Assembly (NCBI GenBank): GCA_021794235.1
Contig: JAJYRE010000007.1
Coordinates: forward strand, 1 to 52,122
Source: Nanobdellota archaeon
GTDB taxonomy: Archaea > Nanobdellota > Nanobdellia > Parvarchaeales > Parvarchaeaceae
Direction of reading: 5' to 3'
DNA length: 52,122 nt
Part shown: positions 1-52,122 of the stretch, in pieces
How positions within the stretch are numbered: the stretch's first letter is position 1
How the letters are laid out: every line of letters begins with the position of its first letter
The notes under the pieces: model-generated
What the model was told of the DNA's origin: nothing
The model's database searches: none
The model's input: the letters and a program-made list of their open reading frames with translations, nothing else
Position numbers and translations under genes: made by a program

Positions 1-302
1 TTCAGGAGTCTGTAAAATATTGGCTCTCCTAAATACTTTACTATTTTGGAATCTTTGGGTATAATGTGTATCTTTCTTGCTATAGCAATTGAAATGAAGT
101 TCCCTTCTACAAAGTAAATTTTGCAGTTTTTTGGCAAAGCGAACAGATCTAATATACTTCTTAATGTATTTTTTATCGAGCCGGAAAAGAAAGGGCTCAT
201 ATGTTTTCTTGTCTTTATACCCAATGAGTCAACTAGGAAGACTGTGTTTTTGTGTCCAGCGGCATAAATAAATGCTATTTCGTCTGAATTTATTTTGTCC
301 AT
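1..302 (-). CDS. Partial ORF, N-terminal ~100 aa, probable glycosyltransferase
   Basis: Absent from the supplied track because it runs off the left edge. On the minus strand an ATG at 302 opens a frame with no stop to base 1, beginning MDKINSDEIAFIYAAGHKN. The pattern of alternating hydrophobic strands and helices (for example KIYFVEGNFISIAIARK) resembles the first Rossmann half of GT-B glycosyltransferases, but no catalytic motif is within the window, so the family is a guess. It is divergent from the sugar epimerase at 353, with only about 50 bases between the two starts, so the two promoters must overlap. A sugar-metabolism neighbour supports the guess weakly. Confidence 0.6.
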   Translation of the reverse strand, partial: MDKINSDEIAFIYAAGHKNTVFLVDSLGIKTRKHMSPFFSGSIKNTLRSILDLFALPKNCKIYFVEGNFISIAIARKIHIIPKDSKIVKYLGEPIFYRLL

Positions 303-352
303 TTAGATTATAAATCTATAAAGTATTTAAGGGATACCCAGCAGATTTTTAT

Positions 353-1255
353 ATGAACATTTTTGTAGTCGGTGGTGCAGGATTTATAGGTTCTGAAATA
401 GCCAAACAGTGTAAAGACAGGGGTTTTTCAGTGTCCGTTATGGATCTAAAGCCCAGTAAAATAGACGGTGTTGACTCTATAATTAAAGATACAACCAACC
501 CAGATGTTCCTAACCTCGATCTGTCCAACTATGATGTCTTAATAATGCTGGCCGCAGTAACCAACCAGGTAGAGTTTCAGAAAAATGCTATCAAATCTTT
601 TTCAACAAATGTAATAGGGTTACTCAATATACTGGAAGCCGCGCGTAAGTCTAAAATAAAAAAAGTTGCATTTGCATCCTCATCAGCAGTTTATGGGAAT
701 ACAAGTGAGATAGAGAATGAAGACATGCCAATATACCCCGACAAAGCAAATATGTATTCGACTTCAAAAATAATGGGAGAACACTTATTTAACAATTATG
801 TTAAAAACGGATTTTTTGAGGGTGTTGCTATGAGATACTTCAATACATACGGGGTAGGCGAGAACGACAAGGGCGATTATAAGAGCATAGTTTCAATATT
901 TCTGGAAGAGATAAAGAAAAAAAATACAGCAACGGTCTACGGCGACGGTGAACAGAAGAGAGATATGATCCACGTAAAAGATACTGCTAGAATAAGCGTA
1001 GAACTCGCCTTGAATCATTCTGGTACCTTTAATGTAGGCACAGGGAATGCAACTTCGTGGAATACAATATTAGATATTCTAGAAAGCAATGGACTAAGAT
1101 TCGAAAGAAAATACATTAAAAACCCAATTAACGATTATCAAAAATTCACCCAAGCAGATACTGAAAAATTATCGGGACAGGGGTTGAAGGCAAATATTAC
1201 AATAGAAGATGGCGTAAAAGAACTAATTGATTACTATAATATCACACAGCAATAA
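353..1255 (+). CDS. NAD-dependent epimerase/dehydratase (nucleotide-sugar, extended SDR)
   Basis: A 300-residue extended short-chain dehydrogenase of the GalE/RmlB group, which changes the sugar of an NDP-sugar using bound NAD. The dinucleotide motif GGAGFIG is at residues 7-13, a conserved Ser cluster at 109-111 (ASSSAVYG) and the catalytic YxxxK at Tyr135/Lys139. The C-terminal substrate half is present, and length is close to the 300-330 typical of the family. The exact sugar cannot be told. The gene is divergent from the probable glycosyltransferase at the window edge, so the pair may supply and use a sugar for cell-surface glycans. Start ATG is 51 bases from the opposite start, leaving a very short or no leader. 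Confidence 0.88.
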   Translation: MNIFVVGGAGFIGSEIAKQCKDRGFSVSVMDLKPSKIDGVDSIIKDTTNPDVPNLDLSNYDVLIMLAAVTNQVEFQKNAIKSFSTNVIGLLNILEAARKSKIKKVAFASSSAVYGNTSEIENEDMPIYPDKANMYSTSKIMGEHLFNNYVKNGFFEGVAMRYFNTYGVGENDKGDYKSIVSIFLEEIKKKNTATVYGDGEQKRDMIHVKDTARISVELALNHSGTFNVGTGNATSWNTILDILESNGLRFERKYIKNPINDYQKFTQADTEKLSGQGLKANITIEDGVKELIDYYNITQQ

Positions 1256-1286
1256 TGCTTATATTATCTGTAACTTAAATCTAAGT

Positions 1287-1610
1287 ATGGTAAAACTCTT
1301 AACAATCGCAGTAAGCAAGGAACCTGAAAAGATAAGCCTGGCTTTGGGCTTCAGCAGGAGACAAAAAGAAAAAGGACATGAAGTGAGATTCCTGTTTTTC
1401 GGACCAAGCGAATCCGCGATAGCTGAAAATTCAGAGTTAGCAAAGCAGATAACGGAGAGTTTTCCGGGCGCGGAAAGACCAAAAGCCTGCGTATTCATAG
1501 CCGAGAGAGGTAAAATAAAGGAGAAACTGAGCAGCATGGTTGAACTCCTGCCGGCAGGAGAGTTCATAACTACCAGCATAGAAGAAGGTTTCGTTCCTAT
1601 AACATTCTAA
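1287..1610 (+). CDS. DsrE-like small protein
   Basis: A protein of about 107 residues. The track starts at 1227, inside the preceding gene, but the ATG at 1287 begins a clean first beta strand (MVKLLTIAVSKEPEK) and lies after the epimerase stop, so I choose it. The pattern of strand, helix carrying a run of basic residues, strand FLFFGPSE, helix, strand and a closing EGFVPITF fits the DsrE/TusD-like fold, a flavodoxin-like fold used in sulfur relay. No cysteine typical of active DsrE proteins occupies the usual helix position; the single Cys is in the middle (KACVF). Role unknown. A second DsrE-like gene lies at 30135. Confidence 0.6.
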   Translation: MVKLLTIAVSKEPEKISLALGFSRRQKEKGHEVRFLFFGPSESAIAENSELAKQITESFPGAERPKACVFIAERGKIKEKLSSMVELLPAGEFITTSIEEGFVPITF

Positions 1611-1693
1611 ATCGATTGCGGCTACCAAACCGGTTATAACGTATAAGTTTTATTATTTAATTACCTCCAATGCTAATATCGTTAGTGAGTACT

Positions 1694-1777
1694 GCTGGGA
1701 TAGCGCAGCCTGGTAACGCGTCGGTCTCGAGAACCGATTTCCGCAAGGATTCGCAGGTTCAAATCCTGCTCCCAGCG
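1694..1777 (+). tRNA. tRNA-Ser (anticodon CGA)
   Basis: The acceptor stem GCTGGGA pairs with TCCCAGC, followed by discriminator G and no encoded CCA. The anticodon stem TCGGT/ACCGA encloses loop CTCGAGA, giving anticodon CGA (codon UCG). A long variable arm (TCC-GCAA-GGA) and a T-arm with TTCAAAT mark a type II tRNA. Length 84 with no intron visible. An AT-rich box lies about 40 bases upstream. Confidence 0.93.
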
Positions 1778-1884
1778 TATATATATTCTAAAGTTTTCTA
1801 TGGAATTTTCACTCTAAATTTAAGTTAACATTTAGGTTATTCTGGAGTAGTAAACTATATAAACGATAATGCTCTAAAATGTAG

Positions 1885-3369
1885 ATGGTGAAAATAATCC
1901 ATACAGATCCCAAGACACAAAGAAAACACGTCAGGATACGCTTGGAGATATTTACTGTGCTAGTAGTTGCAGTTTTGGCAACAGTTCTATTCCTATCATT
2001 TGCTAATGTATACACCGGAAACTCGCTCAATTCTGCACAGAGCACCCTAGTGACCGAAACCGGTAAAGTCAGTACACTCAACAACACTGTATCATCCCTT
2101 AACAGTACATTAAACTCGTATAGCGTTAAAATGGGTTCATTCGCTGCAAACGTTTCCGTACAGGCTCAGAAAATACAAAAATTGACAGCAGAACTGCAAG
2201 TCCTGCAGGGTAACAACTCGGATTTGTCGGCCAATAATTCTGCTTTGAAAGGCCTGATAGCACAGCTGCAGGCAAACAGCTTTAACGATGCATTTTCGAT
2301 ACAGGCTCTACAATCAACCATTTCTAGACTCGATTCCATCAATTCTGCGCTGAAGGTAAATAACAATTCATACAATAAACTGCTTGAAAATTATATGCCT
2401 GAGAACTTCTTTAGCTTAAAATTACCAACTAGTTTCAATACCACTACGCCTTTATCTTTTATTAACTATTCAATGTTAAGTGCCACCGCATATAATGGGT
2501 CATACGTTTTGGCAGTTGGCAGCAATGGAACCATGCCGATAGCTGGTCTTTACAACTCATCGTCTAATAATGCCGGTTTTTACTTTAAAAATAACATTAT
2601 AGGTTTGACTCTGGAGTCACAATATAAAAATTGTGGGTTTTCAGCTGTTGCATCAAATGGCAACGAATTCTTAATAGCTGCAATATGCAAACCTAATTCG
2701 AGCACTTTCAACGCTCAATATTTCATTTACAATAACGGCAATTTTGCAAATGTTACCAGCAGCATAAACACTGGTAAAGATTTTGTGCCGATGGCGATGT
2801 CATACAATGGTAACTCGTATCTCATAGTAGGATACTATCCATTTAATAAAACGTGGCTGAACACCTCTAAGGCTTCGGGACTTTTCTCATACAGCGCTTC
2901 AAATGGCCTGAAAAACTTAACTGGCATTATCCCAGCAAACACATTTTCAAATAAAATATTTTCGAGTGTGACATGGGACGGATCCCAGTATGCGATATTG
3001 ACACTGGGCAACAATGACACCGTGTATAATGGCGCTTTTTCCGGGGCAAACATAACAATGTACGACCCAGTAAATTCCAGTTTCACTACTCAATACAACC
3101 TATCAGGAGAAGTGATAGTAAACTATGGTAACGGCGGAATAGTGTGGGATGGGGCTAACTTCCTTATAGCAAATGCTGTATCTGGTGGGTTTATTACAGG
3201 CATATTTAACCCTACTTTCAAAAGATACATAGAAATTAATAATACGGTTGGCGTACCTGGTCAAGGTCTTGCATGGAATGGTTATGAACTCTTTATACCC
3301 GGTCTTGGATCCAACGGAATTTCTCCTTTCTTATATGTGTATAATAACTCACCTTGGAAACCGGTCTGA
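1885..3369 (+). CDS. Membrane-anchored surface protein with coiled coil and predicted beta-propeller
   Basis: 494 residues. A basic cytoplasmic N-terminus is followed by one transmembrane helix (about 23-42), a heptad-like Leu/Ser/Asn-rich coiled coil (about 50-170), then six repeats of a motif like 'W/Y-D/N-G-x-x-Y/F-L-I' near residues 203, 258, 308, 364, 421 and 464. Repeats about 44-57 residues apart are what a six-bladed beta-propeller would give. Many NxS/T sequons suggest N-glycosylation outside the cell. A TATA box (ctatataaac) lies about 27 bases before the ATG, so the mRNA is probably leaderless. Function unknown; a stalk-and-head adhesin or sensor is one reading. The topology is my inference from sequence. 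Confidence 0.8.
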   Translation: MVKIIHTDPKTQRKHVRIRLEIFTVLVVAVLATVLFLSFANVYTGNSLNSAQSTLVTETGKVSTLNNTVSSLNSTLNSYSVKMGSFAANVSVQAQKIQKLTAELQVLQGNNSDLSANNSALKGLIAQLQANSFNDAFSIQALQSTISRLDSINSALKVNNNSYNKLLENYMPENFFSLKLPTSFNTTTPLSFINYSMLSATAYNGSYVLAVGSNGTMPIAGLYNSSSNNAGFYFKNNIIGLTLESQYKNCGFSAVASNGNEFLIAAICKPNSSTFNAQYFIYNNGNFANVTSSINTGKDFVPMAMSYNGNSYLIVGYYPFNKTWLNTSKASGLFSYSASNGLKNLTGIIPANTFSNKIFSSVTWDGSQYAILTLGNNDTVYNGAFSGANITMYDPVNSSFTTQYNLSGEVIVNYGNGGIVWDGANFLIANAVSGGFITGIFNPTFKRYIEINNTVGVPGQGLAWNGYELFIPGLGSNGISPFLYVYNNSPWKPV

Positions 3370-3394
3370 ATCAACTCTTTTGCCGGGCTCAATC

Positions 3395-3871
3395 CTACTG
3401 ATATAATCTAATGTGGTAATTGTTCAGTTTCTGTGAGTCGTCGAAAAGAAATGTCGCATCCACGCTTCTGCCGTTCAAAACGTGCGGCAGCCACACCCTG
3501 TCATCATCCCACATGCTTTCGAACGGTATCTCTTTCATATCGAACCATTTCGGAGCCATCTCCTCACTTTCCGCAGGTTCTCCGCTCCAGTCCCTGCAGA
3601 CAAAAACGTGCATTTCCTGGTCGAATTCCGGTTTTCCGTCGAAAAAGAACTTTATCTCACCGATTTTTGAATAATCTTTAGGAACGACAGAAATCTCCTC
3701 TTGCGTCTCCCGCAGCATCGCGTCCTCTAGAGACTCGCCTTCCTTAAGCTTGCCGCCAACGCCGTTCCACTTTCCCATTCCGAAACCGCGCTTCTTCATC
3801 GCAAGAAGTATCTTATTTTCTTTGACTAGGAGGCACAACGTAACTTTTCGCAGTTCCCTCTCACCGTCCAT
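3395..3871 (-). CDS. Nudix hydrolase, MTH1 (8-oxo-dGTP diphosphatase)-like
   Basis: 158 residues with a perfect Nudix box: Gly40, five residues, Glu46, seven residues, then RETQEE at 54-59. The family hydrolyses nucleoside diphosphates linked to another group. The surrounding sequence (MKKRGFGMGKWNGVGGK before the box; WFDMKEIPFESMWDDD later) follows the layout of animal MTH1/NUDT1, which removes oxidised purine nucleotides from the dNTP pool. Length also matches MTH1 (about 156). Substrate is inferred from this resemblance. It converges on the surface-protein gene at 1885; the dCTPase-like gene at 4782 is a second pool-cleaning enzyme nearby. Confidence 0.88.
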   Translation of the reverse strand: MDGERELRKVTLCLLVKENKILLAMKKRGFGMGKWNGVGGKLKEGESLEDAMLRETQEEISVVPKDYSKIGEIKFFFDGKPEFDQEMHVFVCRDWSGEPAESEEMAPKWFDMKEIPFESMWDDDRVWLPHVLNGRSVDATFLFDDSQKLNNYHIRLYQ

Positions 3872-4047
3872 TCTTTGGAATAAACGCGGAAAGTTAAATA
3901 GTTATTCGTTAAACTTCATGCCGGCTATACCGAATAATCCATTCATAAAGTGCTGAATTTCATCACAGTGCCTCAAAAATGAAACTTCGACCGTAAATCG
4001 TGCAAATTTATGCTAACGTTTAAATATATTGCCATACTAAAACGTAG

Positions 4048-4749
4048 ATGGATTCCAAGGAAAGAAATCATGGAAGCAATCCGAAAGAAACCGGAGCAAG
4101 TAAAAAGAGCGTCAAGCTTCCGCTGATTATAATAGTTCCTGCAGTCATCGTCATAGCGGTTGTGGTAGTCCTCTCAATATTCGTTTTACATCTAGGGAGT
4201 TCAGCCCCTTCAGTGAGTTACACTCCGGTAACAGCATTTTCACCCTCATCGTTGGCATCTATAATAGGAGGAAACTGGACACTGGCCTACAATAAGACTG
4301 TAAACTCGACATTTGTAAAAGCACAGGCGACATCGTTTCCACCGGGTACAATATCAGCGAACGTGCAGGAGTTCATACCCTCCTCGGAGATTTCAGCACT
4401 GAAATCAAACTCCACATCCAAGGGACCATCGCAGGCATTTTCATCCGATGTCTTCTATCTGAATTCATCATCATCTGCTAAATTGGTTTTCAGCTATATC
4501 CAGCAGTCGGTAAGTGCTCAGTACGGAAACAATACAGGAATTAAATTTAATACGAGTTCCGTCGGAAGCTCCAGCATGGTTTACGTAAACGGGCTGCTGA
4601 ATGCAACAAATAATACACCGGAAAAAATAAGCTATGCTTACATCGTAAACGGAAAGGATTTCATTTTGGACACTGCCATAAACAGCAGCTTCACCTATAA
4701 AAATGCGGAAAGTATGGCTACTTACCCATTTTCGGGCAGCTTGGCGTAA
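4048..4749 (+). CDS. Single-pass exported protein, Ser/Asn-rich, unknown function
   Basis: 233 residues. A charged N-terminal tail of about 24 residues is followed by a strong Ile/Val transmembrane helix (about 25-48) and an outside domain rich in Ser, Thr and Asn with several NxS/T sequons. The outside part shows alternating hydrophobic strands (for example FILDTAINSSF) typical of a small beta-rich domain, but I recognise no family. It resembles in layout the exported protein at 35220. A TATA-like box (gtttaaatata) lies about 25 bases before the ATG, suggesting a leaderless transcript. Confidence 0.7.
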   Translation: MDSKERNHGSNPKETGASKKSVKLPLIIIVPAVIVIAVVVVLSIFVLHLGSSAPSVSYTPVTAFSPSSLASIIGGNWTLAYNKTVNSTFVKAQATSFPPGTISANVQEFIPSSEISALKSNSTSKGPSQAFSSDVFYLNSSSSAKLVFSYIQQSVSAQYGNNTGIKFNTSSVGSSSMVYVNGLLNATNNTPEKISYAYIVNGKDFILDTAINSSFTYKNAESMATYPFSGSLA

Positions 4750-4781
4750 AACGAATTAAATAACCATTTCTTAATAAAAAC

Positions 4782-5150
4782 ATGGGAAAGGACCTGAGTG
4801 AATTAACAGAGATAGCAAAAAACTTCATAGACGAAAGGGACTGGAGGCAGTTCCAGACGGCCAAGGAGCTGGCGATAGGCGTCTCCGTGGAAGCCAATGA
4901 GTTATTGGAATTATTCCAATGGAACGACGGAAAAGAGCTGGATAAAATGCTGATGAGCGGAGATGATCAGGAACTATCCAGAAAAATAAAGAATGAAACA
5001 GCTGATGTGTTATTCGCCTGTCTCGCGATGGCAGACCACCTTAATTTTGACTTAGAACAGGCTTTCACAGACAAGCTGAAGGCACTGGGCGACAGGTACA
5101 AAAAAGAGGATGTAAAGGGCAAAGTAGTGAAGATACCTGAATACAAGTAG
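4782..5150 (+). CDS. MazG-like NTP pyrophosphohydrolase, DCTPP1/RS21-C6 type
   Basis: 122 residues of the all-alpha NTP pyrophosphatase superfamily, which cleaves (d)NTPs to NMP and pyrophosphate. The metal-binding motif ExxE is at Glu37/Glu40 (EANE) and ExxD at Glu72/Asp75 (ETAD). The stretch FIDERDWRQFQTAKELA followed by a downstream LFQW matches the signature region of the dCTPase DCTPP1 (RS21-C6). The likely job is to remove non-canonical or excess dCTP. Lies 32 bases after the exported protein gene, with its own AT-rich box, so it may be transcribed alone. Confidence 0.88.
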   Translation: MGKDLSELTEIAKNFIDERDWRQFQTAKELAIGVSVEANELLELFQWNDGKELDKMLMSGDDQELSRKIKNETADVLFACLAMADHLNFDLEQAFTDKLKALGDRYKKEDVKGKVVKIPEYK

Positions 5151-5233
5151 TATTTTCATTTCCATTCTTCTCTAATATCTAGTTTTAGGTGTTCTTATTG
5201 GATAGAATCGTAAAACTTAAATCGTAAACTTTT

Positions 5234-5254
5234 TATACTAGTATAACTAGTATA
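5234..5254. promoter_or_regulatory. Candidate operator: tandem 9-bp repeats with 12-bp palindrome
   Basis: Bases 5237-5245 and 5246-5254 are two exact, adjacent copies of ACTAGTATA, and 5234-5245 (TATACTAGTATA) is a perfect palindrome. The array ends 4 bases before the ATG of the RHH-MNT gene and overlaps the expected TATA/transcription start. Ribbon-helix-helix repressors bind such closely spaced repeats, and the downstream protein begins with an RHH domain, so autoregulation is the likely use. Confidence 0.65.
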
Positions 5255-5258
5255 ACTT

Positions 5259-5750
5259 ATGAATATAAGTGTAAAAAATGTAAATGAGGCAACTTTCAGA
5301 AAACTGAAGGCTATGTCGGCAGAATTGCAAAAATCAATGGGAGAAGCACTGACGGAGGCTGCAAATGAATGGATTGATAAAAATAGAAAAATATTGTCAG
5401 GCTTGGAAAATATAGTAGAAAAAGCAAAAACTGACAAAGACGTAGTTGCGGTAATACTGTTCGGCAGTTTTGCCAGAAGAGAGCCGACGTTCAGGGACGT
5501 CGACGTAGCTATCCTCCTCAAAGACGGGAAATACGATTATGTTAAGAAGGAAACAGATTACTGGCCTTCTGATATCTTTGATGTATCAATACTCAATAGA
5601 CTGCCCCTGAATGTTGCGGCAGCGGTTCTCGAAGGGGGAAAAATTCTGTTCGTATCAGATTGGAATGAATTGGAGGACTTTTCGATTAGGGTGGTAAAAC
5701 AGTGGTCTGATCTTAAACCGTTATACCGTGAACTTATATCGTCTGAATAG
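5259..5750 (+). CDS. MNT-type antitoxin with N-terminal ribbon-helix-helix domain
   Basis: 163 residues. Residues 1-40 (MNISVKNVNEATFRKLKAMS...) look like a ribbon-helix-helix DNA-binding domain. Residues 60-150 are a minimal nucleotidyltransferase: Gly69-Ser70 and Asp80-Val-Asp82 (GSFARREPTFRDVDVA) form the GS...DxD catalytic motif, with a further FDVSIL strand. In the established MntA/HepT systems the nucleotidyltransferase adds AMP units to the HEPN toxin and silences it. The HEPN gene follows after 2 bases. Free-standing MntA lacks a DNA-binding domain, so this fusion probably joins toxin neutralisation and autorepression in one chain; the repeats just upstream fit that. Confidence 0.85.
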   Translation: MNISVKNVNEATFRKLKAMSAELQKSMGEALTEAANEWIDKNRKILSGLENIVEKAKTDKDVVAVILFGSFARREPTFRDVDVAILLKDGKYDYVKKETDYWPSDIFDVSILNRLPLNVAAAVLEGGKILFVSDWNELEDFSIRVVKQWSDLKPLYRELISSE

Positions 5751-5752
5751 GC

Positions 5753-6178
5753 ATGGAAGAAAAAATAGGAGAAAGAATCGGCGGAAGACTTTCTAAACTA
5801 GAAAGTTGTTTGACATTGCTAAAGAAAATGACTCCAGATACGTATGAAAAATACAAGGATTCCGGGATGGAAGTGAAATGGGATCTGGAGAGGGGTCTGC
5901 AACTCATAAGTGAAATCGAATTTGACATTGTGGTGCTTTTGAGCAAAGCATTGAAGAAGGGGCCGTTTGGCGAAGAATCCTCTCTTTTAATGTCCGTTTC
6001 AAAAGAACTGGGTGAAAATATTGTAGTGACTATAAAGGAAAGAAGAAGGCTGAGAAATGAATTGGTGCACGCTTACACTATAGATAATGACGAACAGGTA
6101 TTTGATCAGGCTGCGGATACGGGAGATGTAGAAAGATTCAACCGTGCTGTAAAAGAATTGCTCGGAAAATTGAAGTGA
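5753..6178 (+). CDS. HEPN-domain toxin (HepT-like ribonuclease)
   Basis: 141 residues, all helical. The RX4HXY active-site motif of HEPN ribonucleases is present near residues 104-111 (RNELVHAY). It starts 2 bases after the MNT gene and is surely co-transcribed. Known HepT toxins cut tRNA or mRNA and are inactivated by AMP addition to the tyrosine of this motif by the partner MNT protein. An acidic patch (DNDEQ) follows the motif. Toxic activity here is inferred from the motif and the gene pair. The sequence differs a good deal from the second HEPN protein at 13833, so the two loci are not a recent duplication. Confidence 0.85.
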   Translation: MEEKIGERIGGRLSKLESCLTLLKKMTPDTYEKYKDSGMEVKWDLERGLQLISEIEFDIVVLLSKALKKGPFGEESSLLMSVSKELGENIVVTIKERRRLRNELVHAYTIDNDEQVFDQAADTGDVERFNRAVKELLGKLK

Positions 6179-6256
6179 CGCGTTGCCGTATTTTTAATAC
6201 GAACTTTTATTATCGATAAATGATTTATAGTCGTTTGTATCTAAATTATTATAGCA

Positions 6257-7672
6257 ATGGAAGACAGAGACCTAAGCCCGAAAAAGTCCTACCTGCAGAC
6301 ATTCAAAAGCGGCGTATCCAGATTCATAAAGGAAGAACTCAAAACGAACCAGAAGCTAAATTCCATGAGCAGCGACAGGACCATAGACGGCTTCATAAAT
6401 CCTACCATATACGCGAATGCCGACAGGAGCCGGCTGATTGCCGTATGCGGGATAAAATCGGATGAAGCTACGTATAACAAAGGACTGGGAAAACTGCTCA
6501 ATACGGTGTCAGGAGATTCTCTCTTCGTTTACAAGAAGCAGTACAGGGATCTGTCAGTAAGAGTTGAATCCGAAGATAATTTAAGATTGAATACCCTTAA
6601 GCTGCGCGGTACAAGCAACGGGGCAGACGTGTTCAAGATAGAATACTCAAAGTCAAAATCCATAGAGTCGGCCAGCATATCCATGGACATATCAAAGGAT
6701 TTTATAGAAAGCGGCTACGGAACGGACCTGTTCAACTCGGTGTGGAAGAAGACGCTGCTCAGCTGTCTTATGCCCGATCCCAGTGAGGAGAAAAAAGTTG
6801 TCGATACAATAGCTGCAAAGCTGAAAGCATTCGGTGCCGTCATATACAAGGGTGACATAGGGGTAGACGCTATATCAGGGTACAGGGACTTAAAGGGCAG
6901 GATTGAGGAGGAGGTGATATTCCCGTTTCTGCACCAGTCAGAATTGGAGTCATTGAATAAGCTTACGAGACAGAACGATCTAGGAGCTGCAAGAATAAAT
7001 GCCGCACTGTTCTACGGACCCACCGGAAACGGTAAAACGCTTATGGCCAAGGCCTTGTCTAACAACAGCGATATAAAATTCATATATCTCCCGTTATCGA
7101 AAGTGTTCTCAAAATACTACAGTGAATCTCCGAAGAGGATGGCGGAGCTGCTAGACAACGTGGAGAACTACAGCAGGAGAGAGGGAAAGACGATGCTCTT
7201 CATAGACGAGCTTGAGTACATAAGCAAAAGGAGCTATGAGACTTCGACCGATCTGGAGGATTCCAGGGTGATAGACACTATACTGACTAAACTGGACGGG
7301 ATACTGACGGATAGCAGAGACCTGCTTGTCGTAGGTGCAACCAACTTCAAGGATGCAATAGACGACGCACTCCTGTCGCGCTTCGACACGAAGATATACT
7401 TCGGCCTGCCGACACTGGATGATAGAGTCGAAATACTCCATTCCTACGCTACACAATTATCTGAAAGTGATTTGCATTCTCTGGCAGCAAAGACCGAAGG
7501 ACTCTCCTGCAGGGACCTGTCGGGTCTTACGATGAAGGCGGGGAAATATTTCTTGTTTGACAGGACTAAGGGTCTTGCTAAAGAGGAAATCCCCGGTTTA
7601 CAATACTACATAAAGGCTCTAAACCAGTACAAATCCGATTCAAAAGCCGGCGTTGAAGGGTTGTACAGCTGA
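6257..7672 (+). CDS. AAA+ ATPase with unrecognised N-terminal domain
   Basis: 471 residues. The AAA module fills the second half: Walker A GPTGNGKT near 254-261, Walker B MLFIDELE near 311-318, sensor 1 GATN near 359, and an arginine finger in DDALLSRFD. This is the classic AAA clade of PAN/Cdc48/spastin. The first 220 residues are mixed alpha/beta and do not look like the coiled coil plus OB of the proteasome ATPase PAN or the Cdc48 N domain, so this is probably not the proteasome unfoldase. A second AAA module is absent. The short 75-residue tail carries the small helical subdomain. It follows the toxin-antitoxin pair and precedes a NYN gene on the same strand. Substrate unknown. Confidence 0.85.
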   Translation: MEDRDLSPKKSYLQTFKSGVSRFIKEELKTNQKLNSMSSDRTIDGFINPTIYANADRSRLIAVCGIKSDEATYNKGLGKLLNTVSGDSLFVYKKQYRDLSVRVESEDNLRLNTLKLRGTSNGADVFKIEYSKSKSIESASISMDISKDFIESGYGTDLFNSVWKKTLLSCLMPDPSEEKKVVDTIAAKLKAFGAVIYKGDIGVDAISGYRDLKGRIEEEVIFPFLHQSELESLNKLTRQNDLGAARINAALFYGPTGNGKTLMAKALSNNSDIKFIYLPLSKVFSKYYSESPKRMAELLDNVENYSRREGKTMLFIDELEYISKRSYETSTDLEDSRVIDTILTKLDGILTDSRDLLVVGATNFKDAIDDALLSRFDTKIYFGLPTLDDRVEILHSYATQLSESDLHSLAAKTEGLSCRDLSGLTMKAGKYFLFDRTKGLAKEEIPGLQYYIKALNQYKSDSKAGVEGLYS

Positions 7673-7786
7673 TGTACCATAAGTTTGTATACAGTTTGCC
7701 AAATAATTCTTCTCAGCAAATAGAATCGATTTTATAAACAATACATTCAATGAAAACTTTATAAATAGCACGCATCTCTATCGGAT

Positions 7787-8410
7787 ATGATCCCTGGTGA
7801 TCCTACGGGGTCGCCAGTGTTTTTTTATGGAAACGCCGCTGTTCTAATCGATACTCATTACTTAGATTTGGTCTCGAAGGAATTCGGGCTACGTGGTGAA
7901 AAGCACATTGATATAAAAGGATTAGCAGTTCAGATGGCTAAGGAAAATAATCTGTGGCTAACGCAAGCATTCTTCTATACATGTCCACCATCCCAGAGTT
8001 CAAAACCAACGCCAGATGAGTCAGAGAGAAAAGCCAAATATGATAGGTTTAAAGCAAGAATTGAAAAGCTGGATATAGTCGTAAGGGAGGGCAGACTTCA
8101 AAAATTAAGAGTGGAGAACAATGGTGATATAGTAGATAAATTTACCGAAAAGGGCGTCGATACTTTGTTTACAATAGATTTATTGAGACTGTACAGAACA
8201 GATATTAGAAACGCTCTTCTGCTGACTTGTGATACAGATTTTGTTCCCGCTATAAAAGCGGCGAGAGAAGACGGAACTAAAGTCGTTCTTTATTACTATG
8301 CAGATGAAGTTAAGAAGAGTCGTTTTTCTCTATCTCGCCATCTCGCAAACGTATGCGATGAGAGTGTGTTAATCACAAAAAAATTAATGGAACAGGCTAC
8401 ACTGCGTTAG
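7787..8410 (+). CDS. NYN-domain (LabA/DUF88-like, PIN-fold) probable nuclease
   Basis: 207 residues. The first acidic residue sits in the strand AAVLIDTHYLD (Asp22), a central EKGVDTLFTIDLLRL helix carries the second acid, and LLTCDTDFVPAI (about 146-156) supplies the DxD, in the order expected for NYN/DUF88 proteins, a PIN-like metal-dependent RNase fold. The insertion with KPTPDESERKAKYDRFKARIEKL is a charged helix typical of this family. A TATA box (ctttataaata) is about 25 bases before the ATG, indicating a leaderless transcript. Neighbours are an AAA+ ATPase and a HerA-like ATPase. Nuclease activity is known for some but not all family members. Confidence 0.8.
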   Translation: MIPGDPTGSPVFFYGNAAVLIDTHYLDLVSKEFGLRGEKHIDIKGLAVQMAKENNLWLTQAFFYTCPPSQSSKPTPDESERKAKYDRFKARIEKLDIVVREGRLQKLRVENNGDIVDKFTEKGVDTLFTIDLLRLYRTDIRNALLLTCDTDFVPAIKAAREDGTKVVLYYYADEVKKSRFSLSRHLANVCDESVLITKKLMEQATLR

Positions 8411-8470
8411 ACTCTTTAATTTTATTGTTAGCTCTTAATCTATATATCTTAACAGTAGATAGTAAATTCT

Positions 8471-9784
8471 ATGGCTTACAACGTAGTGATAGGGCGCAAC
8501 GCAAGAGATACTGAAATCTACGGCGATCTGGCCACTACTTTCATAGGAAAACAATACATAACGATGGGCAATATAGTCAGCCTCGGGAATCAGATAATGC
8601 TGGATGCGCTGAGGCCGCACGTGGTACTAATAGCGGGAAAAAGAGGCTCTGGTAAGAGCTACACGATGGGCGTTATCGCGGAAGGTCTGGCTTCTCTGCA
8701 GCCCGAAGTCGCAGAAAACATAACATCCCTGATAATAGACACTATGGGAATTTACTGGACCATGAAGAGCCCGAATTACAAGGAGAGCAAGATATTGAAG
8801 AACTGGAACGAGGAGCCAAAGGGCTTCAAGAACATCAGGGTATTCATACCGAAGGGCTCTTTCGACAAGGTAAAGGAGCAGAACCCGTCGATGGCTGATG
8901 CCCCTTTCTCCATCTCCGTCTCCGACCTCTCGTCGAGCGACTGGTGCGACATATTCGGGTTTTCAATAAACGACGAATACGGAATAACAATAAACAGGGC
9001 GATAGAATCACTGATAGAGGACAAGTACAAGTACGATCTGAAGGACATAACAGAAAGAGTCAATCAGGAGGCAACCACCTCAGACACCGTAAAAGAAGCA
9101 GTAAAACAGCGCTTTGAGGCCGCAAACCAGTGGGGCATATTCCAGAAGGAAGGGACTCCTGTTGAGGACCTGCTGACTCCGGGCAACATAAACATACTTG
9201 ATATAAGCCTGTACTCGCACTCCCTAGGAGAATTCAATCTTAGGGCACTGGTCATAGGGATCTTATCACAGAAGATACTTGAAATCAGGACTATTGAGAG
9301 AAGGGCGGAAGAGCTTGCAGATATGGAGTCCACAGTGTCCATGAGAAGAGAATCTGGAAAGAAGCAGATCCCCCTCGTATGGCTCTTCATAGATGAGGTT
9401 CATGAGTTCCTTCCCGTTGGATCCAGGACGGCTGCGACGGCCGCATTGTCTAGAGTGATAAAAGAAGGACGACAGCCCGGAATAGGGCTTGTGATAGCGA
9501 CGCAGCAGCCGGGAAAACTAGACACGGACATAATAACACAGTCTGATATTATAGTATCGCAGCATGTTACGGCAAAACTCGACATAGACGCACTCAACAC
9601 AGTAATGCAGACCTACATGGCTACGGACATAAAGAAATACCTAGCGGAGCTTCCGAAGCTTCCCGGTTCCTGCATAATCCTGGATGACAACTCAGAAAGG
9701 ATATATCCTGTTCAGATAAAGCCAAGATACACCTGGCACGGCGGAGAGACGCCCAAGAGTATGCCGCCTCCAAAGACGGAGTAG
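8471..9784 (+). CDS. HerA/FtsK-superfamily ATPase (DUF87-like)
   Basis: 437 residues. A short beta-rich N-terminal part (HAS-barrel position) precedes Walker A GKRGSGKS at 56-63. The strand LIIDTMGIYW matches the second HerA motif, Walker B is LVWLFIDEVHEFLP near 300-310, and VIATQQPGKLDTDI is the sensor-like motif. HerA ATPases form hexamers that pump DNA, usually with the nuclease NurA in end resection; no NurA gene is in this window. The protein is shorter than canonical HerA (about 500). The XPD-type helicase follows 55 bases later. This could be the cell's main HerA or an accessory member of the superfamily. Confidence 0.87.
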   Translation: MAYNVVIGRNARDTEIYGDLATTFIGKQYITMGNIVSLGNQIMLDALRPHVVLIAGKRGSGKSYTMGVIAEGLASLQPEVAENITSLIIDTMGIYWTMKSPNYKESKILKNWNEEPKGFKNIRVFIPKGSFDKVKEQNPSMADAPFSISVSDLSSSDWCDIFGFSINDEYGITINRAIESLIEDKYKYDLKDITERVNQEATTSDTVKEAVKQRFEAANQWGIFQKEGTPVEDLLTPGNINILDISLYSHSLGEFNLRALVIGILSQKILEIRTIERRAEELADMESTVSMRRESGKKQIPLVWLFIDEVHEFLPVGSRTAATAALSRVIKEGRQPGIGLVIATQQPGKLDTDIITQSDIIVSQHVTAKLDIDALNTVMQTYMATDIKKYLAELPKLPGSCIILDDNSERIYPVQIKPRYTWHGGETPKSMPPPKTE

Positions 9785-9838
9785 GTTTCTCACAGTCTTT
9801 CGCAAGCAATATTAATCGCAAATGTCAGTTTTGATGAT

Positions 9839-11605
9839 ATGATACCGTTTCCATTCAGCTCGCTAAGAAAAGGCCAGGAATCCATAGTCAATGGGGTCAA
9901 GAATGCCATAGATAAGAGGAGCGTACTGATGATCCAGGCATCGACCGGTATGGGTAAGACCGCTGCTACTCTGCACAGTGCATTAAACCTTGCGAAGGAA
10001 AAGCAGCTCAGAGTGCTGTTCGTGACCGCAAAGCACATGCACCAGAATATAGTGTACGATACACTCAACAAAATAAACTCGATAACTCCCGACAGCGTAG
10101 TATTCACCGGTGTAAACGGGAAAAGATCCATGTGTCTTTTCGATAACAAGATAGAAGCCTCTGTTTTCGTAGAGTTCTGCAAGGCGGTAAGAGAGCAGGG
10201 CATGTGCGATTACTACAAGAATACCTTCACGAAAAGCAGGGATGTAAAGCCGCCTGCGATGGAGGCGCTTAGTCAGAAGATAAACGATCCGCAGAGCATA
10301 ATGGATGTATCGGGGCAGTTCAAGGTATGTCCGTACGAGATATCCCTTCTGAACGCGATGAAATCCGACATAATAATCGCGAACTACTCGCACGTTTTTG
10401 ACGAGGACGTGTCAAAGGGCTTCTTCTCAAGGACCTTAATAGATCCCGCAAGCACAATTCTGATAGTGGACGAGGCACACAACCTACCTGACAAGGTCAT
10501 AGGGATAAACTCATTCTCAATATCTACAAAGACTCTCGACAGGGCCTACAGGGAGGCCTCGGTTTCCGGCTATTCCAATATCGCAAGGAAAATCGATAGA
10601 ATCATGGAGGTAGCGCGCAGAAATCCCGACAACACCAGGATTAATCTAGGTGAGATATTTTTTGAGTCGGATTTGCTGGAGCTGGATGCGCTCGTAGAGG
10701 CGAATGAGAAGGGCTATAACATCCCGGCATCGTTTACACTGAGGAATTTCGTTTCCTATCTGGTGAAGATGGACGAATCGTACATCTCCTACATGTCATC
10801 TTCCGGTGATATGAGAAAGATCAACATCTCCTCCTTAGACCCTTCAGAATATTCCTCCAGGATACTGAAGTCATTCTACTCATCCATCCTGATAAGCGGA
10901 ACATTCCAGCCTATGGATATGTTTGCCAGGCTTTTAGGCATAGAAAACTGCGAGAAGCTGGTGGTTAGTGAGGGGGTGATAAATGAAAACAGGCTCATGA
11001 TTGCCGAAGAGGACGTTACTTCAAAGTTCACAAACAGGGAGATGCAGTATTCCAGCATAGCGGGTAGAATAGACGAGATTCTTGACAATTTCAGGCACAA
11101 TACGATAATATTCTTCCCGTCCTACTCGTTCATGAACAACATATATTCGCTTGTCAAAAACAAGTATCTGATACTCAGGGAGGAGCCGAATATAAGCAGG
11201 GAGCGGAAGCATGAGATCCTCGCGGAGGTTATGAAGCCCGGGCGATCGCTTTTCGCGGTGATAGGCGGAAATTTCTCCGAGAGCGTCGGGATCAAGAACA
11301 ACCAGGTGAAGCTGGTGGCGATAGTAGGTATACCGTTTGAACCGCCTTCTGTTAGGCTAAAGGCCCTGCAGGACTACTACCAGAAGAAATTCGGGAACGG
11401 GTTCGAGTACGCGCAAGTCCTCCCATCAATGATAAAGACGATGCAGGCCGCCGGAAGGGGGATAAGATCCGAGAACGACAAGGGCGTTGTGCTACTGATG
11501 GATTCCAGGTACGGAAACATAAACTTCAGGAAATACCTGCCACCAGAGACGATACATCTCAACGGGAGTCCGATAAAACTGATAGAAGAGAAAGGATTCA
11601 GCTAG
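9839..11605 (+). CDS. XPD/Rad3-family DNA helicase with Fe-S cysteines
   Basis: 588 residues, superfamily 2 helicase. Walker A ASTGMGKT at 34-41, Q-motif-like KGQ at 11-13, and DEAH at 211-214. Between them are four cysteines (99, 114, 123, 164) in the place of the XPD iron-sulfur domain that splits DNA strands. The second RecA domain has IFFPSYSFMN and the closing helicase motif QAAGRGIRSENDKGVVLLMD. This layout and length fit archaeal XPD, a 5'-3' helicase used in repair. It lies directly after the HerA-like gene on the same strand. A DinG-like role in freeing stalled DNA is an alternative name for the same family. Confidence 0.93.
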   Translation: MIPFPFSSLRKGQESIVNGVKNAIDKRSVLMIQASTGMGKTAATLHSALNLAKEKQLRVLFVTAKHMHQNIVYDTLNKINSITPDSVVFTGVNGKRSMCLFDNKIEASVFVEFCKAVREQGMCDYYKNTFTKSRDVKPPAMEALSQKINDPQSIMDVSGQFKVCPYEISLLNAMKSDIIIANYSHVFDEDVSKGFFSRTLIDPASTILIVDEAHNLPDKVIGINSFSISTKTLDRAYREASVSGYSNIARKIDRIMEVARRNPDNTRINLGEIFFESDLLELDALVEANEKGYNIPASFTLRNFVSYLVKMDESYISYMSSSGDMRKINISSLDPSEYSSRILKSFYSSILISGTFQPMDMFARLLGIENCEKLVVSEGVINENRLMIAEEDVTSKFTNREMQYSSIAGRIDEILDNFRHNTIIFFPSYSFMNNIYSLVKNKYLILREEPNISRERKHEILAEVMKPGRSLFAVIGGNFSESVGIKNNQVKLVAIVGIPFEPPSVRLKALQDYYQKKFGNGFEYAQVLPSMIKTMQAAGRGIRSENDKGVVLLMDSRYGNINFRKYLPPETIHLNGSPIKLIEEKGFS

Positions 11606-11742
11606 AAATTCTTTTCGAACCGCTCTATTTCCATGAAATATCAGTCGACTATCTTTTTGAAGTCTTCTCTGCAAGGTTTTGTTTAATTTCTTTTTTCGCA
11701 CGGCGCCTTAAAATTTATAAGCCTAGAACCTTAGAAAGTTGA

Positions 11743-12342
11743 ATGATGCTCGAGACAAAACGGTTGATTCTAAGGCCGCCAAAAGAAAGCGACTGGGCTG
11801 ATTTGGTGGAGGGCGCAAAGGACCTGGAAGTATCCAGAAATCTCCAGATGATACCGCATCCTTATTCGAAAAAGGATGCCATGTCGTTTATAAGGCGCAA
11901 TCTCGAGCATAGCAACGCAAGGAAAAACGGCGTTTATAATTTTTTCATAGAGCTTAAGAGCGATGGGAAAGTGATAGGCGTCACCACCGTCGATTTATCC
12001 AAAGGCGATAAAAACGTAGGAAAAACCGGTTCCTGGATAAATAAGAAGTACTGGAGAAAAGGCTATATGCTAGAGGCAAAGGTTGCAGTTCTAGATTTCG
12101 CCTTCACCAAGCTGAAACTCAGGAAAATAGAAACGGCCGCTTTTACGGAAAACACGGCATCAAACAAGATGTCAAGAAAGCTGGGTTTTAAGCAGGAAGG
12201 TACGAAGAGGCAGGCAGTTACAGCTCTGTCCACCGGCAAAGTGCACGACGAGCATATTTACGGTCTTTTAAAGAAAGAGTGGAAAGAGAGAAGACCCTAT
12301 ATAGTCAATGAAGTAAATATGAAGGCTGCGCGCAGTCCTTAA
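11743..12342 (+). CDS. GNAT acetyltransferase, RimJ/RimL type
   Basis: 199 residues. It opens with the typical TKRLILRPPKESDWADLVE and has the acetyl-CoA strand IGVTTVDLSKGD, the GSWINKKYWRKGYMLEA motif A, and NTASNKMSRKLGFKQEGTKR, all hallmarks of the RimJ/RimL N-acetyltransferase branch that acetylates protein N-termini (ribosomal proteins in bacteria). The substrate here is not known. Two ATGs are adjacent at the start. A TATA-like box (aaatttataag) lies about 30 bases upstream. The gene ends 1 base before the convergent tRNA-binding protein gene. Confidence 0.85.
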   Translation: MMLETKRLILRPPKESDWADLVEGAKDLEVSRNLQMIPHPYSKKDAMSFIRRNLEHSNARKNGVYNFFIELKSDGKVIGVTTVDLSKGDKNVGKTGSWINKKYWRKGYMLEAKVAVLDFAFTKLKLRKIETAAFTENTASNKMSRKLGFKQEGTKRQAVTALSTGKVHDEHIYGLLKKEWKERRPYIVNEVNMKAARSP

Positions 12343-12343
12343 A

Positions 12344-12685
12344 TTAACTTATCCTGCTTCCTTCCTTAACGTCTTTGTCTACAGTAAGAACGGATATATT
12401 ATCCTCGTCGGAAGCAGCCAGAAGCATCCCCTCCGAATCGAGACCCATTAGCTTTGCAGGCTTCAGGTTGTATATGACTATTATCTTCCTGCCGATAAGA
12501 TCCTGCGGGCTGTAGTGCTTCTTTATGCCGCTCAGTATAGTCTTTGTTGTTTCACCGAAAGAGACCTTTAGTTTTAACAGCTTTATGCTGTTCGGGACTT
12601 CCTCGGCTTCAATTACCTTACCTACCCTCAAATCGACTTTTCTAAAGTCTTCTACGTCAATAAGATTGTCTTTGTGCTCTTCCAT
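12344..12685 (-). CDS. Stand-alone tRNA-binding OB-fold protein (MetRS beta / EMAP-II type)
   Basis: 113 residues forming a single OB-fold tRNA-binding domain. VEDFRKVDLRVGKVIEAEEVPNS at the start and IIVIYNLKPAKLMGLDSEGMLLAA are the signature strands shared by the C-terminal domain of methionyl-tRNA synthetase, Arc1p, EMAP-II and CsaA. As a separate gene it is known in archaea as the MetRS beta chain, binding the outside of tRNA and aiding the synthetase. It starts 4 bases after the end of the gene at 12690 and is co-transcribed with it. Confidence 0.9.
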   Translation of the reverse strand: MEEHKDNLIDVEDFRKVDLRVGKVIEAEEVPNSIKLLKLKVSFGETTKTILSGIKKHYSPQDLIGRKIIVIYNLKPAKLMGLDSEGMLLAASDEDNISVLTVDKDVKEGSRIS

Positions 12686-12689
12686 CGGT

Positions 12690-13175
12690 TTATTCTTCTA
12701 CGTTGGATAGATATACAGACAGTTTGTCAACCATCTTTCTTATGTCCTGGACAACGTTGTTGTAATTTCTTATGTATTCCTTCTGGCTATCAAGTATCCT
12801 GGACGCCTTATCCAGGTCGGATTGCGATTCTATCAGTCTCTTCTCAAGGTTCTTTATATCCTCCAAAACCTTCTTGAAATCGCTCAGCTTTATGTATGCT
12901 ATCGATTTGGGATTGGTCTCGAGTCTTAGAGCGTCCATTACACTCATACCCGCGCTGCTGATTGGCTCCAAATCCATACGCTGGGGAACTATCGGCGGTG
13001 GTGTAGGTATAAGCGGTATGGAAAATTCCTTAGGCTGCTCAGGAGCAATGGGCTTCGCTGGCATCTGTGCGGCAGGAGTGGCTGGCTGCTTCGCCGCTAG
13101 CTCTTCCTTCTTCATGCCGGATTTACTGTAATAGGGATTTTCCTTCTCTTCGGTTTTTTTCTTGAATAGACTCAT
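12690..13175 (-). CDS. Hypothetical protein, Pro-rich linker and C-terminal coiled coil
   Basis: 161 residues, no family recognised. A Lys/Glu-rich start is followed by an Ala/Pro-rich disordered stretch (about 30-70, with TPPPIVPQR) and a long amphipathic helix (about 95-160) with heptad spacing, likely a coiled coil. A short ISSAGMSVMDALRLE helix lies between. The layout looks like a scaffold or tether that pairs with a partner through the coiled coil. It heads a two-gene operon with the tRNA-binding OB protein, so a link to aminoacylation complexes is possible but only inferred from position. Confidence 0.65.
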   Translation of the reverse strand: MSLFKKKTEEKENPYYSKSGMKKEELAAKQPATPAAQMPAKPIAPEQPKEFSIPLIPTPPPIVPQRMDLEPISSAGMSVMDALRLETNPKSIAYIKLSDFKKVLEDIKNLEKRLIESQSDLDKASRILDSQKEYIRNYNNVVQDIRKMVDKLSVYLSNVEE

Positions 13176-13240
13176 ATAATATGAATTGTCCAGTTTAGTA
13201 TAAATATATTAGTCTGATGGTCTTATCTTCTATATCCGGT

Positions 13241-13311
13241 GCGCTAGTAGTCTAACGGCAGGACCGTGCCTTCCCAAGGCACTAATCCGGGTTCAAATCC
13301 CGGCTGGCGCA
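13241..13311 (+). tRNA. tRNA-Gly (anticodon CCC)
   Basis: Acceptor stem GCGCTAG pairs with CTGGCGC (one G-T pair), with discriminator A and no CCA. The anticodon stem GTGCC/GGCAC holds loop TTCCCAA, anticodon CCC (codon GGG). The T-arm CCGGG-TTCAAAT-CCCGG is perfect. Class I variable loop. A TATA-like box (taaatatatt) lies about 40 bases upstream. Confidence 0.94.
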
Positions 13312-13370
13312 GTAGTACATCAAAAGACGTTCTGATCCATATCCGATATCGATTAATACGCAAATCTTTA

Positions 13371-13392
13371 TAAGTAAGAAAAATCTTACTTA
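13371..13392. promoter_or_regulatory. Perfect 9-bp inverted repeat over the promoter of the AbrB-MNT gene
   Basis: TAAGTAAGA (13371-13379) and TCTTACTTA (13384-13392) are exact inverted repeats with an AAAA spacer. The TATA box (ctttataag) overlaps the left arm and the ATG at 13396 follows 3 bases after the right arm, so a bound protein would cover the promoter and transcription start. The downstream protein begins with an AbrB-type domain that binds DNA as a symmetric dimer, making autorepression the likely purpose. Confidence 0.75.
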
Positions 13393-13395
13393 GTT

Positions 13396-13836
13396 ATGGA
13401 CACTATAGTGAAAACCGTATTGGTATCTTCAAAAGGGCAGATAGCAATCCCAAAAGAAATAAGAAAGGAAGCGAAGATAAAAAATGGTGACACGCTTCTG
13501 CTTATAGAAAGAGCGGATGAGATAATTCTTAAAAAAGCGAGTAGATTATACACTCTAACCTTACCAGAAATAAAATCAACGGTAGTGCCGATACTTAAAC
13601 GCTACAATGCCAGGAAAGCCGCACTATTCGGCTCTTTCGCCCGCGGCGAAGCTACCACTAGCAGCGACGTGGACATTCTGGTAGACCTTCCAAGCAACAC
13701 CTCAATGTTTATACTCATCGATTTAAAAACGGAATTGGAAGAGAAACTGGATAGACCTGTAGATCTTGTTACTTATGACACAATAAACCCCCGCATCAAG
13801 GACCGCATTCTGAAAGAGAAGGTGGAATTGATATGA
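13396..13836 (+). CDS. MNT-type antitoxin with N-terminal AbrB/SpoVT domain
   Basis: 146 residues with two domains. Residues 5-48 (VSSKGQIAIPKEIRKEAKIK...LLLIERADEIILKK) are a clear swapped-hairpin AbrB/SpoVT DNA-binding domain. Residues 58-146 are a minimal nucleotidyltransferase with Gly79-Ser80 and Asp91-Val-Asp93 (GSFARGEATTSSDVDI), exactly the GSX10DXD motif. It overlaps the HEPN gene by 4 bases (ATGA), the usual coupling of antitoxin and toxin. The likely role is AMP addition to the toxin plus repression of its own promoter through the inverted repeat upstream. Same plan as the 5259 protein but with an unrelated DNA-binding domain. Confidence 0.9.
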   Translation: MDTIVKTVLVSSKGQIAIPKEIRKEAKIKNGDTLLLIERADEIILKKASRLYTLTLPEIKSTVVPILKRYNARKAALFGSFARGEATTSSDVDILVDLPSNTSMFILIDLKTELEEKLDRPVDLVTYDTINPRIKDRILKEKVELI

Positions 13837-14168
13837 TAAAGGACCAGCTTGTACTAGTTCATGACCTAGTTGACGCAATCGATAAGATAGAAGCCTATAC
13901 AAAAGGGATGAGCGAAGAAGATTTTTTGGGAGATGCTAGAACGCAGGATGCAGTTATACGCCGTCTTGAGATAATAGGTGAAGCCACAAAAAATATCTCC
14001 TTAGATTTCAAAGATAGACACAGTGACCTTCCTTGGAAGAGGTTGGCTGGCCTCAGAGACATTCTTATACATAAATATTTTGATGTAAGATCAAAGGCGA
14101 TTTGGGAGATGCTTAAAGTCGACCTGCCGCCATTAAAGGTAAAGCTAAATTCTCTTCTAAAAGAGTAG
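13833..14168 (+). CDS. HepT-like HEPN toxin (DUF86)
   Basis: 111 residues, all helical, a standard DUF86/HepT length. RDILIHKY near residues 83-90 is the RX4HXY active site, and VIRRLEIIGEATKNIS is the other conserved helix of the family. It starts within the stop of the AbrB-MNT antitoxin gene. In characterised pairs the tyrosine of the motif receives AMP units from the MNT partner, which blocks RNase activity. Closer to the canonical DUF86 consensus than the HEPN protein at 5753. Confidence 0.92.
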   Translation: MIKDQLVLVHDLVDAIDKIEAYTKGMSEEDFLGDARTQDAVIRRLEIIGEATKNISLDFKDRHSDLPWKRLAGLRDILIHKYFDVRSKAIWEMLKVDLPPLKVKLNSLLKE

Positions 14169-14234
14169 ACATCTCTGGAAATCGCTTAACACCCGGTGAT
14201 CTCAAAATTAGATATTGGTGGATCAAAAATCAGG

Positions 14235-15698
14235 TTACTTTCCCTTTTTCTTCTTTCTAAGCTCGGGAACGGTGAATCTGTTCCAGAAAAGCTTGTACAT
14301 CTTGAGCTTGTCGGGCAGTTTGTTGAGATAAGGTATGAACGGGAAGAACATGAACACAAGGAAGATCAAAAGAGAGGCTACGCCGTTTTCCAGGTCGGTA
14401 TTGTTAGGGAACCATATCTCGAGAAGGTTGTACGGCGCCATCCAATAGCTTCCGATCTGCCACCACTGGCTTCCCAGCTTTAGCATGCCGAACTGGTCTG
14501 TCTGCAAACCGCTGGCCGTACCGTACGTGTATAGTACCTTGGAATCGGCGAAGAATCTTATCTCGTACGTCTGGTCTAGGCTGCTTGGCTGTTCCTTCTG
14601 GAGTATAGATCCATATAGCCCCGTCTGCCCCATTTTCGTAAGTGTTGATATAACTGATATCATAGGATTCGTGGAATTGATCCCGCTTTCTATAGAATCG
14701 TTAGCCTCGAAATACGCATAGGCGTCATTTATAGTCGTGTTTTGAGCAGCGGGGGTTTCGGCGTAAAACTGCGTCAACCTGTTCTGAGATCCACTGGTGT
14801 TGATGTATACAGAATACGGGTAGGTCACATAGACTTTGCTCGTGCTGAAAGTGTACGGCTGTATCGTGTTAAAGTAGTTTGCCGTCCCGGAGGTATTTGT
14901 GAATTCGTGAAGGAGAGTGACGGCCATTATGCTTGGTGTGTTCTGTGCTATGGAAGTCGTAGTGAGCGGCGTTATATACGGTGCACGCAGGAATATCGAA
15001 AACAGCAGTACAATGATGAAAATGTAGACCATCCTCCTGTACATCTTCATGTGGTCCGCCTTTACCATGCCGTACGGTATATCGTTCCTGTACGGCTTGC
15101 TGATCCCTTTCTGCTTGACGAGCATGTAGTGTGAGAATATGAGTATCGCAAGAAGCACGGGTACGATAGCGACGTGCCATCCCAATAGGGCTCCGTAGTT
15201 AAGCGGATTCACCCAGAAGCCTAGGCCTAGGCCGTTCCAAAGGTCGGCTCCGGCCTTAGCATTCCACTGGGCAACGAAATCACCGCCCAATCCGACGCCG
15301 AACGCGTATTCAAGGAAAACTAGTAGCAGCAGTACGGAACCTATCATCCATACGAGCTTTTTGTTCTTGTAAGCAGACGTCGAGAAATTAACAAGCACGT
15401 GCAGAAGCATAAGAGTTACGAATGCCTCTGCAGCCCACATATGCAGGCTTCTGAAGAACGTACCCAATGTCGTAGTATCCCACCAGAACGGCCCGAATAT
15501 CAGCATCACCATTCCGCTGAGTGTAAGTATAACGAACAATTCAAGCAGGTATATTCCTATTGTGAAAAAGAAGCTGTTTCCGTAGGAGGGAACCATCTTT
15601 ATATATAGTGATTCCATCAGGCCCTTCATCTCCTTCGGGATCGATTGATTCTTATCCATATCCGGAGAATTGCCCAAACTTCTTTTCTTCTGTTGCAT
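14235..15698 (-). CDS. Cytochrome b (bc1/b6f family) with extracytoplasmic insertion
   Basis: 487 residues from the ATG at 15698; the track's longer start at 15788 lies upstream of a TATA box (gtatatatag) placed about 27 bases before 15698, so I prefer the shorter form. Four heme-ligating histidines lie in two helices: His86 and His100 (SLHMWAAEAFVTLMLLH), His175 and His190 (WHVAIVPVLLAILIFSH). The 14 and 15 residue spacings match cytochrome b6 rather than mitochondrial b. About 150 residues rich in Ser/Thr/Asn follow, apparently outside the membrane, before the last helices. I see no PEWY quinol-site motif. No Rieske or other respiratory gene is in the window, so its partners must lie elsewhere. 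Confidence 0.88.
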   Translation of the reverse strand: MQQKKRSLGNSPDMDKNQSIPKEMKGLMESLYIKMVPSYGNSFFFTIGIYLLELFVILTLSGMVMLIFGPFWWDTTTLGTFFRSLHMWAAEAFVTLMLLHVLVNFSTSAYKNKKLVWMIGSVLLLLVFLEYAFGVGLGGDFVAQWNAKAGADLWNGLGLGFWVNPLNYGALLGWHVAIVPVLLAILIFSHYMLVKQKGISKPYRNDIPYGMVKADHMKMYRRMVYIFIIVLLFSIFLRAPYITPLTTTSIAQNTPSIMAVTLLHEFTNTSGTANYFNTIQPYTFSTSKVYVTYPYSVYINTSGSQNRLTQFYAETPAAQNTTINDAYAYFEANDSIESGINSTNPMISVISTLTKMGQTGLYGSILQKEQPSSLDQTYEIRFFADSKVLYTYGTASGLQTDQFGMLKLGSQWWQIGSYWMAPYNLLEIWFPNNTDLENGVASLLIFLVFMFFPFIPYLNKLPDKLKMYKLFWNRFTVPELRKKKKGK

Positions 15699-15752
15699 AC
15701 CTACAAATAAATTAATACAAACCTCTATATATACTAGTTCTAATAAGATTGT

Positions 15753-15773
15753 GATAAAATCCGGAAGCAAATC
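15753..15773 (+). repeat. 21-bp direct repeat, left copy
   Basis: gataaaatccggaagcaaat plus c; matches the copy at 17491-17511 at 20 of 21 positions (one C/T change). The pair brackets a 1.7-kb segment holding just the DUF4143-type ATPase gene and its regulatory sites. The match ends sharply on both sides. Confidence 0.7.
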
Positions 15774-15842
15774 AGCCATGCGTAACATGTCCCTTCTTAC
15801 CAGTATAGCAAATGTATCATAATACAGTTAAATGTAAAAAAT

Positions 15843-15862
15843 AAATGTATCACGATACATTT
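15843..15862. promoter_or_regulatory. Palindromic operator candidate upstream of the DUF4143 ATPase
   Basis: AAATGTATC and GATACATTT form a perfect 9-bp inverted repeat separated by AC. A partial relative, TGTATCATAATACA, lies at 15813-15826, and a half-site AAATGTA at 15830-15836. The right arm merges into the TATA box (catttatatac) of the gene that starts at 15889, so binding would block transcription initiation. No regulator gene is adjacent; the ATPase itself has no obvious DNA-binding domain. Confidence 0.6.
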
Positions 15863-15888
15863 ATATACAAAGTGGGCTAGTAATAGTT

Positions 15889-17382
15889 ATGGTTGATATA
15901 AGTGATTTAACAGTTCAAAATCCGTGGTGGGTATCGGGTAAATTGGTGAATGATCCGAAACTTGAAGAGTACGACAGTTCTAAGTTTAAATGGGATCCCA
16001 GAATCAGGAAAAAAATATCCTTAGAAACAGAAGGCGTTTATATAATACGGGGTGCCAGAAGAATAGGCAAAACCACTCTTCTAAGGCTCGTTATACGCGA
16101 TGTTTTATCAAAAGGCTGGAAAAGCCAAAATATATTTTTTTGGTCGTGTGATAATGTTAACGATAGAAAAGAGCTGCACGATATAATAAGTACATATCTT
16201 AAGTGGGCCGGCAACGAAGACATAAAACTTATTTGTATAGATGAAGTAACATTCGTTCCGGAGTGGGAGTTGGCATATAAGGCAATATTTGAGGAATTTG
16301 GACTCTCTAACAAAATATTTTTATTTACGGGATCTTCCTCCTATGACCTTAAAGTGAGCAGTGAACGACTGCCGGGTAGAAAAGGTAAGAATGGCAGAGC
16401 ACAGATACTTTTTGTACCAATGAAATTTTCAGAGTATATAAAGCTAATAAAACCCAATCTTTACCGGCAGTTGGTTAACGCCTGGGGTATAAGCGGCGAG
16501 TTTGGAGTTTTGTCGTACCCCACAAAAGAATTGCATGAACTATTACTGAATCCAAAAAGACGGAAGGATTTGACGCTTCTGATTAATAGGATGATGCCAT
16601 TGAAGAATCAGTTGGATAATCTTATTGATGGCTTTATCTTGACGGGAGGGGTTATAAAACCGATAAATGAACTCCTGTCCTCGCATAAAATAGAAAATTC
16701 AACCTACGAAATGTATATAGAATGGGTTCTTGGAGATATATCCATGTTAAATCTCAGCCAGAAGACTGCGAAAAACTTGATGAGGTCTTTGATTAGTAAT
16801 ACCGGAAATATGGTTGGTTGGAAGAGGCTTTGTGATAACAGTGGAATAAAGGAAGAAAGAACGGCAATGGAGTACATAGAAGCGTTAAATACAATCTTCC
16901 TGATAAATTACACAGAAAAGATAGATCTAAACAAAAAAGGCCCTGTTTTGAGGTCAAACAGAAAGTTTTATTTCACAAACCCTTTCTTCTACCTCGCCTT
17001 CTCAAACTATCTTAAAAACCCGGCGTCAGACTATTTTATAGAGAGCAAGAAATCACTAAACGACCCCGAGATAAAATCTAAATTGGTAGAGGGAATAGTT
17101 TACGATCACCTCATCAGACTTGCATACAACCTCAATCCGAGCGACCTGTTCGATCCAAAAGACATAGTATTCTATTCCTATGCAGACAAAGAAATAGACT
17201 TTATTTTAAAGAACGGAAACGCAGTTTCTGCGTTTGAACTGAAATATCAAAATAAAATCAATTCCGAGGATTATAAAGGGCTTCAAAAATTCAACGGTAA
17301 CAAATACATGATAAGCAAGAACGAACTGGATCTAGAAAACATAATTACAATCCCCCTTTCGATATTTTTATCTCTTGTATAA
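15889..17382 (+). CDS. ATPase of the AAA_14/DUF4143 type
   Basis: 497 residues. Walker A GARRIGKT at 55-62, Walker B ICIDEVTFVPEWE near 115, then the FLFTGSSSYDL sensor motif and an RGRK-like LPGRKGKNGR stretch. The C-terminal half is the DUF4143 pattern ending in a PD-(D/E)XK-like core: IDFILKNGNAVSAFELKYQ, where Asp, Glu and Lys are correctly spaced. This family is common and often multicopy in archaea; its function is not settled. The gene is bracketed by 21-bp direct repeats and preceded by palindromes, unlike the genes around it, which suggests a separately acquired unit. Confidence 0.88.
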   Translation: MVDISDLTVQNPWWVSGKLVNDPKLEEYDSSKFKWDPRIRKKISLETEGVYIIRGARRIGKTTLLRLVIRDVLSKGWKSQNIFFWSCDNVNDRKELHDIISTYLKWAGNEDIKLICIDEVTFVPEWELAYKAIFEEFGLSNKIFLFTGSSSYDLKVSSERLPGRKGKNGRAQILFVPMKFSEYIKLIKPNLYRQLVNAWGISGEFGVLSYPTKELHELLLNPKRRKDLTLLINRMMPLKNQLDNLIDGFILTGGVIKPINELLSSHKIENSTYEMYIEWVLGDISMLNLSQKTAKNLMRSLISNTGNMVGWKRLCDNSGIKEERTAMEYIEALNTIFLINYTEKIDLNKKGPVLRSNRKFYFTNPFFYLAFSNYLKNPASDYFIESKKSLNDPEIKSKLVEGIVYDHLIRLAYNLNPSDLFDPKDIVFYSYADKEIDFILKNGNAVSAFELKYQNKINSEDYKGLQKFNGNKYMISKNELDLENIITIPLSIFLSLV

Positions 17383-17415
17383 CTGCCGATACAAGATACA
17401 AAGAAATAGCTCCTG

Positions 17416-17541
17416 CTAGACGATTATCCTCTTTTGGTCTTGCAACGCGGACGGGACGTCTATAACGTTTGTGGGCATCGCCAACACTTCGATAAAATTC
17501 GGAAGCAAATCCAAACTTAAAGGATAAATAAGTTGCGGTGT
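17416..17541 (-). pseudogene. Possible gene remnant containing the right 21-bp repeat
   Basis: A 41-codon open stretch without a good start reads LIYPLSLDLLPNFIEVLAMP...RIIV and stops at 17416. In the same relative frame the left repeat encodes DLLPDFI. The stretch looks more protein-like than the AT-rich spacers nearby, so it may be the tail of a gene interrupted when the ATPase segment arrived. No family is recognised and chance is possible. Confidence 0.25.
17491..17511 (+). repeat. 21-bp direct repeat, right copy
   Basis: gataaaattcggaagcaaat plus c, the partner of 15753-15773. It lies in the 171-base spacer after the ATPase gene; nothing else definite is seen in that spacer apart from the possible remnant and the promoter of the next gene. 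Confidence 0.7.
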
Positions 17542-17553
17542 TCAGATAATAGG

Positions 17554-17988
17554 ATGGAAGACGAAGAAATAGAACTCAGGTGTACGATAGAGCTTATAGG
17601 GAAGCCAAAGGAAGAGACGGAAAAGGCGATCAAGAAGATAGTTGATAACATAGAGGAATCAGGCAAGAAGCTCGCGGTTAGCAGCCAGACATACGGCGAG
17701 CCGAAACTCATACAAGACGACTTTTATTCCGTTTACTGCACGTTCAATATAAAATCGGATTTACTGTCATTGTTCTACTTTGTAATAGACTACGCCCCGT
17801 CATCGATAGAGCTGCTGACAACAAAGCAGGTCGGAGTAAAAGCGGTTGACCTCCAGGGCCTTTTCAACGATCTTTCCGGGAGAATGAACGAAATGGACCA
17901 GAAGATAAAGATATACTCCGGTCAGGCAATGCTTCTGGCGAACGAATTGGAAGCCTTGAAGAAAGGCACTCAAAATCCAAGTAAATAA
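17554..17988 (+). CDS. Hypothetical protein with C-terminal coiled coil
   Basis: 144 residues from the ATG at 17554; the track's start at 17533 is a TTG lying too near the TATA-like box (aggataaata, 17521-17530). The first 100 residues alternate strands and helices (IELRCTIELIGKPKEETEKAIKKIVDN...FYSVYCTFNIKS), suggesting a small two-layer fold, and residues 105-140 form a likely coiled coil (LFNDLSGRMNEMDQKIKIYSGQ). No known family recognised. It stands alone between the ATPase segment and the S-layer gene. Confidence 0.7.
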   Translation: MEDEEIELRCTIELIGKPKEETEKAIKKIVDNIEESGKKLAVSSQTYGEPKLIQDDFYSVYCTFNIKSDLLSLFYFVIDYAPSSIELLTTKQVGVKAVDLQGLFNDLSGRMNEMDQKIKIYSGQAMLLANELEALKKGTQNPSK

Positions 17989-18029
17989 TTAACACCATTA
18001 TTGTAAAAATTCCAACAAAACCGTAAAAA

Positions 18030-18120
18030 CGAAACCTTTTTAAATACCTAATTTGTTAATTTGTTAGGCTTAATCGCCTGTATATTAAAAAGTCTGAGTC
18101 CGAGTAGGTGAGGTAAAAAC
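18030..18120 (+). promoter_or_regulatory. S-layer gene promoter, leader and Shine-Dalgarno site
   Basis: BRE-like cgaaacc followed by TATA box ttttaaatac (18037-18046) places transcription start near 18070, about 50 bases before the ATG. The leader ends with AGGTGAGGT (18106-18114); AGGTGA complements the 16S 3' end, 9 bases from the ATG. Most genes in this window lack a leader, so this is a special arrangement for a highly made protein. A tandem tttgttaa/tttgttag repeat sits at 18052-18066. Confidence 0.7.
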
Positions 18121-20835
18121 ATGAAAGCAAAAGTAGTAAGAAGTGTAAAGAAATTAGCAGCAGTAGCAACTGGAGCTCTGTTCTTAGGAGCAACAATGGG
18201 AATGGCTAGCGTCTTCGCTAGTGGACTTTCTAGTCTACCAGGAGCATTTGTAAGCAACGGTCACGTTAACTCTGTATTTGTCGTAGGACAGAGCGCAGCA
18301 GTAGCAGACGTAATCGGCGCAATAGATATATCCGCAGCATTGACTGCATCAGCAGCACACACTGTAGGAGCATCAGGTCAGATATCTGTTGGCTCATTAG
18401 CACTTAGCTCAAAGGCTCACAGTACTAACACGTTCAAGACAAACGGAACACAATTGGCACAGCTTTTGCCATCAGTAAATCTGGTTGCTACAAACTTCAC
18501 CTCCGGCGGTAAGAACTATACATCTGTAGAGAACGTATCATTCTCAAGCAGCATTCTTCCTAAAATCAATGGATTGAACGTATTGTTCCCAGCGGGAGCT
18601 TACTACCTTCAGTCATACATAGTAAACAGGTCTAACAACTCAAATAGCAATAAAATAGGAGTTGGAATACTTAACTTCACAGCGTTTTCATACGCTACAA
18701 ACGTAACATATGCGTTAGGTAACAATGTTGAATCGCTTCTTAAGTTGAACACGACAGTAGCACAGTTTGGTACTACAAAGTCATACACTAACGTAAAGAC
18801 ACCTACAACAATAACTCAGGGCCCTAATTCTGTTTTATTGCAGGGTGTCGCAACATTCGCTGGATCCACACCAGGCACATCATACAATCAGCTAGAGATA
18901 AGCGTTAATGGTGGCGCATTGCAATACATAAACTTTAGTAAGTCAACGACAGTAGGTAACGTGACAATAAATCCAGGACCTGGTGTACTTTCAAATTCCA
19001 CAGGGAGTTTCGTAAGGGCTGTTAGCATATCAAGCATAGCACACAATCAGAATGTAACCGGTTCGCATGTATCAGTACTATCAGGACTCGGATCACTGAA
19101 TGTAACTGTTGTGAATGCTACTAGTAAGGCAACGGGTGGACAGTTCGTACTCACAAGTACAACTCCTTTCACACTGCCTTACAGCTTTAGTAAAGCTAGT
19201 AGCTTCAGTCTGCCACAGAACCTTACAACAGTCGACCTACAGTCATTAACACACACGTTTGTAGGCACAACTCAGGGACAAAACGTAACCTTAACCGTTG
19301 GTAAAGCCGGTTATGATAATGCAACCGTAAAGAACGCATCTACAGCAGCAGCCGCAGCAGTAGCTCTTACAAGCAACGTTCCAAACATAGGCGTTGGAGC
19401 AGGAGCTTTGTACACTAACGCAGTAAATGTACCTAGTACAATCCAATTTGGCCCATCAGCTACAAAAGCAAATGATTTAAACGCGACACTTTCGAATATA
19501 CTTGCAAATAACTCTTTGCTATACAAGGTTAATGGTGTAAAGGGCAGTATTGCGCCTGGTACTGAAGGAATTAGAGGAAATGCAACTATAGCATTCTCTT
19601 CGCTTTCAACAGCCCCTGCAGGAGTATTGGATCTTGCAATTACAAACGCAAGTAAAACACACAGCAGTTACCCAGCATTTATACCAGCACTTAACAACAC
19701 AGCTTCACCCGCATTGGTATTTTATACACTACCAAATGGACAGTTACTTGGTTTGCATTATAAAGCAGTAGCTTTGACAACCGCAGCGACACCTAGCGCA
19801 TACAGGAATAACCTGACTTACATAATCAACTTTACCGCAGCTACTACGGCTAACCCTACAAATACTTCAGTGGCTTTCAATGCAAATGGTAAGTTTTCAA
19901 TGAACTACGGTGGTTATAATTTAACTGCAGTTAAATTTGTAGCACCAGGAAATGCATCGGCAAAGGTATCTAATCTAAGTGTAAGAGCACCAGTAGCATC
20001 GTTTGGTGCGAGCGACTCAGTAGTACCTGGTTTTAGTGGTATATACACGAATAGTGGACTAATGCAATACGTGAACTCTACATCTGGAGCAACAAGCGCA
20101 GTACTAGGAAACTTTACTTTCAACGGTTCAGTTTTCAAGTTTACTGACAGACTTGGAGCTACAATACCAGTTATGGTGAAGTCGTATGCTAACGGAACAA
20201 CTTATCTTGCAACTACAGCAAACACTACAGCAAACACATGGGGCGCATATGTTACGTTTACTAAAAGCGCATCAAAGGTGCCTAATGTAGCTAACTTCTA
20301 CATACCTACACAGAACTACACTGTAGCAGTAGCAGGTTCGCAAGTCATAAGCGGACAGACAAACTACACAGTAGGTCAGACGATAACCGGTGGTAAATTA
20401 CTGTCAATAGCAGGAGCAACAGGCGCATCAGCAGCTTCGTTCATAAACAGCAACCCTAACCTTGCAATGCAGGACAACAACTTTGCAGGCAGCACAAACA
20501 GTGTACCTGTTATAATAGTCGGTGGTCCAGCAGTTAACACACTAGCAGCAACAGTATTAGGCAGCTCAACACCTATATACGGTTCAGCATTTACCAACAA
20601 GACTGGAGTAGGCGCAGGTGAAGCATTGATACAGTACTTCAGCAATGTATCTGCATTCAACAACCAGCCCGCTATATTAGTAGCAGGTTACTATGCAAAT
20701 GCTACAGTACTTGCATCAGAAGTGCTTGCAATGTCACTTGTAGGTGAGCCAGTAGTTGCTCTTAACGGAACAAAGGTTATACTTAGCGCAAACAGCGCAA
20801 GTTACACTGGCGTTACGATAAAAAGCAGCTCGTAA
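18121..20835 (+). CDS. S-layer protein (archaeal S_layer_N / S_layer_C type)
   Basis: 904 residues. A basic start and hydrophobic signal (about 9-34, ending VFASG) lead into LPGAFVSNGHVNSVFVVGQSAAVADVIGAIDISAAL, the N-terminal S-layer pattern of methanogen surface proteins. The end carries VPVIIVGGPAVNTLAATVLG and AILVAGYYANATVLASEVLA, the matching C-terminal domain. The middle is Ser/Thr/Asn/Ala-rich beta sequence with dozens of NxS/T sequons, so it is likely N-glycosylated, perhaps by enzymes of the 22.6-27 kb operon. Codon use favours GCA, GTA and ACA more than its neighbours, consistent with very high expression. Strong leader upstream, terminator downstream. Confidence 0.92.
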   Translation: MKAKVVRSVKKLAAVATGALFLGATMGMASVFASGLSSLPGAFVSNGHVNSVFVVGQSAAVADVIGAIDISAALTASAAHTVGASGQISVGSLALSSKAHSTNTFKTNGTQLAQLLPSVNLVATNFTSGGKNYTSVENVSFSSSILPKINGLNVLFPAGAYYLQSYIVNRSNNSNSNKIGVGILNFTAFSYATNVTYALGNNVESLLKLNTTVAQFGTTKSYTNVKTPTTITQGPNSVLLQGVATFAGSTPGTSYNQLEISVNGGALQYINFSKSTTVGNVTINPGPGVLSNSTGSFVRAVSISSIAHNQNVTGSHVSVLSGLGSLNVTVVNATSKATGGQFVLTSTTPFTLPYSFSKASSFSLPQNLTTVDLQSLTHTFVGTTQGQNVTLTVGKAGYDNATVKNASTAAAAAVALTSNVPNIGVGAGALYTNAVNVPSTIQFGPSATKANDLNATLSNILANNSLLYKVNGVKGSIAPGTEGIRGNATIAFSSLSTAPAGVLDLAITNASKTHSSYPAFIPALNNTASPALVFYTLPNGQLLGLHYKAVALTTAATPSAYRNNLTYIINFTAATTANPTNTSVAFNANGKFSMNYGGYNLTAVKFVAPGNASAKVSNLSVRAPVASFGASDSVVPGFSGIYTNSGLMQYVNSTSGATSAVLGNFTFNGSVFKFTDRLGATIPVMVKSYANGTTYLATTANTTANTWGAYVTFTKSASKVPNVANFYIPTQNYTVAVAGSQVISGQTNYTVGQTITGGKLLSIAGATGASAASFINSNPNLAMQDNNFAGSTNSVPVIIVGGPAVNTLAATVLGSSTPIYGSAFTNKTGVGAGEALIQYFSNVSAFNNQPAILVAGYYANATVLASEVLAMSLVGEPVVALNGTKVILSANSASYTGVTIKSSS

Positions 20836-20857
20836 ACAGTTTTAAATAAAGCGAGTT

Positions 20858-20891
20858 AGGGGCTTTTGCCCCTTCTCACCTTTTGTTTTTT
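20858..20891 (+). terminator. Hairpin plus T-tract terminator after the S-layer gene
   Basis: AGGGGC-TTTT-GCCCCT forms a perfect 6-bp stem, followed by TTTTGTTTTTT. It lies 23 bases after the S-layer stop and before a fresh TATA box for the next gene. GC-rich hairpins are unusual in archaeal terminators, which commonly rely on T-tracts. Confidence 0.75.
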
Positions 20892-20935
20892 AAACTTCTA
20901 TATTTTTATAAGTCTTTAATTCCTAATCTCTATCT

Positions 20936-21349
20936 ATGAAATTGATCATAAAAGAGCAGGAGGTAGGTAAGAAAAAACCTCTGAATAAAGAATTGATTCT
21001 AGTTGTTCTTGTATTTGTAGGAGTCGCAGTTTTCGTATATCTCATAGCTACAACAATAAACGGTCAGATACAGCAGAATAATCTCGCTAGCTTCAATGCG
21101 GAAGCAGCCGCCTACGGCAACCAGCTTACATCGGAGTTATCGATAAATTCTTCTGCCTGTCAGCAATCTGCAACTAGTAACAATACCAACTTGACGTTGG
21201 CCTGCGGAGCGGTGTTCTACTGCAGATACTCGAGCGCCTGCGAATCTCAGCTTCCGAATCTTTCCTCCAAAACAATAAGCATATTATGCGACGCTTTCAA
21301 ATCAAACAGGGTTATCGCGACCGGAATGTGCTTCAAGCAGCAGATCTAG
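20936..21349 (+). CDS. Single-pass exported protein with six cysteines
   Basis: 137 residues. A basic cytoplasmic tail (KEQEVGKKKPLNKE) precedes one transmembrane helix (about 20-42) and an outside domain of about 95 residues with six cysteines (ACQQ, LACG, YCRY, ACES, LCDA, MCFK), enough for three disulfides. No family recognised. Its own TATA-like box (ttttataag) lies about 25 bases upstream. The even cysteine count and the exported thioredoxin-like protein at 22578 suggest that extracytoplasmic disulfides are made in this organism. A role near the S-layer is inferred from position only. Confidence 0.72.
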   Translation: MKLIIKEQEVGKKKPLNKELILVVLVFVGVAVFVYLIATTINGQIQQNNLASFNAEAAAYGNQLTSELSINSSACQQSATSNNTNLTLACGAVFYCRYSSACESQLPNLSSKTISILCDAFKSNRVIATGMCFKQQI

Positions 21350-21379
21350 AGAAATACGAAATTTTAACTTATAATTTAC

Positions 21380-22594
21380 ATGGGATTAGATGAAAACGCC
21401 GGTATTTTGACTTTTGGCGGACATAGCTATGATTTTGATGGCAGGCTCTTCACCGAAAATTCCGATTTTATAGTTCAGGAGATAGAAGACGACGGCACGA
21501 TACTCAGTACGGAAAGACAGGATTCTACAGGTCCGAGTGGAGAAAAGAAAGATTTTCTTACATTCACTTTAGTAAAGGAGGGGTTGTCCACTCCGGAGGC
21601 GATGCGTATGCTTGCCAGAGACCTGCACATCAACGTAAGAAGGATAGGATACAATGGAAACAAGGACAAGAGGGCAATAACCTCCCAGAGGATAAGCATA
21701 TTCAAACTGGATTTCGAGCGTTTCAAGATCCAGAATCAAAATATGTTTTTCAGAGATTTCAACTACAGCGAGGCGGGATGTAAGATAGGCGCTATTTACG
21801 GAAACAGGTTCACAATCAGGGTAAGAGAGTTTGCCGGTGATGATTCCGATCTATCCGAACTTTCGGAGGAAGTAAAAAAAGGGCTTCCGAACTTTTACGG
21901 CCCGCAGAGATTCGGCTCCCAGCACTTAAACGTAGAAGTATCGAAGAAAATATTCGCAAGAGACTTCAGGGGGGCATTCTATTCACTGGTTTTGGAGGAG
22001 AGGAAAGACGGGAGGTCCGGCGACAAATACAGAGAAGACCTAAGGAACATATTCGGCAATTTTGTACTCAACGACGAGGAGATAGATATAGAAGCCGCAA
22101 GAGGGGCTCTGGACGCCCTGCCGGGCTTCATGTACAATGAAAAGATGATGCTCAGACACCTGATGGAGTATAAGCACGACTATATAGGTGCGATGAGGCT
22201 GCTTCCCAAGTATTTCAGGCTGATGATAGTCCAGGCATACCAGTCCTACATGTTCAACTTAGTTCTGAGCAGGCTTGTCGGGAGCATAGGCATAGACAAC
22301 TTGCCTGAAGAGCTGCCGTCCATAGGATACGACTTGACTCTAGGAGAAGACAGAGTATCAGACGTAATAAGAGAAGTAATGGCTTCGGAGGGGATAGAAA
22401 GCCTGGAATCATTTAAGGTGACGCAGATCCCGGAGGCAAGCCTGAAAACGTTTAATAGATCCGCTTTGATAGTTCCGGAAAACCTGGACATTAAAAGGGA
22501 GGGAAACGACATTATACTGTCATTTTCCTTAAAGAAAGGCTCCTACGCAACAATACTTCTAATGAAGATGTTTCCCTCTATTTACAAAGATTGA
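21380..22594 (+). CDS. truD: tRNA pseudouridine(13) synthase TruD
   Basis: 404 residues. GYNGNKDKRAITSQ (catalytic Asp96) is the TruD active-site motif, and FYGPQRFGSQHLN near 172 is the second signature. TruD turns U13 in tRNA (U35 in some archaeal tRNA-Tyr) into pseudouridine. The start MGLDENAGILTFGG is supported by the spacing of 30 bases after the previous gene. Its last 17 bases overlap the end of the convergent thioredoxin-like gene. Length fits the archaeal branch. Confidence 0.93.
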   Translation: MGLDENAGILTFGGHSYDFDGRLFTENSDFIVQEIEDDGTILSTERQDSTGPSGEKKDFLTFTLVKEGLSTPEAMRMLARDLHINVRRIGYNGNKDKRAITSQRISIFKLDFERFKIQNQNMFFRDFNYSEAGCKIGAIYGNRFTIRVREFAGDDSDLSELSEEVKKGLPNFYGPQRFGSQHLNVEVSKKIFARDFRGAFYSLVLEERKDGRSGDKYREDLRNIFGNFVLNDEEIDIEAARGALDALPGFMYNEKMMLRHLMEYKHDYIGAMRLLPKYFRLMIVQAYQSYMFNLVLSRLVGSIGIDNLPEELPSIGYDLTLGEDRVSDVIREVMASEGIESLESFKVTQIPEASLKTFNRSALIVPENLDIKREGNDIILSFSLKKGSYATILLMKMFPSIYKD

Positions 22595-23267
22595 ACTTAG
22601 GATCATATTGACACAGCGTGTTCTTTAACTGTGCGGTATTCTCGTATCCCACGTAGGTATTATTCTCATTTATTATAAGGGTAGGGTAGTCTGTTACGTT
22701 GTACATCTTGTCTATCGCCTGTACGGGACTTATGTTTATGTTGGCATTCAATACTGTGGCGACAAGGGTATAATTCGACTGCTGTTCCAGATAACTGAGC
22801 TCTTCACCCTCATATACACAGTTGCTGCAGCCGTTTTGAGGGTATAACATCAGGACGTTCAGTATAGCGTTGTGGCACTGCGTTCCTATCCTTTGCGCCA
22901 GCAGCCAGTAGTCAAGTCTGGTATACGCGAACTGATTCACTATATTCTGATAGTCTTGGGCGTAAGTAGTATCTGTTTGAGCCGCATTTATCTCGGTATT
23001 AAGGGTCTGGAGCTGCTGGTTAAGGCTGCCGAGGCCGCTTTCCAATATGGCACATGACGTAGATGTGTTTGAGGTGCCTATAGCAGTAGTTAACGAGAGG
23101 GCTTCAAGAGACTGTTGGTCTAGTGTTAGGCTGTTCTGTAATATCGGTACTTTGAGATTTGCTATCGCGTATCCGGCAGAAAAGGCCAGGGACGCTATCA
23201 ACGCAACGGCGAGAAGCGCCAGCGTAATTTTAGTCCTATTCTCTAATTTCGATTTGCGATTTTCCAC
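22578..23267 (-). CDS. Membrane-anchored thioredoxin-fold protein (CxxC)
   Basis: 229 residues. One N-terminal transmembrane helix (about 14-36) exposes a Gln/Thr-rich helical stalk (about 45-115) and a thioredoxin-like domain with CSNC (Cys147-Cys150) and the cis-proline motif YPTLII (Pro195). Two more cysteines lie at 72 and 131 and two near the C-terminus. Such proteins act outside the membrane as disulfide oxidases, isomerases or reductases. It is last in the minus-strand glycosylation operon, its start overlapping the GT2 gene by 25 bases, so it may serve folding of surface glycoproteins. Confidence 0.83.
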   Translation of the reverse strand: MENRKSKLENRTKITLALLAVALIASLAFSAGYAIANLKVPILQNSLTLDQQSLEALSLTTAIGTSNTSTSCAILESGLGSLNQQLQTLNTEINAAQTDTTYAQDYQNIVNQFAYTRLDYWLLAQRIGTQCHNAILNVLMLYPQNGCSNCVYEGEELSYLEQQSNYTLVATVLNANINISPVQAIDKMYNVTDYPTLIINENNTYVGYENTAQLKNTLCQYDPKFNLCK

Positions 23268-24517
23268 ATTACTCTCTTTCTAAATATGACACCGTTGACA
23301 AAGCCGTATAGCCACGTCATTCCAAGAAAATATGAGAAGAGCGTGACATAAATAGCTATCCCTATGGTATCCTTTATCGCGTCTATTCTCTTCATGACGC
23401 CCTTCAGTGAGAAGAACAGGGAGTACAATCCGAAGACCAGCAGGAAGATACCAAACAATGATAGGACATCAAAGCTATACCCGACGGCGAGTATCGTTTG
23501 CCACAGGGTCTGCGTTGAAAACACCACCCCGACATTCGTTACAGTAAAGAAACCCTCTAAAATCCAACTATATATATAGTATGCTATAAGTGGCAGCGCC
23601 ACTATCGAGAAGAACACAGAGGTGAAAATCATCACCATTATGCTTCTGTCTATAAGACCGTGGTTATCCTTGCTCATTATAGTCTTCCTGTATTTCATCA
23701 TATTGTAGAAGAATCCGGAATACCAGCGGCTTCTCTGCTTGAATAGAACGGATATCTTATCCGGTACGATAGTATAAGAAAACGCGTCTATGACGTTCTC
23801 CACCATATAACCCTCCGTGAGCAGGTGTATTGCTATCTCCATGTCCTCGGTTATGTTCTTCTCATCGAAGTATCCTATTTTTTTCAAGGCTGATACCCTG
23901 AACATTGAACCGGGACCCGGCGCCACCATCAGGTTGCCGACATAGCTGAACGCCTTTCTGAGGACTATCGAAAATATGTAGTCGTACTTTTGGATCAACT
24001 GCACGGCCTTCTTTGGTTTGTACACGGCCACCGAAGGAGTTACGGCCCCAACGTTTTTATTCCTGAACGGCACCAGCAGCTTTCTCAGCATTTTCCTGTC
24101 TGCCATCGAGTCGGCGTCAAGTGTGGCAACAAATTCCTCTTTTACGAAGTTCTTTATTACGTAGTTCATTACAGCGGCCTTTCCATTGACGCCGGTGTCA
24201 ACTACCTTTACCCCTTTTTTCTCGAATGAGTATGCCACCTTTCTGGTTTTTCTGTCAGTGGACCTGTTCAAGGCTACATAGATCTTTATCTTGTCCTTGG
24301 GATAATCGCTCGCTAGCACGCTGTTTATTGACAGTTTAAGATCCTCGCCTTCGAACAGTGTAGGGATGACAAGAGCGACTTTCGGATAGGATTTTAACTC
24401 CTCTTCTGCCTTATCCTCCCTCAATATCTCGAAATATATGAACAGCCAGAAAAACAGCAGGAATAACACCAATATAGACATTATCTCGAGCAAACTTTGT
24501 GCGTACATATTATGCAT
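23243..24517 (-). CDS. Processive family 2 glycosyltransferase, membrane-bound
   Basis: 424 residues. One N-terminal helix is followed by a GT-A domain: ALVIPTLFEGE, the DADS metal site (ATLDADS), TEDMEIA for the acceptor base and QRSRW for the processive motif, then four or so transmembrane helices. This is the plan of cellulose, hyaluronan and poly-GlcNAc synthases, which build and export a polysaccharide from UDP-sugars. The product here is not known. It overlaps the thioredoxin-like gene and is separated by 51 bases from the GT-C gene, on the same strand. Confidence 0.88.
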   Translation of the reverse strand: MHNMYAQSLLEIMSILVLFLLFFWLFIYFEILREDKAEEELKSYPKVALVIPTLFEGEDLKLSINSVLASDYPKDKIKIYVALNRSTDRKTRKVAYSFEKKGVKVVDTGVNGKAAVMNYVIKNFVKEEFVATLDADSMADRKMLRKLLVPFRNKNVGAVTPSVAVYKPKKAVQLIQKYDYIFSIVLRKAFSYVGNLMVAPGPGSMFRVSALKKIGYFDEKNITEDMEIAIHLLTEGYMVENVIDAFSYTIVPDKISVLFKQRSRWYSGFFYNMMKYRKTIMSKDNHGLIDRSIMVMIFTSVFFSIVALPLIAYYIYSWILEGFFTVTNVGVVFSTQTLWQTILAVGYSFDVLSLFGIFLLVFGLYSLFFSLKGVMKRIDAIKDTIGIAIYVTLFSYFLGMTWLYGFVNGVIFRKRVMWKIANRN

Positions 24518-24568
24518 CCTTTCCTTTAGAATATAAACTATTATTTGGTCCTGTCAAATTAAATATGT

Positions 24569-26038
24569 TTAATTTAGGATTTTCGTTATTGCCGTGCAGG
24601 CGTTCCGAATAATCGTGGAAGGGATCCTGGAGTATAGCATTATACACGCCTCTTCCGGATTCGCCCGGGAACTAGCAATGTCCTGGTTGACTCCGTTCTT
24701 CAGTGCGATTACAGGGGTGAATCGGCAGCTGTTTTGTGATAATCCATAAGTATACAGGTATATGCCGGATTCATTTCCCCTAAGGCTATAGTTGCTATTC
24801 TGGATAGGCCCGAAGTTTACTATAGGGTATTGCGAATAGTTTCCACCACGCGGATAGGTGGCGCTTATACCATAGTAATCCAGATAGACCCAGTTGTTTG
24901 ACTGGACCGTGCAGTTTGTTGTGCTGTATGCCGAATACAGCAGCGATTTTGCGGAGCTTGCCTGTACACTTAAAATCCCGGAGTTGAATGGCTGAGAATA
25001 CACGGCTGTATAGGCTATTACCATGGATATCAGAAAGAAGAGCGTTCCCGCAAGCAGCATCTTTTTGTTGAAGAAAAGCGAAAGGATCAGAGTCGCAAAG
25101 AGGGTAACCATCAAAAAGAACCTGAAAAACCCTATTCCTGTGGCATAGAGCGGACTGGCTAGTATGTATACTGCAAGTGCTAATCCCGCCGCGGCCGATA
25201 AAATCGTTATATCCAATTTTTTCCTTCTAAAAAGATTTTGCGCTTTTTTGTTATAGAGTAGTATCGCGATCGCTATCGGTATTAGTACGGCTAATTCCAC
25301 GATGGCGCTGTACGTATACACATTGCCGTAAGACGCGCCGGAGTTCTGGTACAGCGAACTCGCAAATGTGAATATTATGTTGTGGTATAATATCAGGTTA
25401 TAGGCGAAATAAGGGATAAGCGCCAAAAGTATGAACGCGACGGCTATCCCTATTCTTTTAAGAGACTTTATCCGGTTCCCATCAATCAGGAAAAGCAGAA
25501 GCGGGAGAAAGAACAGGCTGTCATACTTCGAGACAAACGCCAAAGCGAAGAATATCCCTGCGTAGTGCGGTTTTTTCACCTTTATCATGCTTATGAAGAG
25601 GAGTATGAACGCGTACATGGGCAGCTCCGATCCGTTCTTTATCGCGTAGAACAGGAAAAAGGGGTTGAATATGAACCCCAGAAGAACTGCATTATCCACT
25701 CCGAATGATTCCGCGAAGAAATAGACAGCTACGAAGAATATCGACGTCGCAACAGCAATGAACGCGTACACGGCATAGGATCCGAACGCAAACGACAGAA
25801 CCCCTATCAGGAAGCTCTCCAGCAGCGCCCTCTGGTTCTCAAAGTACTGCCCGCCATGGAACAGGTAATTCGCGTTGAGTATCCTGACAATCATGTCCCA
25901 ATTCGTTAGGAAGTTGAATTCAAGAGAGAAAAATACGACAGATGAGATCAGGAAAACGGCAATAATGTATTTTTTCTTTTTGTAAAGGAACTCATTGGCA
26001 TCATCCAGCACGTCTTTTGCGCGTTCAAATCCTTTCAT
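24569..26038 (-). CDS. GT-C fold membrane glycosyltransferase (ArnT/PMT-like)
   Basis: 489 residues with about ten to eleven predicted transmembrane helices and an outside C-terminal domain. An acidic residue in the first outside loop (LTNWDMIVRILNANYLFHGG) is where GT-C enzymes that use lipid-phosphate sugars have their catalytic Asp, and SKYDSLFFLPLLLFL follows the family pattern. It overlaps the DPM synthase gene by 14 bases, so the two are coupled: the synthase would make dolichyl-phosphate-hexose and this protein would transfer the sugar outside the membrane. Acceptor unknown; S-layer or lipid glycan are candidates. Confidence 0.75.
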   Translation of the reverse strand: MKGFERAKDVLDDANEFLYKKKKYIIAVFLISSVVFFSLEFNFLTNWDMIVRILNANYLFHGGQYFENQRALLESFLIGVLSFAFGSYAVYAFIAVATSIFFVAVYFFAESFGVDNAVLLGFIFNPFFLFYAIKNGSELPMYAFILLFISMIKVKKPHYAGIFFALAFVSKYDSLFFLPLLLFLIDGNRIKSLKRIGIAVAFILLALIPYFAYNLILYHNIIFTFASSLYQNSGASYGNVYTYSAIVELAVLIPIAIAILLYNKKAQNLFRRKKLDITILSAAAGLALAVYILASPLYATGIGFFRFFLMVTLFATLILSLFFNKKMLLAGTLFFLISMVIAYTAVYSQPFNSGILSVQASSAKSLLYSAYSTTNCTVQSNNWVYLDYYGISATYPRGGNYSQYPIVNFGPIQNSNYSLRGNESGIYLYTYGLSQNSCRFTPVIALKNGVNQDIASSRANPEEACIMLYSRIPSTIIRNACTAITKILN

Positions 26039-27032
26039 ATTCGTTCCAGGCGTACTTTTCGGATAGGAGGTAATTGAATGCGAACGCTGCGATTATACCC
26101 ACAAGATTAGCGATGAGGTAATTCATGAACGTGGATAAATAAACCGCTATCAACACGTTTATCACGAGTCCGACAAGAGCGACAAGATTGTACCTCGGCA
26201 ACGCTTGCCTTATGCTGACTCTGCTTTCAAATGTTATCTTGTGATTGAGTATGAAATTGCTTAATATCGAGATCTCGGTTGACAGTATGAATACCAGATA
26301 CAGCGGAAGTACGAGGTGGAACAGGAATGCGAAGAATTCGTTTACTACTATCCCGCTAAGGCCGACCAGCGCAAACTTGGCGAATCTAAACCTATTAAGC
26401 TCCATCAGCTGCAGGATAAAATCAAACATGACCTTTTTTGTAAGCTTGGACTCGCCGCTCCTTCTGACTCCGAACTTAAATTGTATCCGCCCTATCCTGC
26501 TGCCCTTTTTCATGTTTGCGAACACGTCTAACATTATTTTGTATCCGAATGGTTTTATTTCGTTTACGTTAACGGACTCCTTTCTGAATGCGAAGTATCC
26601 TGACATAGGGTCGTCTATTTTCTTTACCCTGTTCAGAAGCCCCCTCGCCATAGCCGAAGCCGTTTTGGATATCAACTTCCTTTTTATTGACATTTTGTTG
26701 TCGACTCTAGAGCCGTAGACCAAGTCGTATTTATCCAAGGATTTGAAAAACTCGGGGAGTTTTGATGGATCGTGCTGGAAATCGGCATCCATAACGGCGA
26801 TTCTGGCAGTCTTATCCCTTACGGACTTTATACCCTCCAGTACCGCCGACGATAGACCACGAACGTTTTTCCGGGTAATCAGCTTTACGTTAGTGAATTT
26901 CCCGCAGATCTTTTCGGTCCCGTCTCTCGAATCATCATCCACTACAATGACTTTGTATCTTTTAAGAAGCGGGAGAAGATTTCTCAGGTTTTCGGCTTCT
27001 TTGTACGTTGGGATGATAACATACTTTCCCAT
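26025..27032 (-). CDS. Dolichyl-phosphate hexose synthase fused to GtrA-like membrane domain
   Basis: 335 residues from the ATG at 27032; the track's GTG at 27056 would add eight residues before a typical GT2 start (GKYVIIPTYKEAENL). The GT-A domain (1-220) has VVDDDSRDGT and VMDADFQHDP, the nucleotide and metal sites of dolichyl-phosphate mannose/glucose synthases. The last 120 residues are four transmembrane helices of the GtrA type. The fusion moves a sugar from a nucleotide to a polyprenyl phosphate. First gene of the minus-strand operon; TATA-like box (aatatatatacg) near 27115. Confidence 0.88.
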   Translation of the reverse strand: MGKYVIIPTYKEAENLRNLLPLLKRYKVIVVDDDSRDGTEKICGKFTNVKLITRKNVRGLSSAVLEGIKSVRDKTARIAVMDADFQHDPSKLPEFFKSLDKYDLVYGSRVDNKMSIKRKLISKTASAMARGLLNRVKKIDDPMSGYFAFRKESVNVNEIKPFGYKIMLDVFANMKKGSRIGRIQFKFGVRRSGESKLTKKVMFDFILQLMELNRFRFAKFALVGLSGIVVNEFFAFLFHLVLPLYLVFILSTEISILSNFILNHKITFESRVSIRQALPRYNLVALVGLVINVLIAVYLSTFMNYLIANLVGIIAAFAFNYLLSEKYAWNEYERI

Positions 27033-27033
27033 T

Positions 27034-27093
27034 TTACAAAATTCTTCCCCTATCACAGAAGCAGAGTCCGCCTCTGATACTTCGGTCGTTCAT
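27034..27093 (-). other. Possible leader ORF (19 codons) before the DPM synthase gene
   Basis: From ATG 27093 on the minus strand a 19-codon frame ends with TAA 1 base before the ATG at 27032. It lies just after the predicted transcription start. Translational coupling or a leader peptide is possible; so is chance, since no conservation can be tested here. Confidence 0.25.
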
Positions 27094-27144
27094 ATGTTAG
27101 ATAAGTAAAATAACGTATATATATTGTGTATAAAACAGCTAGAT

Positions 27145-29328
27145 TTACTCGAGAGGCATTCCCTTTCTCTCTCTTATCTGCTTCAATACAACGGCGTATA
27201 TGTCCCTAGGAAGCCTTCTGTAGGTCTCACCGGCGAGCGACCACGATCCCCTGCCCTCTGTGCCGGAACGCAGCTCGTTCGTGAAGTTGAAAGTGGCGGC
27301 TACCGGAAGCTCTGCGGTTATGATCGCCTTTGTCTCCTCGTCCTTTACGTTGTCGATTATGCCCCTCTTTGACTGGACCAGGGCGCTTATGTTGCTCAGG
27401 AATGCCATAGGAAGGTCTATCCTTATGATCTGTATAGGCTCCAGAAGAACCGGCGATGCACCCATTACTGCGTCCTTTACAGCGTCCCTTACCGCGGGTA
27501 TAACCTGTGCGGGGCCCCTGTGTATCGCGTCCTCGTGCAGGACCATGTCCGTAAGTACAATCTTTACCCCGCGGACCTCCTCCTTTGCCTGAGGGCCTGT
27601 CTTCATCACTTCGTTGAACGACTCTATGCACATCTCCAGTACCTCGCCTATGTGCAGGATACCCTTTGTGCCGTCGACAAGCATGTTGTCACCGTAAATG
27701 GCCGCTATCCTCTTTACTTCGTCCCTGTCCATTCCCGCTTCTATGAATTTGCTGATGGTGTCAGGAGTGAGCGTCTTTATCGTGCCTGTAGGAACCCCTT
27801 CATCGTTTATCACGTTTATGACTTCTGAAGAAAGCTGTTCAGCGTACAGATAGAATCTGTTGTGTTTGTTTGGAGACTTTCCTTCGACTATCTGTCCCCT
27901 TCCGGATATGCTTTCCTTGTAGACCACTATAGGCTGTGAACTGACTATGTCTATCCCGTATGTCCTTCTGAGCTTGTCCTCCACTATCTCCAAGTGCAGA
28001 GTACCCAATCCAGCGATAAGGTTCTCGCCCGTCTCGTGGTTGATGGATACCTTAAGCGTTATGTCGTAGATCTCAAGCTCTCTGAGTGCGTTGATAAGCT
28101 TTGGAAGATCCTTAGGATTCCTAGGTTCTATAGCCTTTACGACTACAGGCTGCAGTATGTGCTTTACAGGCTCGAAAGGAGTCACACCCTCTATGGACGT
28201 AAGAGTCTCACCGGCGATTATGTTCTTTAGTCCTGCAAGACCCATCTGGTTTCCTGCCGTAGCCTCCTCCACCTGGAACCTCTGCGGTCCTTTCCATATG
28301 TATATCTGCTGGACTTTGTTGACCTGCTTATTGTTTACAAGTATGACATCCTGTCCCTTGCTTATCTTACCCGAGAATATCCTACCGACTGCGATTTCAC
28401 CGGCCTGCGGATCTATCTCTATGTTCGTTATCGAAATCATCAGAGGAGCGTCCACTTTGCATTCTTTCAGTGATTTTCCCAAATCACTCTCGATGTCGCC
28501 GTGCCATATTATCGGAATCCTGTACTGCTGCGCCTCTACAGGGCTTGGAAGGTGCTCTATGACCATGTCCAGCAGTACCTTGTGTACAGGGCTCTTCTTT
28601 GCCAGCTCCTTTATCCTCTCCTTGTCGCCGGACATGTAAACGTCGTAGACATCCTTGAAGGAAAGACCAGTCTCCTTCATTCTCTTGAAGGAAAGGGCCC
28701 AGTTCTCCCTGGATGCACCGAAGGCTACGGTATTGTCCTGAACTGACACCTGCCATTTCTCCTTCAGCCCCTCCGGCGCAAGGTCGGCTATGAATGAGTT
28801 TATCTGTGTTATAAGCTTGATAAGGTGCTTCTGCATCTCCTCCGGAGTGTATCTCATCTCCATGATAAGCCTGTCTATCTTGTTGATGTAAAGAATAGGC
28901 TTCACCTTGTCCCTTAGAGCCTGCTTAAGGACCATTTCGGTCTGTGGCATTACTCCCTCTACTGAGTCCATTACGACTATTGCGCCGTCTATCGCCCTGA
29001 CCGCACGCGTTACGTGGCCGCCGAAGTCTACGTGTCCCGGCGTATCGATAAGATTGATAAGGTATTCGTCCCCCTCTGATCTCTCGTAAACCATGTTTAC
29101 GTTCGATGACTTTACCGTCATCTGCCTCTCCTGCTCAACTTTTTCAGAATCAAGATACAGCTGTTTACCCGCCTTTTCCTCGGAAAGCATACCGCACCCG
29201 GCAAGAAGCGTGTCGCATGTAGTCGTCTTACCGTGGTCTACGTGTGCGATGACCCCCATGTTCCTTATCCTGCTCTGCTGAGTCATCAGCCTTACAACTT
29301 TATCTGTTAACGATTCTTTTTCCGGCAT
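27145..29328 (-). CDS. fusA: Translation elongation factor 2 (aEF-2)
   Basis: 727 residues, the GTPase that moves tRNA and mRNA through the ribosome. The G domain has AHVDHGKTT near residues 24-32, DTPGHVDF and NKIDR; the C-terminal domain carries DAIHRGPAQVIP near residue 600, with the histidine that archaea and eukaryotes convert to diphthamide. The gene for the last diphthamide enzyme (dph6) is at 33907. Length and domain order are normal. Monocistronic as far as can be seen; the coding strand shows several long antisense frames that are only shadows. Confidence 0.97.
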   Translation of the reverse strand: MPEKESLTDKVVRLMTQQSRIRNMGVIAHVDHGKTTTCDTLLAGCGMLSEEKAGKQLYLDSEKVEQERQMTVKSSNVNMVYERSEGDEYLINLIDTPGHVDFGGHVTRAVRAIDGAIVVMDSVEGVMPQTEMVLKQALRDKVKPILYINKIDRLIMEMRYTPEEMQKHLIKLITQINSFIADLAPEGLKEKWQVSVQDNTVAFGASRENWALSFKRMKETGLSFKDVYDVYMSGDKERIKELAKKSPVHKVLLDMVIEHLPSPVEAQQYRIPIIWHGDIESDLGKSLKECKVDAPLMISITNIEIDPQAGEIAVGRIFSGKISKGQDVILVNNKQVNKVQQIYIWKGPQRFQVEEATAGNQMGLAGLKNIIAGETLTSIEGVTPFEPVKHILQPVVVKAIEPRNPKDLPKLINALRELEIYDITLKVSINHETGENLIAGLGTLHLEIVEDKLRRTYGIDIVSSQPIVVYKESISGRGQIVEGKSPNKHNRFYLYAEQLSSEVINVINDEGVPTGTIKTLTPDTISKFIEAGMDRDEVKRIAAIYGDNMLVDGTKGILHIGEVLEMCIESFNEVMKTGPQAKEEVRGVKIVLTDMVLHEDAIHRGPAQVIPAVRDAVKDAVMGASPVLLEPIQIIRIDLPMAFLSNISALVQSKRGIIDNVKDEETKAIITAELPVAATFNFTNELRSGTEGRGSWSLAGETYRRLPRDIYAVVLKQIRERKGMPLE

Positions 29329-29405
29329 AAAATAGACTTTTAACCTCTATTGTTATTTTTAGAGTTTACAGTTTATACTATTTATATCTTACCTAATAAG
29401 CCTTA

Positions 29406-29942
29406 TCAATCTGTAATGTGGTAGGTGAAGGTTATCTCCTGTGGGTAGGTAGTGCTTATCCTGCCGTCTTTATGCACGAATTTCTTGAAGGATGCCATCT
29501 TCTCAAGTCTCGAGTCCGGGGATATGTAAAACTCTATTATCTTTGAACCGGATGGCAGGTTGGGATATTTTCCCTCTATTTCCCCGAACTCCAGTTCGTA
29601 CCTGTTCTCGGAGGTTTTTCTTATCCTGTCCTTGTACTTCCTGTAGATGTATCTGGGGTCGCTCTCCAATATCGCACCGTACACCCCGTATCTGTCCTTA
29701 ACGGCGTTTTCCGTCCTGTCAAATTCATCGCCGTCCGGCTTTCTGAACTCCGTGACTTTTTTGATGCTCATGTTCTTTCCGAAACTGAACTCGGTCCTCC
29801 CGATGGCGCCGTAGAGCGTGAATGTCCTGCTTGTAATACGGACCCTGTAAAGAACATTTTCGATGTCACTCCTGGCCATCCTGGCCTCCCCTGTGACTTT
29901 GAATGATTTGAGGTCGGATATTATCTCGCCGAGGCTCTTCAT
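29406..29942 (-). CDS. Hypothetical protein, beta-rich, unknown
   Basis: 178 residues, no family recognised. A helical start (MKSLGEIISDLKSFKV) is followed by alternating short strands (VLYRVRITSRTFTLYGAIG, YELEFGEIEG, KIIEFYISPD, EITFTYHITD) and charged turns. No signal, membrane helix or cysteine cluster, so it is probably cytoplasmic. It lies between the EF-2 gene and tRNA-Leu on the same strand, about 77 bases before EF-2 and so could be transcribed with neither or both. Function cannot be suggested. Confidence 0.7.
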   Translation of the reverse strand: MKSLGEIISDLKSFKVTGEARMARSDIENVLYRVRITSRTFTLYGAIGRTEFSFGKNMSIKKVTEFRKPDGDEFDRTENAVKDRYGVYGAILESDPRYIYRKYKDRIRKTSENRYELEFGEIEGKYPNLPSGSKIIEFYISPDSRLEKMASFKKFVHKDGRISTTYPQEITFTYHITD

Positions 29943-29994
29943 AAGAATAACTGCAGTGCGTGATTATAAGATTTTTGTTTTGCGGCGTTTTCAT

Positions 29995-30079
29995 TGCAGA
30001 GAGAGGGATTTGAACCCTCGAAGGCCTAAGCCACTAGCCCCTGAAGCTAGCACGTTTGACCGGGCTTCGCTATCTCTGC
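29995..30079 (-). tRNA. tRNA-Leu (anticodon CAG)
   Basis: On the minus strand the acceptor GCAGAGA pairs with TCTCTGC, with discriminator A and no CCA. The anticodon stem CTAGC/GCTAG encloses TTCAGGG, anticodon CAG (codon CUG). A long variable arm (about 15 bases) and a GAGGG-TTCAAAT-CCCTC T-arm fit a type II leucine tRNA. Confidence 0.93.
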
Positions 30080-30134
30080 GCATTATGTCAGTGACGCAAT
30101 CAGTATTTAAGTATCGGTACATATAAAAGAATAT

Positions 30135-30503
30135 ATGGGTAAGTACCTTTTTCTCATACTTACAAATCCGGACCGAGACGAAGAGAGCGCCTTCAGGGTG
30201 TTCAACTCACTGAGCAATGCACTCGAATTCAAGAACAACGGACACACCGTCGCCCTCTGGTTCGCAAGTTTCGGCCTTCAGTCTTTTCTTACAAACAACG
30301 AGGAGATCAGGAGTCTGATGTCCAAGCTGAAGGATGAATTGAGAATACCCTATTCCGTCTGCGGTTACTGCGCCGACAAGCTGAATCTTGGCGGTGCACT
30401 CTCCGCTCTGCAGCTGGAGACATCGTGTTTTGTCGGAGGGCATGATGACTTCAAGGGAGTGAGCGGTTACGCGTCGCAGGGATACGAAATACTCATATAC
30501 TGA
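30135..30503 (+). CDS. DsrE/DsrF-like protein with CxxC
   Basis: 122 residues of the DsrE fold: first strand GKYLFLILTNPD, a long helix FRVFNSLSNALEFKNNG, strand HTVALWFASFG, and a central YSVCGYCADKLN with a CxxC pair. DsrE-family proteins carry sulfur as a persulfide on a cysteine during sulfur relay or thiol modification. The CxxC here suggests redox or sulfur transfer activity, which the DsrE-like protein at 1287 lacks. Specific role unknown. It runs divergently from the tRNA-Leu. Confidence 0.78.
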   Translation: MGKYLFLILTNPDRDEESAFRVFNSLSNALEFKNNGHTVALWFASFGLQSFLTNNEEIRSLMSKLKDELRIPYSVCGYCADKLNLGGALSALQLETSCFVGGHDDFKGVSGYASQGYEILIY

Positions 30504-30596
30504 CCGGAAATTTCCCGGATTTATTTTTTGAAGGCGTAGTTTTCACCGTAACAAAAAATGAAAAATTATTTATAGTATCAGTGTAAAATTATTAAC

Positions 30597-30650
30597 ATGG
30601 CAAAGAAAGCGTCTAAGAAAAAGACGACAAAATCAAAGAAGAGGAAATAA
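30597..30650 (+). CDS. Candidate 17-residue Lys-rich microprotein
   Basis: Too short for the track. ATG at 30597 gives MAKKASKKKTTKSKKRK then TAA; 10 of 17 residues are Lys. A TATA-like box (aattatttatagta, about 30564-30577) sits about 25 bases before the ATG, the spacing seen for leaderless genes in this window, and two hairpins plus a long T-tract follow. A promoter, an ORF and a terminator in a 270-base spacer make a transcribed unit likely. The peptide resembles a histone tail or the basic extension of a ribosomal protein. A non-coding RNA is the main alternative. Confidence 0.45.
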   Translation: MAKKASKKKTTKSKKRK

Positions 30651-30652
30651 AC

Positions 30653-30761
30653 TTATTAGACTTATAATCTAATAACTTCAAAAATTCAACCGTTAAAACG
30701 GTTAATTATTTCCGCTTCAAACAAGGAACAAGTTTTCTTTTTTTATTTTTTTTATTTATTT
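30653..30761 (+). terminator. Two inverted repeats and T-rich tract
   Basis: TTATTAGA/TCTAATAA (30653-30660, 30668-30675) and AACCGTT/AACGGTT (30688-30694, 30697-30703) are perfect inverted repeats; a T-run (TTTTCTTTTTTTATTTTTTTT) follows at 30733-30753. This fits the end of the small transcription unit before the convergent argS gene. Confidence 0.6.
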
Positions 30762-30774
30762 CTCAGAATTATTT

Positions 30775-32673
30775 CTAGATTCTCTCTATAGGAGTAAGCC
30801 CGAGCATCTCCATCCCGCTCCCGAGTACGTCGCGCACGGACCTCACCAGCTCTACCCTGAAGTCTCTTTTGTCTTCCTCCGCGTTCAGGACATGGACGCT
30901 CTCGTAAAACGAGTTGAACTCGAAGCACAGAGTCGATATGTAGGTCGAAAGAGTTGCTATGTCGAGGTTCTTCGTGGCGTCAAATATGACGGATGGGAAC
31001 TTTGTCAGAAGCTTTATCATCCTTTTCTCCTTGGCTTCCAGTTCGGTAGTCTTGACGGGCTTCCTGCCGTTCTGCATCGCCTTGCTGAGTATGCTCGAAG
31101 CCCTTGCGTACGTATAAAGTATATAGACTGCGTTCTTTTCCTGGAGCTTCAGAGCCTCGTCTATGTCAAAAACCGTCATTCTTTTAGGATCGGTTTTCAC
31201 AAGCTCGTATCTGAAGGTGGATATCGTTATTCCCTCCGCTATCCTCTTGCACTCGTCGTCGCTTATCTTGTCGTTTCTGCTCCTGGTCTCGGCGTAAACC
31301 TTCTCGTACAGCTGGTCCAGGAAGCTGTCCGTGTTTATCAGTATCCCCTTTCTCCCGCTCATGTTGAAGACCCGAGCACCCTCCTCCACATCTATGCCGA
31401 ACTTCTTTGCGGTCTCCGCCGACAGTGCTACGACTTCGTACAGATAGGGTATGTAGTCGACGGGTTTGCCTCCGGCTATCTTCTTTATCGCCCCAGAGAC
31501 CACTTCCTGCTCGTAGCTCTGCCTGACATCCATTATGTTTATCGAGGTTTTCACATCATTGAACTGCGGGTGGATTATGTCAACCTTGTCTTCCGTGGTT
31601 TCCCATAATATCTGTCCGTTCCTTTGGGTCTGCAGCCTCTTGTACCTGAAATCGGTGTTTAGGAGGCCGTGCTTCCACATCGCGTATGCTATATCCTTTC
31701 CCGCGTACACTACCGTGCCGTCGGACCTTACCAGTATCTTCTCCTGGCCCGCTAATTTATGTCCTTCCGGTATAAACACCCAGCATCCGGCCTTTTCTCC
31801 CGAATCTTTGAGTTCTACAATCTTCATGTCCTTCAGCTGCTTGAAGGCGGTATCCCAGAATTTATAGGAAAGTATGTGGGACTCGTGGTTGAACAGGTCA
31901 TAGTATATCCCCAGCCTGTCGAATGTCTGCATCTGGGCATTTATCACCTTCGAGACGAGTTTCTTAGCGTATTCGGCTATCTCATCCGAGCCTTCCTCTA
32001 TGCTCTTAAGCACCTGCCTTCTTTTCTCCATAAGAGAGGGGTTCTTCTCGTACTCTTCAGTCGTTTTTACGTATACCTCATTGCCAAGATAGATGTCCAG
32101 CTTGACACCCTCCTTTTCTTCAGGGAGGTTAAGAAATTTTATACCGACTATGTCGTCAGCCACCTGTGCGCCCGTGTCGTCTATGTAGTTCGCCACTATC
32201 GTCTTGTAATTCACAAATCTCAGCAGTCTCCCGAGGGAGTCTCCTATGCACGCGTTCTTTGCGTGGCCTATGTGCAGAGCCTTGTTAGGATTCACGGATG
32301 TATGCTCCAAAAATACCCTGGCGCCGTTTCCTATGTTTATCTTTCCGTACGATTCGTTTATTGCACCGAACAGGCCCGTGGATATCCCGCCGTAGTCATA
32401 AAATATGTTCACGTACGGGCCGAAGACGTCTACCTTCTTCACGAACCAGAGACCATCGAGCTTTTCCTTTATGTACTCCGAGGCCTCCTCGGGGTTCTTG
32501 CCGAGTTTCTTCGAGAGTATGAACGAAGCCAGGGCTATGTCCCCGAGATCCTCCCTGGGCGGTTCCTTTACGGATTTTATAATTTCATCCGGAGATAGGG
32601 AAAGTCTGCTCCCGAGTTCGTCGAGTATTGACAGTTCACCGAAATTTAAATCAGCCATACCTTTACGATGCAA
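30775..32673 (-). CDS. argS: Arginyl-tRNA synthetase
   Basis: 632 residues, class I synthetase that charges tRNA-Arg. The N-terminal Add-1 domain is followed by SVNPNKALHIGHAKNA with the HIGH motif near 133-136; the KMSKS position reads NMSGRKG, a common archaeal variant. The C-terminal anticodon-binding domain starts at about 510 (YILYTYARASSILSK). Complete, with the expected length. The start MHRKGMADLNFGELS has a second Met at residue 6, which is an equally good start. A T/A-rich spacer separates it from the microprotein unit. Confidence 0.96.
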   Translation of the reverse strand: MHRKGMADLNFGELSILDELGSRLSLSPDEIIKSVKEPPREDLGDIALASFILSKKLGKNPEEASEYIKEKLDGLWFVKKVDVFGPYVNIFYDYGGISTGLFGAINESYGKINIGNGARVFLEHTSVNPNKALHIGHAKNACIGDSLGRLLRFVNYKTIVANYIDDTGAQVADDIVGIKFLNLPEEKEGVKLDIYLGNEVYVKTTEEYEKNPSLMEKRRQVLKSIEEGSDEIAEYAKKLVSKVINAQMQTFDRLGIYYDLFNHESHILSYKFWDTAFKQLKDMKIVELKDSGEKAGCWVFIPEGHKLAGQEKILVRSDGTVVYAGKDIAYAMWKHGLLNTDFRYKRLQTQRNGQILWETTEDKVDIIHPQFNDVKTSINIMDVRQSYEQEVVSGAIKKIAGGKPVDYIPYLYEVVALSAETAKKFGIDVEEGARVFNMSGRKGILINTDSFLDQLYEKVYAETRSRNDKISDDECKRIAEGITISTFRYELVKTDPKRMTVFDIDEALKLQEKNAVYILYTYARASSILSKAMQNGRKPVKTTELEAKEKRMIKLLTKFPSVIFDATKNLDIATLSTYISTLCFEFNSFYESVHVLNAEEDKRDFRVELVRSVRDVLGSGMEMLGLTPIERI

Positions 32674-32699
32674 AATTTAAATTAATACTCTTCAGGCAC

Positions 32700-33296
32700 T
32701 CATCCCTGGAGAGGCCCATAGTGCTGCTTTTCTGCTTCCACAGGCTCTCTGAAAGCTGCGATCCCCGTTACAACGCTCGATGCGGCGAGGAAAAGCATGG
32801 CTGCCGGCAACGCGTAGGCGGATAGGATCCCAAGAAACACAGATGAATCAACGACTATTATGCTGGCTATAGACAATGCTATGCTTCTGTCGATTTTCTT
32901 TTTCGGGCTATACCTGAAAAGTATCTCCAGCGCTGTGTAAACGCTCCAGAGGGCTGCGATAACCGCCAGTGTTAACGTACCCGCATAGTCCTGCAGCGGC
33001 AGAAGGATCATCTGCGATGAGGCGAAGTACAGGAAATAAATCACCGCGATCAACCCCAGCAGGAGTACGAACAGCCATGTGTACCTGTGCAGGAGGTTTT
33101 TGGAGCGCAGCCCAAGGCGCCTCCAGTTCTGCGTTCTGATCACCAGCGAGAAAATAAACAGGACCAGTATGAATGAAAAATTACCGAGGGAAATTCTTGT
33201 CGATATTATTATCTCGAGGAAAAGGACTGCTACCATCAACTCCGTCAAAGCAGAGATGAAGAATCCCAAAGAGCCGGCGAGTTTAGCTGTTTCCAT
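32700..33296 (-). CDS. Multi-pass membrane protein, unknown
   Basis: 198 residues with five or six hydrophobic helices, basic loops (RTQNWRRLGLRSKN; RYSPKKKIDRS) and a short soluble tail. No family recognised. It overlaps the end of the PH-domain membrane protein gene by 14 bases, so the two are translated together and may form one complex. Small size and lack of charged residues in the membrane part give no hint of transport. Confidence 0.65.
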   Translation of the reverse strand: METAKLAGSLGFFISALTELMVAVLFLEIIISTRISLGNFSFILVLFIFSLVIRTQNWRRLGLRSKNLLHRYTWLFVLLLGLIAVIYFLYFASSQMILLPLQDYAGTLTLAVIAALWSVYTALEILFRYSPKKKIDRSIALSIASIIVVDSSVFLGILSAYALPAAMLFLAASSVVTGIAAFREPVEAEKQHYGPLQG

Positions 33297-33846
33297 TTTT
33301 CATCTGGTAGGACTGCTTGTTAATGAGTTTTAGCACGTCCGCCTGGAACCTGTAGGGTTCCCTGAGTCCGTTCAGCACGGCCGTGGACCTGCTTGGGTCG
33401 TCCTGCCTTATCACAACCCTGCCGAGTTTGAGCATCCTGTCTATTATACCTATCTCCACCGACACGTCGCCTATCTTGTTCGGAAGGATTATATCCGTGG
33501 TCTTACGTATTGCACCGCTTCTTATTATAACCCTGAAGTTTGTGACGGCGTATTCCTTGAAATAGGTCTTGAATTCCGCGTGTATCAGGTACAGGAACCC
33601 TATTATCTCCATAGTTGTAGATATGACGGGAAGATTGAAGAAGAATCCGTTCATCGATAAGCCCAGGTAGGACAGAACTCTGGTGAAAGAGTAGTTGTAT
33701 TCCGGCGCGATTATTGAAATAATCCCAAAAACAACCATAGAACCTATAAGCAGGATTATCCCTATCCAGAACGATCTGTCACCCAGGACTGAAAGCTTCG
33801 TGGAATTCACCATCTTCTCATCCTGCAAAAGAACCCCTTTTAGCAT
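33283..33846 (-). CDS. Membrane protein with bacterial PH domain (DUF304/bPH2)
   Basis: 187 residues. Two transmembrane helices (about 26-50 and 62-90) are followed by a soluble domain with the DUF304 pattern: YAVTNFRVIIRSGAIRKTTDIILPNKIGDVSVEIGIIDRML...GRVVIRQDDPS, the strands of a bacterial-type PH fold. Such proteins are widespread in bacteria and archaea, with unknown function. It overlaps the following membrane protein gene. Divergent from dph6, 60 bases apart. Confidence 0.78.
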   Translation of the reverse strand: MLKGVLLQDEKMVNSTKLSVLGDRSFWIGIILLIGSMVVFGIISIIAPEYNYSFTRVLSYLGLSMNGFFFNLPVISTTMEIIGFLYLIHAEFKTYFKEYAVTNFRVIIRSGAIRKTTDIILPNKIGDVSVEIGIIDRMLKLGRVVIRQDDPSRSTAVLNGLREPYRFQADVLKLINKQSYQMKNGNS

Positions 33847-33906
33847 AGTTATTATGCTTTCTCCCTGATAATAAATATTTTAATTCTCAAAGTTACAGAA
33901 TAATGG

Positions 33907-34590
33907 ATGAAATTAGCCGCATTATTCACGGGAGGAAAGGATTCTACCTATTCGATATACAAGGCATCAAAGGAGAACGAGGTGGTCTGCCTTATGAACG
34001 TCATCTCAGCCAACACGGATTCCTATATGTTCCATACAGTGGGTTCAGTGCTTGTAGACATGCAGGCGGAAGCCATGGGCATGCCTCTGGAAAGGTTCTA
34101 CACGAAGGGCGAAAAGGAGAAGGAATTAGACGATCTAAAGGAATTCATATCCAGGATAAAGGAGAAGTACGGGGTAGAAGGGGTTGTAAGCGGTGCTATA
34201 GCCAGCGAATACCAGCTTTCGAGGATAGGAAACATACTTAAGGAACTCGGACTCGTATCCATAACTCCCCTGTGGCACACAGATGTAGAGGAATATATGC
34301 ACAGTCTGGTCTCGGACGGGTTCAAGGCCGCGATAATATCGGTGTCCGCTGAAGGCCTAGATTCTTCCTGGCTAGGAAAGGAGATAAACGAGGAGACCCT
34401 GCGGGAACTGATAACCCTGAGCAGGAAATACAGATTTCATCTCGGGTTTGAGGGCGGAGAGGCCGAAACTACGATGCTGGACGGACCGATATTCAAGAAA
34501 AGGATAGTGATAAAGGAGTACAAAGTAATCGACGAAGGCCAGAAGCACTATATGGATATAACAAAAGCAGAGCTGGAAGACAAGGTATAA
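33907..34590 (+). CDS. dph6: Diphthine-ammonia ligase
   Basis: 227 residues. The ATP-pyrophosphatase loop TGGKDS is at 8-13 and FEGGEAETTMLDGP near 190 is the second signature of the Dph6/MJ0570 family. The enzyme uses ATP and ammonium to amidate diphthine on EF-2, the final step of diphthamide. Its target EF-2 is encoded 4.6 kb away with the modified histidine intact. The frame at 33903 is a shadow. The stop directly abuts the end of the convergent kinase gene at 34591. Length is normal for archaeal members. Confidence 0.92.
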   Translation: MKLAALFTGGKDSTYSIYKASKENEVVCLMNVISANTDSYMFHTVGSVLVDMQAEAMGMPLERFYTKGEKEKELDDLKEFISRIKEKYGVEGVVSGAIASEYQLSRIGNILKELGLVSITPLWHTDVEEYMHSLVSDGFKAAIISVSAEGLDSSWLGKEINEETLRELITLSRKYRFHLGFEGGEAETTMLDGPIFKKRIVIKEYKVIDEGQKHYMDITKAELEDKV

Positions 34591-35175
34591 TCAGATCTTC
34601 AGGCAGCCGATCTTCTTCATCATATCCCCCACCTTGCCGACGATGGACTTGTCGTTGTTGATGTGGTTTGTAAGCTTGAAATCGGACATCTTAGCCGTCA
34701 GCTTAAGGTTGAATATCTTCTCTTCCCTCCTGTCGTGCTTCACGAATTCGCAGAACGATGCCGGCATGTCGATCCTTTTCCTCTCAGTTGTTCTGCTGTA
34801 TCTTATCCTCCTTGGCGCCCATATGTATATGTTGTAGAATTCGAAGTCTTTCAGCCCCCTGTAGAATCTTATGTCTCTAGGGAACCTTATTCCGGGGACT
34901 ACAAACCTTTTCTTTCCGGTTTCAACCATCCTTTCATAGCAGAGCTGCATTATGTAATCCGGTCCGTGCTCCTTCCTCCAACGGTTCTGTATGTCCTGCT
35001 GCTCTTCCCGCGTTATCTTCGTGAGCCCCTCTTTTTTCATCTTCTCCCTTATTATATCACCTGGAGAGATCTTGTAGAAACCGTACTCTTTGATGAGTAT
35101 GTCGGCGACGTAGTCCTTTCCTCCTCCGGGCAGGGCGGTCAGGCCTATTATGATTTTTTTAGACTCGCTGCGCAT
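34591..35175 (-). CDS. P-loop kinase-like protein (UPF0200 / dephospho-CoA kinase-like)
   Basis: 194 residues of the nucleoside-monophosphate kinase fold. Walker A GLTALPGGGKD is at 11-21, followed by KISPGDIIREKMKKEGL and a TREEQQDIQNRWRKEHGPDYI helix, the pattern of archaeal UPF0200 proteins. A lid-like Arg cluster (APRRIRYSRTTERKR) follows. Substrate unknown; dephospho-CoA kinase-like and adenylate-kinase-like roles are possible. Tail to tail with dph6 with no spacer. Confidence 0.78.
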   Translation of the reverse strand: MRSESKKIIIGLTALPGGGKDYVADILIKEYGFYKISPGDIIREKMKKEGLTKITREEQQDIQNRWRKEHGPDYIMQLCYERMVETGKKRFVVPGIRFPRDIRFYRGLKDFEFYNIYIWAPRRIRYSRTTERKRIDMPASFCEFVKHDRREEKIFNLKLTAKMSDFKLTNHINNDKSIVGKVGDMMKKIGCLKI

Positions 35176-35219
35176 GACAATCTATATTTGCACCGCAAGA
35201 ATAAATAACTGATTTCAGT

Positions 35220-35954
35220 TTATGCACAGCTTATACTGTTAAGAACCCTGCTGAATGCATCTCTGGTCGAGGATATCCCATTCTGTGACGCGGAGGCGCC
35301 CATTACGAAGCAGAATGTCTTGTTGACGTAACTCATGGCAAAAGTGCCACCCGTCAGCTTTACCTTGTTGTCAAATGTGAAGTTGCTTATATTGACTATC
35401 GTCCATTCAGTGCCTTTTATCGTCATAGTGGACTGGCTGAGATTGCTTATTCCAGAAGAATGTGTAAGGCTTGTGAACAGGGAGCTGTTTACAATGTTGC
35501 CGGGAGTTATGGCGGTAGTGTTCTTGTAGTCTACACTGCCTGCGAGTACGGCGTTCATGTTCTTGGTCATAGCGTTTATGACTCCGCTAAGGTTCGTCTT
35601 GTTAGTAAGGAGGTTTAATATCAATGAAGGCGCCTGGAGCAGCTGGCCTCCCATAAGGGATCCGGGTACAACCATGGACAGCGTGTAATTTGTGTTGTTT
35701 GTGAACGTCTGTGTGTTTACAAACTTCGATATTATGTCAGGGCTGAAGGACACCCAGTTTGCCGGGTAATTGAAACTTACTCCGCTGGATGAAAATGTCC
35801 TGTTGGAAGATGCGCTGCTGAAGTAAGATGTCACAGTGCTGGTTATAGCGCTGCCTAGCTGCGGAAGCAGGGCTTCGAATACCGTGAATCCAAGTGCAGG
35901 CAGGACTATGAAAAGTACAACCAACACTACTACTATCTTAGTTAAAATGTGCAT
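35220..35954 (-). CDS. Single-pass exported protein, unknown
   Basis: 244 residues from the ATG at 35954. The track's start at 36218 would overlap gatC on the other strand and run through the promoter; a TATA-like box (ttataaat) about 25 bases before 35954 and the strong hydrophobic helix directly after that Met (MHILTKIVVVLVVLFIVLP) decide the start. The outside part has a beta-rich domain (SSGVSFNYPANWVSFS, WTIVNISNFTFDNKVKLTG) reminiscent of PsbP/DUF-like lipid- or surface-binding domains, many NxS/T sequons and two cysteines near the end. No firm family. Confidence 0.7.
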   Translation of the reverse strand: MHILTKIVVVLVVLFIVLPALGFTVFEALLPQLGSAITSTVTSYFSSASSNRTFSSSGVSFNYPANWVSFSPDIISKFVNTQTFTNNTNYTLSMVVPGSLMGGQLLQAPSLILNLLTNKTNLSGVINAMTKNMNAVLAGSVDYKNTTAITPGNIVNSSLFTSLTHSSGISNLSQSTMTIKGTEWTIVNISNFTFDNKVKLTGGTFAMSYVNKTFCFVMGASASQNGISSTRDAFSRVLNSISCA

Positions 35955-36062
35955 AGTTAGATATGATTTTGTGCATTTATAATTCTTATCAGGGGCCGAA
36001 AAAGTACTTATTTTTAACGTTTTCATACTATTATATCTCTGGGTCTTTAGACCGGTATTATA

Positions 36063-36335
36063 ATGGAAAAAAAGGAATTCGATGCGCTTCTGGAGAACTG
36101 CAGGCTGTCGCTGGATGAAAGCGAATACGAGAGGATAAAGGCCGACGTAGACGAGATAATAAAGTACTTTGATCAGATAGACAGCATAGGAACAGGTGAC
36201 TATAAGGAGGCCTTCCATCCCGTCGAAATACCCGGAGAATACAGGAATGACGATCCAAAGAAATTTGAGGATGTAAAGGGCATCTTAGAGAATACCAAGA
36301 CACACAGGCTGTTCGTGCTGGGTCCAAAGATATGA
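36063..36335 (+). CDS. gatC: Asp/Glu-tRNA amidotransferase subunit C
   Basis: 90 residues. The start EFDALLENCRLSLDESEYERIKADVDEIIKYFDQID is the GatC pattern of two helices, and the C-terminal strand is VLGPKI. GatC wraps around GatA and holds it to GatB. Its ATGA overlap with gatA (4 bases) shows translational coupling. First gene of the gatC-gatA-gatB-aspS operon. Confidence 0.92.
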   Translation: MEKKEFDALLENCRLSLDESEYERIKADVDEIIKYFDQIDSIGTGDYKEAFHPVEIPGEYRNDDPKKFEDVKGILENTKTHRLFVLGPKI

Positions 36336-37681
36336 AAAGCTACATAAAGGAATTCGAATCGATGGATAAGCCGTCCGGATACTACACAGAACTTGTAGGG
36401 AATCTGGAGTCATTAAACACCGAGTTAAACGCATTCAACGTGATAAACAAAGAACTCAAGGATGGTCTCCCGTTCAGTGTAAAGGATAATCTGTGTGTTA
36501 AAGGGGTGGAGAGCAGGGCTTCTTCTAAGATACTGAAGGGATACATACCACCTTTTGATGCTACCGTAGTTTCCAGGTTCAAAGAGAAAGGATTCGGATT
36601 TCTCGGGAAGACGAATATGGATGAATTCGGATTCGGAACTTTCGGTACAAACTCCGAGAAGATGGCCAGGAATCCATTCGATCCCGCGTATACCGCGGGG
36701 GGGTCGAGCAGCGGCGCGGCCATCGCAACCTCGATAATGAAATACCACGCCGCGATAGCGGAATCCACAGGCGGGTCGATATCGGCTCCTGCAGCATTCT
36801 GCGGAGTTGTCGGATTCACACCCACCTACGGCGTAATCTCAAGACACGGTCTTATAGACTATTCAAACTCGCTTGACAAGATAGGATTCATGTCAAGGTC
36901 GTCCGCGGACACGCGGATAATGTTCGACGCGGCCAGAGGCAGGGATCCAAAAGATTCAACGTCGCTGGATGCGGAGATCAAGAATACAAAGTACACAAAA
37001 CTGACGGTGATAAACCAGCTTATGGACGGCGTGGATAAGGATGTCAGCGACAGATTCGAAAAACTTCTCGGCAAACTGGAACAGCAGGGCTTCGCTATAA
37101 ACCGCGTTGACTTGCCCGAGATAAGCGCAGCCATACCGGCTTACTACATAATATCCATGGCGGAAGCGTCTACAAACCTCGCAAGGTACACCGGATTCAA
37201 GTACGGTGCGAAAGTTGAGGATTTTTCCCTGAGCTACAACGATTTCTTCAAACAGGCAAGGACCAACTTCGGAACGGAAGCCAAGAGGAGGGTCATCCTA
37301 GGAACGTTCGTAAGGAGTGCAAGCGTCAGAAGCAAGTACTACAACAAGGCCCTGAAGCTGAGGGCTATGCTGATAGACAGGATGAAGAGGGTACTGGCGG
37401 ATTCCATGCTGATATCTCCTACAATGCCGGTAAAAACCCCGAGACTGGACCTTATAGAAAAACTTACACCTGTGCAGGTATACTCGATGGACGTTCTTAC
37501 GGCTTCACCGAACTTATGCGGTTTCCCGCACATATCATTCCCGTACGACTACGCAGACGGGATGCCGCTGGGCGTGCAGATCGTCGCTGATCACTTTCAG
37601 GACCATTCATTGATGTCATTTACAGACAAATGGGAAGAATCGTTTGAATACAAGTTCAAGCACAATCTGGGTGAATTATGA
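36332..37681 (+). CDS. gatA: Asp/Glu-tRNA amidotransferase subunit A (glutamine amidase)
   Basis: 449 residues of the amidase signature family. The Ser-cis-Ser-Lys triad is visible: Lys in FSVKDNLCVKG near 49, Ser in AGGSSSGAA near 125 and Ser in TGGSISAPAAFCG near 149. GatA frees ammonia from glutamine and passes it to GatB, which amidates Asp-tRNA-Asn (or Glu-tRNA-Gln). Slightly shorter than the usual 480 residues. Overlaps both gatC and gatB by 4 bases. Confidence 0.96.
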   Translation: MKSYIKEFESMDKPSGYYTELVGNLESLNTELNAFNVINKELKDGLPFSVKDNLCVKGVESRASSKILKGYIPPFDATVVSRFKEKGFGFLGKTNMDEFGFGTFGTNSEKMARNPFDPAYTAGGSSSGAAIATSIMKYHAAIAESTGGSISAPAAFCGVVGFTPTYGVISRHGLIDYSNSLDKIGFMSRSSADTRIMFDAARGRDPKDSTSLDAEIKNTKYTKLTVINQLMDGVDKDVSDRFEKLLGKLEQQGFAINRVDLPEISAAIPAYYIISMAEASTNLARYTGFKYGAKVEDFSLSYNDFFKQARTNFGTEAKRRVILGTFVRSASVRSKYYNKALKLRAMLIDRMKRVLADSMLISPTMPVKTPRLDLIEKLTPVQVYSMDVLTASPNLCGFPHISFPYDYADGMPLGVQIVADHFQDHSLMSFTDKWEESFEYKFKHNLGEL

Positions 37682-38970
37682 AGATAGGATTAGAAATGCA
37701 CGTAGCGCTTCCGACCAAATCAAAGCTGTTCTGCAGCTGCTCGACGGAACAGGTCGAAGAGCCCAACGTCAATATCTGTCCGATCTGCATGGGCTTTCCA
37801 GGATCGAGGCCTGTTCTGAACGCGGAGGCCGTTAGAATAGCTAAAGCAATTGCCACCGTGCTGAAGTGCGAGGTGAAGGACAAGATTTCATTCATACGTA
37901 AAATCTATTTCTATCCGGACCTTCCGAAGTCATTCCAGATAACACAGTTGTCGGAAGCGATAGGATCAAAAGGCAGCCTAGCGATAACAGACAAGGACGT
38001 AGGGATAAGGAGGATACAGATAGAGGAAGACCCCGCAAAGATAGTTAGGCAGGACAACTATTCCCTTATAGACTTCAATAGATCAGGTGTTCCCCTTGTC
38101 GAGATAGTCACAGAGCCGGACATCGCATCGGAGGATGAACTTAAGGAAGCCGTCTCAACACTCAGGTCCGTGCTTTACTACATAGGTGTGGATGTAGAGC
38201 AGGAAGTAAAGACAGATCTGAATATTTCGCTGGGAGATGAAAGAGTGGAGATAAAGAACGTCACAGGGGTAAGGAACCTGATATACGCCGCCGAGTACGA
38301 GATTAAACGGCAGGGGGAGATAGTCCAGAAGGGCAAGCAGCCGGAGAAGGAGACCAGATCGTTCGACGAGCAGACCAGGACAACAAAATCATCCAGAAAG
38401 AAGGAGAGCGAGGAGGAGTACGGTTTCATATACGAACCGGATCTTACCGACTATGAGACATCCGGATTAAAGGTCGGAGAACCGATTATACCGCACGAGG
38501 AGGCCGCAAGGATATCTTCGGAGTTCGGATTCTCCTATAAGACGGTGCTTGAACTCATATCTTTCGACAGAAACTCACTTTCGCTTCTTAGCAAGTCCGC
38601 AGGGAAGTTTGATCAGAAGGCCGTCATCAGCACCTTGGAGGATCTGAAGAAATTCGACTCCACCGGCATAGGGCAGGAGGGGTTCGAGAAGCTCGTTAGG
38701 ATGTCAGCCGATGGAGTGACAATAACGCAGTCAATCGTATCTGGGATAAAATCCGGAAGGGAGGTGACTGTAAAGAGGGCCACCCAGGATGAGATAGACG
38801 CGGCCATAACGGAGCTGCTAACAAAAGACAGGACGCTTCTGGAAAAATACAAGGAGAACAAGAACGTCGTGAACTTTATAGTCGGTCAGATATCCAGAAA
38901 GTACGGTTTACAGCCAAAGGATGTGCTGGATAGAATCAAGTTTATAATACAACGAATGTCTGATAATTGA
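37678..38970 (+). CDS. gatB: Asp/Glu-tRNA amidotransferase subunit B
   Basis: 430 residues. IGLEMHVALPTKSKLFCSC...NICPICMGFPGSRPVLN carries the zinc cysteines and the start of the kinase-like cradle; QIEEDPAKI is the conserved catalytic loop and RSGVPLVEIVTEPD the next signature. The C-terminal YqeY-type tRNA-binding tail is present. GatB phosphorylates the carboxylate on the tRNA and amidates it with the ammonia from GatA. About 40 residues shorter than most bacterial GatB. Its stop lies 5 bases before the aspS ATG. Confidence 0.95.
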   Translation: MKIGLEMHVALPTKSKLFCSCSTEQVEEPNVNICPICMGFPGSRPVLNAEAVRIAKAIATVLKCEVKDKISFIRKIYFYPDLPKSFQITQLSEAIGSKGSLAITDKDVGIRRIQIEEDPAKIVRQDNYSLIDFNRSGVPLVEIVTEPDIASEDELKEAVSTLRSVLYYIGVDVEQEVKTDLNISLGDERVEIKNVTGVRNLIYAAEYEIKRQGEIVQKGKQPEKETRSFDEQTRTTKSSRKKESEEEYGFIYEPDLTDYETSGLKVGEPIIPHEEAARISSEFGFSYKTVLELISFDRNSLSLLSKSAGKFDQKAVISTLEDLKKFDSTGIGQEGFEKLVRMSADGVTITQSIVSGIKSGREVTVKRATQDEIDAAITELLTKDRTLLEKYKENKNVVNFIVGQISRKYGLQPKDVLDRIKFIIQRMSDN

Positions 38971-38975
38971 TTGAT

Positions 38976-40757
38976 ATGGATAAAAACTGCGGTGAGATCA
39001 GAGCGGCAGACGACGGTAAGGAAGTCGTGATGTATGGATGGTGCAGAAACATACGTGATCACGGCGGCAAGCTTTTCATCGATTTAGCGGACCGCTATGG
39101 GATGACCCAGATAGTCTTCGAAGGGGACATAAAAAAGAAAGCAGATCTTCTCGGGAGAGAATATACCGTAAAGATTTCAGGAAAAGTAAGAAAGCGTGAG
39201 GCCGATGCGGTGGACGCCACAAGCAATACCGGTGATATGGAAGTCTATGCATCGGATATAGATACGATTAACGAGGCCGAAATCCCGCCTTTTGAGATAG
39301 GCGATGAGAAGGAGGCTTTTCTTCCGGGTGAAGACATCAGATTAAGATACAGATACATAGACCTGAGAAGGAGCAGGATGATAAAGAATATAGTCTTCAG
39401 GGACTCAGTAACAAAATCCATAAGGAAATTCTTCTGGGAGAATGATTTCCTGGAACTCGAGACACCGATACTGGTGAGGGATACCTACGATGCAAGCGGG
39501 TCCAGAACCTTTGTAGTACCGTCTAGGGTGAACAAGGGGGAATTTTTCGCCCTTCCACAGTCTCCCCAGCTCTATAAGCAGCTGTGCATGGTAGCCGGGC
39601 TAGACAAGTACTTCCAGATAGCGAAAGTATTCAGAGACGAAGATCCCAGGGAGGACAGGCAGCCTGAATTTGTACAGATGGATGTAGAAGTATCATTCAA
39701 GGACGAGAAATACATACAGAATCTAATCGAGAAGCTCGTTCAAAGGGTCTTCTCGGAGAATCTGCACAAGGAAGTAAAGATTCCGTTCAGACACATGGAT
39801 TATTCCGAAGCGATAAAGAAATACGGGAACGACAAGCCGGACATGAGATTCGATTATGAACTGGTCGATATCAGCGACGAAGCAAAGCGCAGTAATTACA
39901 ACATCCTCAAGAGGGTATTAGAATCCGGGGGAAAGGCGATTGCCGTGGCATTCGACGCAGATTATGGGAGTGAAAAGCAGAGATTCGACAAGGACTACAT
40001 GCTGGAATCCATAGAGACGGCGAAGAACTTGGGGCTAAGAGGCTTGACCTGGATGTATTATAGCGGAAACAAACTCCACTCCGTTCCGGAGAGCATAGCC
40101 GCATCTTTCGCAGGCGTTGAGAAGGACCTCAGTGAGAAACTAGAGCTGAAGGACGGGAACGTAGTGATAATAGGCGCAGACACGTCCGAATCTACACTCC
40201 TCGGTGCGATGTCAAAACTCAGGAGAATAATAGGGATAAAGATAGGGAAGTTCAAGGAAGAACATTCATTCCTGTGGGTCGACAAGTTCCCGCTTTACGA
40301 GAAGGATGAGGTAACAGGAGCATTGCAGCCCGCACACAATCCGTTCGTAGCCCCTACGGAGGAAACAATGAAGTATCTTGACTCAGAGCCGGAGAAAGCG
40401 CTCGGGAAAAGATATGACCTTGTCCTCAACGGCGTAGAGATAGGCGGAGGGTCAATCAGAATACACAAGCCGGACATGCAGAGAAAAGCGCTGAAGAGCA
40501 TGGGTCTGAGCGATGAGGATATTGAAAACTCACTGGGCTTTTTGCTGAAGGCACTTTCATACGGCGCCCCCATCCACGGCGGCATCGCATTCGGACTCGA
40601 TAGGTTCGTAGCAGTGATGGCAGGAAGCGACGACATCAAGGACTTTATACTCTTCCCCAGAAACAGGAAAGCAGAATCTCCTCTTGACGGTTCACCGTCA
40701 CCCATTGATTCGAAGAGGCTAAAGGCAGACTACGATCTTTACAAGAAGGAGCAGTAA
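38976..40757 (+). CDS. aspS: Aspartyl-tRNA synthetase, bacterial type, probably non-discriminating
   Basis: 593 residues from ATG 38976 (the track uses a TTG at 38967). Archaeal AspRS is about 430 residues; this has the bacterial layout with an insert (GAD domain) between motif 2 (FRDEDPREDRQPEF) and motif 3 (GGIAFGLDRFVA), and VPSRVNKGEFFALPQSPQLYKQ is the bacterial motif. His29 in the anticodon-domain loop RDHGG matches the residue reported in bacterial AspRSs that also charge tRNA-Asn. Placed last in the gatCAB operon, it would make the Asp-tRNA-Asn that GatCAB amidates. Confidence 0.94.
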   Translation: MDKNCGEIRAADDGKEVVMYGWCRNIRDHGGKLFIDLADRYGMTQIVFEGDIKKKADLLGREYTVKISGKVRKREADAVDATSNTGDMEVYASDIDTINEAEIPPFEIGDEKEAFLPGEDIRLRYRYIDLRRSRMIKNIVFRDSVTKSIRKFFWENDFLELETPILVRDTYDASGSRTFVVPSRVNKGEFFALPQSPQLYKQLCMVAGLDKYFQIAKVFRDEDPREDRQPEFVQMDVEVSFKDEKYIQNLIEKLVQRVFSENLHKEVKIPFRHMDYSEAIKKYGNDKPDMRFDYELVDISDEAKRSNYNILKRVLESGGKAIAVAFDADYGSEKQRFDKDYMLESIETAKNLGLRGLTWMYYSGNKLHSVPESIAASFAGVEKDLSEKLELKDGNVVIIGADTSESTLLGAMSKLRRIIGIKIGKFKEEHSFLWVDKFPLYEKDEVTGALQPAHNPFVAPTEETMKYLDSEPEKALGKRYDLVLNGVEIGGGSIRIHKPDMQRKALKSMGLSDEDIENSLGFLLKALSYGAPIHGGIAFGLDRFVAVMAGSDDIKDFILFPRNRKAESPLDGSPSPIDSKRLKADYDLYKKEQ

Positions 40758-40763
40758 GTCTTA

Positions 40764-41849
40764 CTAACTGTCATCCGTCATCGCCTTTATGACGTCCGAC
40801 TCGTCTTTGTTGTTGGCAAGAACGCTCATCAGCTTCACGACGGCATATTCCGAGGTCATATCATCCAATCCTATGACTCCCGCCTTTTTCATCTTGTAAC
40901 TAACGTCATACGCATCGTCGCCGTCCAGCTTTACCGCACCGCTCATGCACTGGGTGACTCCAAAAACCAGGACTCCTTTACTTCTTATGTAGTTTATGCT
41001 GTCAAGCATGGAGTTTTCCTGTGTGTTGCCGCCTCCCGACCCGAAGAGCTCCATCACCACCCCCTTGTATCCTGCATCACCGTAAAATCTTATTACATCA
41101 GGGTTCATTCCAGGAAATAGTTTTATCAGTCCAACCCCGCCGCTTAAGTCCGTCGACGGCATGTAATCGGTCTTGTCGTACAGAATCTTTTGAAGACTAT
41201 CTTTTGCGACTAAAATTTCCGTGCCGTTGACTTTGCCTACGTCAGGTCTGTTGATGCTTTCAAACGCATCGAACTCCTGCGGGGATTTCTTCCTAGCTCT
41301 GTCTCCATACACTATCCTAGAATTGAACACTATGTAAGTGCCGTGTATGTCTTTCGACGCAACCATGAATGCGTCGTGCATATTCTTCGGCGCATCGCTG
41401 TTCTCCGAAGTAAGCGGCACCATCGATCCGGTAAGCACTATCGGTTTGTAGGAGCCGTGCAGCATTATCGAGAGCGCTGCGGAGGTGTAGTGCAGCGTAT
41501 CGGTCCCGTGGGATATAACGAACCCGTCGTAAGAGTCATATCTGCTTATTATGTACCGGGCGATCTTCTGCCATTTACTGGGAACCATATCAGAGCTGTC
41601 TATGGGTTCTATCACATCATCAATTCTGTCGAAATCGGCAATCTTGTCAAGGCCGGCTACGCTGTTTATGAGTTCTTCCTTCGTAGCCATCCTCAGGCGC
41701 CATGTTTCCTTGTCCGTTATCTGGTCTATAGTGCCGCCTGCTCTTATCCAGCAAATCTTTTTTCGCCTTTCAGGATTGTTGCCGCCTACCAGCTTGTCTA
41801 AATTAACTAAAGAATTTACCTTATCGTCTTTTTCCGATGCTGTTTTCAT
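40764..41849 (-). CDS. Type I L-asparaginase (AnsA/GatD-like fold)
   Basis: 361 residues. RAGGTIDQITDK holds the nucleophile Thr and VISHGTDTLHYTSAAL the second catalytic Thr-Asp pair; GSMVPLTSENSDAPKN is the next signature. The protein lacks the extra N-terminal beta domain of GatD, so it is an asparaginase rather than the GatDE subunit, though it could give ammonia to a partner. A charged 30-residue N-terminal extension precedes the first strand. It faces aspS, 6 bases from its end, and would recycle Asn to Asp and ammonia, next to glnA. Confidence 0.87.
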   Translation of the reverse strand: MKTASEKDDKVNSLVNLDKLVGGNNPERRKKICWIRAGGTIDQITDKETWRLRMATKEELINSVAGLDKIADFDRIDDVIEPIDSSDMVPSKWQKIARYIISRYDSYDGFVISHGTDTLHYTSAALSIMLHGSYKPIVLTGSMVPLTSENSDAPKNMHDAFMVASKDIHGTYIVFNSRIVYGDRARKKSPQEFDAFESINRPDVGKVNGTEILVAKDSLQKILYDKTDYMPSTDLSGGVGLIKLFPGMNPDVIRFYGDAGYKGVVMELFGSGGGNTQENSMLDSINYIRSKGVLVFGVTQCMSGAVKLDGDDAYDVSYKMKKAGVIGLDDMTSEYAVVKLMSVLANNKDESDVIKAMTDDS

Positions 41850-41968
41850 ATGTGATTAATGCCAGCGCACTAATAACTATCACTTAGATTCCTTCTATAA
41901 TTAATACTTTATCCTAGTAAATTTTGCAGTTAGGAATATTTTAATACTCAATCCCATCACGAGATACT

Positions 41969-43378
41969 ATGACTTCCGCCGGTGACATAAGGAAATCGAT
42001 CAAATCAAATTCTATAAAGTGGGTAGACCTTCAATTTACAGATTTATTCGGTGCTCTCAGATCCGTTACTATACCAGCAGACGATGTCGATGAGGCATCC
42101 TTCAAAAAAGGCTTTGAAAAACTCGACGGCAGCAGTATCAGGGGATTCCTCGAGATAGAGGAAAGCGATATGGTTCTGATGCCGATACAAAAAACATTTG
42201 TCGGGATACCGTGGCAGACCGGTGTAGCAAGGATACTAAACAAGGTATATTACAAGTCCGGGGAGAAAAGGTTTGAGAATGATCCCAGGTATATAGCGGA
42301 ATCAACCGTTAAACATCTTTCTGGCCTTGGATACAACAGCTTCTTCGGACCAGAATTGGAATTCTTCCTTTTCGACAAATTATCCCTTGATGTCAGCAAC
42401 CCAATATCCGGAACCGGCTACAGGATAGACTCTAGCGAGTCACCGCTTTCCAACAACGGCGACGCCATAGGCTACAAGCTCGGCTATTATCCAGTAACAC
42501 CGCGCGACAAAACTTACAACACGAGGCTTGCGATAGCGAACGTTTTGAGCGATAATTTTGGAATATCGGTCGAAGCGGTGCATCACGAGGTAGCAACATC
42601 CGGGCAGTGCGAGATAACCTACAGGTTCTCAGAGATGCTTGACGCAGCCGATAGCCTCCAGACGGTGAAGTACGTCATAAGAAACATCGCAGCAAAGAAC
42701 GGACAGGTCGCCGTGTTCATGCCTAAGCCCTTCACAGGCGATAACGGCAGCGGCCTTCATACAAATTTCAGTCTGTGGGGAACCAAAGACAGGAAAAACT
42801 TATTTTACGACGGGGCCGACAAGTACGCGGAGCTTTCCCAGCTGGGGCGCTATGCCGTCGGCGGAATACTCGAACATGCCAGAGCGCTTTCAGCGATAGT
42901 CTCGCCGACCACGAACAGTTACAGGAGACTGGTGCCCGGCTACGAAGCGCCGGTTTATGTAGCATGGGGCAAATCCAACAGGAGCGCCGTCATAAGGATA
43001 CCTTCCTACAGCAGGAAGAATGCAAAGACAAAGAGAATCGAATACAGGGCTCCGGACCCGACCTCTAATCCTTACCTGTCATTTTCTGCGGTCGCCATGG
43101 CTGCGTTGGATGGGATAAAAAGGAAAATAGATCCGGGGGATCCTCTGGACGAGAACATATACCACATGACAAAGAGCAGAAGGAACGAACTGAAGATACG
43201 CGAACTTCCGGGAAGCCTTGAAACCGCGGTAGAAGAGTTGAAGAGCGACAGCGATTTCCTACTAAAGACGTTCCCAAAGGCTATGGTTGAAAAATACATA
43301 GATCTGAAATCAGAGGAGACACGTGAGATAAACAGTTATCCCAGTCCTATAGAATTCTACCACTATCTGAACATCTGA
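41969..43378 (+). CDS. glnA: Glutamine synthetase, type I
   Basis: 469 residues. The N-terminal beta-grasp (IKWVDLQFTDLFGALRSVTI) and the catalytic half with FGPELEFFLFD, AVHHEVATSGQCEI, GDNGSGLHTNFSLW and SYRRLVPGYEAPVY are all conserved. It joins ammonia to glutamate using ATP. The adenylylation tyrosine loop of bacterial GSI is not seen. Next to an asparaginase and the GatCAB operon that uses glutamine. A TATA-like box sits about 30 bases before the ATG. Confidence 0.96.
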   Translation: MTSAGDIRKSIKSNSIKWVDLQFTDLFGALRSVTIPADDVDEASFKKGFEKLDGSSIRGFLEIEESDMVLMPIQKTFVGIPWQTGVARILNKVYYKSGEKRFENDPRYIAESTVKHLSGLGYNSFFGPELEFFLFDKLSLDVSNPISGTGYRIDSSESPLSNNGDAIGYKLGYYPVTPRDKTYNTRLAIANVLSDNFGISVEAVHHEVATSGQCEITYRFSEMLDAADSLQTVKYVIRNIAAKNGQVAVFMPKPFTGDNGSGLHTNFSLWGTKDRKNLFYDGADKYAELSQLGRYAVGGILEHARALSAIVSPTTNSYRRLVPGYEAPVYVAWGKSNRSAVIRIPSYSRKNAKTKRIEYRAPDPTSNPYLSFSAVAMAALDGIKRKIDPGDPLDENIYHMTKSRRNELKIRELPGSLETAVEELKSDSDFLLKTFPKAMVEKYIDLKSEETREINSYPSPIEFYHYLNI

Positions 43379-43442
43379 ACAGGTGCGTATTACAATCAAA
43401 AAGTACTTATTCGAGCTGGCTTCATATTTATTATAGGTTAAA

Positions 43443-43988
43443 ATGGGTAAGACTGACCTTGATGTTGTCTTGGCTACGAGCCAGTTCAAAAAGCAGGTGG
43501 ATTCTCTCGGGCCCGACCTGTTCTCTTTGTTCTCGGATTTCTATGAACGCGCCAAGGTGGATGAATTGGCCAGAGAGATGTTTCCGGAGAGCAAAGCCGC
43601 AGAATTCGAGGAAGTCAGCAGAGAGCTAATGGATAACAGGGGGGAGAATATGGGCCTTATGCACAGGTACCTAATGGATTCCAATGATTTCAGGATGCGT
43701 ACGGTCTTCGGCAAAAAATACGGCGATCTTCAGGACATGAGGCGTGTAATACTGGGCAGCAGGGGGAAGGAAGGATACGCTATGATACTCAACAAGTTTG
43801 CTATGAACGTCTACTCCCACATGATGGTGGATGACCAGGGCAGGGCATTCTATAGATTCAAAGGTGTAAAGTTCGTACCTAACAACGACGACGAATTTTA
43901 CATACTGCTGTACGCTAAAACGATAGAGGGTGTGTACGACAGGCTATGCAACGGGGGCGAAATAGGTTATGGACAAAGAGAAGCTTGA
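43443..43988 (+). CDS. Hypothetical protein A of a tandem paralogue pair
   Basis: 181 residues, mostly helical, no family recognised. The start SQFKKQVDSLGPDLFSLFSDFYERA resembles the second gene's SEIKNQFYTLGYGLYNIYDYIYNRF (shared S-x-F/I-K-x-Q-x-x-x-L-G plus aromatic pattern). Conserved MHRYLMDSNDFRMR corresponds to MLRYWMDMNADSINE. It overlaps the next gene by 20 bases. Cytoplasmic by composition. Function unknown. Confidence 0.72.
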   Translation: MGKTDLDVVLATSQFKKQVDSLGPDLFSLFSDFYERAKVDELAREMFPESKAAEFEEVSRELMDNRGENMGLMHRYLMDSNDFRMRTVFGKKYGDLQDMRRVILGSRGKEGYAMILNKFAMNVYSHMMVDDQGRAFYRFKGVKFVPNNDDEFYILLYAKTIEGVYDRLCNGGEIGYGQREA

Positions 43989-44526
43989 GAAGATACTGTC
44001 ATCTTCGGAGATAAAGAACCAGTTCTACACGCTGGGCTACGGTCTATACAATATATATGACTACATATACAACAGATTCGGATACTTCCAGGATTTTACA
44101 GAGGATTCCGACAGAAGGTTCCAGGATTTCAAGGAGGCTCTAGAGGACAAGGCGGAGATAATAAATTCCTACAGCGGTGCGGTGATGCTCAGGTACTGGA
44201 TGGACATGAATGCGGATTCCATAAACGAGAGGCTTTACGGTGACAGGGCGGAACTGATCAACAGGATGGAAAGAAAGACGATACGCAATCCACTGATGAT
44301 GGATTTTACAAGGATAGAACTGGCCATCAAATTCATGGAGACTCTCGTGAAATACGGCGACGGCGGACACGAGGAGATAACGGACGATGTGCAGCTAAAG
44401 AACAACGAGAGGATAGTAGGACACGTTTACGACAAAAAGTCGCCTAAAGGCATAGACCTTCTGAAGGACGTGTACTACGAGGCGCTGAAGCGGACGTACA
44501 CCATGTATAATTTCGCACTGCTGTGA
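43969..44526 (+). CDS. Hypothetical protein B of a tandem paralogue pair
   Basis: 185 residues, helical, Tyr-rich (for example LYNIYDYIYNRFGYF). It starts inside the end of gene A and shares its N-terminal pattern and an internal LRYWMDMN motif, so the two probably arose by duplication and may form a heterodimer. No known domain. It ends 3 bases before the convergent end of the beta-CASP nuclease gene. Confidence 0.72.
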   Translation: MDKEKLEKILSSSEIKNQFYTLGYGLYNIYDYIYNRFGYFQDFTEDSDRRFQDFKEALEDKAEIINSYSGAVMLRYWMDMNADSINERLYGDRAELINRMERKTIRNPLMMDFTRIELAIKFMETLVKYGDGGHEEITDDVQLKNNERIVGHVYDKKSPKGIDLLKDVYYEALKRTYTMYNFALL

Positions 44527-44529
44527 AGT

Positions 44530-46419
44530 TTATTTTAGCCTGAGCGCGTCCAAAACGTGCGGAGCCTGCGTGTCGACTTTGAATCTCTTCCTCATGAACC
44601 TGGACAATTCAAGTATCTTGCTCTCTTCACCGTGGTTGAGCACTATCCTTCTAGGCCTTGGCCTGAGATCGTTGACAAACCTCTCCAGCTCTATCCTGTC
44701 CGAGTGGCCCGAGAACCCTTCTATTGAATATATCAGTGCATTTACAGTGAAGTGTCTGGTTTTTCCAGCGAACTCTATCTCGACGTCCCTTCCGCCGTTC
44801 TGCAGCGTCCTGCCGAGCGTACCGACTCCCTGATACGATACCAGGACGATAGAATTGTGCTTGTCCTCGCATAGGTTCGCGAAGTAGCTGACAGACGGCC
44901 CGCCGTTCAGCATACCGGACGTCGCCAGTATTATCGCAGGACCCTCAGAGAGGACCTGCTGCCTCTCCTCCTCACTTACCGTGTGCCTGAATACAGGAGA
45001 AAGGAACGGGTTGTTGTTGTATCCGACTATCCTGTTCTTAGTCTGTGTATTCATGAATTCCGGATAGACGGTGTATATCGCGGTGACATCCCAAAGCATA
45101 CCGTCTACTACTACGGGAACCTCCGGCAGGATTCCGTACCTCTGCCACTCCTCTATCATAAGCATTATCTCCTGTGCCCTTCCCACTCCCAGAACCGGCA
45201 CCAATACCTTCCCCCCTTCGGAAACGGTTTTCTTTATTATGTCAAGGAAGAACTCCTCAGCCTCCTCCTTCTTTGGCTGCTGGTCGTTGTCCCCTCCGTA
45301 TGTGCTCTCCATTATTATCGTCTCCAGCCTGTCAAACTGCGTCTCTGTCTTGTTAAGCGTCTTTGAATTTGCGTATTTGAAGTCTCCGGTATAGACCACG
45401 TTGTGGAAACCGTTTCCTATGTTGAGGTGTATCATCGATGAGCCGAGTATGTGGCCTGCGTTGTGCATTGTTATTCTTATATCAGGGGTGATGTCGGTCA
45501 CTTCGTGGAAGGGAAGTGCTATCGATCTCTTAAGCATCTCCTTGACCTCGTCAAGACCGAACATAGCCTTCGTATTTGTCTTGTTGGCAAGCGATATGTA
45601 ATCAAGGTGCAGCAGAGTCATTACATCGCGTGTCGGTGCAGTTGAATATACCGGCCCCTTGTAGCCGTATTTGTACAGTGCCGGGAGGAATCCGCAGTGG
45701 TCCAGGTGGCTGTGGGTTATAACGACCGCGTCCAGCTTCGAGATGTCGAATTCCGGTGCGTCTATCCTCGGTACCGGCTCTCTAGGGTTGCTGACGTCTA
45801 TCCCTACATCGAGAAGAACGGAGCTTATCGGAGTCTGAACCAGGACGGCGGATCTTCCGACGTGCCTGAACGCCCCGAGGGCGCTGATTCTAGTCCAGTA
45901 CTTGTCGTCTACTGAGAACTTCGAGTTGTATATCTTCTCGCCTATCTCGTTGAGCATCTTCCTTCTGAATTTTGAATTGGCGTAAAGCATTTCCCTGATG
46001 GCCCTCACTATGTCGGACTTTATCAGAGGGGCCCTTGACATTATCACGGACCATCCCGTCTTCTCCTTTATGAGCGATATGACCTCTTTTTTGTTGGCGA
46101 GGAGCAGTTCCGGCCTTACGAGCTCTATCGATACAAGACTCCTCTCCTTATCGAACCACATCTCCTTGATGTCGGCTTCGGCGGGCGTTACCGATTTTAT
46201 CTCCTTTTCGGCTTCTTTCTCGTCCATAAGGAGTGATGGGTCCAATCTGACCTCTATCCTCTTCTTCTCCTTGCTTACAAGCGCCTTTATTATCTCGGAG
46301 TTGTCCAGGAAGAAATTTCTGTTCTTAGTGTATACTATTACGTTTGATACCTCGAAGTTTATCTCTTCGATCAAGGATTTATCTTTTATAAATTCTACTA
46401 TGTCTTTCTTAATGTCCAC
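44530..46419 (-). CDS. fttA: KH/metallo-beta-lactamase/beta-CASP ribonuclease (aCPSF1, FttA)
   Basis: 629 residues. Two N-terminal KH-like domains (1-140) precede a metallo-beta-lactamase domain with VITHSHLDHCGF near 236 and the beta-CASP region (MESTYGGDN, LATSGMLNGGPS, EFAGKTRHFTVNALI...GFSGHSD). This is the archaeal homologue of the eukaryotic cleavage factor CPSF73, which cuts nascent RNA at U-rich sites and ends transcription. Archaea nearly always have it. It follows the proteasome beta gene 22 bases later on the same strand. Confidence 0.95.
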   Translation of the reverse strand: MDIKKDIVEFIKDKSLIEEINFEVSNVIVYTKNRNFFLDNSEIIKALVSKEKKRIEVRLDPSLLMDEKEAEKEIKSVTPAEADIKEMWFDKERSLVSIELVRPELLLANKKEVISLIKEKTGWSVIMSRAPLIKSDIVRAIREMLYANSKFRRKMLNEIGEKIYNSKFSVDDKYWTRISALGAFRHVGRSAVLVQTPISSVLLDVGIDVSNPREPVPRIDAPEFDISKLDAVVITHSHLDHCGFLPALYKYGYKGPVYSTAPTRDVMTLLHLDYISLANKTNTKAMFGLDEVKEMLKRSIALPFHEVTDITPDIRITMHNAGHILGSSMIHLNIGNGFHNVVYTGDFKYANSKTLNKTETQFDRLETIIMESTYGGDNDQQPKKEEAEEFFLDIIKKTVSEGGKVLVPVLGVGRAQEIMLMIEEWQRYGILPEVPVVVDGMLWDVTAIYTVYPEFMNTQTKNRIVGYNNNPFLSPVFRHTVSEEERQQVLSEGPAIILATSGMLNGGPSVSYFANLCEDKHNSIVLVSYQGVGTLGRTLQNGGRDVEIEFAGKTRHFTVNALIYSIEGFSGHSDRIELERFVNDLRPRPRRIVLNHGEESKILELSRFMRKRFKVDTQAPHVLDALRLK

Positions 46420-46441
46420 ATCTACCTCGTGCTAAAATATC

Positions 46442-47062
46442 TTAACGAGATACTATTTTCTGTACTTCTTCGTCGGTCATTTTCTTGTAACCTTTTTTGT
46501 TCATTATTGCTATGTCGATACCCTCTCCGGTATAGACATCTCTCTTTATTGAGGATGAAACAGCTTTGAATGCGAGTTTGATTGCTTCCTCTTCCGTCAT
46601 GTTGTCCTTGTAGTCTCCTTCCAGGACGCCCAATGCGAAGACGCCTCCGCTTCCCGTCACGGTAAACTTGTCCTTTCCCTGTCCGCCGGCCTCGTCTATG
46701 GAGTACAAATGCGGTGCAGTGTCGTATCCACCGACTATGAATTCTCCATATAGTATGTTAAGTGAAAGCCTTCTGTTGAAGAGTATTGTGCTGAGTAGGC
46801 CTACCGCGCCGTCAACGCTCAGTTTTGAACTGGATCTTATCTCGTGAAGCGTGAGTTCCGATCTCATTATCCTTACTACTGCCTGCAGGTCTGCGACCAT
46901 ACCGGCCGTTGTTATGCCTATTCTATCGCTTATCGCCATCACTTTTTCGGCGGTCTTGCTTGCAACGATGTGTCCTGCCGTAGCACGCCTATCGGCTGCC
47001 AGAACGACGCCGTCCTTATACAATAACCCTACAGTTGTAGTTCCTGTCTTTAATTGTTCCAT
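46442..47062 (-). CDS. psmB: Proteasome beta subunit
   Basis: 206 residues. A 7-residue propeptide (MEQLKTG) ends before TTTVGLLYKDGVVLAADRRAT, so mature Thr1 is Thr8. Asp17 and Lys33 equivalents (AADRRAT; SKTAEKVM) are present. Beta rings form the inner chamber of the 20S proteasome and carry the proteolytic sites. Length is normal. Heads a two-gene operon with the beta-CASP nuclease. The alpha subunit and PAN are not in the window. Confidence 0.96.
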   Translation of the reverse strand: MEQLKTGTTTVGLLYKDGVVLAADRRATAGHIVASKTAEKVMAISDRIGITTAGMVADLQAVVRIMRSELTLHEIRSSSKLSVDGAVGLLSTILFNRRLSLNILYGEFIVGGYDTAPHLYSIDEAGGQGKDKFTVTGSGGVFALGVLEGDYKDNMTEEEAIKLAFKAVSSSIKRDVYTGEGIDIAIMNKKGYKKMTDEEVQKIVSR

Positions 47063-47181
47063 AGTTAATAGTAACAGAATTATTATTTAATATTGTTTTA
47101 TTATAAATACTTTTTCTTTATCCGCAGCAGTAAAAACATAAAGAAGATTTATATATATAAGTTATTTCCTTTATAGTGATT

Positions 47182-48006
47182 ATGAAATCAAGAGCATCGT
47201 TCACAATAGATTCAAATGTGCTTGCAAAACTGGACTCCGTAGTCGACAATATATACTACAGGTCGAAGAGCGAGGCCGTAGAGGATATACTTAGAAAGTT
47301 CTTCGAGAGGCAGAATACGGCTATAATACTCTGCGGCGGAGAGTTCAAGGTGGCTGGCACGGAGCTGTACCGTCCGCTCGTAAAGATAAACGACGCTACG
47401 GTGATAGAGAACATAGTCAACAGGCTCAGGCTTAACAACTTCAGGAACATAATGATCTCCGGCAAGACGGAGCTGCTTAAGCAGATATTCACACTCCTTA
47501 AGAACGGCGAGGGCTACGGGGTCGACATAAAATACGTAGACGACAACAATCTCAAGGGAAGCGCCAGGGCGCTCGAGAGGGTGAAGCAGTACGTAGGCTC
47601 CACGACTCTTTTTGTAACAGGGGATTCGGTATTCGACATCGATCTTAAGGACATGCTGAAGTTCCACATAGCCCACAACAGTCCGGCTTCCATAGCGGTT
47701 TCCGTCGCGCAGGACAGGACAGAGCAGACAAGCGACAAGCTGATGATGAAGGGGAATAAGATCGTGCACTACGAAAAGCTGAATGACACTTACAACTCAA
47801 AGATGGTTCCGACATCGGTTTTCATGCTGGATCAGGACGTATTCAAGTACATTCCGCCGGGGGACATGACCTGGGATATAAAGAGAGACCTGCTGCCGCT
47901 TCTGGCAAAGGATGGACTTCTTTTTGGATACATCTACAACGGAACTTGGGTGAATGTCAAGACCAAGGACGATATCGACAAAGCCGTAAAGATAGTAAAG
48001 CAGTAA
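47182..48006 (+). CDS. Ribbon-helix-helix domain fused to degenerate sugar nucleotidyltransferase
   Basis: 274 residues from ATG 47182 (a GTG at 47176 is also possible). Residues 1-42 (RASFTIDSNVLAKLDSVVDN...KSEAVEDILRKFFER) are a CopG-like RHH. Residues 45-274 follow NDP-sugar pyrophosphorylases: AIILCGG, LVKINDATVIENIV, FVTGDSVFDIDL, TSVFMLDQDVFKYIP and GTWVNVKTKDDI. But the GxGTR loop that binds the nucleotide is missing its Arg and the usual KPL is RPL, and WxDxG is WVNVK, so catalysis may be lost. A sugar-nucleotide-sensing repressor is one reading. TATA (tttatatatat) about 25 bases upstream. Confidence 0.82.
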   Translation: MKSRASFTIDSNVLAKLDSVVDNIYYRSKSEAVEDILRKFFERQNTAIILCGGEFKVAGTELYRPLVKINDATVIENIVNRLRLNNFRNIMISGKTELLKQIFTLLKNGEGYGVDIKYVDDNNLKGSARALERVKQYVGSTTLFVTGDSVFDIDLKDMLKFHIAHNSPASIAVSVAQDRTEQTSDKLMMKGNKIVHYEKLNDTYNSKMVPTSVFMLDQDVFKYIPPGDMTWDIKRDLLPLLAKDGLLFGYIYNGTWVNVKTKDDIDKAVKIVKQ

Positions 48007-48064
48007 ACAGCGTCATTTTCGGCTTCTGCAAAAACTATTTAATCGTACGTATTTTATAGGGTAT

Positions 48065-48331
48065 ATGGAATTCAAAGACCTGGATGAGCCGTCGGAAAAA
48101 ATAACAAGGGAGGGATCCCGAAATTTCATAAAAGTGAACCTTACAAAGGGTGTGGAAGGCGACAAAGAAATCACTTTTGTCAGCATCAAGAAAGGATACA
48201 CCACCGAGATAGACGGAAAGCAGCAGGACAGGATAAAATCAAGCATATCGCTTAGTTTCGAGGAGCTGTCTCTCCTTATAGACGCTCTGACAAACTTCAA
48301 GAGCAAGTTAGAGTCATCCGATTTCAATTAA
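48065..48331 (+). CDS. Small hypothetical protein, possibly PC4/ssDNA-binding-like
   Basis: 88 residues. After a charged N-terminus come four likely strands (NFIKVNLTKGV, KEITFVSIKKGY, SISLSF) and a C-terminal helix (EELSLLIDALTNFKSKLES). This order recalls the PC4 transcription-coactivator fold that binds single-stranded DNA, but the resemblance is weak. Own AT-rich box upstream. No overlap with neighbours. Confidence 0.6.
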   Translation: MEFKDLDEPSEKITREGSRNFIKVNLTKGVEGDKEITFVSIKKGYTTEIDGKQQDRIKSSISLSFEELSLLIDALTNFKSKLESSDFN

Positions 48332-48386
48332 ATTATTTGGAAAACTCCCAAAGTTTTATAAATATGAGCGGTGTTATTTCGGTATT

Positions 48387-50252
48387 ATGTCAATAAAGAC
48401 TGGTCTATTTTTACTTTCGGCAGTGGTCGTAGTCTCCCTTTTCGCACTAGGTGCAGTGGGTGCGCAGCCCGCAGCTTCCTCGAGTCTTAAGGTGTACGGT
48501 TCGACAGGGCTGTATATATTCGGCGTGACCAACATCAACGGGACCATAACTGGAGTTCCAGCAGTCCTGAATCTAACTGTTACTAACGGTACCGGACAGG
48601 TGTTTTTGGGTTCTACGCCTCTGACGCAGACGGATACCCAGGCGCAGGCTGTTCTATCGACGGACGTGGCGTGCAACCTGCTAAATCTTAACTGCGACAA
48701 CTACAATTTCTATTACTATATAACATCGGCTTCACCGGAAGTCGGCGGGCCAAGTGCCGGTTCGGCTTTCACGATGGCGGCGATGTCGATACTGAGCGGC
48801 AAGCCGCTGAACAAGAACATAGCAATGACCGGGACAGCAAATCCTGACGGCAGCGTAGGCATAGTCGGAGACGTATCACAGAAGAGCATGGCAGCCGCGA
48901 ATCTAGGGATAAAGGTATTCCTCTATCCATCTACAAACAACGTCTCCTCCTCTTCACTGCAGTACGATGAAGAACACGGCCTCGTTCCTATACCGGTTTC
49001 CAACGAGTACCAGGCATTTCAGTATTTCACTGGATACAACTACACCCCAACCGTGAACAGCAGCATCAACTCCCCTCTTTACAATAAACTTATGAACAAG
49101 ACGTACCAGGAGTTCCTGACATACCAGAACTCAATATACAACTCGATACCCAACCTGAACTCATCATCCGCGGATATCGCTTCCCTTATCTCAACCGCGC
49201 AGGTGCTGATGACAAACGAGACCGCAGCAGCAGCCAGCGGAAATTACTATGTAGCCGCCAGTGAGATGGTTTCCTCGTCGTCTTATCTGCTCGAAGCAAA
49301 GGTTCTGGAGAATATGCAAAACTCATCCGACAATGCCACATTCATATCGAATCTGGTCTCGGCTCAGAACGCAACGATATCAAAGACGATGAATGACATA
49401 TCCAGCAATTACATTACTAACAGCACGACACTGATGCTCAAGTTCATTGCACTGGACAGACTGGCGGAGGCGCAGAGCTATATGAATCAGTCTCTTAGCA
49501 GTTTGTCGAGCGGCAGCGTCCTAAATGCGGCTTCCCTTTACGCTCTCGGAGCAGTAAAGTCGAATACGTCCTACTTCTGGACGTCGATACTGCAGAGGGG
49601 CAATTCAAATTTCTCGCAGAGCGAATACAGCAATCTCAGCAGCTATTACCTTTACAAGGCGCTATCATATTCAACCTACGCATCGCTGCTCGGTGCGCAG
49701 GTACCATCCCAGTCGACGAGCATGCAGACATACCTCACGCACGCACAGAACTGGTATAACAGCGGACAGTACGTGCCTTCAATCTTTTCATCGATAGAAG
49801 CGATAAGCGTTGCACAGATGCTTATAGAGGAAAACAGCCTGATAAATACGTCCGTCCTGTCTCAGATAAACAACCAGACGGCTTTGTCAGCCCTGAGGAC
49901 AATCAACTCCGCAGAGAATGTAGGGGCAACACCATTCCTCGGGATAAGCTACTATTACTTCTCCCTCCAGTTCCAGAACACTTCGGAATACAACTATCTG
50001 CTGTTCGGATCCGAGGCAAGGAACCTCGCATACTTCGGGATAAGACTGTCATCCGGTCAGATACATCCTTATACTCCAAACCTTAGCCCTATAAACGTGG
50101 CGACGCCGCTATCACCTTCGTATCTCGAAGGAGCGTACGTGGCATTGGGGTTGGCGATAGGAATAGTGATTAGCGGAGTGCTGTTCGAGTACAGATTGGC
50201 GAGAATGAACAAGAAGCCATCCAAGAAAAAGAAAAACAGCAGAAAACGCTGA
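48387..50252 (+). CDS. Extracytoplasmic Lon-type serine protease without ATPase domain
   Basis: 621 residues. A signal peptide (about 1-26) is followed by a Lon-protease domain whose catalytic dyad is Ser123 (VGGPSAGSAFT) and Lys166 (GDVSQKSMAAANLG), 43 apart as in Lon. No AAA+ domain is present. A long Ser/Asn-rich helical region (about 230-580) with sequons lies outside, and a C-terminal helix (about 584-606) with a Lys-rich tail (KKPSKKKKNSRKR) anchors it. This matches the archaeal S16-like proteases of COG1750. It probably processes surface proteins without ATP. Confidence 0.9.
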   Translation: MSIKTGLFLLSAVVVVSLFALGAVGAQPAASSSLKVYGSTGLYIFGVTNINGTITGVPAVLNLTVTNGTGQVFLGSTPLTQTDTQAQAVLSTDVACNLLNLNCDNYNFYYYITSASPEVGGPSAGSAFTMAAMSILSGKPLNKNIAMTGTANPDGSVGIVGDVSQKSMAAANLGIKVFLYPSTNNVSSSSLQYDEEHGLVPIPVSNEYQAFQYFTGYNYTPTVNSSINSPLYNKLMNKTYQEFLTYQNSIYNSIPNLNSSSADIASLISTAQVLMTNETAAAASGNYYVAASEMVSSSSYLLEAKVLENMQNSSDNATFISNLVSAQNATISKTMNDISSNYITNSTTLMLKFIALDRLAEAQSYMNQSLSSLSSGSVLNAASLYALGAVKSNTSYFWTSILQRGNSNFSQSEYSNLSSYYLYKALSYSTYASLLGAQVPSQSTSMQTYLTHAQNWYNSGQYVPSIFSSIEAISVAQMLIEENSLINTSVLSQINNQTALSALRTINSAENVGATPFLGISYYYFSLQFQNTSEYNYLLFGSEARNLAYFGIRLSSGQIHPYTPNLSPINVATPLSPSYLEGAYVALGLAIGIVISGVLFEYRLARMNKKPSKKKKNSRKR

Positions 50253-50298
50253 GATTTTTGGCAAATAGATATTAATTTGCATCAAAATTTAGTATACT

Positions 50299-51783
50299 AT
50301 GAAAACCGATAATGACCTTTCTGTAGAGGACAGGCTTATGAAAGTAGCCCTGTCCCGCGGCATATACTTCAAGACGGCGGAGATATTCGGCGATAATATA
50401 AGCGGTTTTTGGGAATACGGCCCTACAGGCCTGAGGATATTCAACAACCTGCTTTCAGTATGGAGAAAGACCTTAGACAGGATCGGTGCACTTGAGATCT
50501 CCGGAAGCTCAATAATCCCGAGAAAAGTACTGCAGGCATCCGGCCACGAGAAGAACTTTTTTGACGTAGCAACCACATGCGAGAAATGCGGTTCCGTCTA
50601 CAGGGCAGACAAGCTGCTGGAGGCAGCAGCACCCGATACTGTTTTCGAGGGCATGCCGGATGACCAGCTGGTCGAGTCTCTTAAGAAATACGGTATAAAA
50701 TGCGAGAAATGCGGTTTCCCGCTTACAAATGTAAGGCACTTCGGTTCCATGTTCGGTCTGAACGCAGGCGCAGAAGACAGCAAGGAAGTAAACGCCTATC
50801 TGAGGCCTGAGGCGTGCCAGTCCATATTTCTAGACTTTGACAGGGTCTTCAAAGTTTACGGAAGGGCCCTTCCGCTTACACTGGCACAGGTCGGTAAGGC
50901 GTACAGGAACGAGATATCACCAAGGAACAGCCTGATAAGAGAGAGGGAATTCTACCAGAATGATATCGAGATATTTTTTGACGATGAATCCAAGTTCGAA
51001 CTTGGCGATGACAGGGAGATAACAGTATTCGATAAGAAAAATCCGGATGCATCAAGTATGAAGATATCAGAATACCTGTCAAAGGGCGTAATAGAGAGCA
51101 AGGTCACGGCGTACGCACTTTCGATTTTGGACGCTTTCCTTCACGACTTGGGATTCAAGAGGGAAGAGATTAGATACAGGAAGCTCTACGAGGACAAGGC
51201 ATTCTATTCCAAGGAGTCTTTCGACGCGGAGATAAAGAAGGGCGATGACTGGGTGGAAGTCACTGCGTGCAATCACAGGGGCGACCACGACCTGGCAGCA
51301 TACAAGGAGTACGGAGGATCCATAGTCGAGATAGGCGGCAGGATACCGCAGATATTCGAACTGTCCAGCGGTACAGACAGACTGTTTTATCTCCTATTAT
51401 ACAGTTCCTTCAAGTCGGACGCGGAGAGGGAATGGTTCGAACTGAACGCCAGCCTTTCACCGTACAGAGCAGCGGTCTTTCCGCTGATGCCAAAGGACTC
51501 TCTGGACGAGATAGCGATGAAAATAAAGACGGGTTCATTCTACAGCGACGTGATGTTCTACTCGGCGACGGCCAGCATAGGTAAGAGATACAGAAGAGCG
51601 GACGAGGTAGGAATCAAATTCGACTTTACCGTGGACTATCAGACCAAAGAGGACAATACGCTCACGATACGCGACAGGGATACCATGGACCAGTTTAGAA
51701 TGAAGGTCGAAGACATCGATTTATTGATAAAGGATTCGACCAAGGTAGAATTTTCAGAATTAAAAGGCAAATACGCTCACTGA
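50299..51783 (+). CDS. glyS: Glycyl-tRNA synthetase (alpha2 type)
   Basis: 494 residues, class II. SGFWEYGPTGLRIFNNLLSVWRK is motif 1 of the archaeal/eukaryotic dimer type; two CxxC pairs (CEKCGSVYRADK, CEKCGFPLTN) form a zinc site in the insertion; FRNEISPRNSLIREREF-like motif 2 (KAYRNEISPRNSLIREREF) and the C-terminal anticodon-binding domain (LSPYRAAVFPLMPKDSL) are present. It charges tRNA-Gly. Ends overlapping the convergent NAD(P)HX dehydratase gene by 7 bases. Confidence 0.96.
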   Translation: MKTDNDLSVEDRLMKVALSRGIYFKTAEIFGDNISGFWEYGPTGLRIFNNLLSVWRKTLDRIGALEISGSSIIPRKVLQASGHEKNFFDVATTCEKCGSVYRADKLLEAAAPDTVFEGMPDDQLVESLKKYGIKCEKCGFPLTNVRHFGSMFGLNAGAEDSKEVNAYLRPEACQSIFLDFDRVFKVYGRALPLTLAQVGKAYRNEISPRNSLIREREFYQNDIEIFFDDESKFELGDDREITVFDKKNPDASSMKISEYLSKGVIESKVTAYALSILDAFLHDLGFKREEIRYRKLYEDKAFYSKESFDAEIKKGDDWVEVTACNHRGDHDLAAYKEYGGSIVEIGGRIPQIFELSSGTDRLFYLLLYSSFKSDAEREWFELNASLSPYRAAVFPLMPKDSLDEIAMKIKTGSFYSDVMFYSATASIGKRYRRADEVGIKFDFTVDYQTKEDNTLTIRDRDTMDQFRMKVEDIDLLIKDSTKVEFSELKGKYAH

Positions 51784-52122
51784 TGTCTCCACTTGGTGAT
51801 AGTTTCGTATATCCCGTTTACTATATCCATAGGAGACAGTGATTCCCTTTTAGTCTTAGCCTCACGCCTTCCGGTGTAACCGTTGATGAATGCCGCGGCA
51901 GCGGCGGAGTGGAGTATGTCACCCCTCTGTCCGAGAATTCCCGCGCAGACGCCTGTAAGCACATCTCCGGTTCCTCCCTTAGTCATGTAAACGCTGTTTG
52001 TCTTGTTGAGTAGAATAGTCTCCCCGTCCGATATTATATCTACATGCCCCTTCAGCAGTATGTTCGTTCCGAATTCTTTTGCCTTTTCCTGGACAACCTT
52101 CATCCTCTTTTCCAAATCCGTC
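51777..52122 (-). CDS. nnrD: ADP/ATP-dependent NAD(P)HX dehydratase, C-terminal part (partial)
   Basis: The frame is open to the right edge, so the N-terminal part is missing; the track's start (TTG 52115) is an artefact. The visible 114 residues contain NILLKGHVDIISDG, the phosphate-binding KGGTGDVLTG loop near the end of the ribokinase-like fold, and AAAAAFINGYTG. The enzyme repairs hydrated NAD(P)H. In archaea it is often fused to the epimerase NnrE; whether that is so here cannot be seen. Confidence 0.9.
   Translation of the reverse strand, partial: TDLEKRMKVVQEKAKEFGTNILLKGHVDIISDGETILLNKTNSVYMTKGGTGDVLTGVCAGILGQRGDILHSAAAAAFINGYTGRREAKTKRESLSPMDIVNGIYETITKWRHQ

Follow-up and report, generated by a model that had tools for sequence, protein, structure and literature searches.

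What is a DNA-binding domain doing in front of a nucleotidyltransferase (NTase) whose active site seems to have been taken apart? The question is raised by a gene at positions 47182..48006 (+ strand) of the window, the 52,122-nucleotide stretch analysed here, which is contig C20 of a metagenome-assembled genome of a Nanobdellota archaeon. The reading frame is real and correctly placed: it runs from an ATG at 47182 (a GTG lies in frame at 47176) to a stop ending at 48006, encodes 274 aa, and has 22–33 bp 5' of its ATG a TATA-like box, tttatatatata (47148..47159, +), at what would be the spacing for a leaderless archaeal mRNA. The sequence-only reading had proposed a ribbon-helix-helix (RHH) domain fused to a sugar nucleotidyltransferase with a broken active site, and homology searches bear this out at both ends of the protein. 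Residues 4–45 match NikR models (NCBIfam, E 5e-5 to 3e-3) and a PDB search finds the NikR structure 2bj1 (E=7e-4); Pfam RHH_1 gives no match on the window protein itself but does match a relative from the same subclade, B2 (E=1.6e-5). This N-terminal NikR-like domain (residues 1–44; 47182..47313, +), with its DNA-reading strand SRASFTI, is the hallmark domain of the RHH DNA-binding proteins. The nickel-binding C-terminal domain of NikR is absent, as the NikR model matches end at residue 45 and the remainder has the NDP-sugar nucleotidyltransferase fold (residues 45–274; 47314..48003, +): Pfam NTP_transferase matches residues 60–268 (E=3e-12), and the PDB matches are glucose-1-phosphate nucleotidyltransferases (best E=5e-12). 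An AlphaFold2 model from a 15-sequence alignment is of low confidence (pLDDT 54, pTM 0.49), and Foldseek still finds RmlA with it (E about 1e-12); structure prediction, which had been suggested as a check, thus speaks for the fold, but the model was rejected as too poor for reading the pocket.

The earlier remark that the GxGTR, KPL and WxDxG motifs are altered is confirmed by alignments, and the damage is shared. In place of GGxGTRLRPLTYExPK there is a degenerate nucleotide-binding loop, GGEFKVAGTELYR (47335..47373, +), which is three residues shorter and has no equivalent of the G, T or R, and the gap recurs in all 24 full-length copies from the genus. The PKP lysine is arginine in 22 of these copies and lysine in the other two, and the second metal-binding aspartate of WxxxD is lysine or arginine in 24/24 (in the window protein, Lys260 at 47959..47961, +; WVNVK versus WLPCD). 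The EKP lysine and the NAG asparagine are also missing from the genus copies; all 24 do keep the glycine of GTGGA and, in GD, the first metal aspartate. None of the 24 has either the loop or the second aspartate, and the protein does not have the active site of an NDP-sugar pyrophosphorylase. Among the 55 proteins of the same clade (clade B, below) from outside the genus, the changes are G3 to E (40), PKP K to R (44), EKP E to Q (47), NAG N to F (48) and metal-2 D to H (49), while the GTGGA glycine is kept in 55, the metal-1 aspartate in 48 and the EKP lysine in 54. The consistency of these replacements across the clade suggests a pocket that has been remodelled rather than one that has randomly decayed, and the genus copies, having lost the EKP lysine that other members keep, appear to have diverged further.

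Homologues of 65–85% identity, here called type B, are found in 24 of the 32 genomes of the order (one is cut by a contig end), all with the same damage, and both domains are constrained (omega about 0.03; 0.004–0.04 in the eight genus pairs with unsaturated dS). Across the genus the gene sits at a single syntenic locus, between the genes for the transcription termination factor FttA/aCPSF1 (44530..46419, −; Pfam KH_TffA and Beta-Casp) and a proteasome beta subunit (46442..47062, −; Pfam) on one side and, on the other, those for an 88-aa conserved protein of unassigned function directly 3' (48065..48331, +), a Lon-S16-like protease (48387..50252, +; Pfam Lon_C, E 1.6e-11) and a class II aminoacyl-tRNA synthetase, glycyl type by reading (50299..51783, +; Pfam HGTP_anticodon and tRNA-synt_2b). 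The low omega and the conserved synteny together exclude a pseudogene. With its catalytic residues gone and its fold and DNA-binding domain under selection, the protein is a candidate for the functional class of dead-enzyme sensors to which NrtR belongs.

Some features of the neighbourhood may be recorded in passing. The 88-aa protein has zero Pfam matches and is 66–90% identical within the genus; the Lon-like protease, which adjoins the type-B gene throughout the genus, has by reading an apparent signal peptide and a C-terminal membrane helix. The window's bin also holds a second type-B locus (L049; contig C7, 5597 bases, match at 1588–2400), 73% identical and with proteasome and FttA neighbours of its own. 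It is nearly identical to the locus of genome G010 (dN 0.009), so that this contig is probably a stray from a related strain.

Most of these genomes of the order also carry a second RHH-NTase, 27–32% identical and with intact motifs (type A), and in the genus the residues R and G3, both lysines, both aspartates and the asparagine are present in all 18 type A paralogues. That of the window genome lies at positions 3851–4669 of contig C1 (Pfam NTP_transferase E 1.7e-45, RHH_1 weak), and the coexistence of an intact RHH-NTase in the same genome indicates that the window copy is a duplicate specialised within a family of RHH enzymes. It had been suggested that the same fusion be sought in other DPANN genomes, and the search uncovered a family that spans the class. 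A maximum-likelihood tree of 58 RHH-NTases divides into clades A and B, each with 100/100 support; clade A, whose type A members are distributed across the class, is largely intact, and every clade-B member examined is degenerate. The window gene falls in clade B, in a subclade (B2) that also holds L124, L125 and L126 from other families (98/90), and in a search of the phylum with a clade-B profile the two groups come apart, clade B having E values of at most 1.2e-81 and type A values of about 1e-69 and weaker. Full RHH fusions are absent from the ten best-listed NTase matches on plasmids, eight of which start at residue 37 at least and two at residues 15 and 17. A few clade-A proteins (L084, L131–L134 and L145) have separately damaged GTR loops with the sugar-site motifs FGV, EKP and NAG mostly kept, and could be independent dead-enzyme regulators; one genome in which no type B was detected has a tandem pair of type A genes behind a glycosyltransferase gene (G015:C3:28295-30121; L054 and L043).

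What these proteins might regulate is suggested by where their genes lie. At 40 of the 55 clade-B loci outside the genus (not all independent, as several share a family), the nearest sugar gene is a divergent UDP-glucose/GDP-mannose dehydrogenase (UGD) gene, which in 36 of the 40 is less than 450 bp away; about 16 families are represented. By Pfam, the UGD operon mostly goes on with an NTase and an epimerase, and in three genomes (G131, G163, G216) one cluster is flanked by two clade-B genes. Type A genes adjoin those for phosphomannomutase/phosphoglucomutase or glycosyltransferases.

The space between the divergent genes has a shared architecture. A conserved element, TATCTTACCnTTATCCTACTTTATnCGATA, stands between two divergent TATA-like boxes at 39/55 clade-B loci; in clade B1 it takes the form TTTAAATATCTTACCnTTATCCTACTTTATnCGATA...TTTATATA, with no more than two core mismatches at these 39 when 350 bp were searched. 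The motif TTACCNNNATCCTAC, with at most two mismatches and less than 150 bp upstream, occurs at 30 of the 55 against 0.74 expected from shuffles, and the core has six occurrences across 13 whole genomes, every one of them upstream of a clade-B gene. The element reads as repeats of about 10 bp between opposed TATA-like boxes, a layout into which neighbouring RHH dimers would fit. Type A promoters have their own site, GTATGA-N5-TCATAC, between the TATA box and the ATG in eight genomes: GTATGA-N4-6-TCATAC occurs at 13 places in the 32 genomes, eight at type A promoters and the other five inside ORFs, and two relaxed half-sites less than 45 bp apart are found at 11/18 type A promoters but at 0/177 control starts (p about 1e-13). 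E. coli NikR has the same half-site, there as GTATGA-N16-TCATAC (PMC7055735).

When the sites are set beside the proteins, the half-site sequence follows an arginine/lysine change in the DNA-reading strand. Proteins with a Lys strand (KISITI) have TATCCTAC-type sites, and those with an Arg strand (B2, type A and an exception on the B1 side, L166/L129) have sites of the GTATTAC/GTATGA type. Arginine or lysine at this position thus offers a testable recognition rule, by which a Lys-to-Arg change is predicted to shift preference from TATCCTAC towards TATCATAC/GTATTAC.

For the window copy the picture is different. The half-site search of its promoter found none and there is no clear operator; in the genus, 9/25 type-B promoters have one half-site against 30/177 controls (p=0.03), and none has two. 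GTATKA-N5-TMATAC with two mismatches has nine matches in the window where 7.3 are expected, the TTACC/ATCCTAC element is absent at the order's UGD genes (best matches have 2–3 mismatches), and a search for UGD found no copy in the window genome, which is 78% complete, and none in 22 others of the order's 32. A motif that recurs before the type-B genes of the genus, RGTATTAARCYNAG, was tried as the mark of a regulon and rejected, as its extra matches lie mostly in coding sequence; only one repeat, that before the isomerase gene described next, is near a promoter. Two observations concern possible targets elsewhere. In three genomes of the genus (L256, L259 and L264 near 1501), AGTATTAAACTTAG stands directly 5' of the glucose-6-phosphate isomerase gene (Pfam GPI), where it overlaps the 3' end of the preceding gene; it resembles the element before the type-B gene of the same genomes and is a weak lead to that gene as a candidate target in these relatives; and promoter-like GTATTA-N5-TAATAC sites distant from RHH-NTase genes (L162, G015:C40:3719; L163, G025:C17:38149), one near a restriction-modification-like gene, might mark further targets or belong to other RHH factors.

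Taken as a whole, these observations are, we think, probably best explained by a family of transcription regulators that is built on a dead enzyme and spread across the DPANN class, the window protein being one member. The divergent UGD context, the conserved element and the way the half-site tracks the strand are the reasons for reading clade B as regulators of sugar-nucleotide genes with the dead enzyme as sensor, a reading that is strong for the family and is kept apart from the window copy. The suggestion that the gene encodes a regulator that senses through a dead enzyme and possibly controls glycan genes is accordingly upheld for the family but not carried over to this copy, whose target has probably shifted or was not found, as its genome appears to have no dehydrogenase operon. 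It is tempting to picture an ancestral RHH-NTase that regulated its own gene, and a duplicate that lost catalysis with the loop, the lysine and the second metal aspartate but kept its DNA-binding domain and a remodelled pocket, and so became a dedicated regulator. RHH dimers, presumably joined through their NTase domains, would occupy the half-site repeats that lie between the TATA box and the start codon. They would in this way repress their own gene and, in most relatives, also the dehydrogenase-NTase-epimerase operon that diverges from it; DNA binding may then be switched when the dead pocket takes up a sugar nucleotide or a sugar phosphate.

How far the genus copies still follow this scheme is where the most durable alternative arises: that they have been retargeted to their housekeeping neighbours (proteasome beta, Lon-like protease, FttA) and away from sugar metabolism. 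The conserved synteny, the divergent proteasome gene only 119 bp away and the lack of UGD in most genus genomes would all suit such a move. However, other genes intervene before the proteasome gene in some relatives, where it is not the immediate neighbour (L003, L004, L008 and L009), and the intergenic region towards it has no element shared among the genus loci. We regard retargeting as unlikely, and it may in any case hold alongside the family-level reading.

A second alternative would keep the operators and dispense with the ligand, the dead NTase being an oligomerisation scaffold alone in a protein that does no more than regulate its own gene or hold expression at a fixed level. That the core operator is restricted to the clade-B intergenic region in the 13 genomes scanned, and that several pocket residues are gone from the genus copies, is what such a repressor might look like, but the pocket replacements are consistent across families, the GTGGA glycine is kept throughout, and linkage to sugar-nucleotide genes suits a sensor; a ligand-free repressor therefore seems to us distinctly unlikely. 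Somewhat less probable again is a regulatory subunit, in which the dead NTase would pair with type A, the intact enzyme, to tune its activity, the RHH serving mainly for pairing or autoregulation. RHH domains dimerise, and an intact paralogue coexists in most of the genomes. GMPPA offers a precedent: this paralogue of GMPPB binds GDP-mannose, is not catalytic and regulates its active partner (PMC11228364). Yet a type A match is missing in several type-B genomes of the genus (G007, G008, G019), the class-wide element between clade-B and UGD genes favours a direct role in transcription, and the operators of type A and B1 differ where the recognition strand differs. Finally, the protein could still be an active enzyme, one whose motifs are altered and whose substrate is unusual, and the retained first metal aspartate and GTGGA glycine might speak for this. 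Such an enzyme is highly improbable given that the triphosphate-binding loop, the activating lysine and the second metal ligand are lost together and that intact paralogues exist in the same genomes.

We return, then, to the dead-enzyme regulators of sugar-nucleotide genes. How DPANN archaea control transcription is very little known; most of these archaea are uncultured, and many live attached to other cells. Here sequence alone yields a regulator family, its operators, a likely regulon of sugar-nucleotide genes feeding surface glycans, and an origin from a self-regulating enzyme. Descriptions of an RHH-NTase regulator were not found in the open-access papers searched, and a paper on archaeal dark matter names RHH proteins and nucleotidyltransferases only apart from each other (PMC6393860). 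On balance, and with a little less assurance than for the family itself, we lean towards the fuller proposal that a DPANN class uses a widespread, previously undescribed RHH family, derived from a duplicated self-regulating RHH enzyme, whose sensor is a dead NDP-sugar pyrophosphorylase that would read sugar-nucleotide levels and, by way of a conserved operator lying between divergent promoters, control the UDP-sugar/GDP-sugar operons that serve surface glycans. It would also show clearly that a self-regulating enzyme can coexist in the same genomes with a dead-enzyme sensor of common origin.

Parts of this arrangement have counterparts in known systems. NikR likewise joins an RHH with an N-terminal DNA-reading strand (RVTITL in type A) to a C-terminal sensor domain, and its half-site recurs as GTATGA/TCATAC at type A promoters and as GTATTAC at B2 promoters, but the sensor of the RHH-NTases is an NTase fold instead of a nickel-binding domain, and their half-sites are 5 bp apart (type A) or arranged as repeats of about 10 bp (clade B) compared with N16 at E. 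coli nik. With the NDP-sugar pyrophosphorylases of the RmlA/GalU type (PF00483) the window protein shares the fold, the GTGGA glycine and the first metal aspartate; it differs in having lost GxGTR, the PKP lysine and the second metal aspartate and in the added RHH. PutA, an active proline oxidase in which an RHH on a metabolic enzyme represses its own operon, parallels type A in its fusion of RHH to enzyme, whereas clade B is by its residues catalytically dead. Most Nudix-related transcription regulators of the NrtR and BtAraR type have lost catalysis. They too couple a DNA-binding domain to a nucleotide-metabolising enzyme fold that acts as sensor (PMC4666351, PMC6800001), but they are bacterial, combine a winged HTH with a Nudix fold, and are not homologous to the RHH-NTases. 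GMPPA is the counterpart within the pyrophosphorylases themselves, a product-binding, non-catalytic paralogue (PMC11228364); it is eukaryotic, has no DNA-binding domain and acts on enzyme activity.
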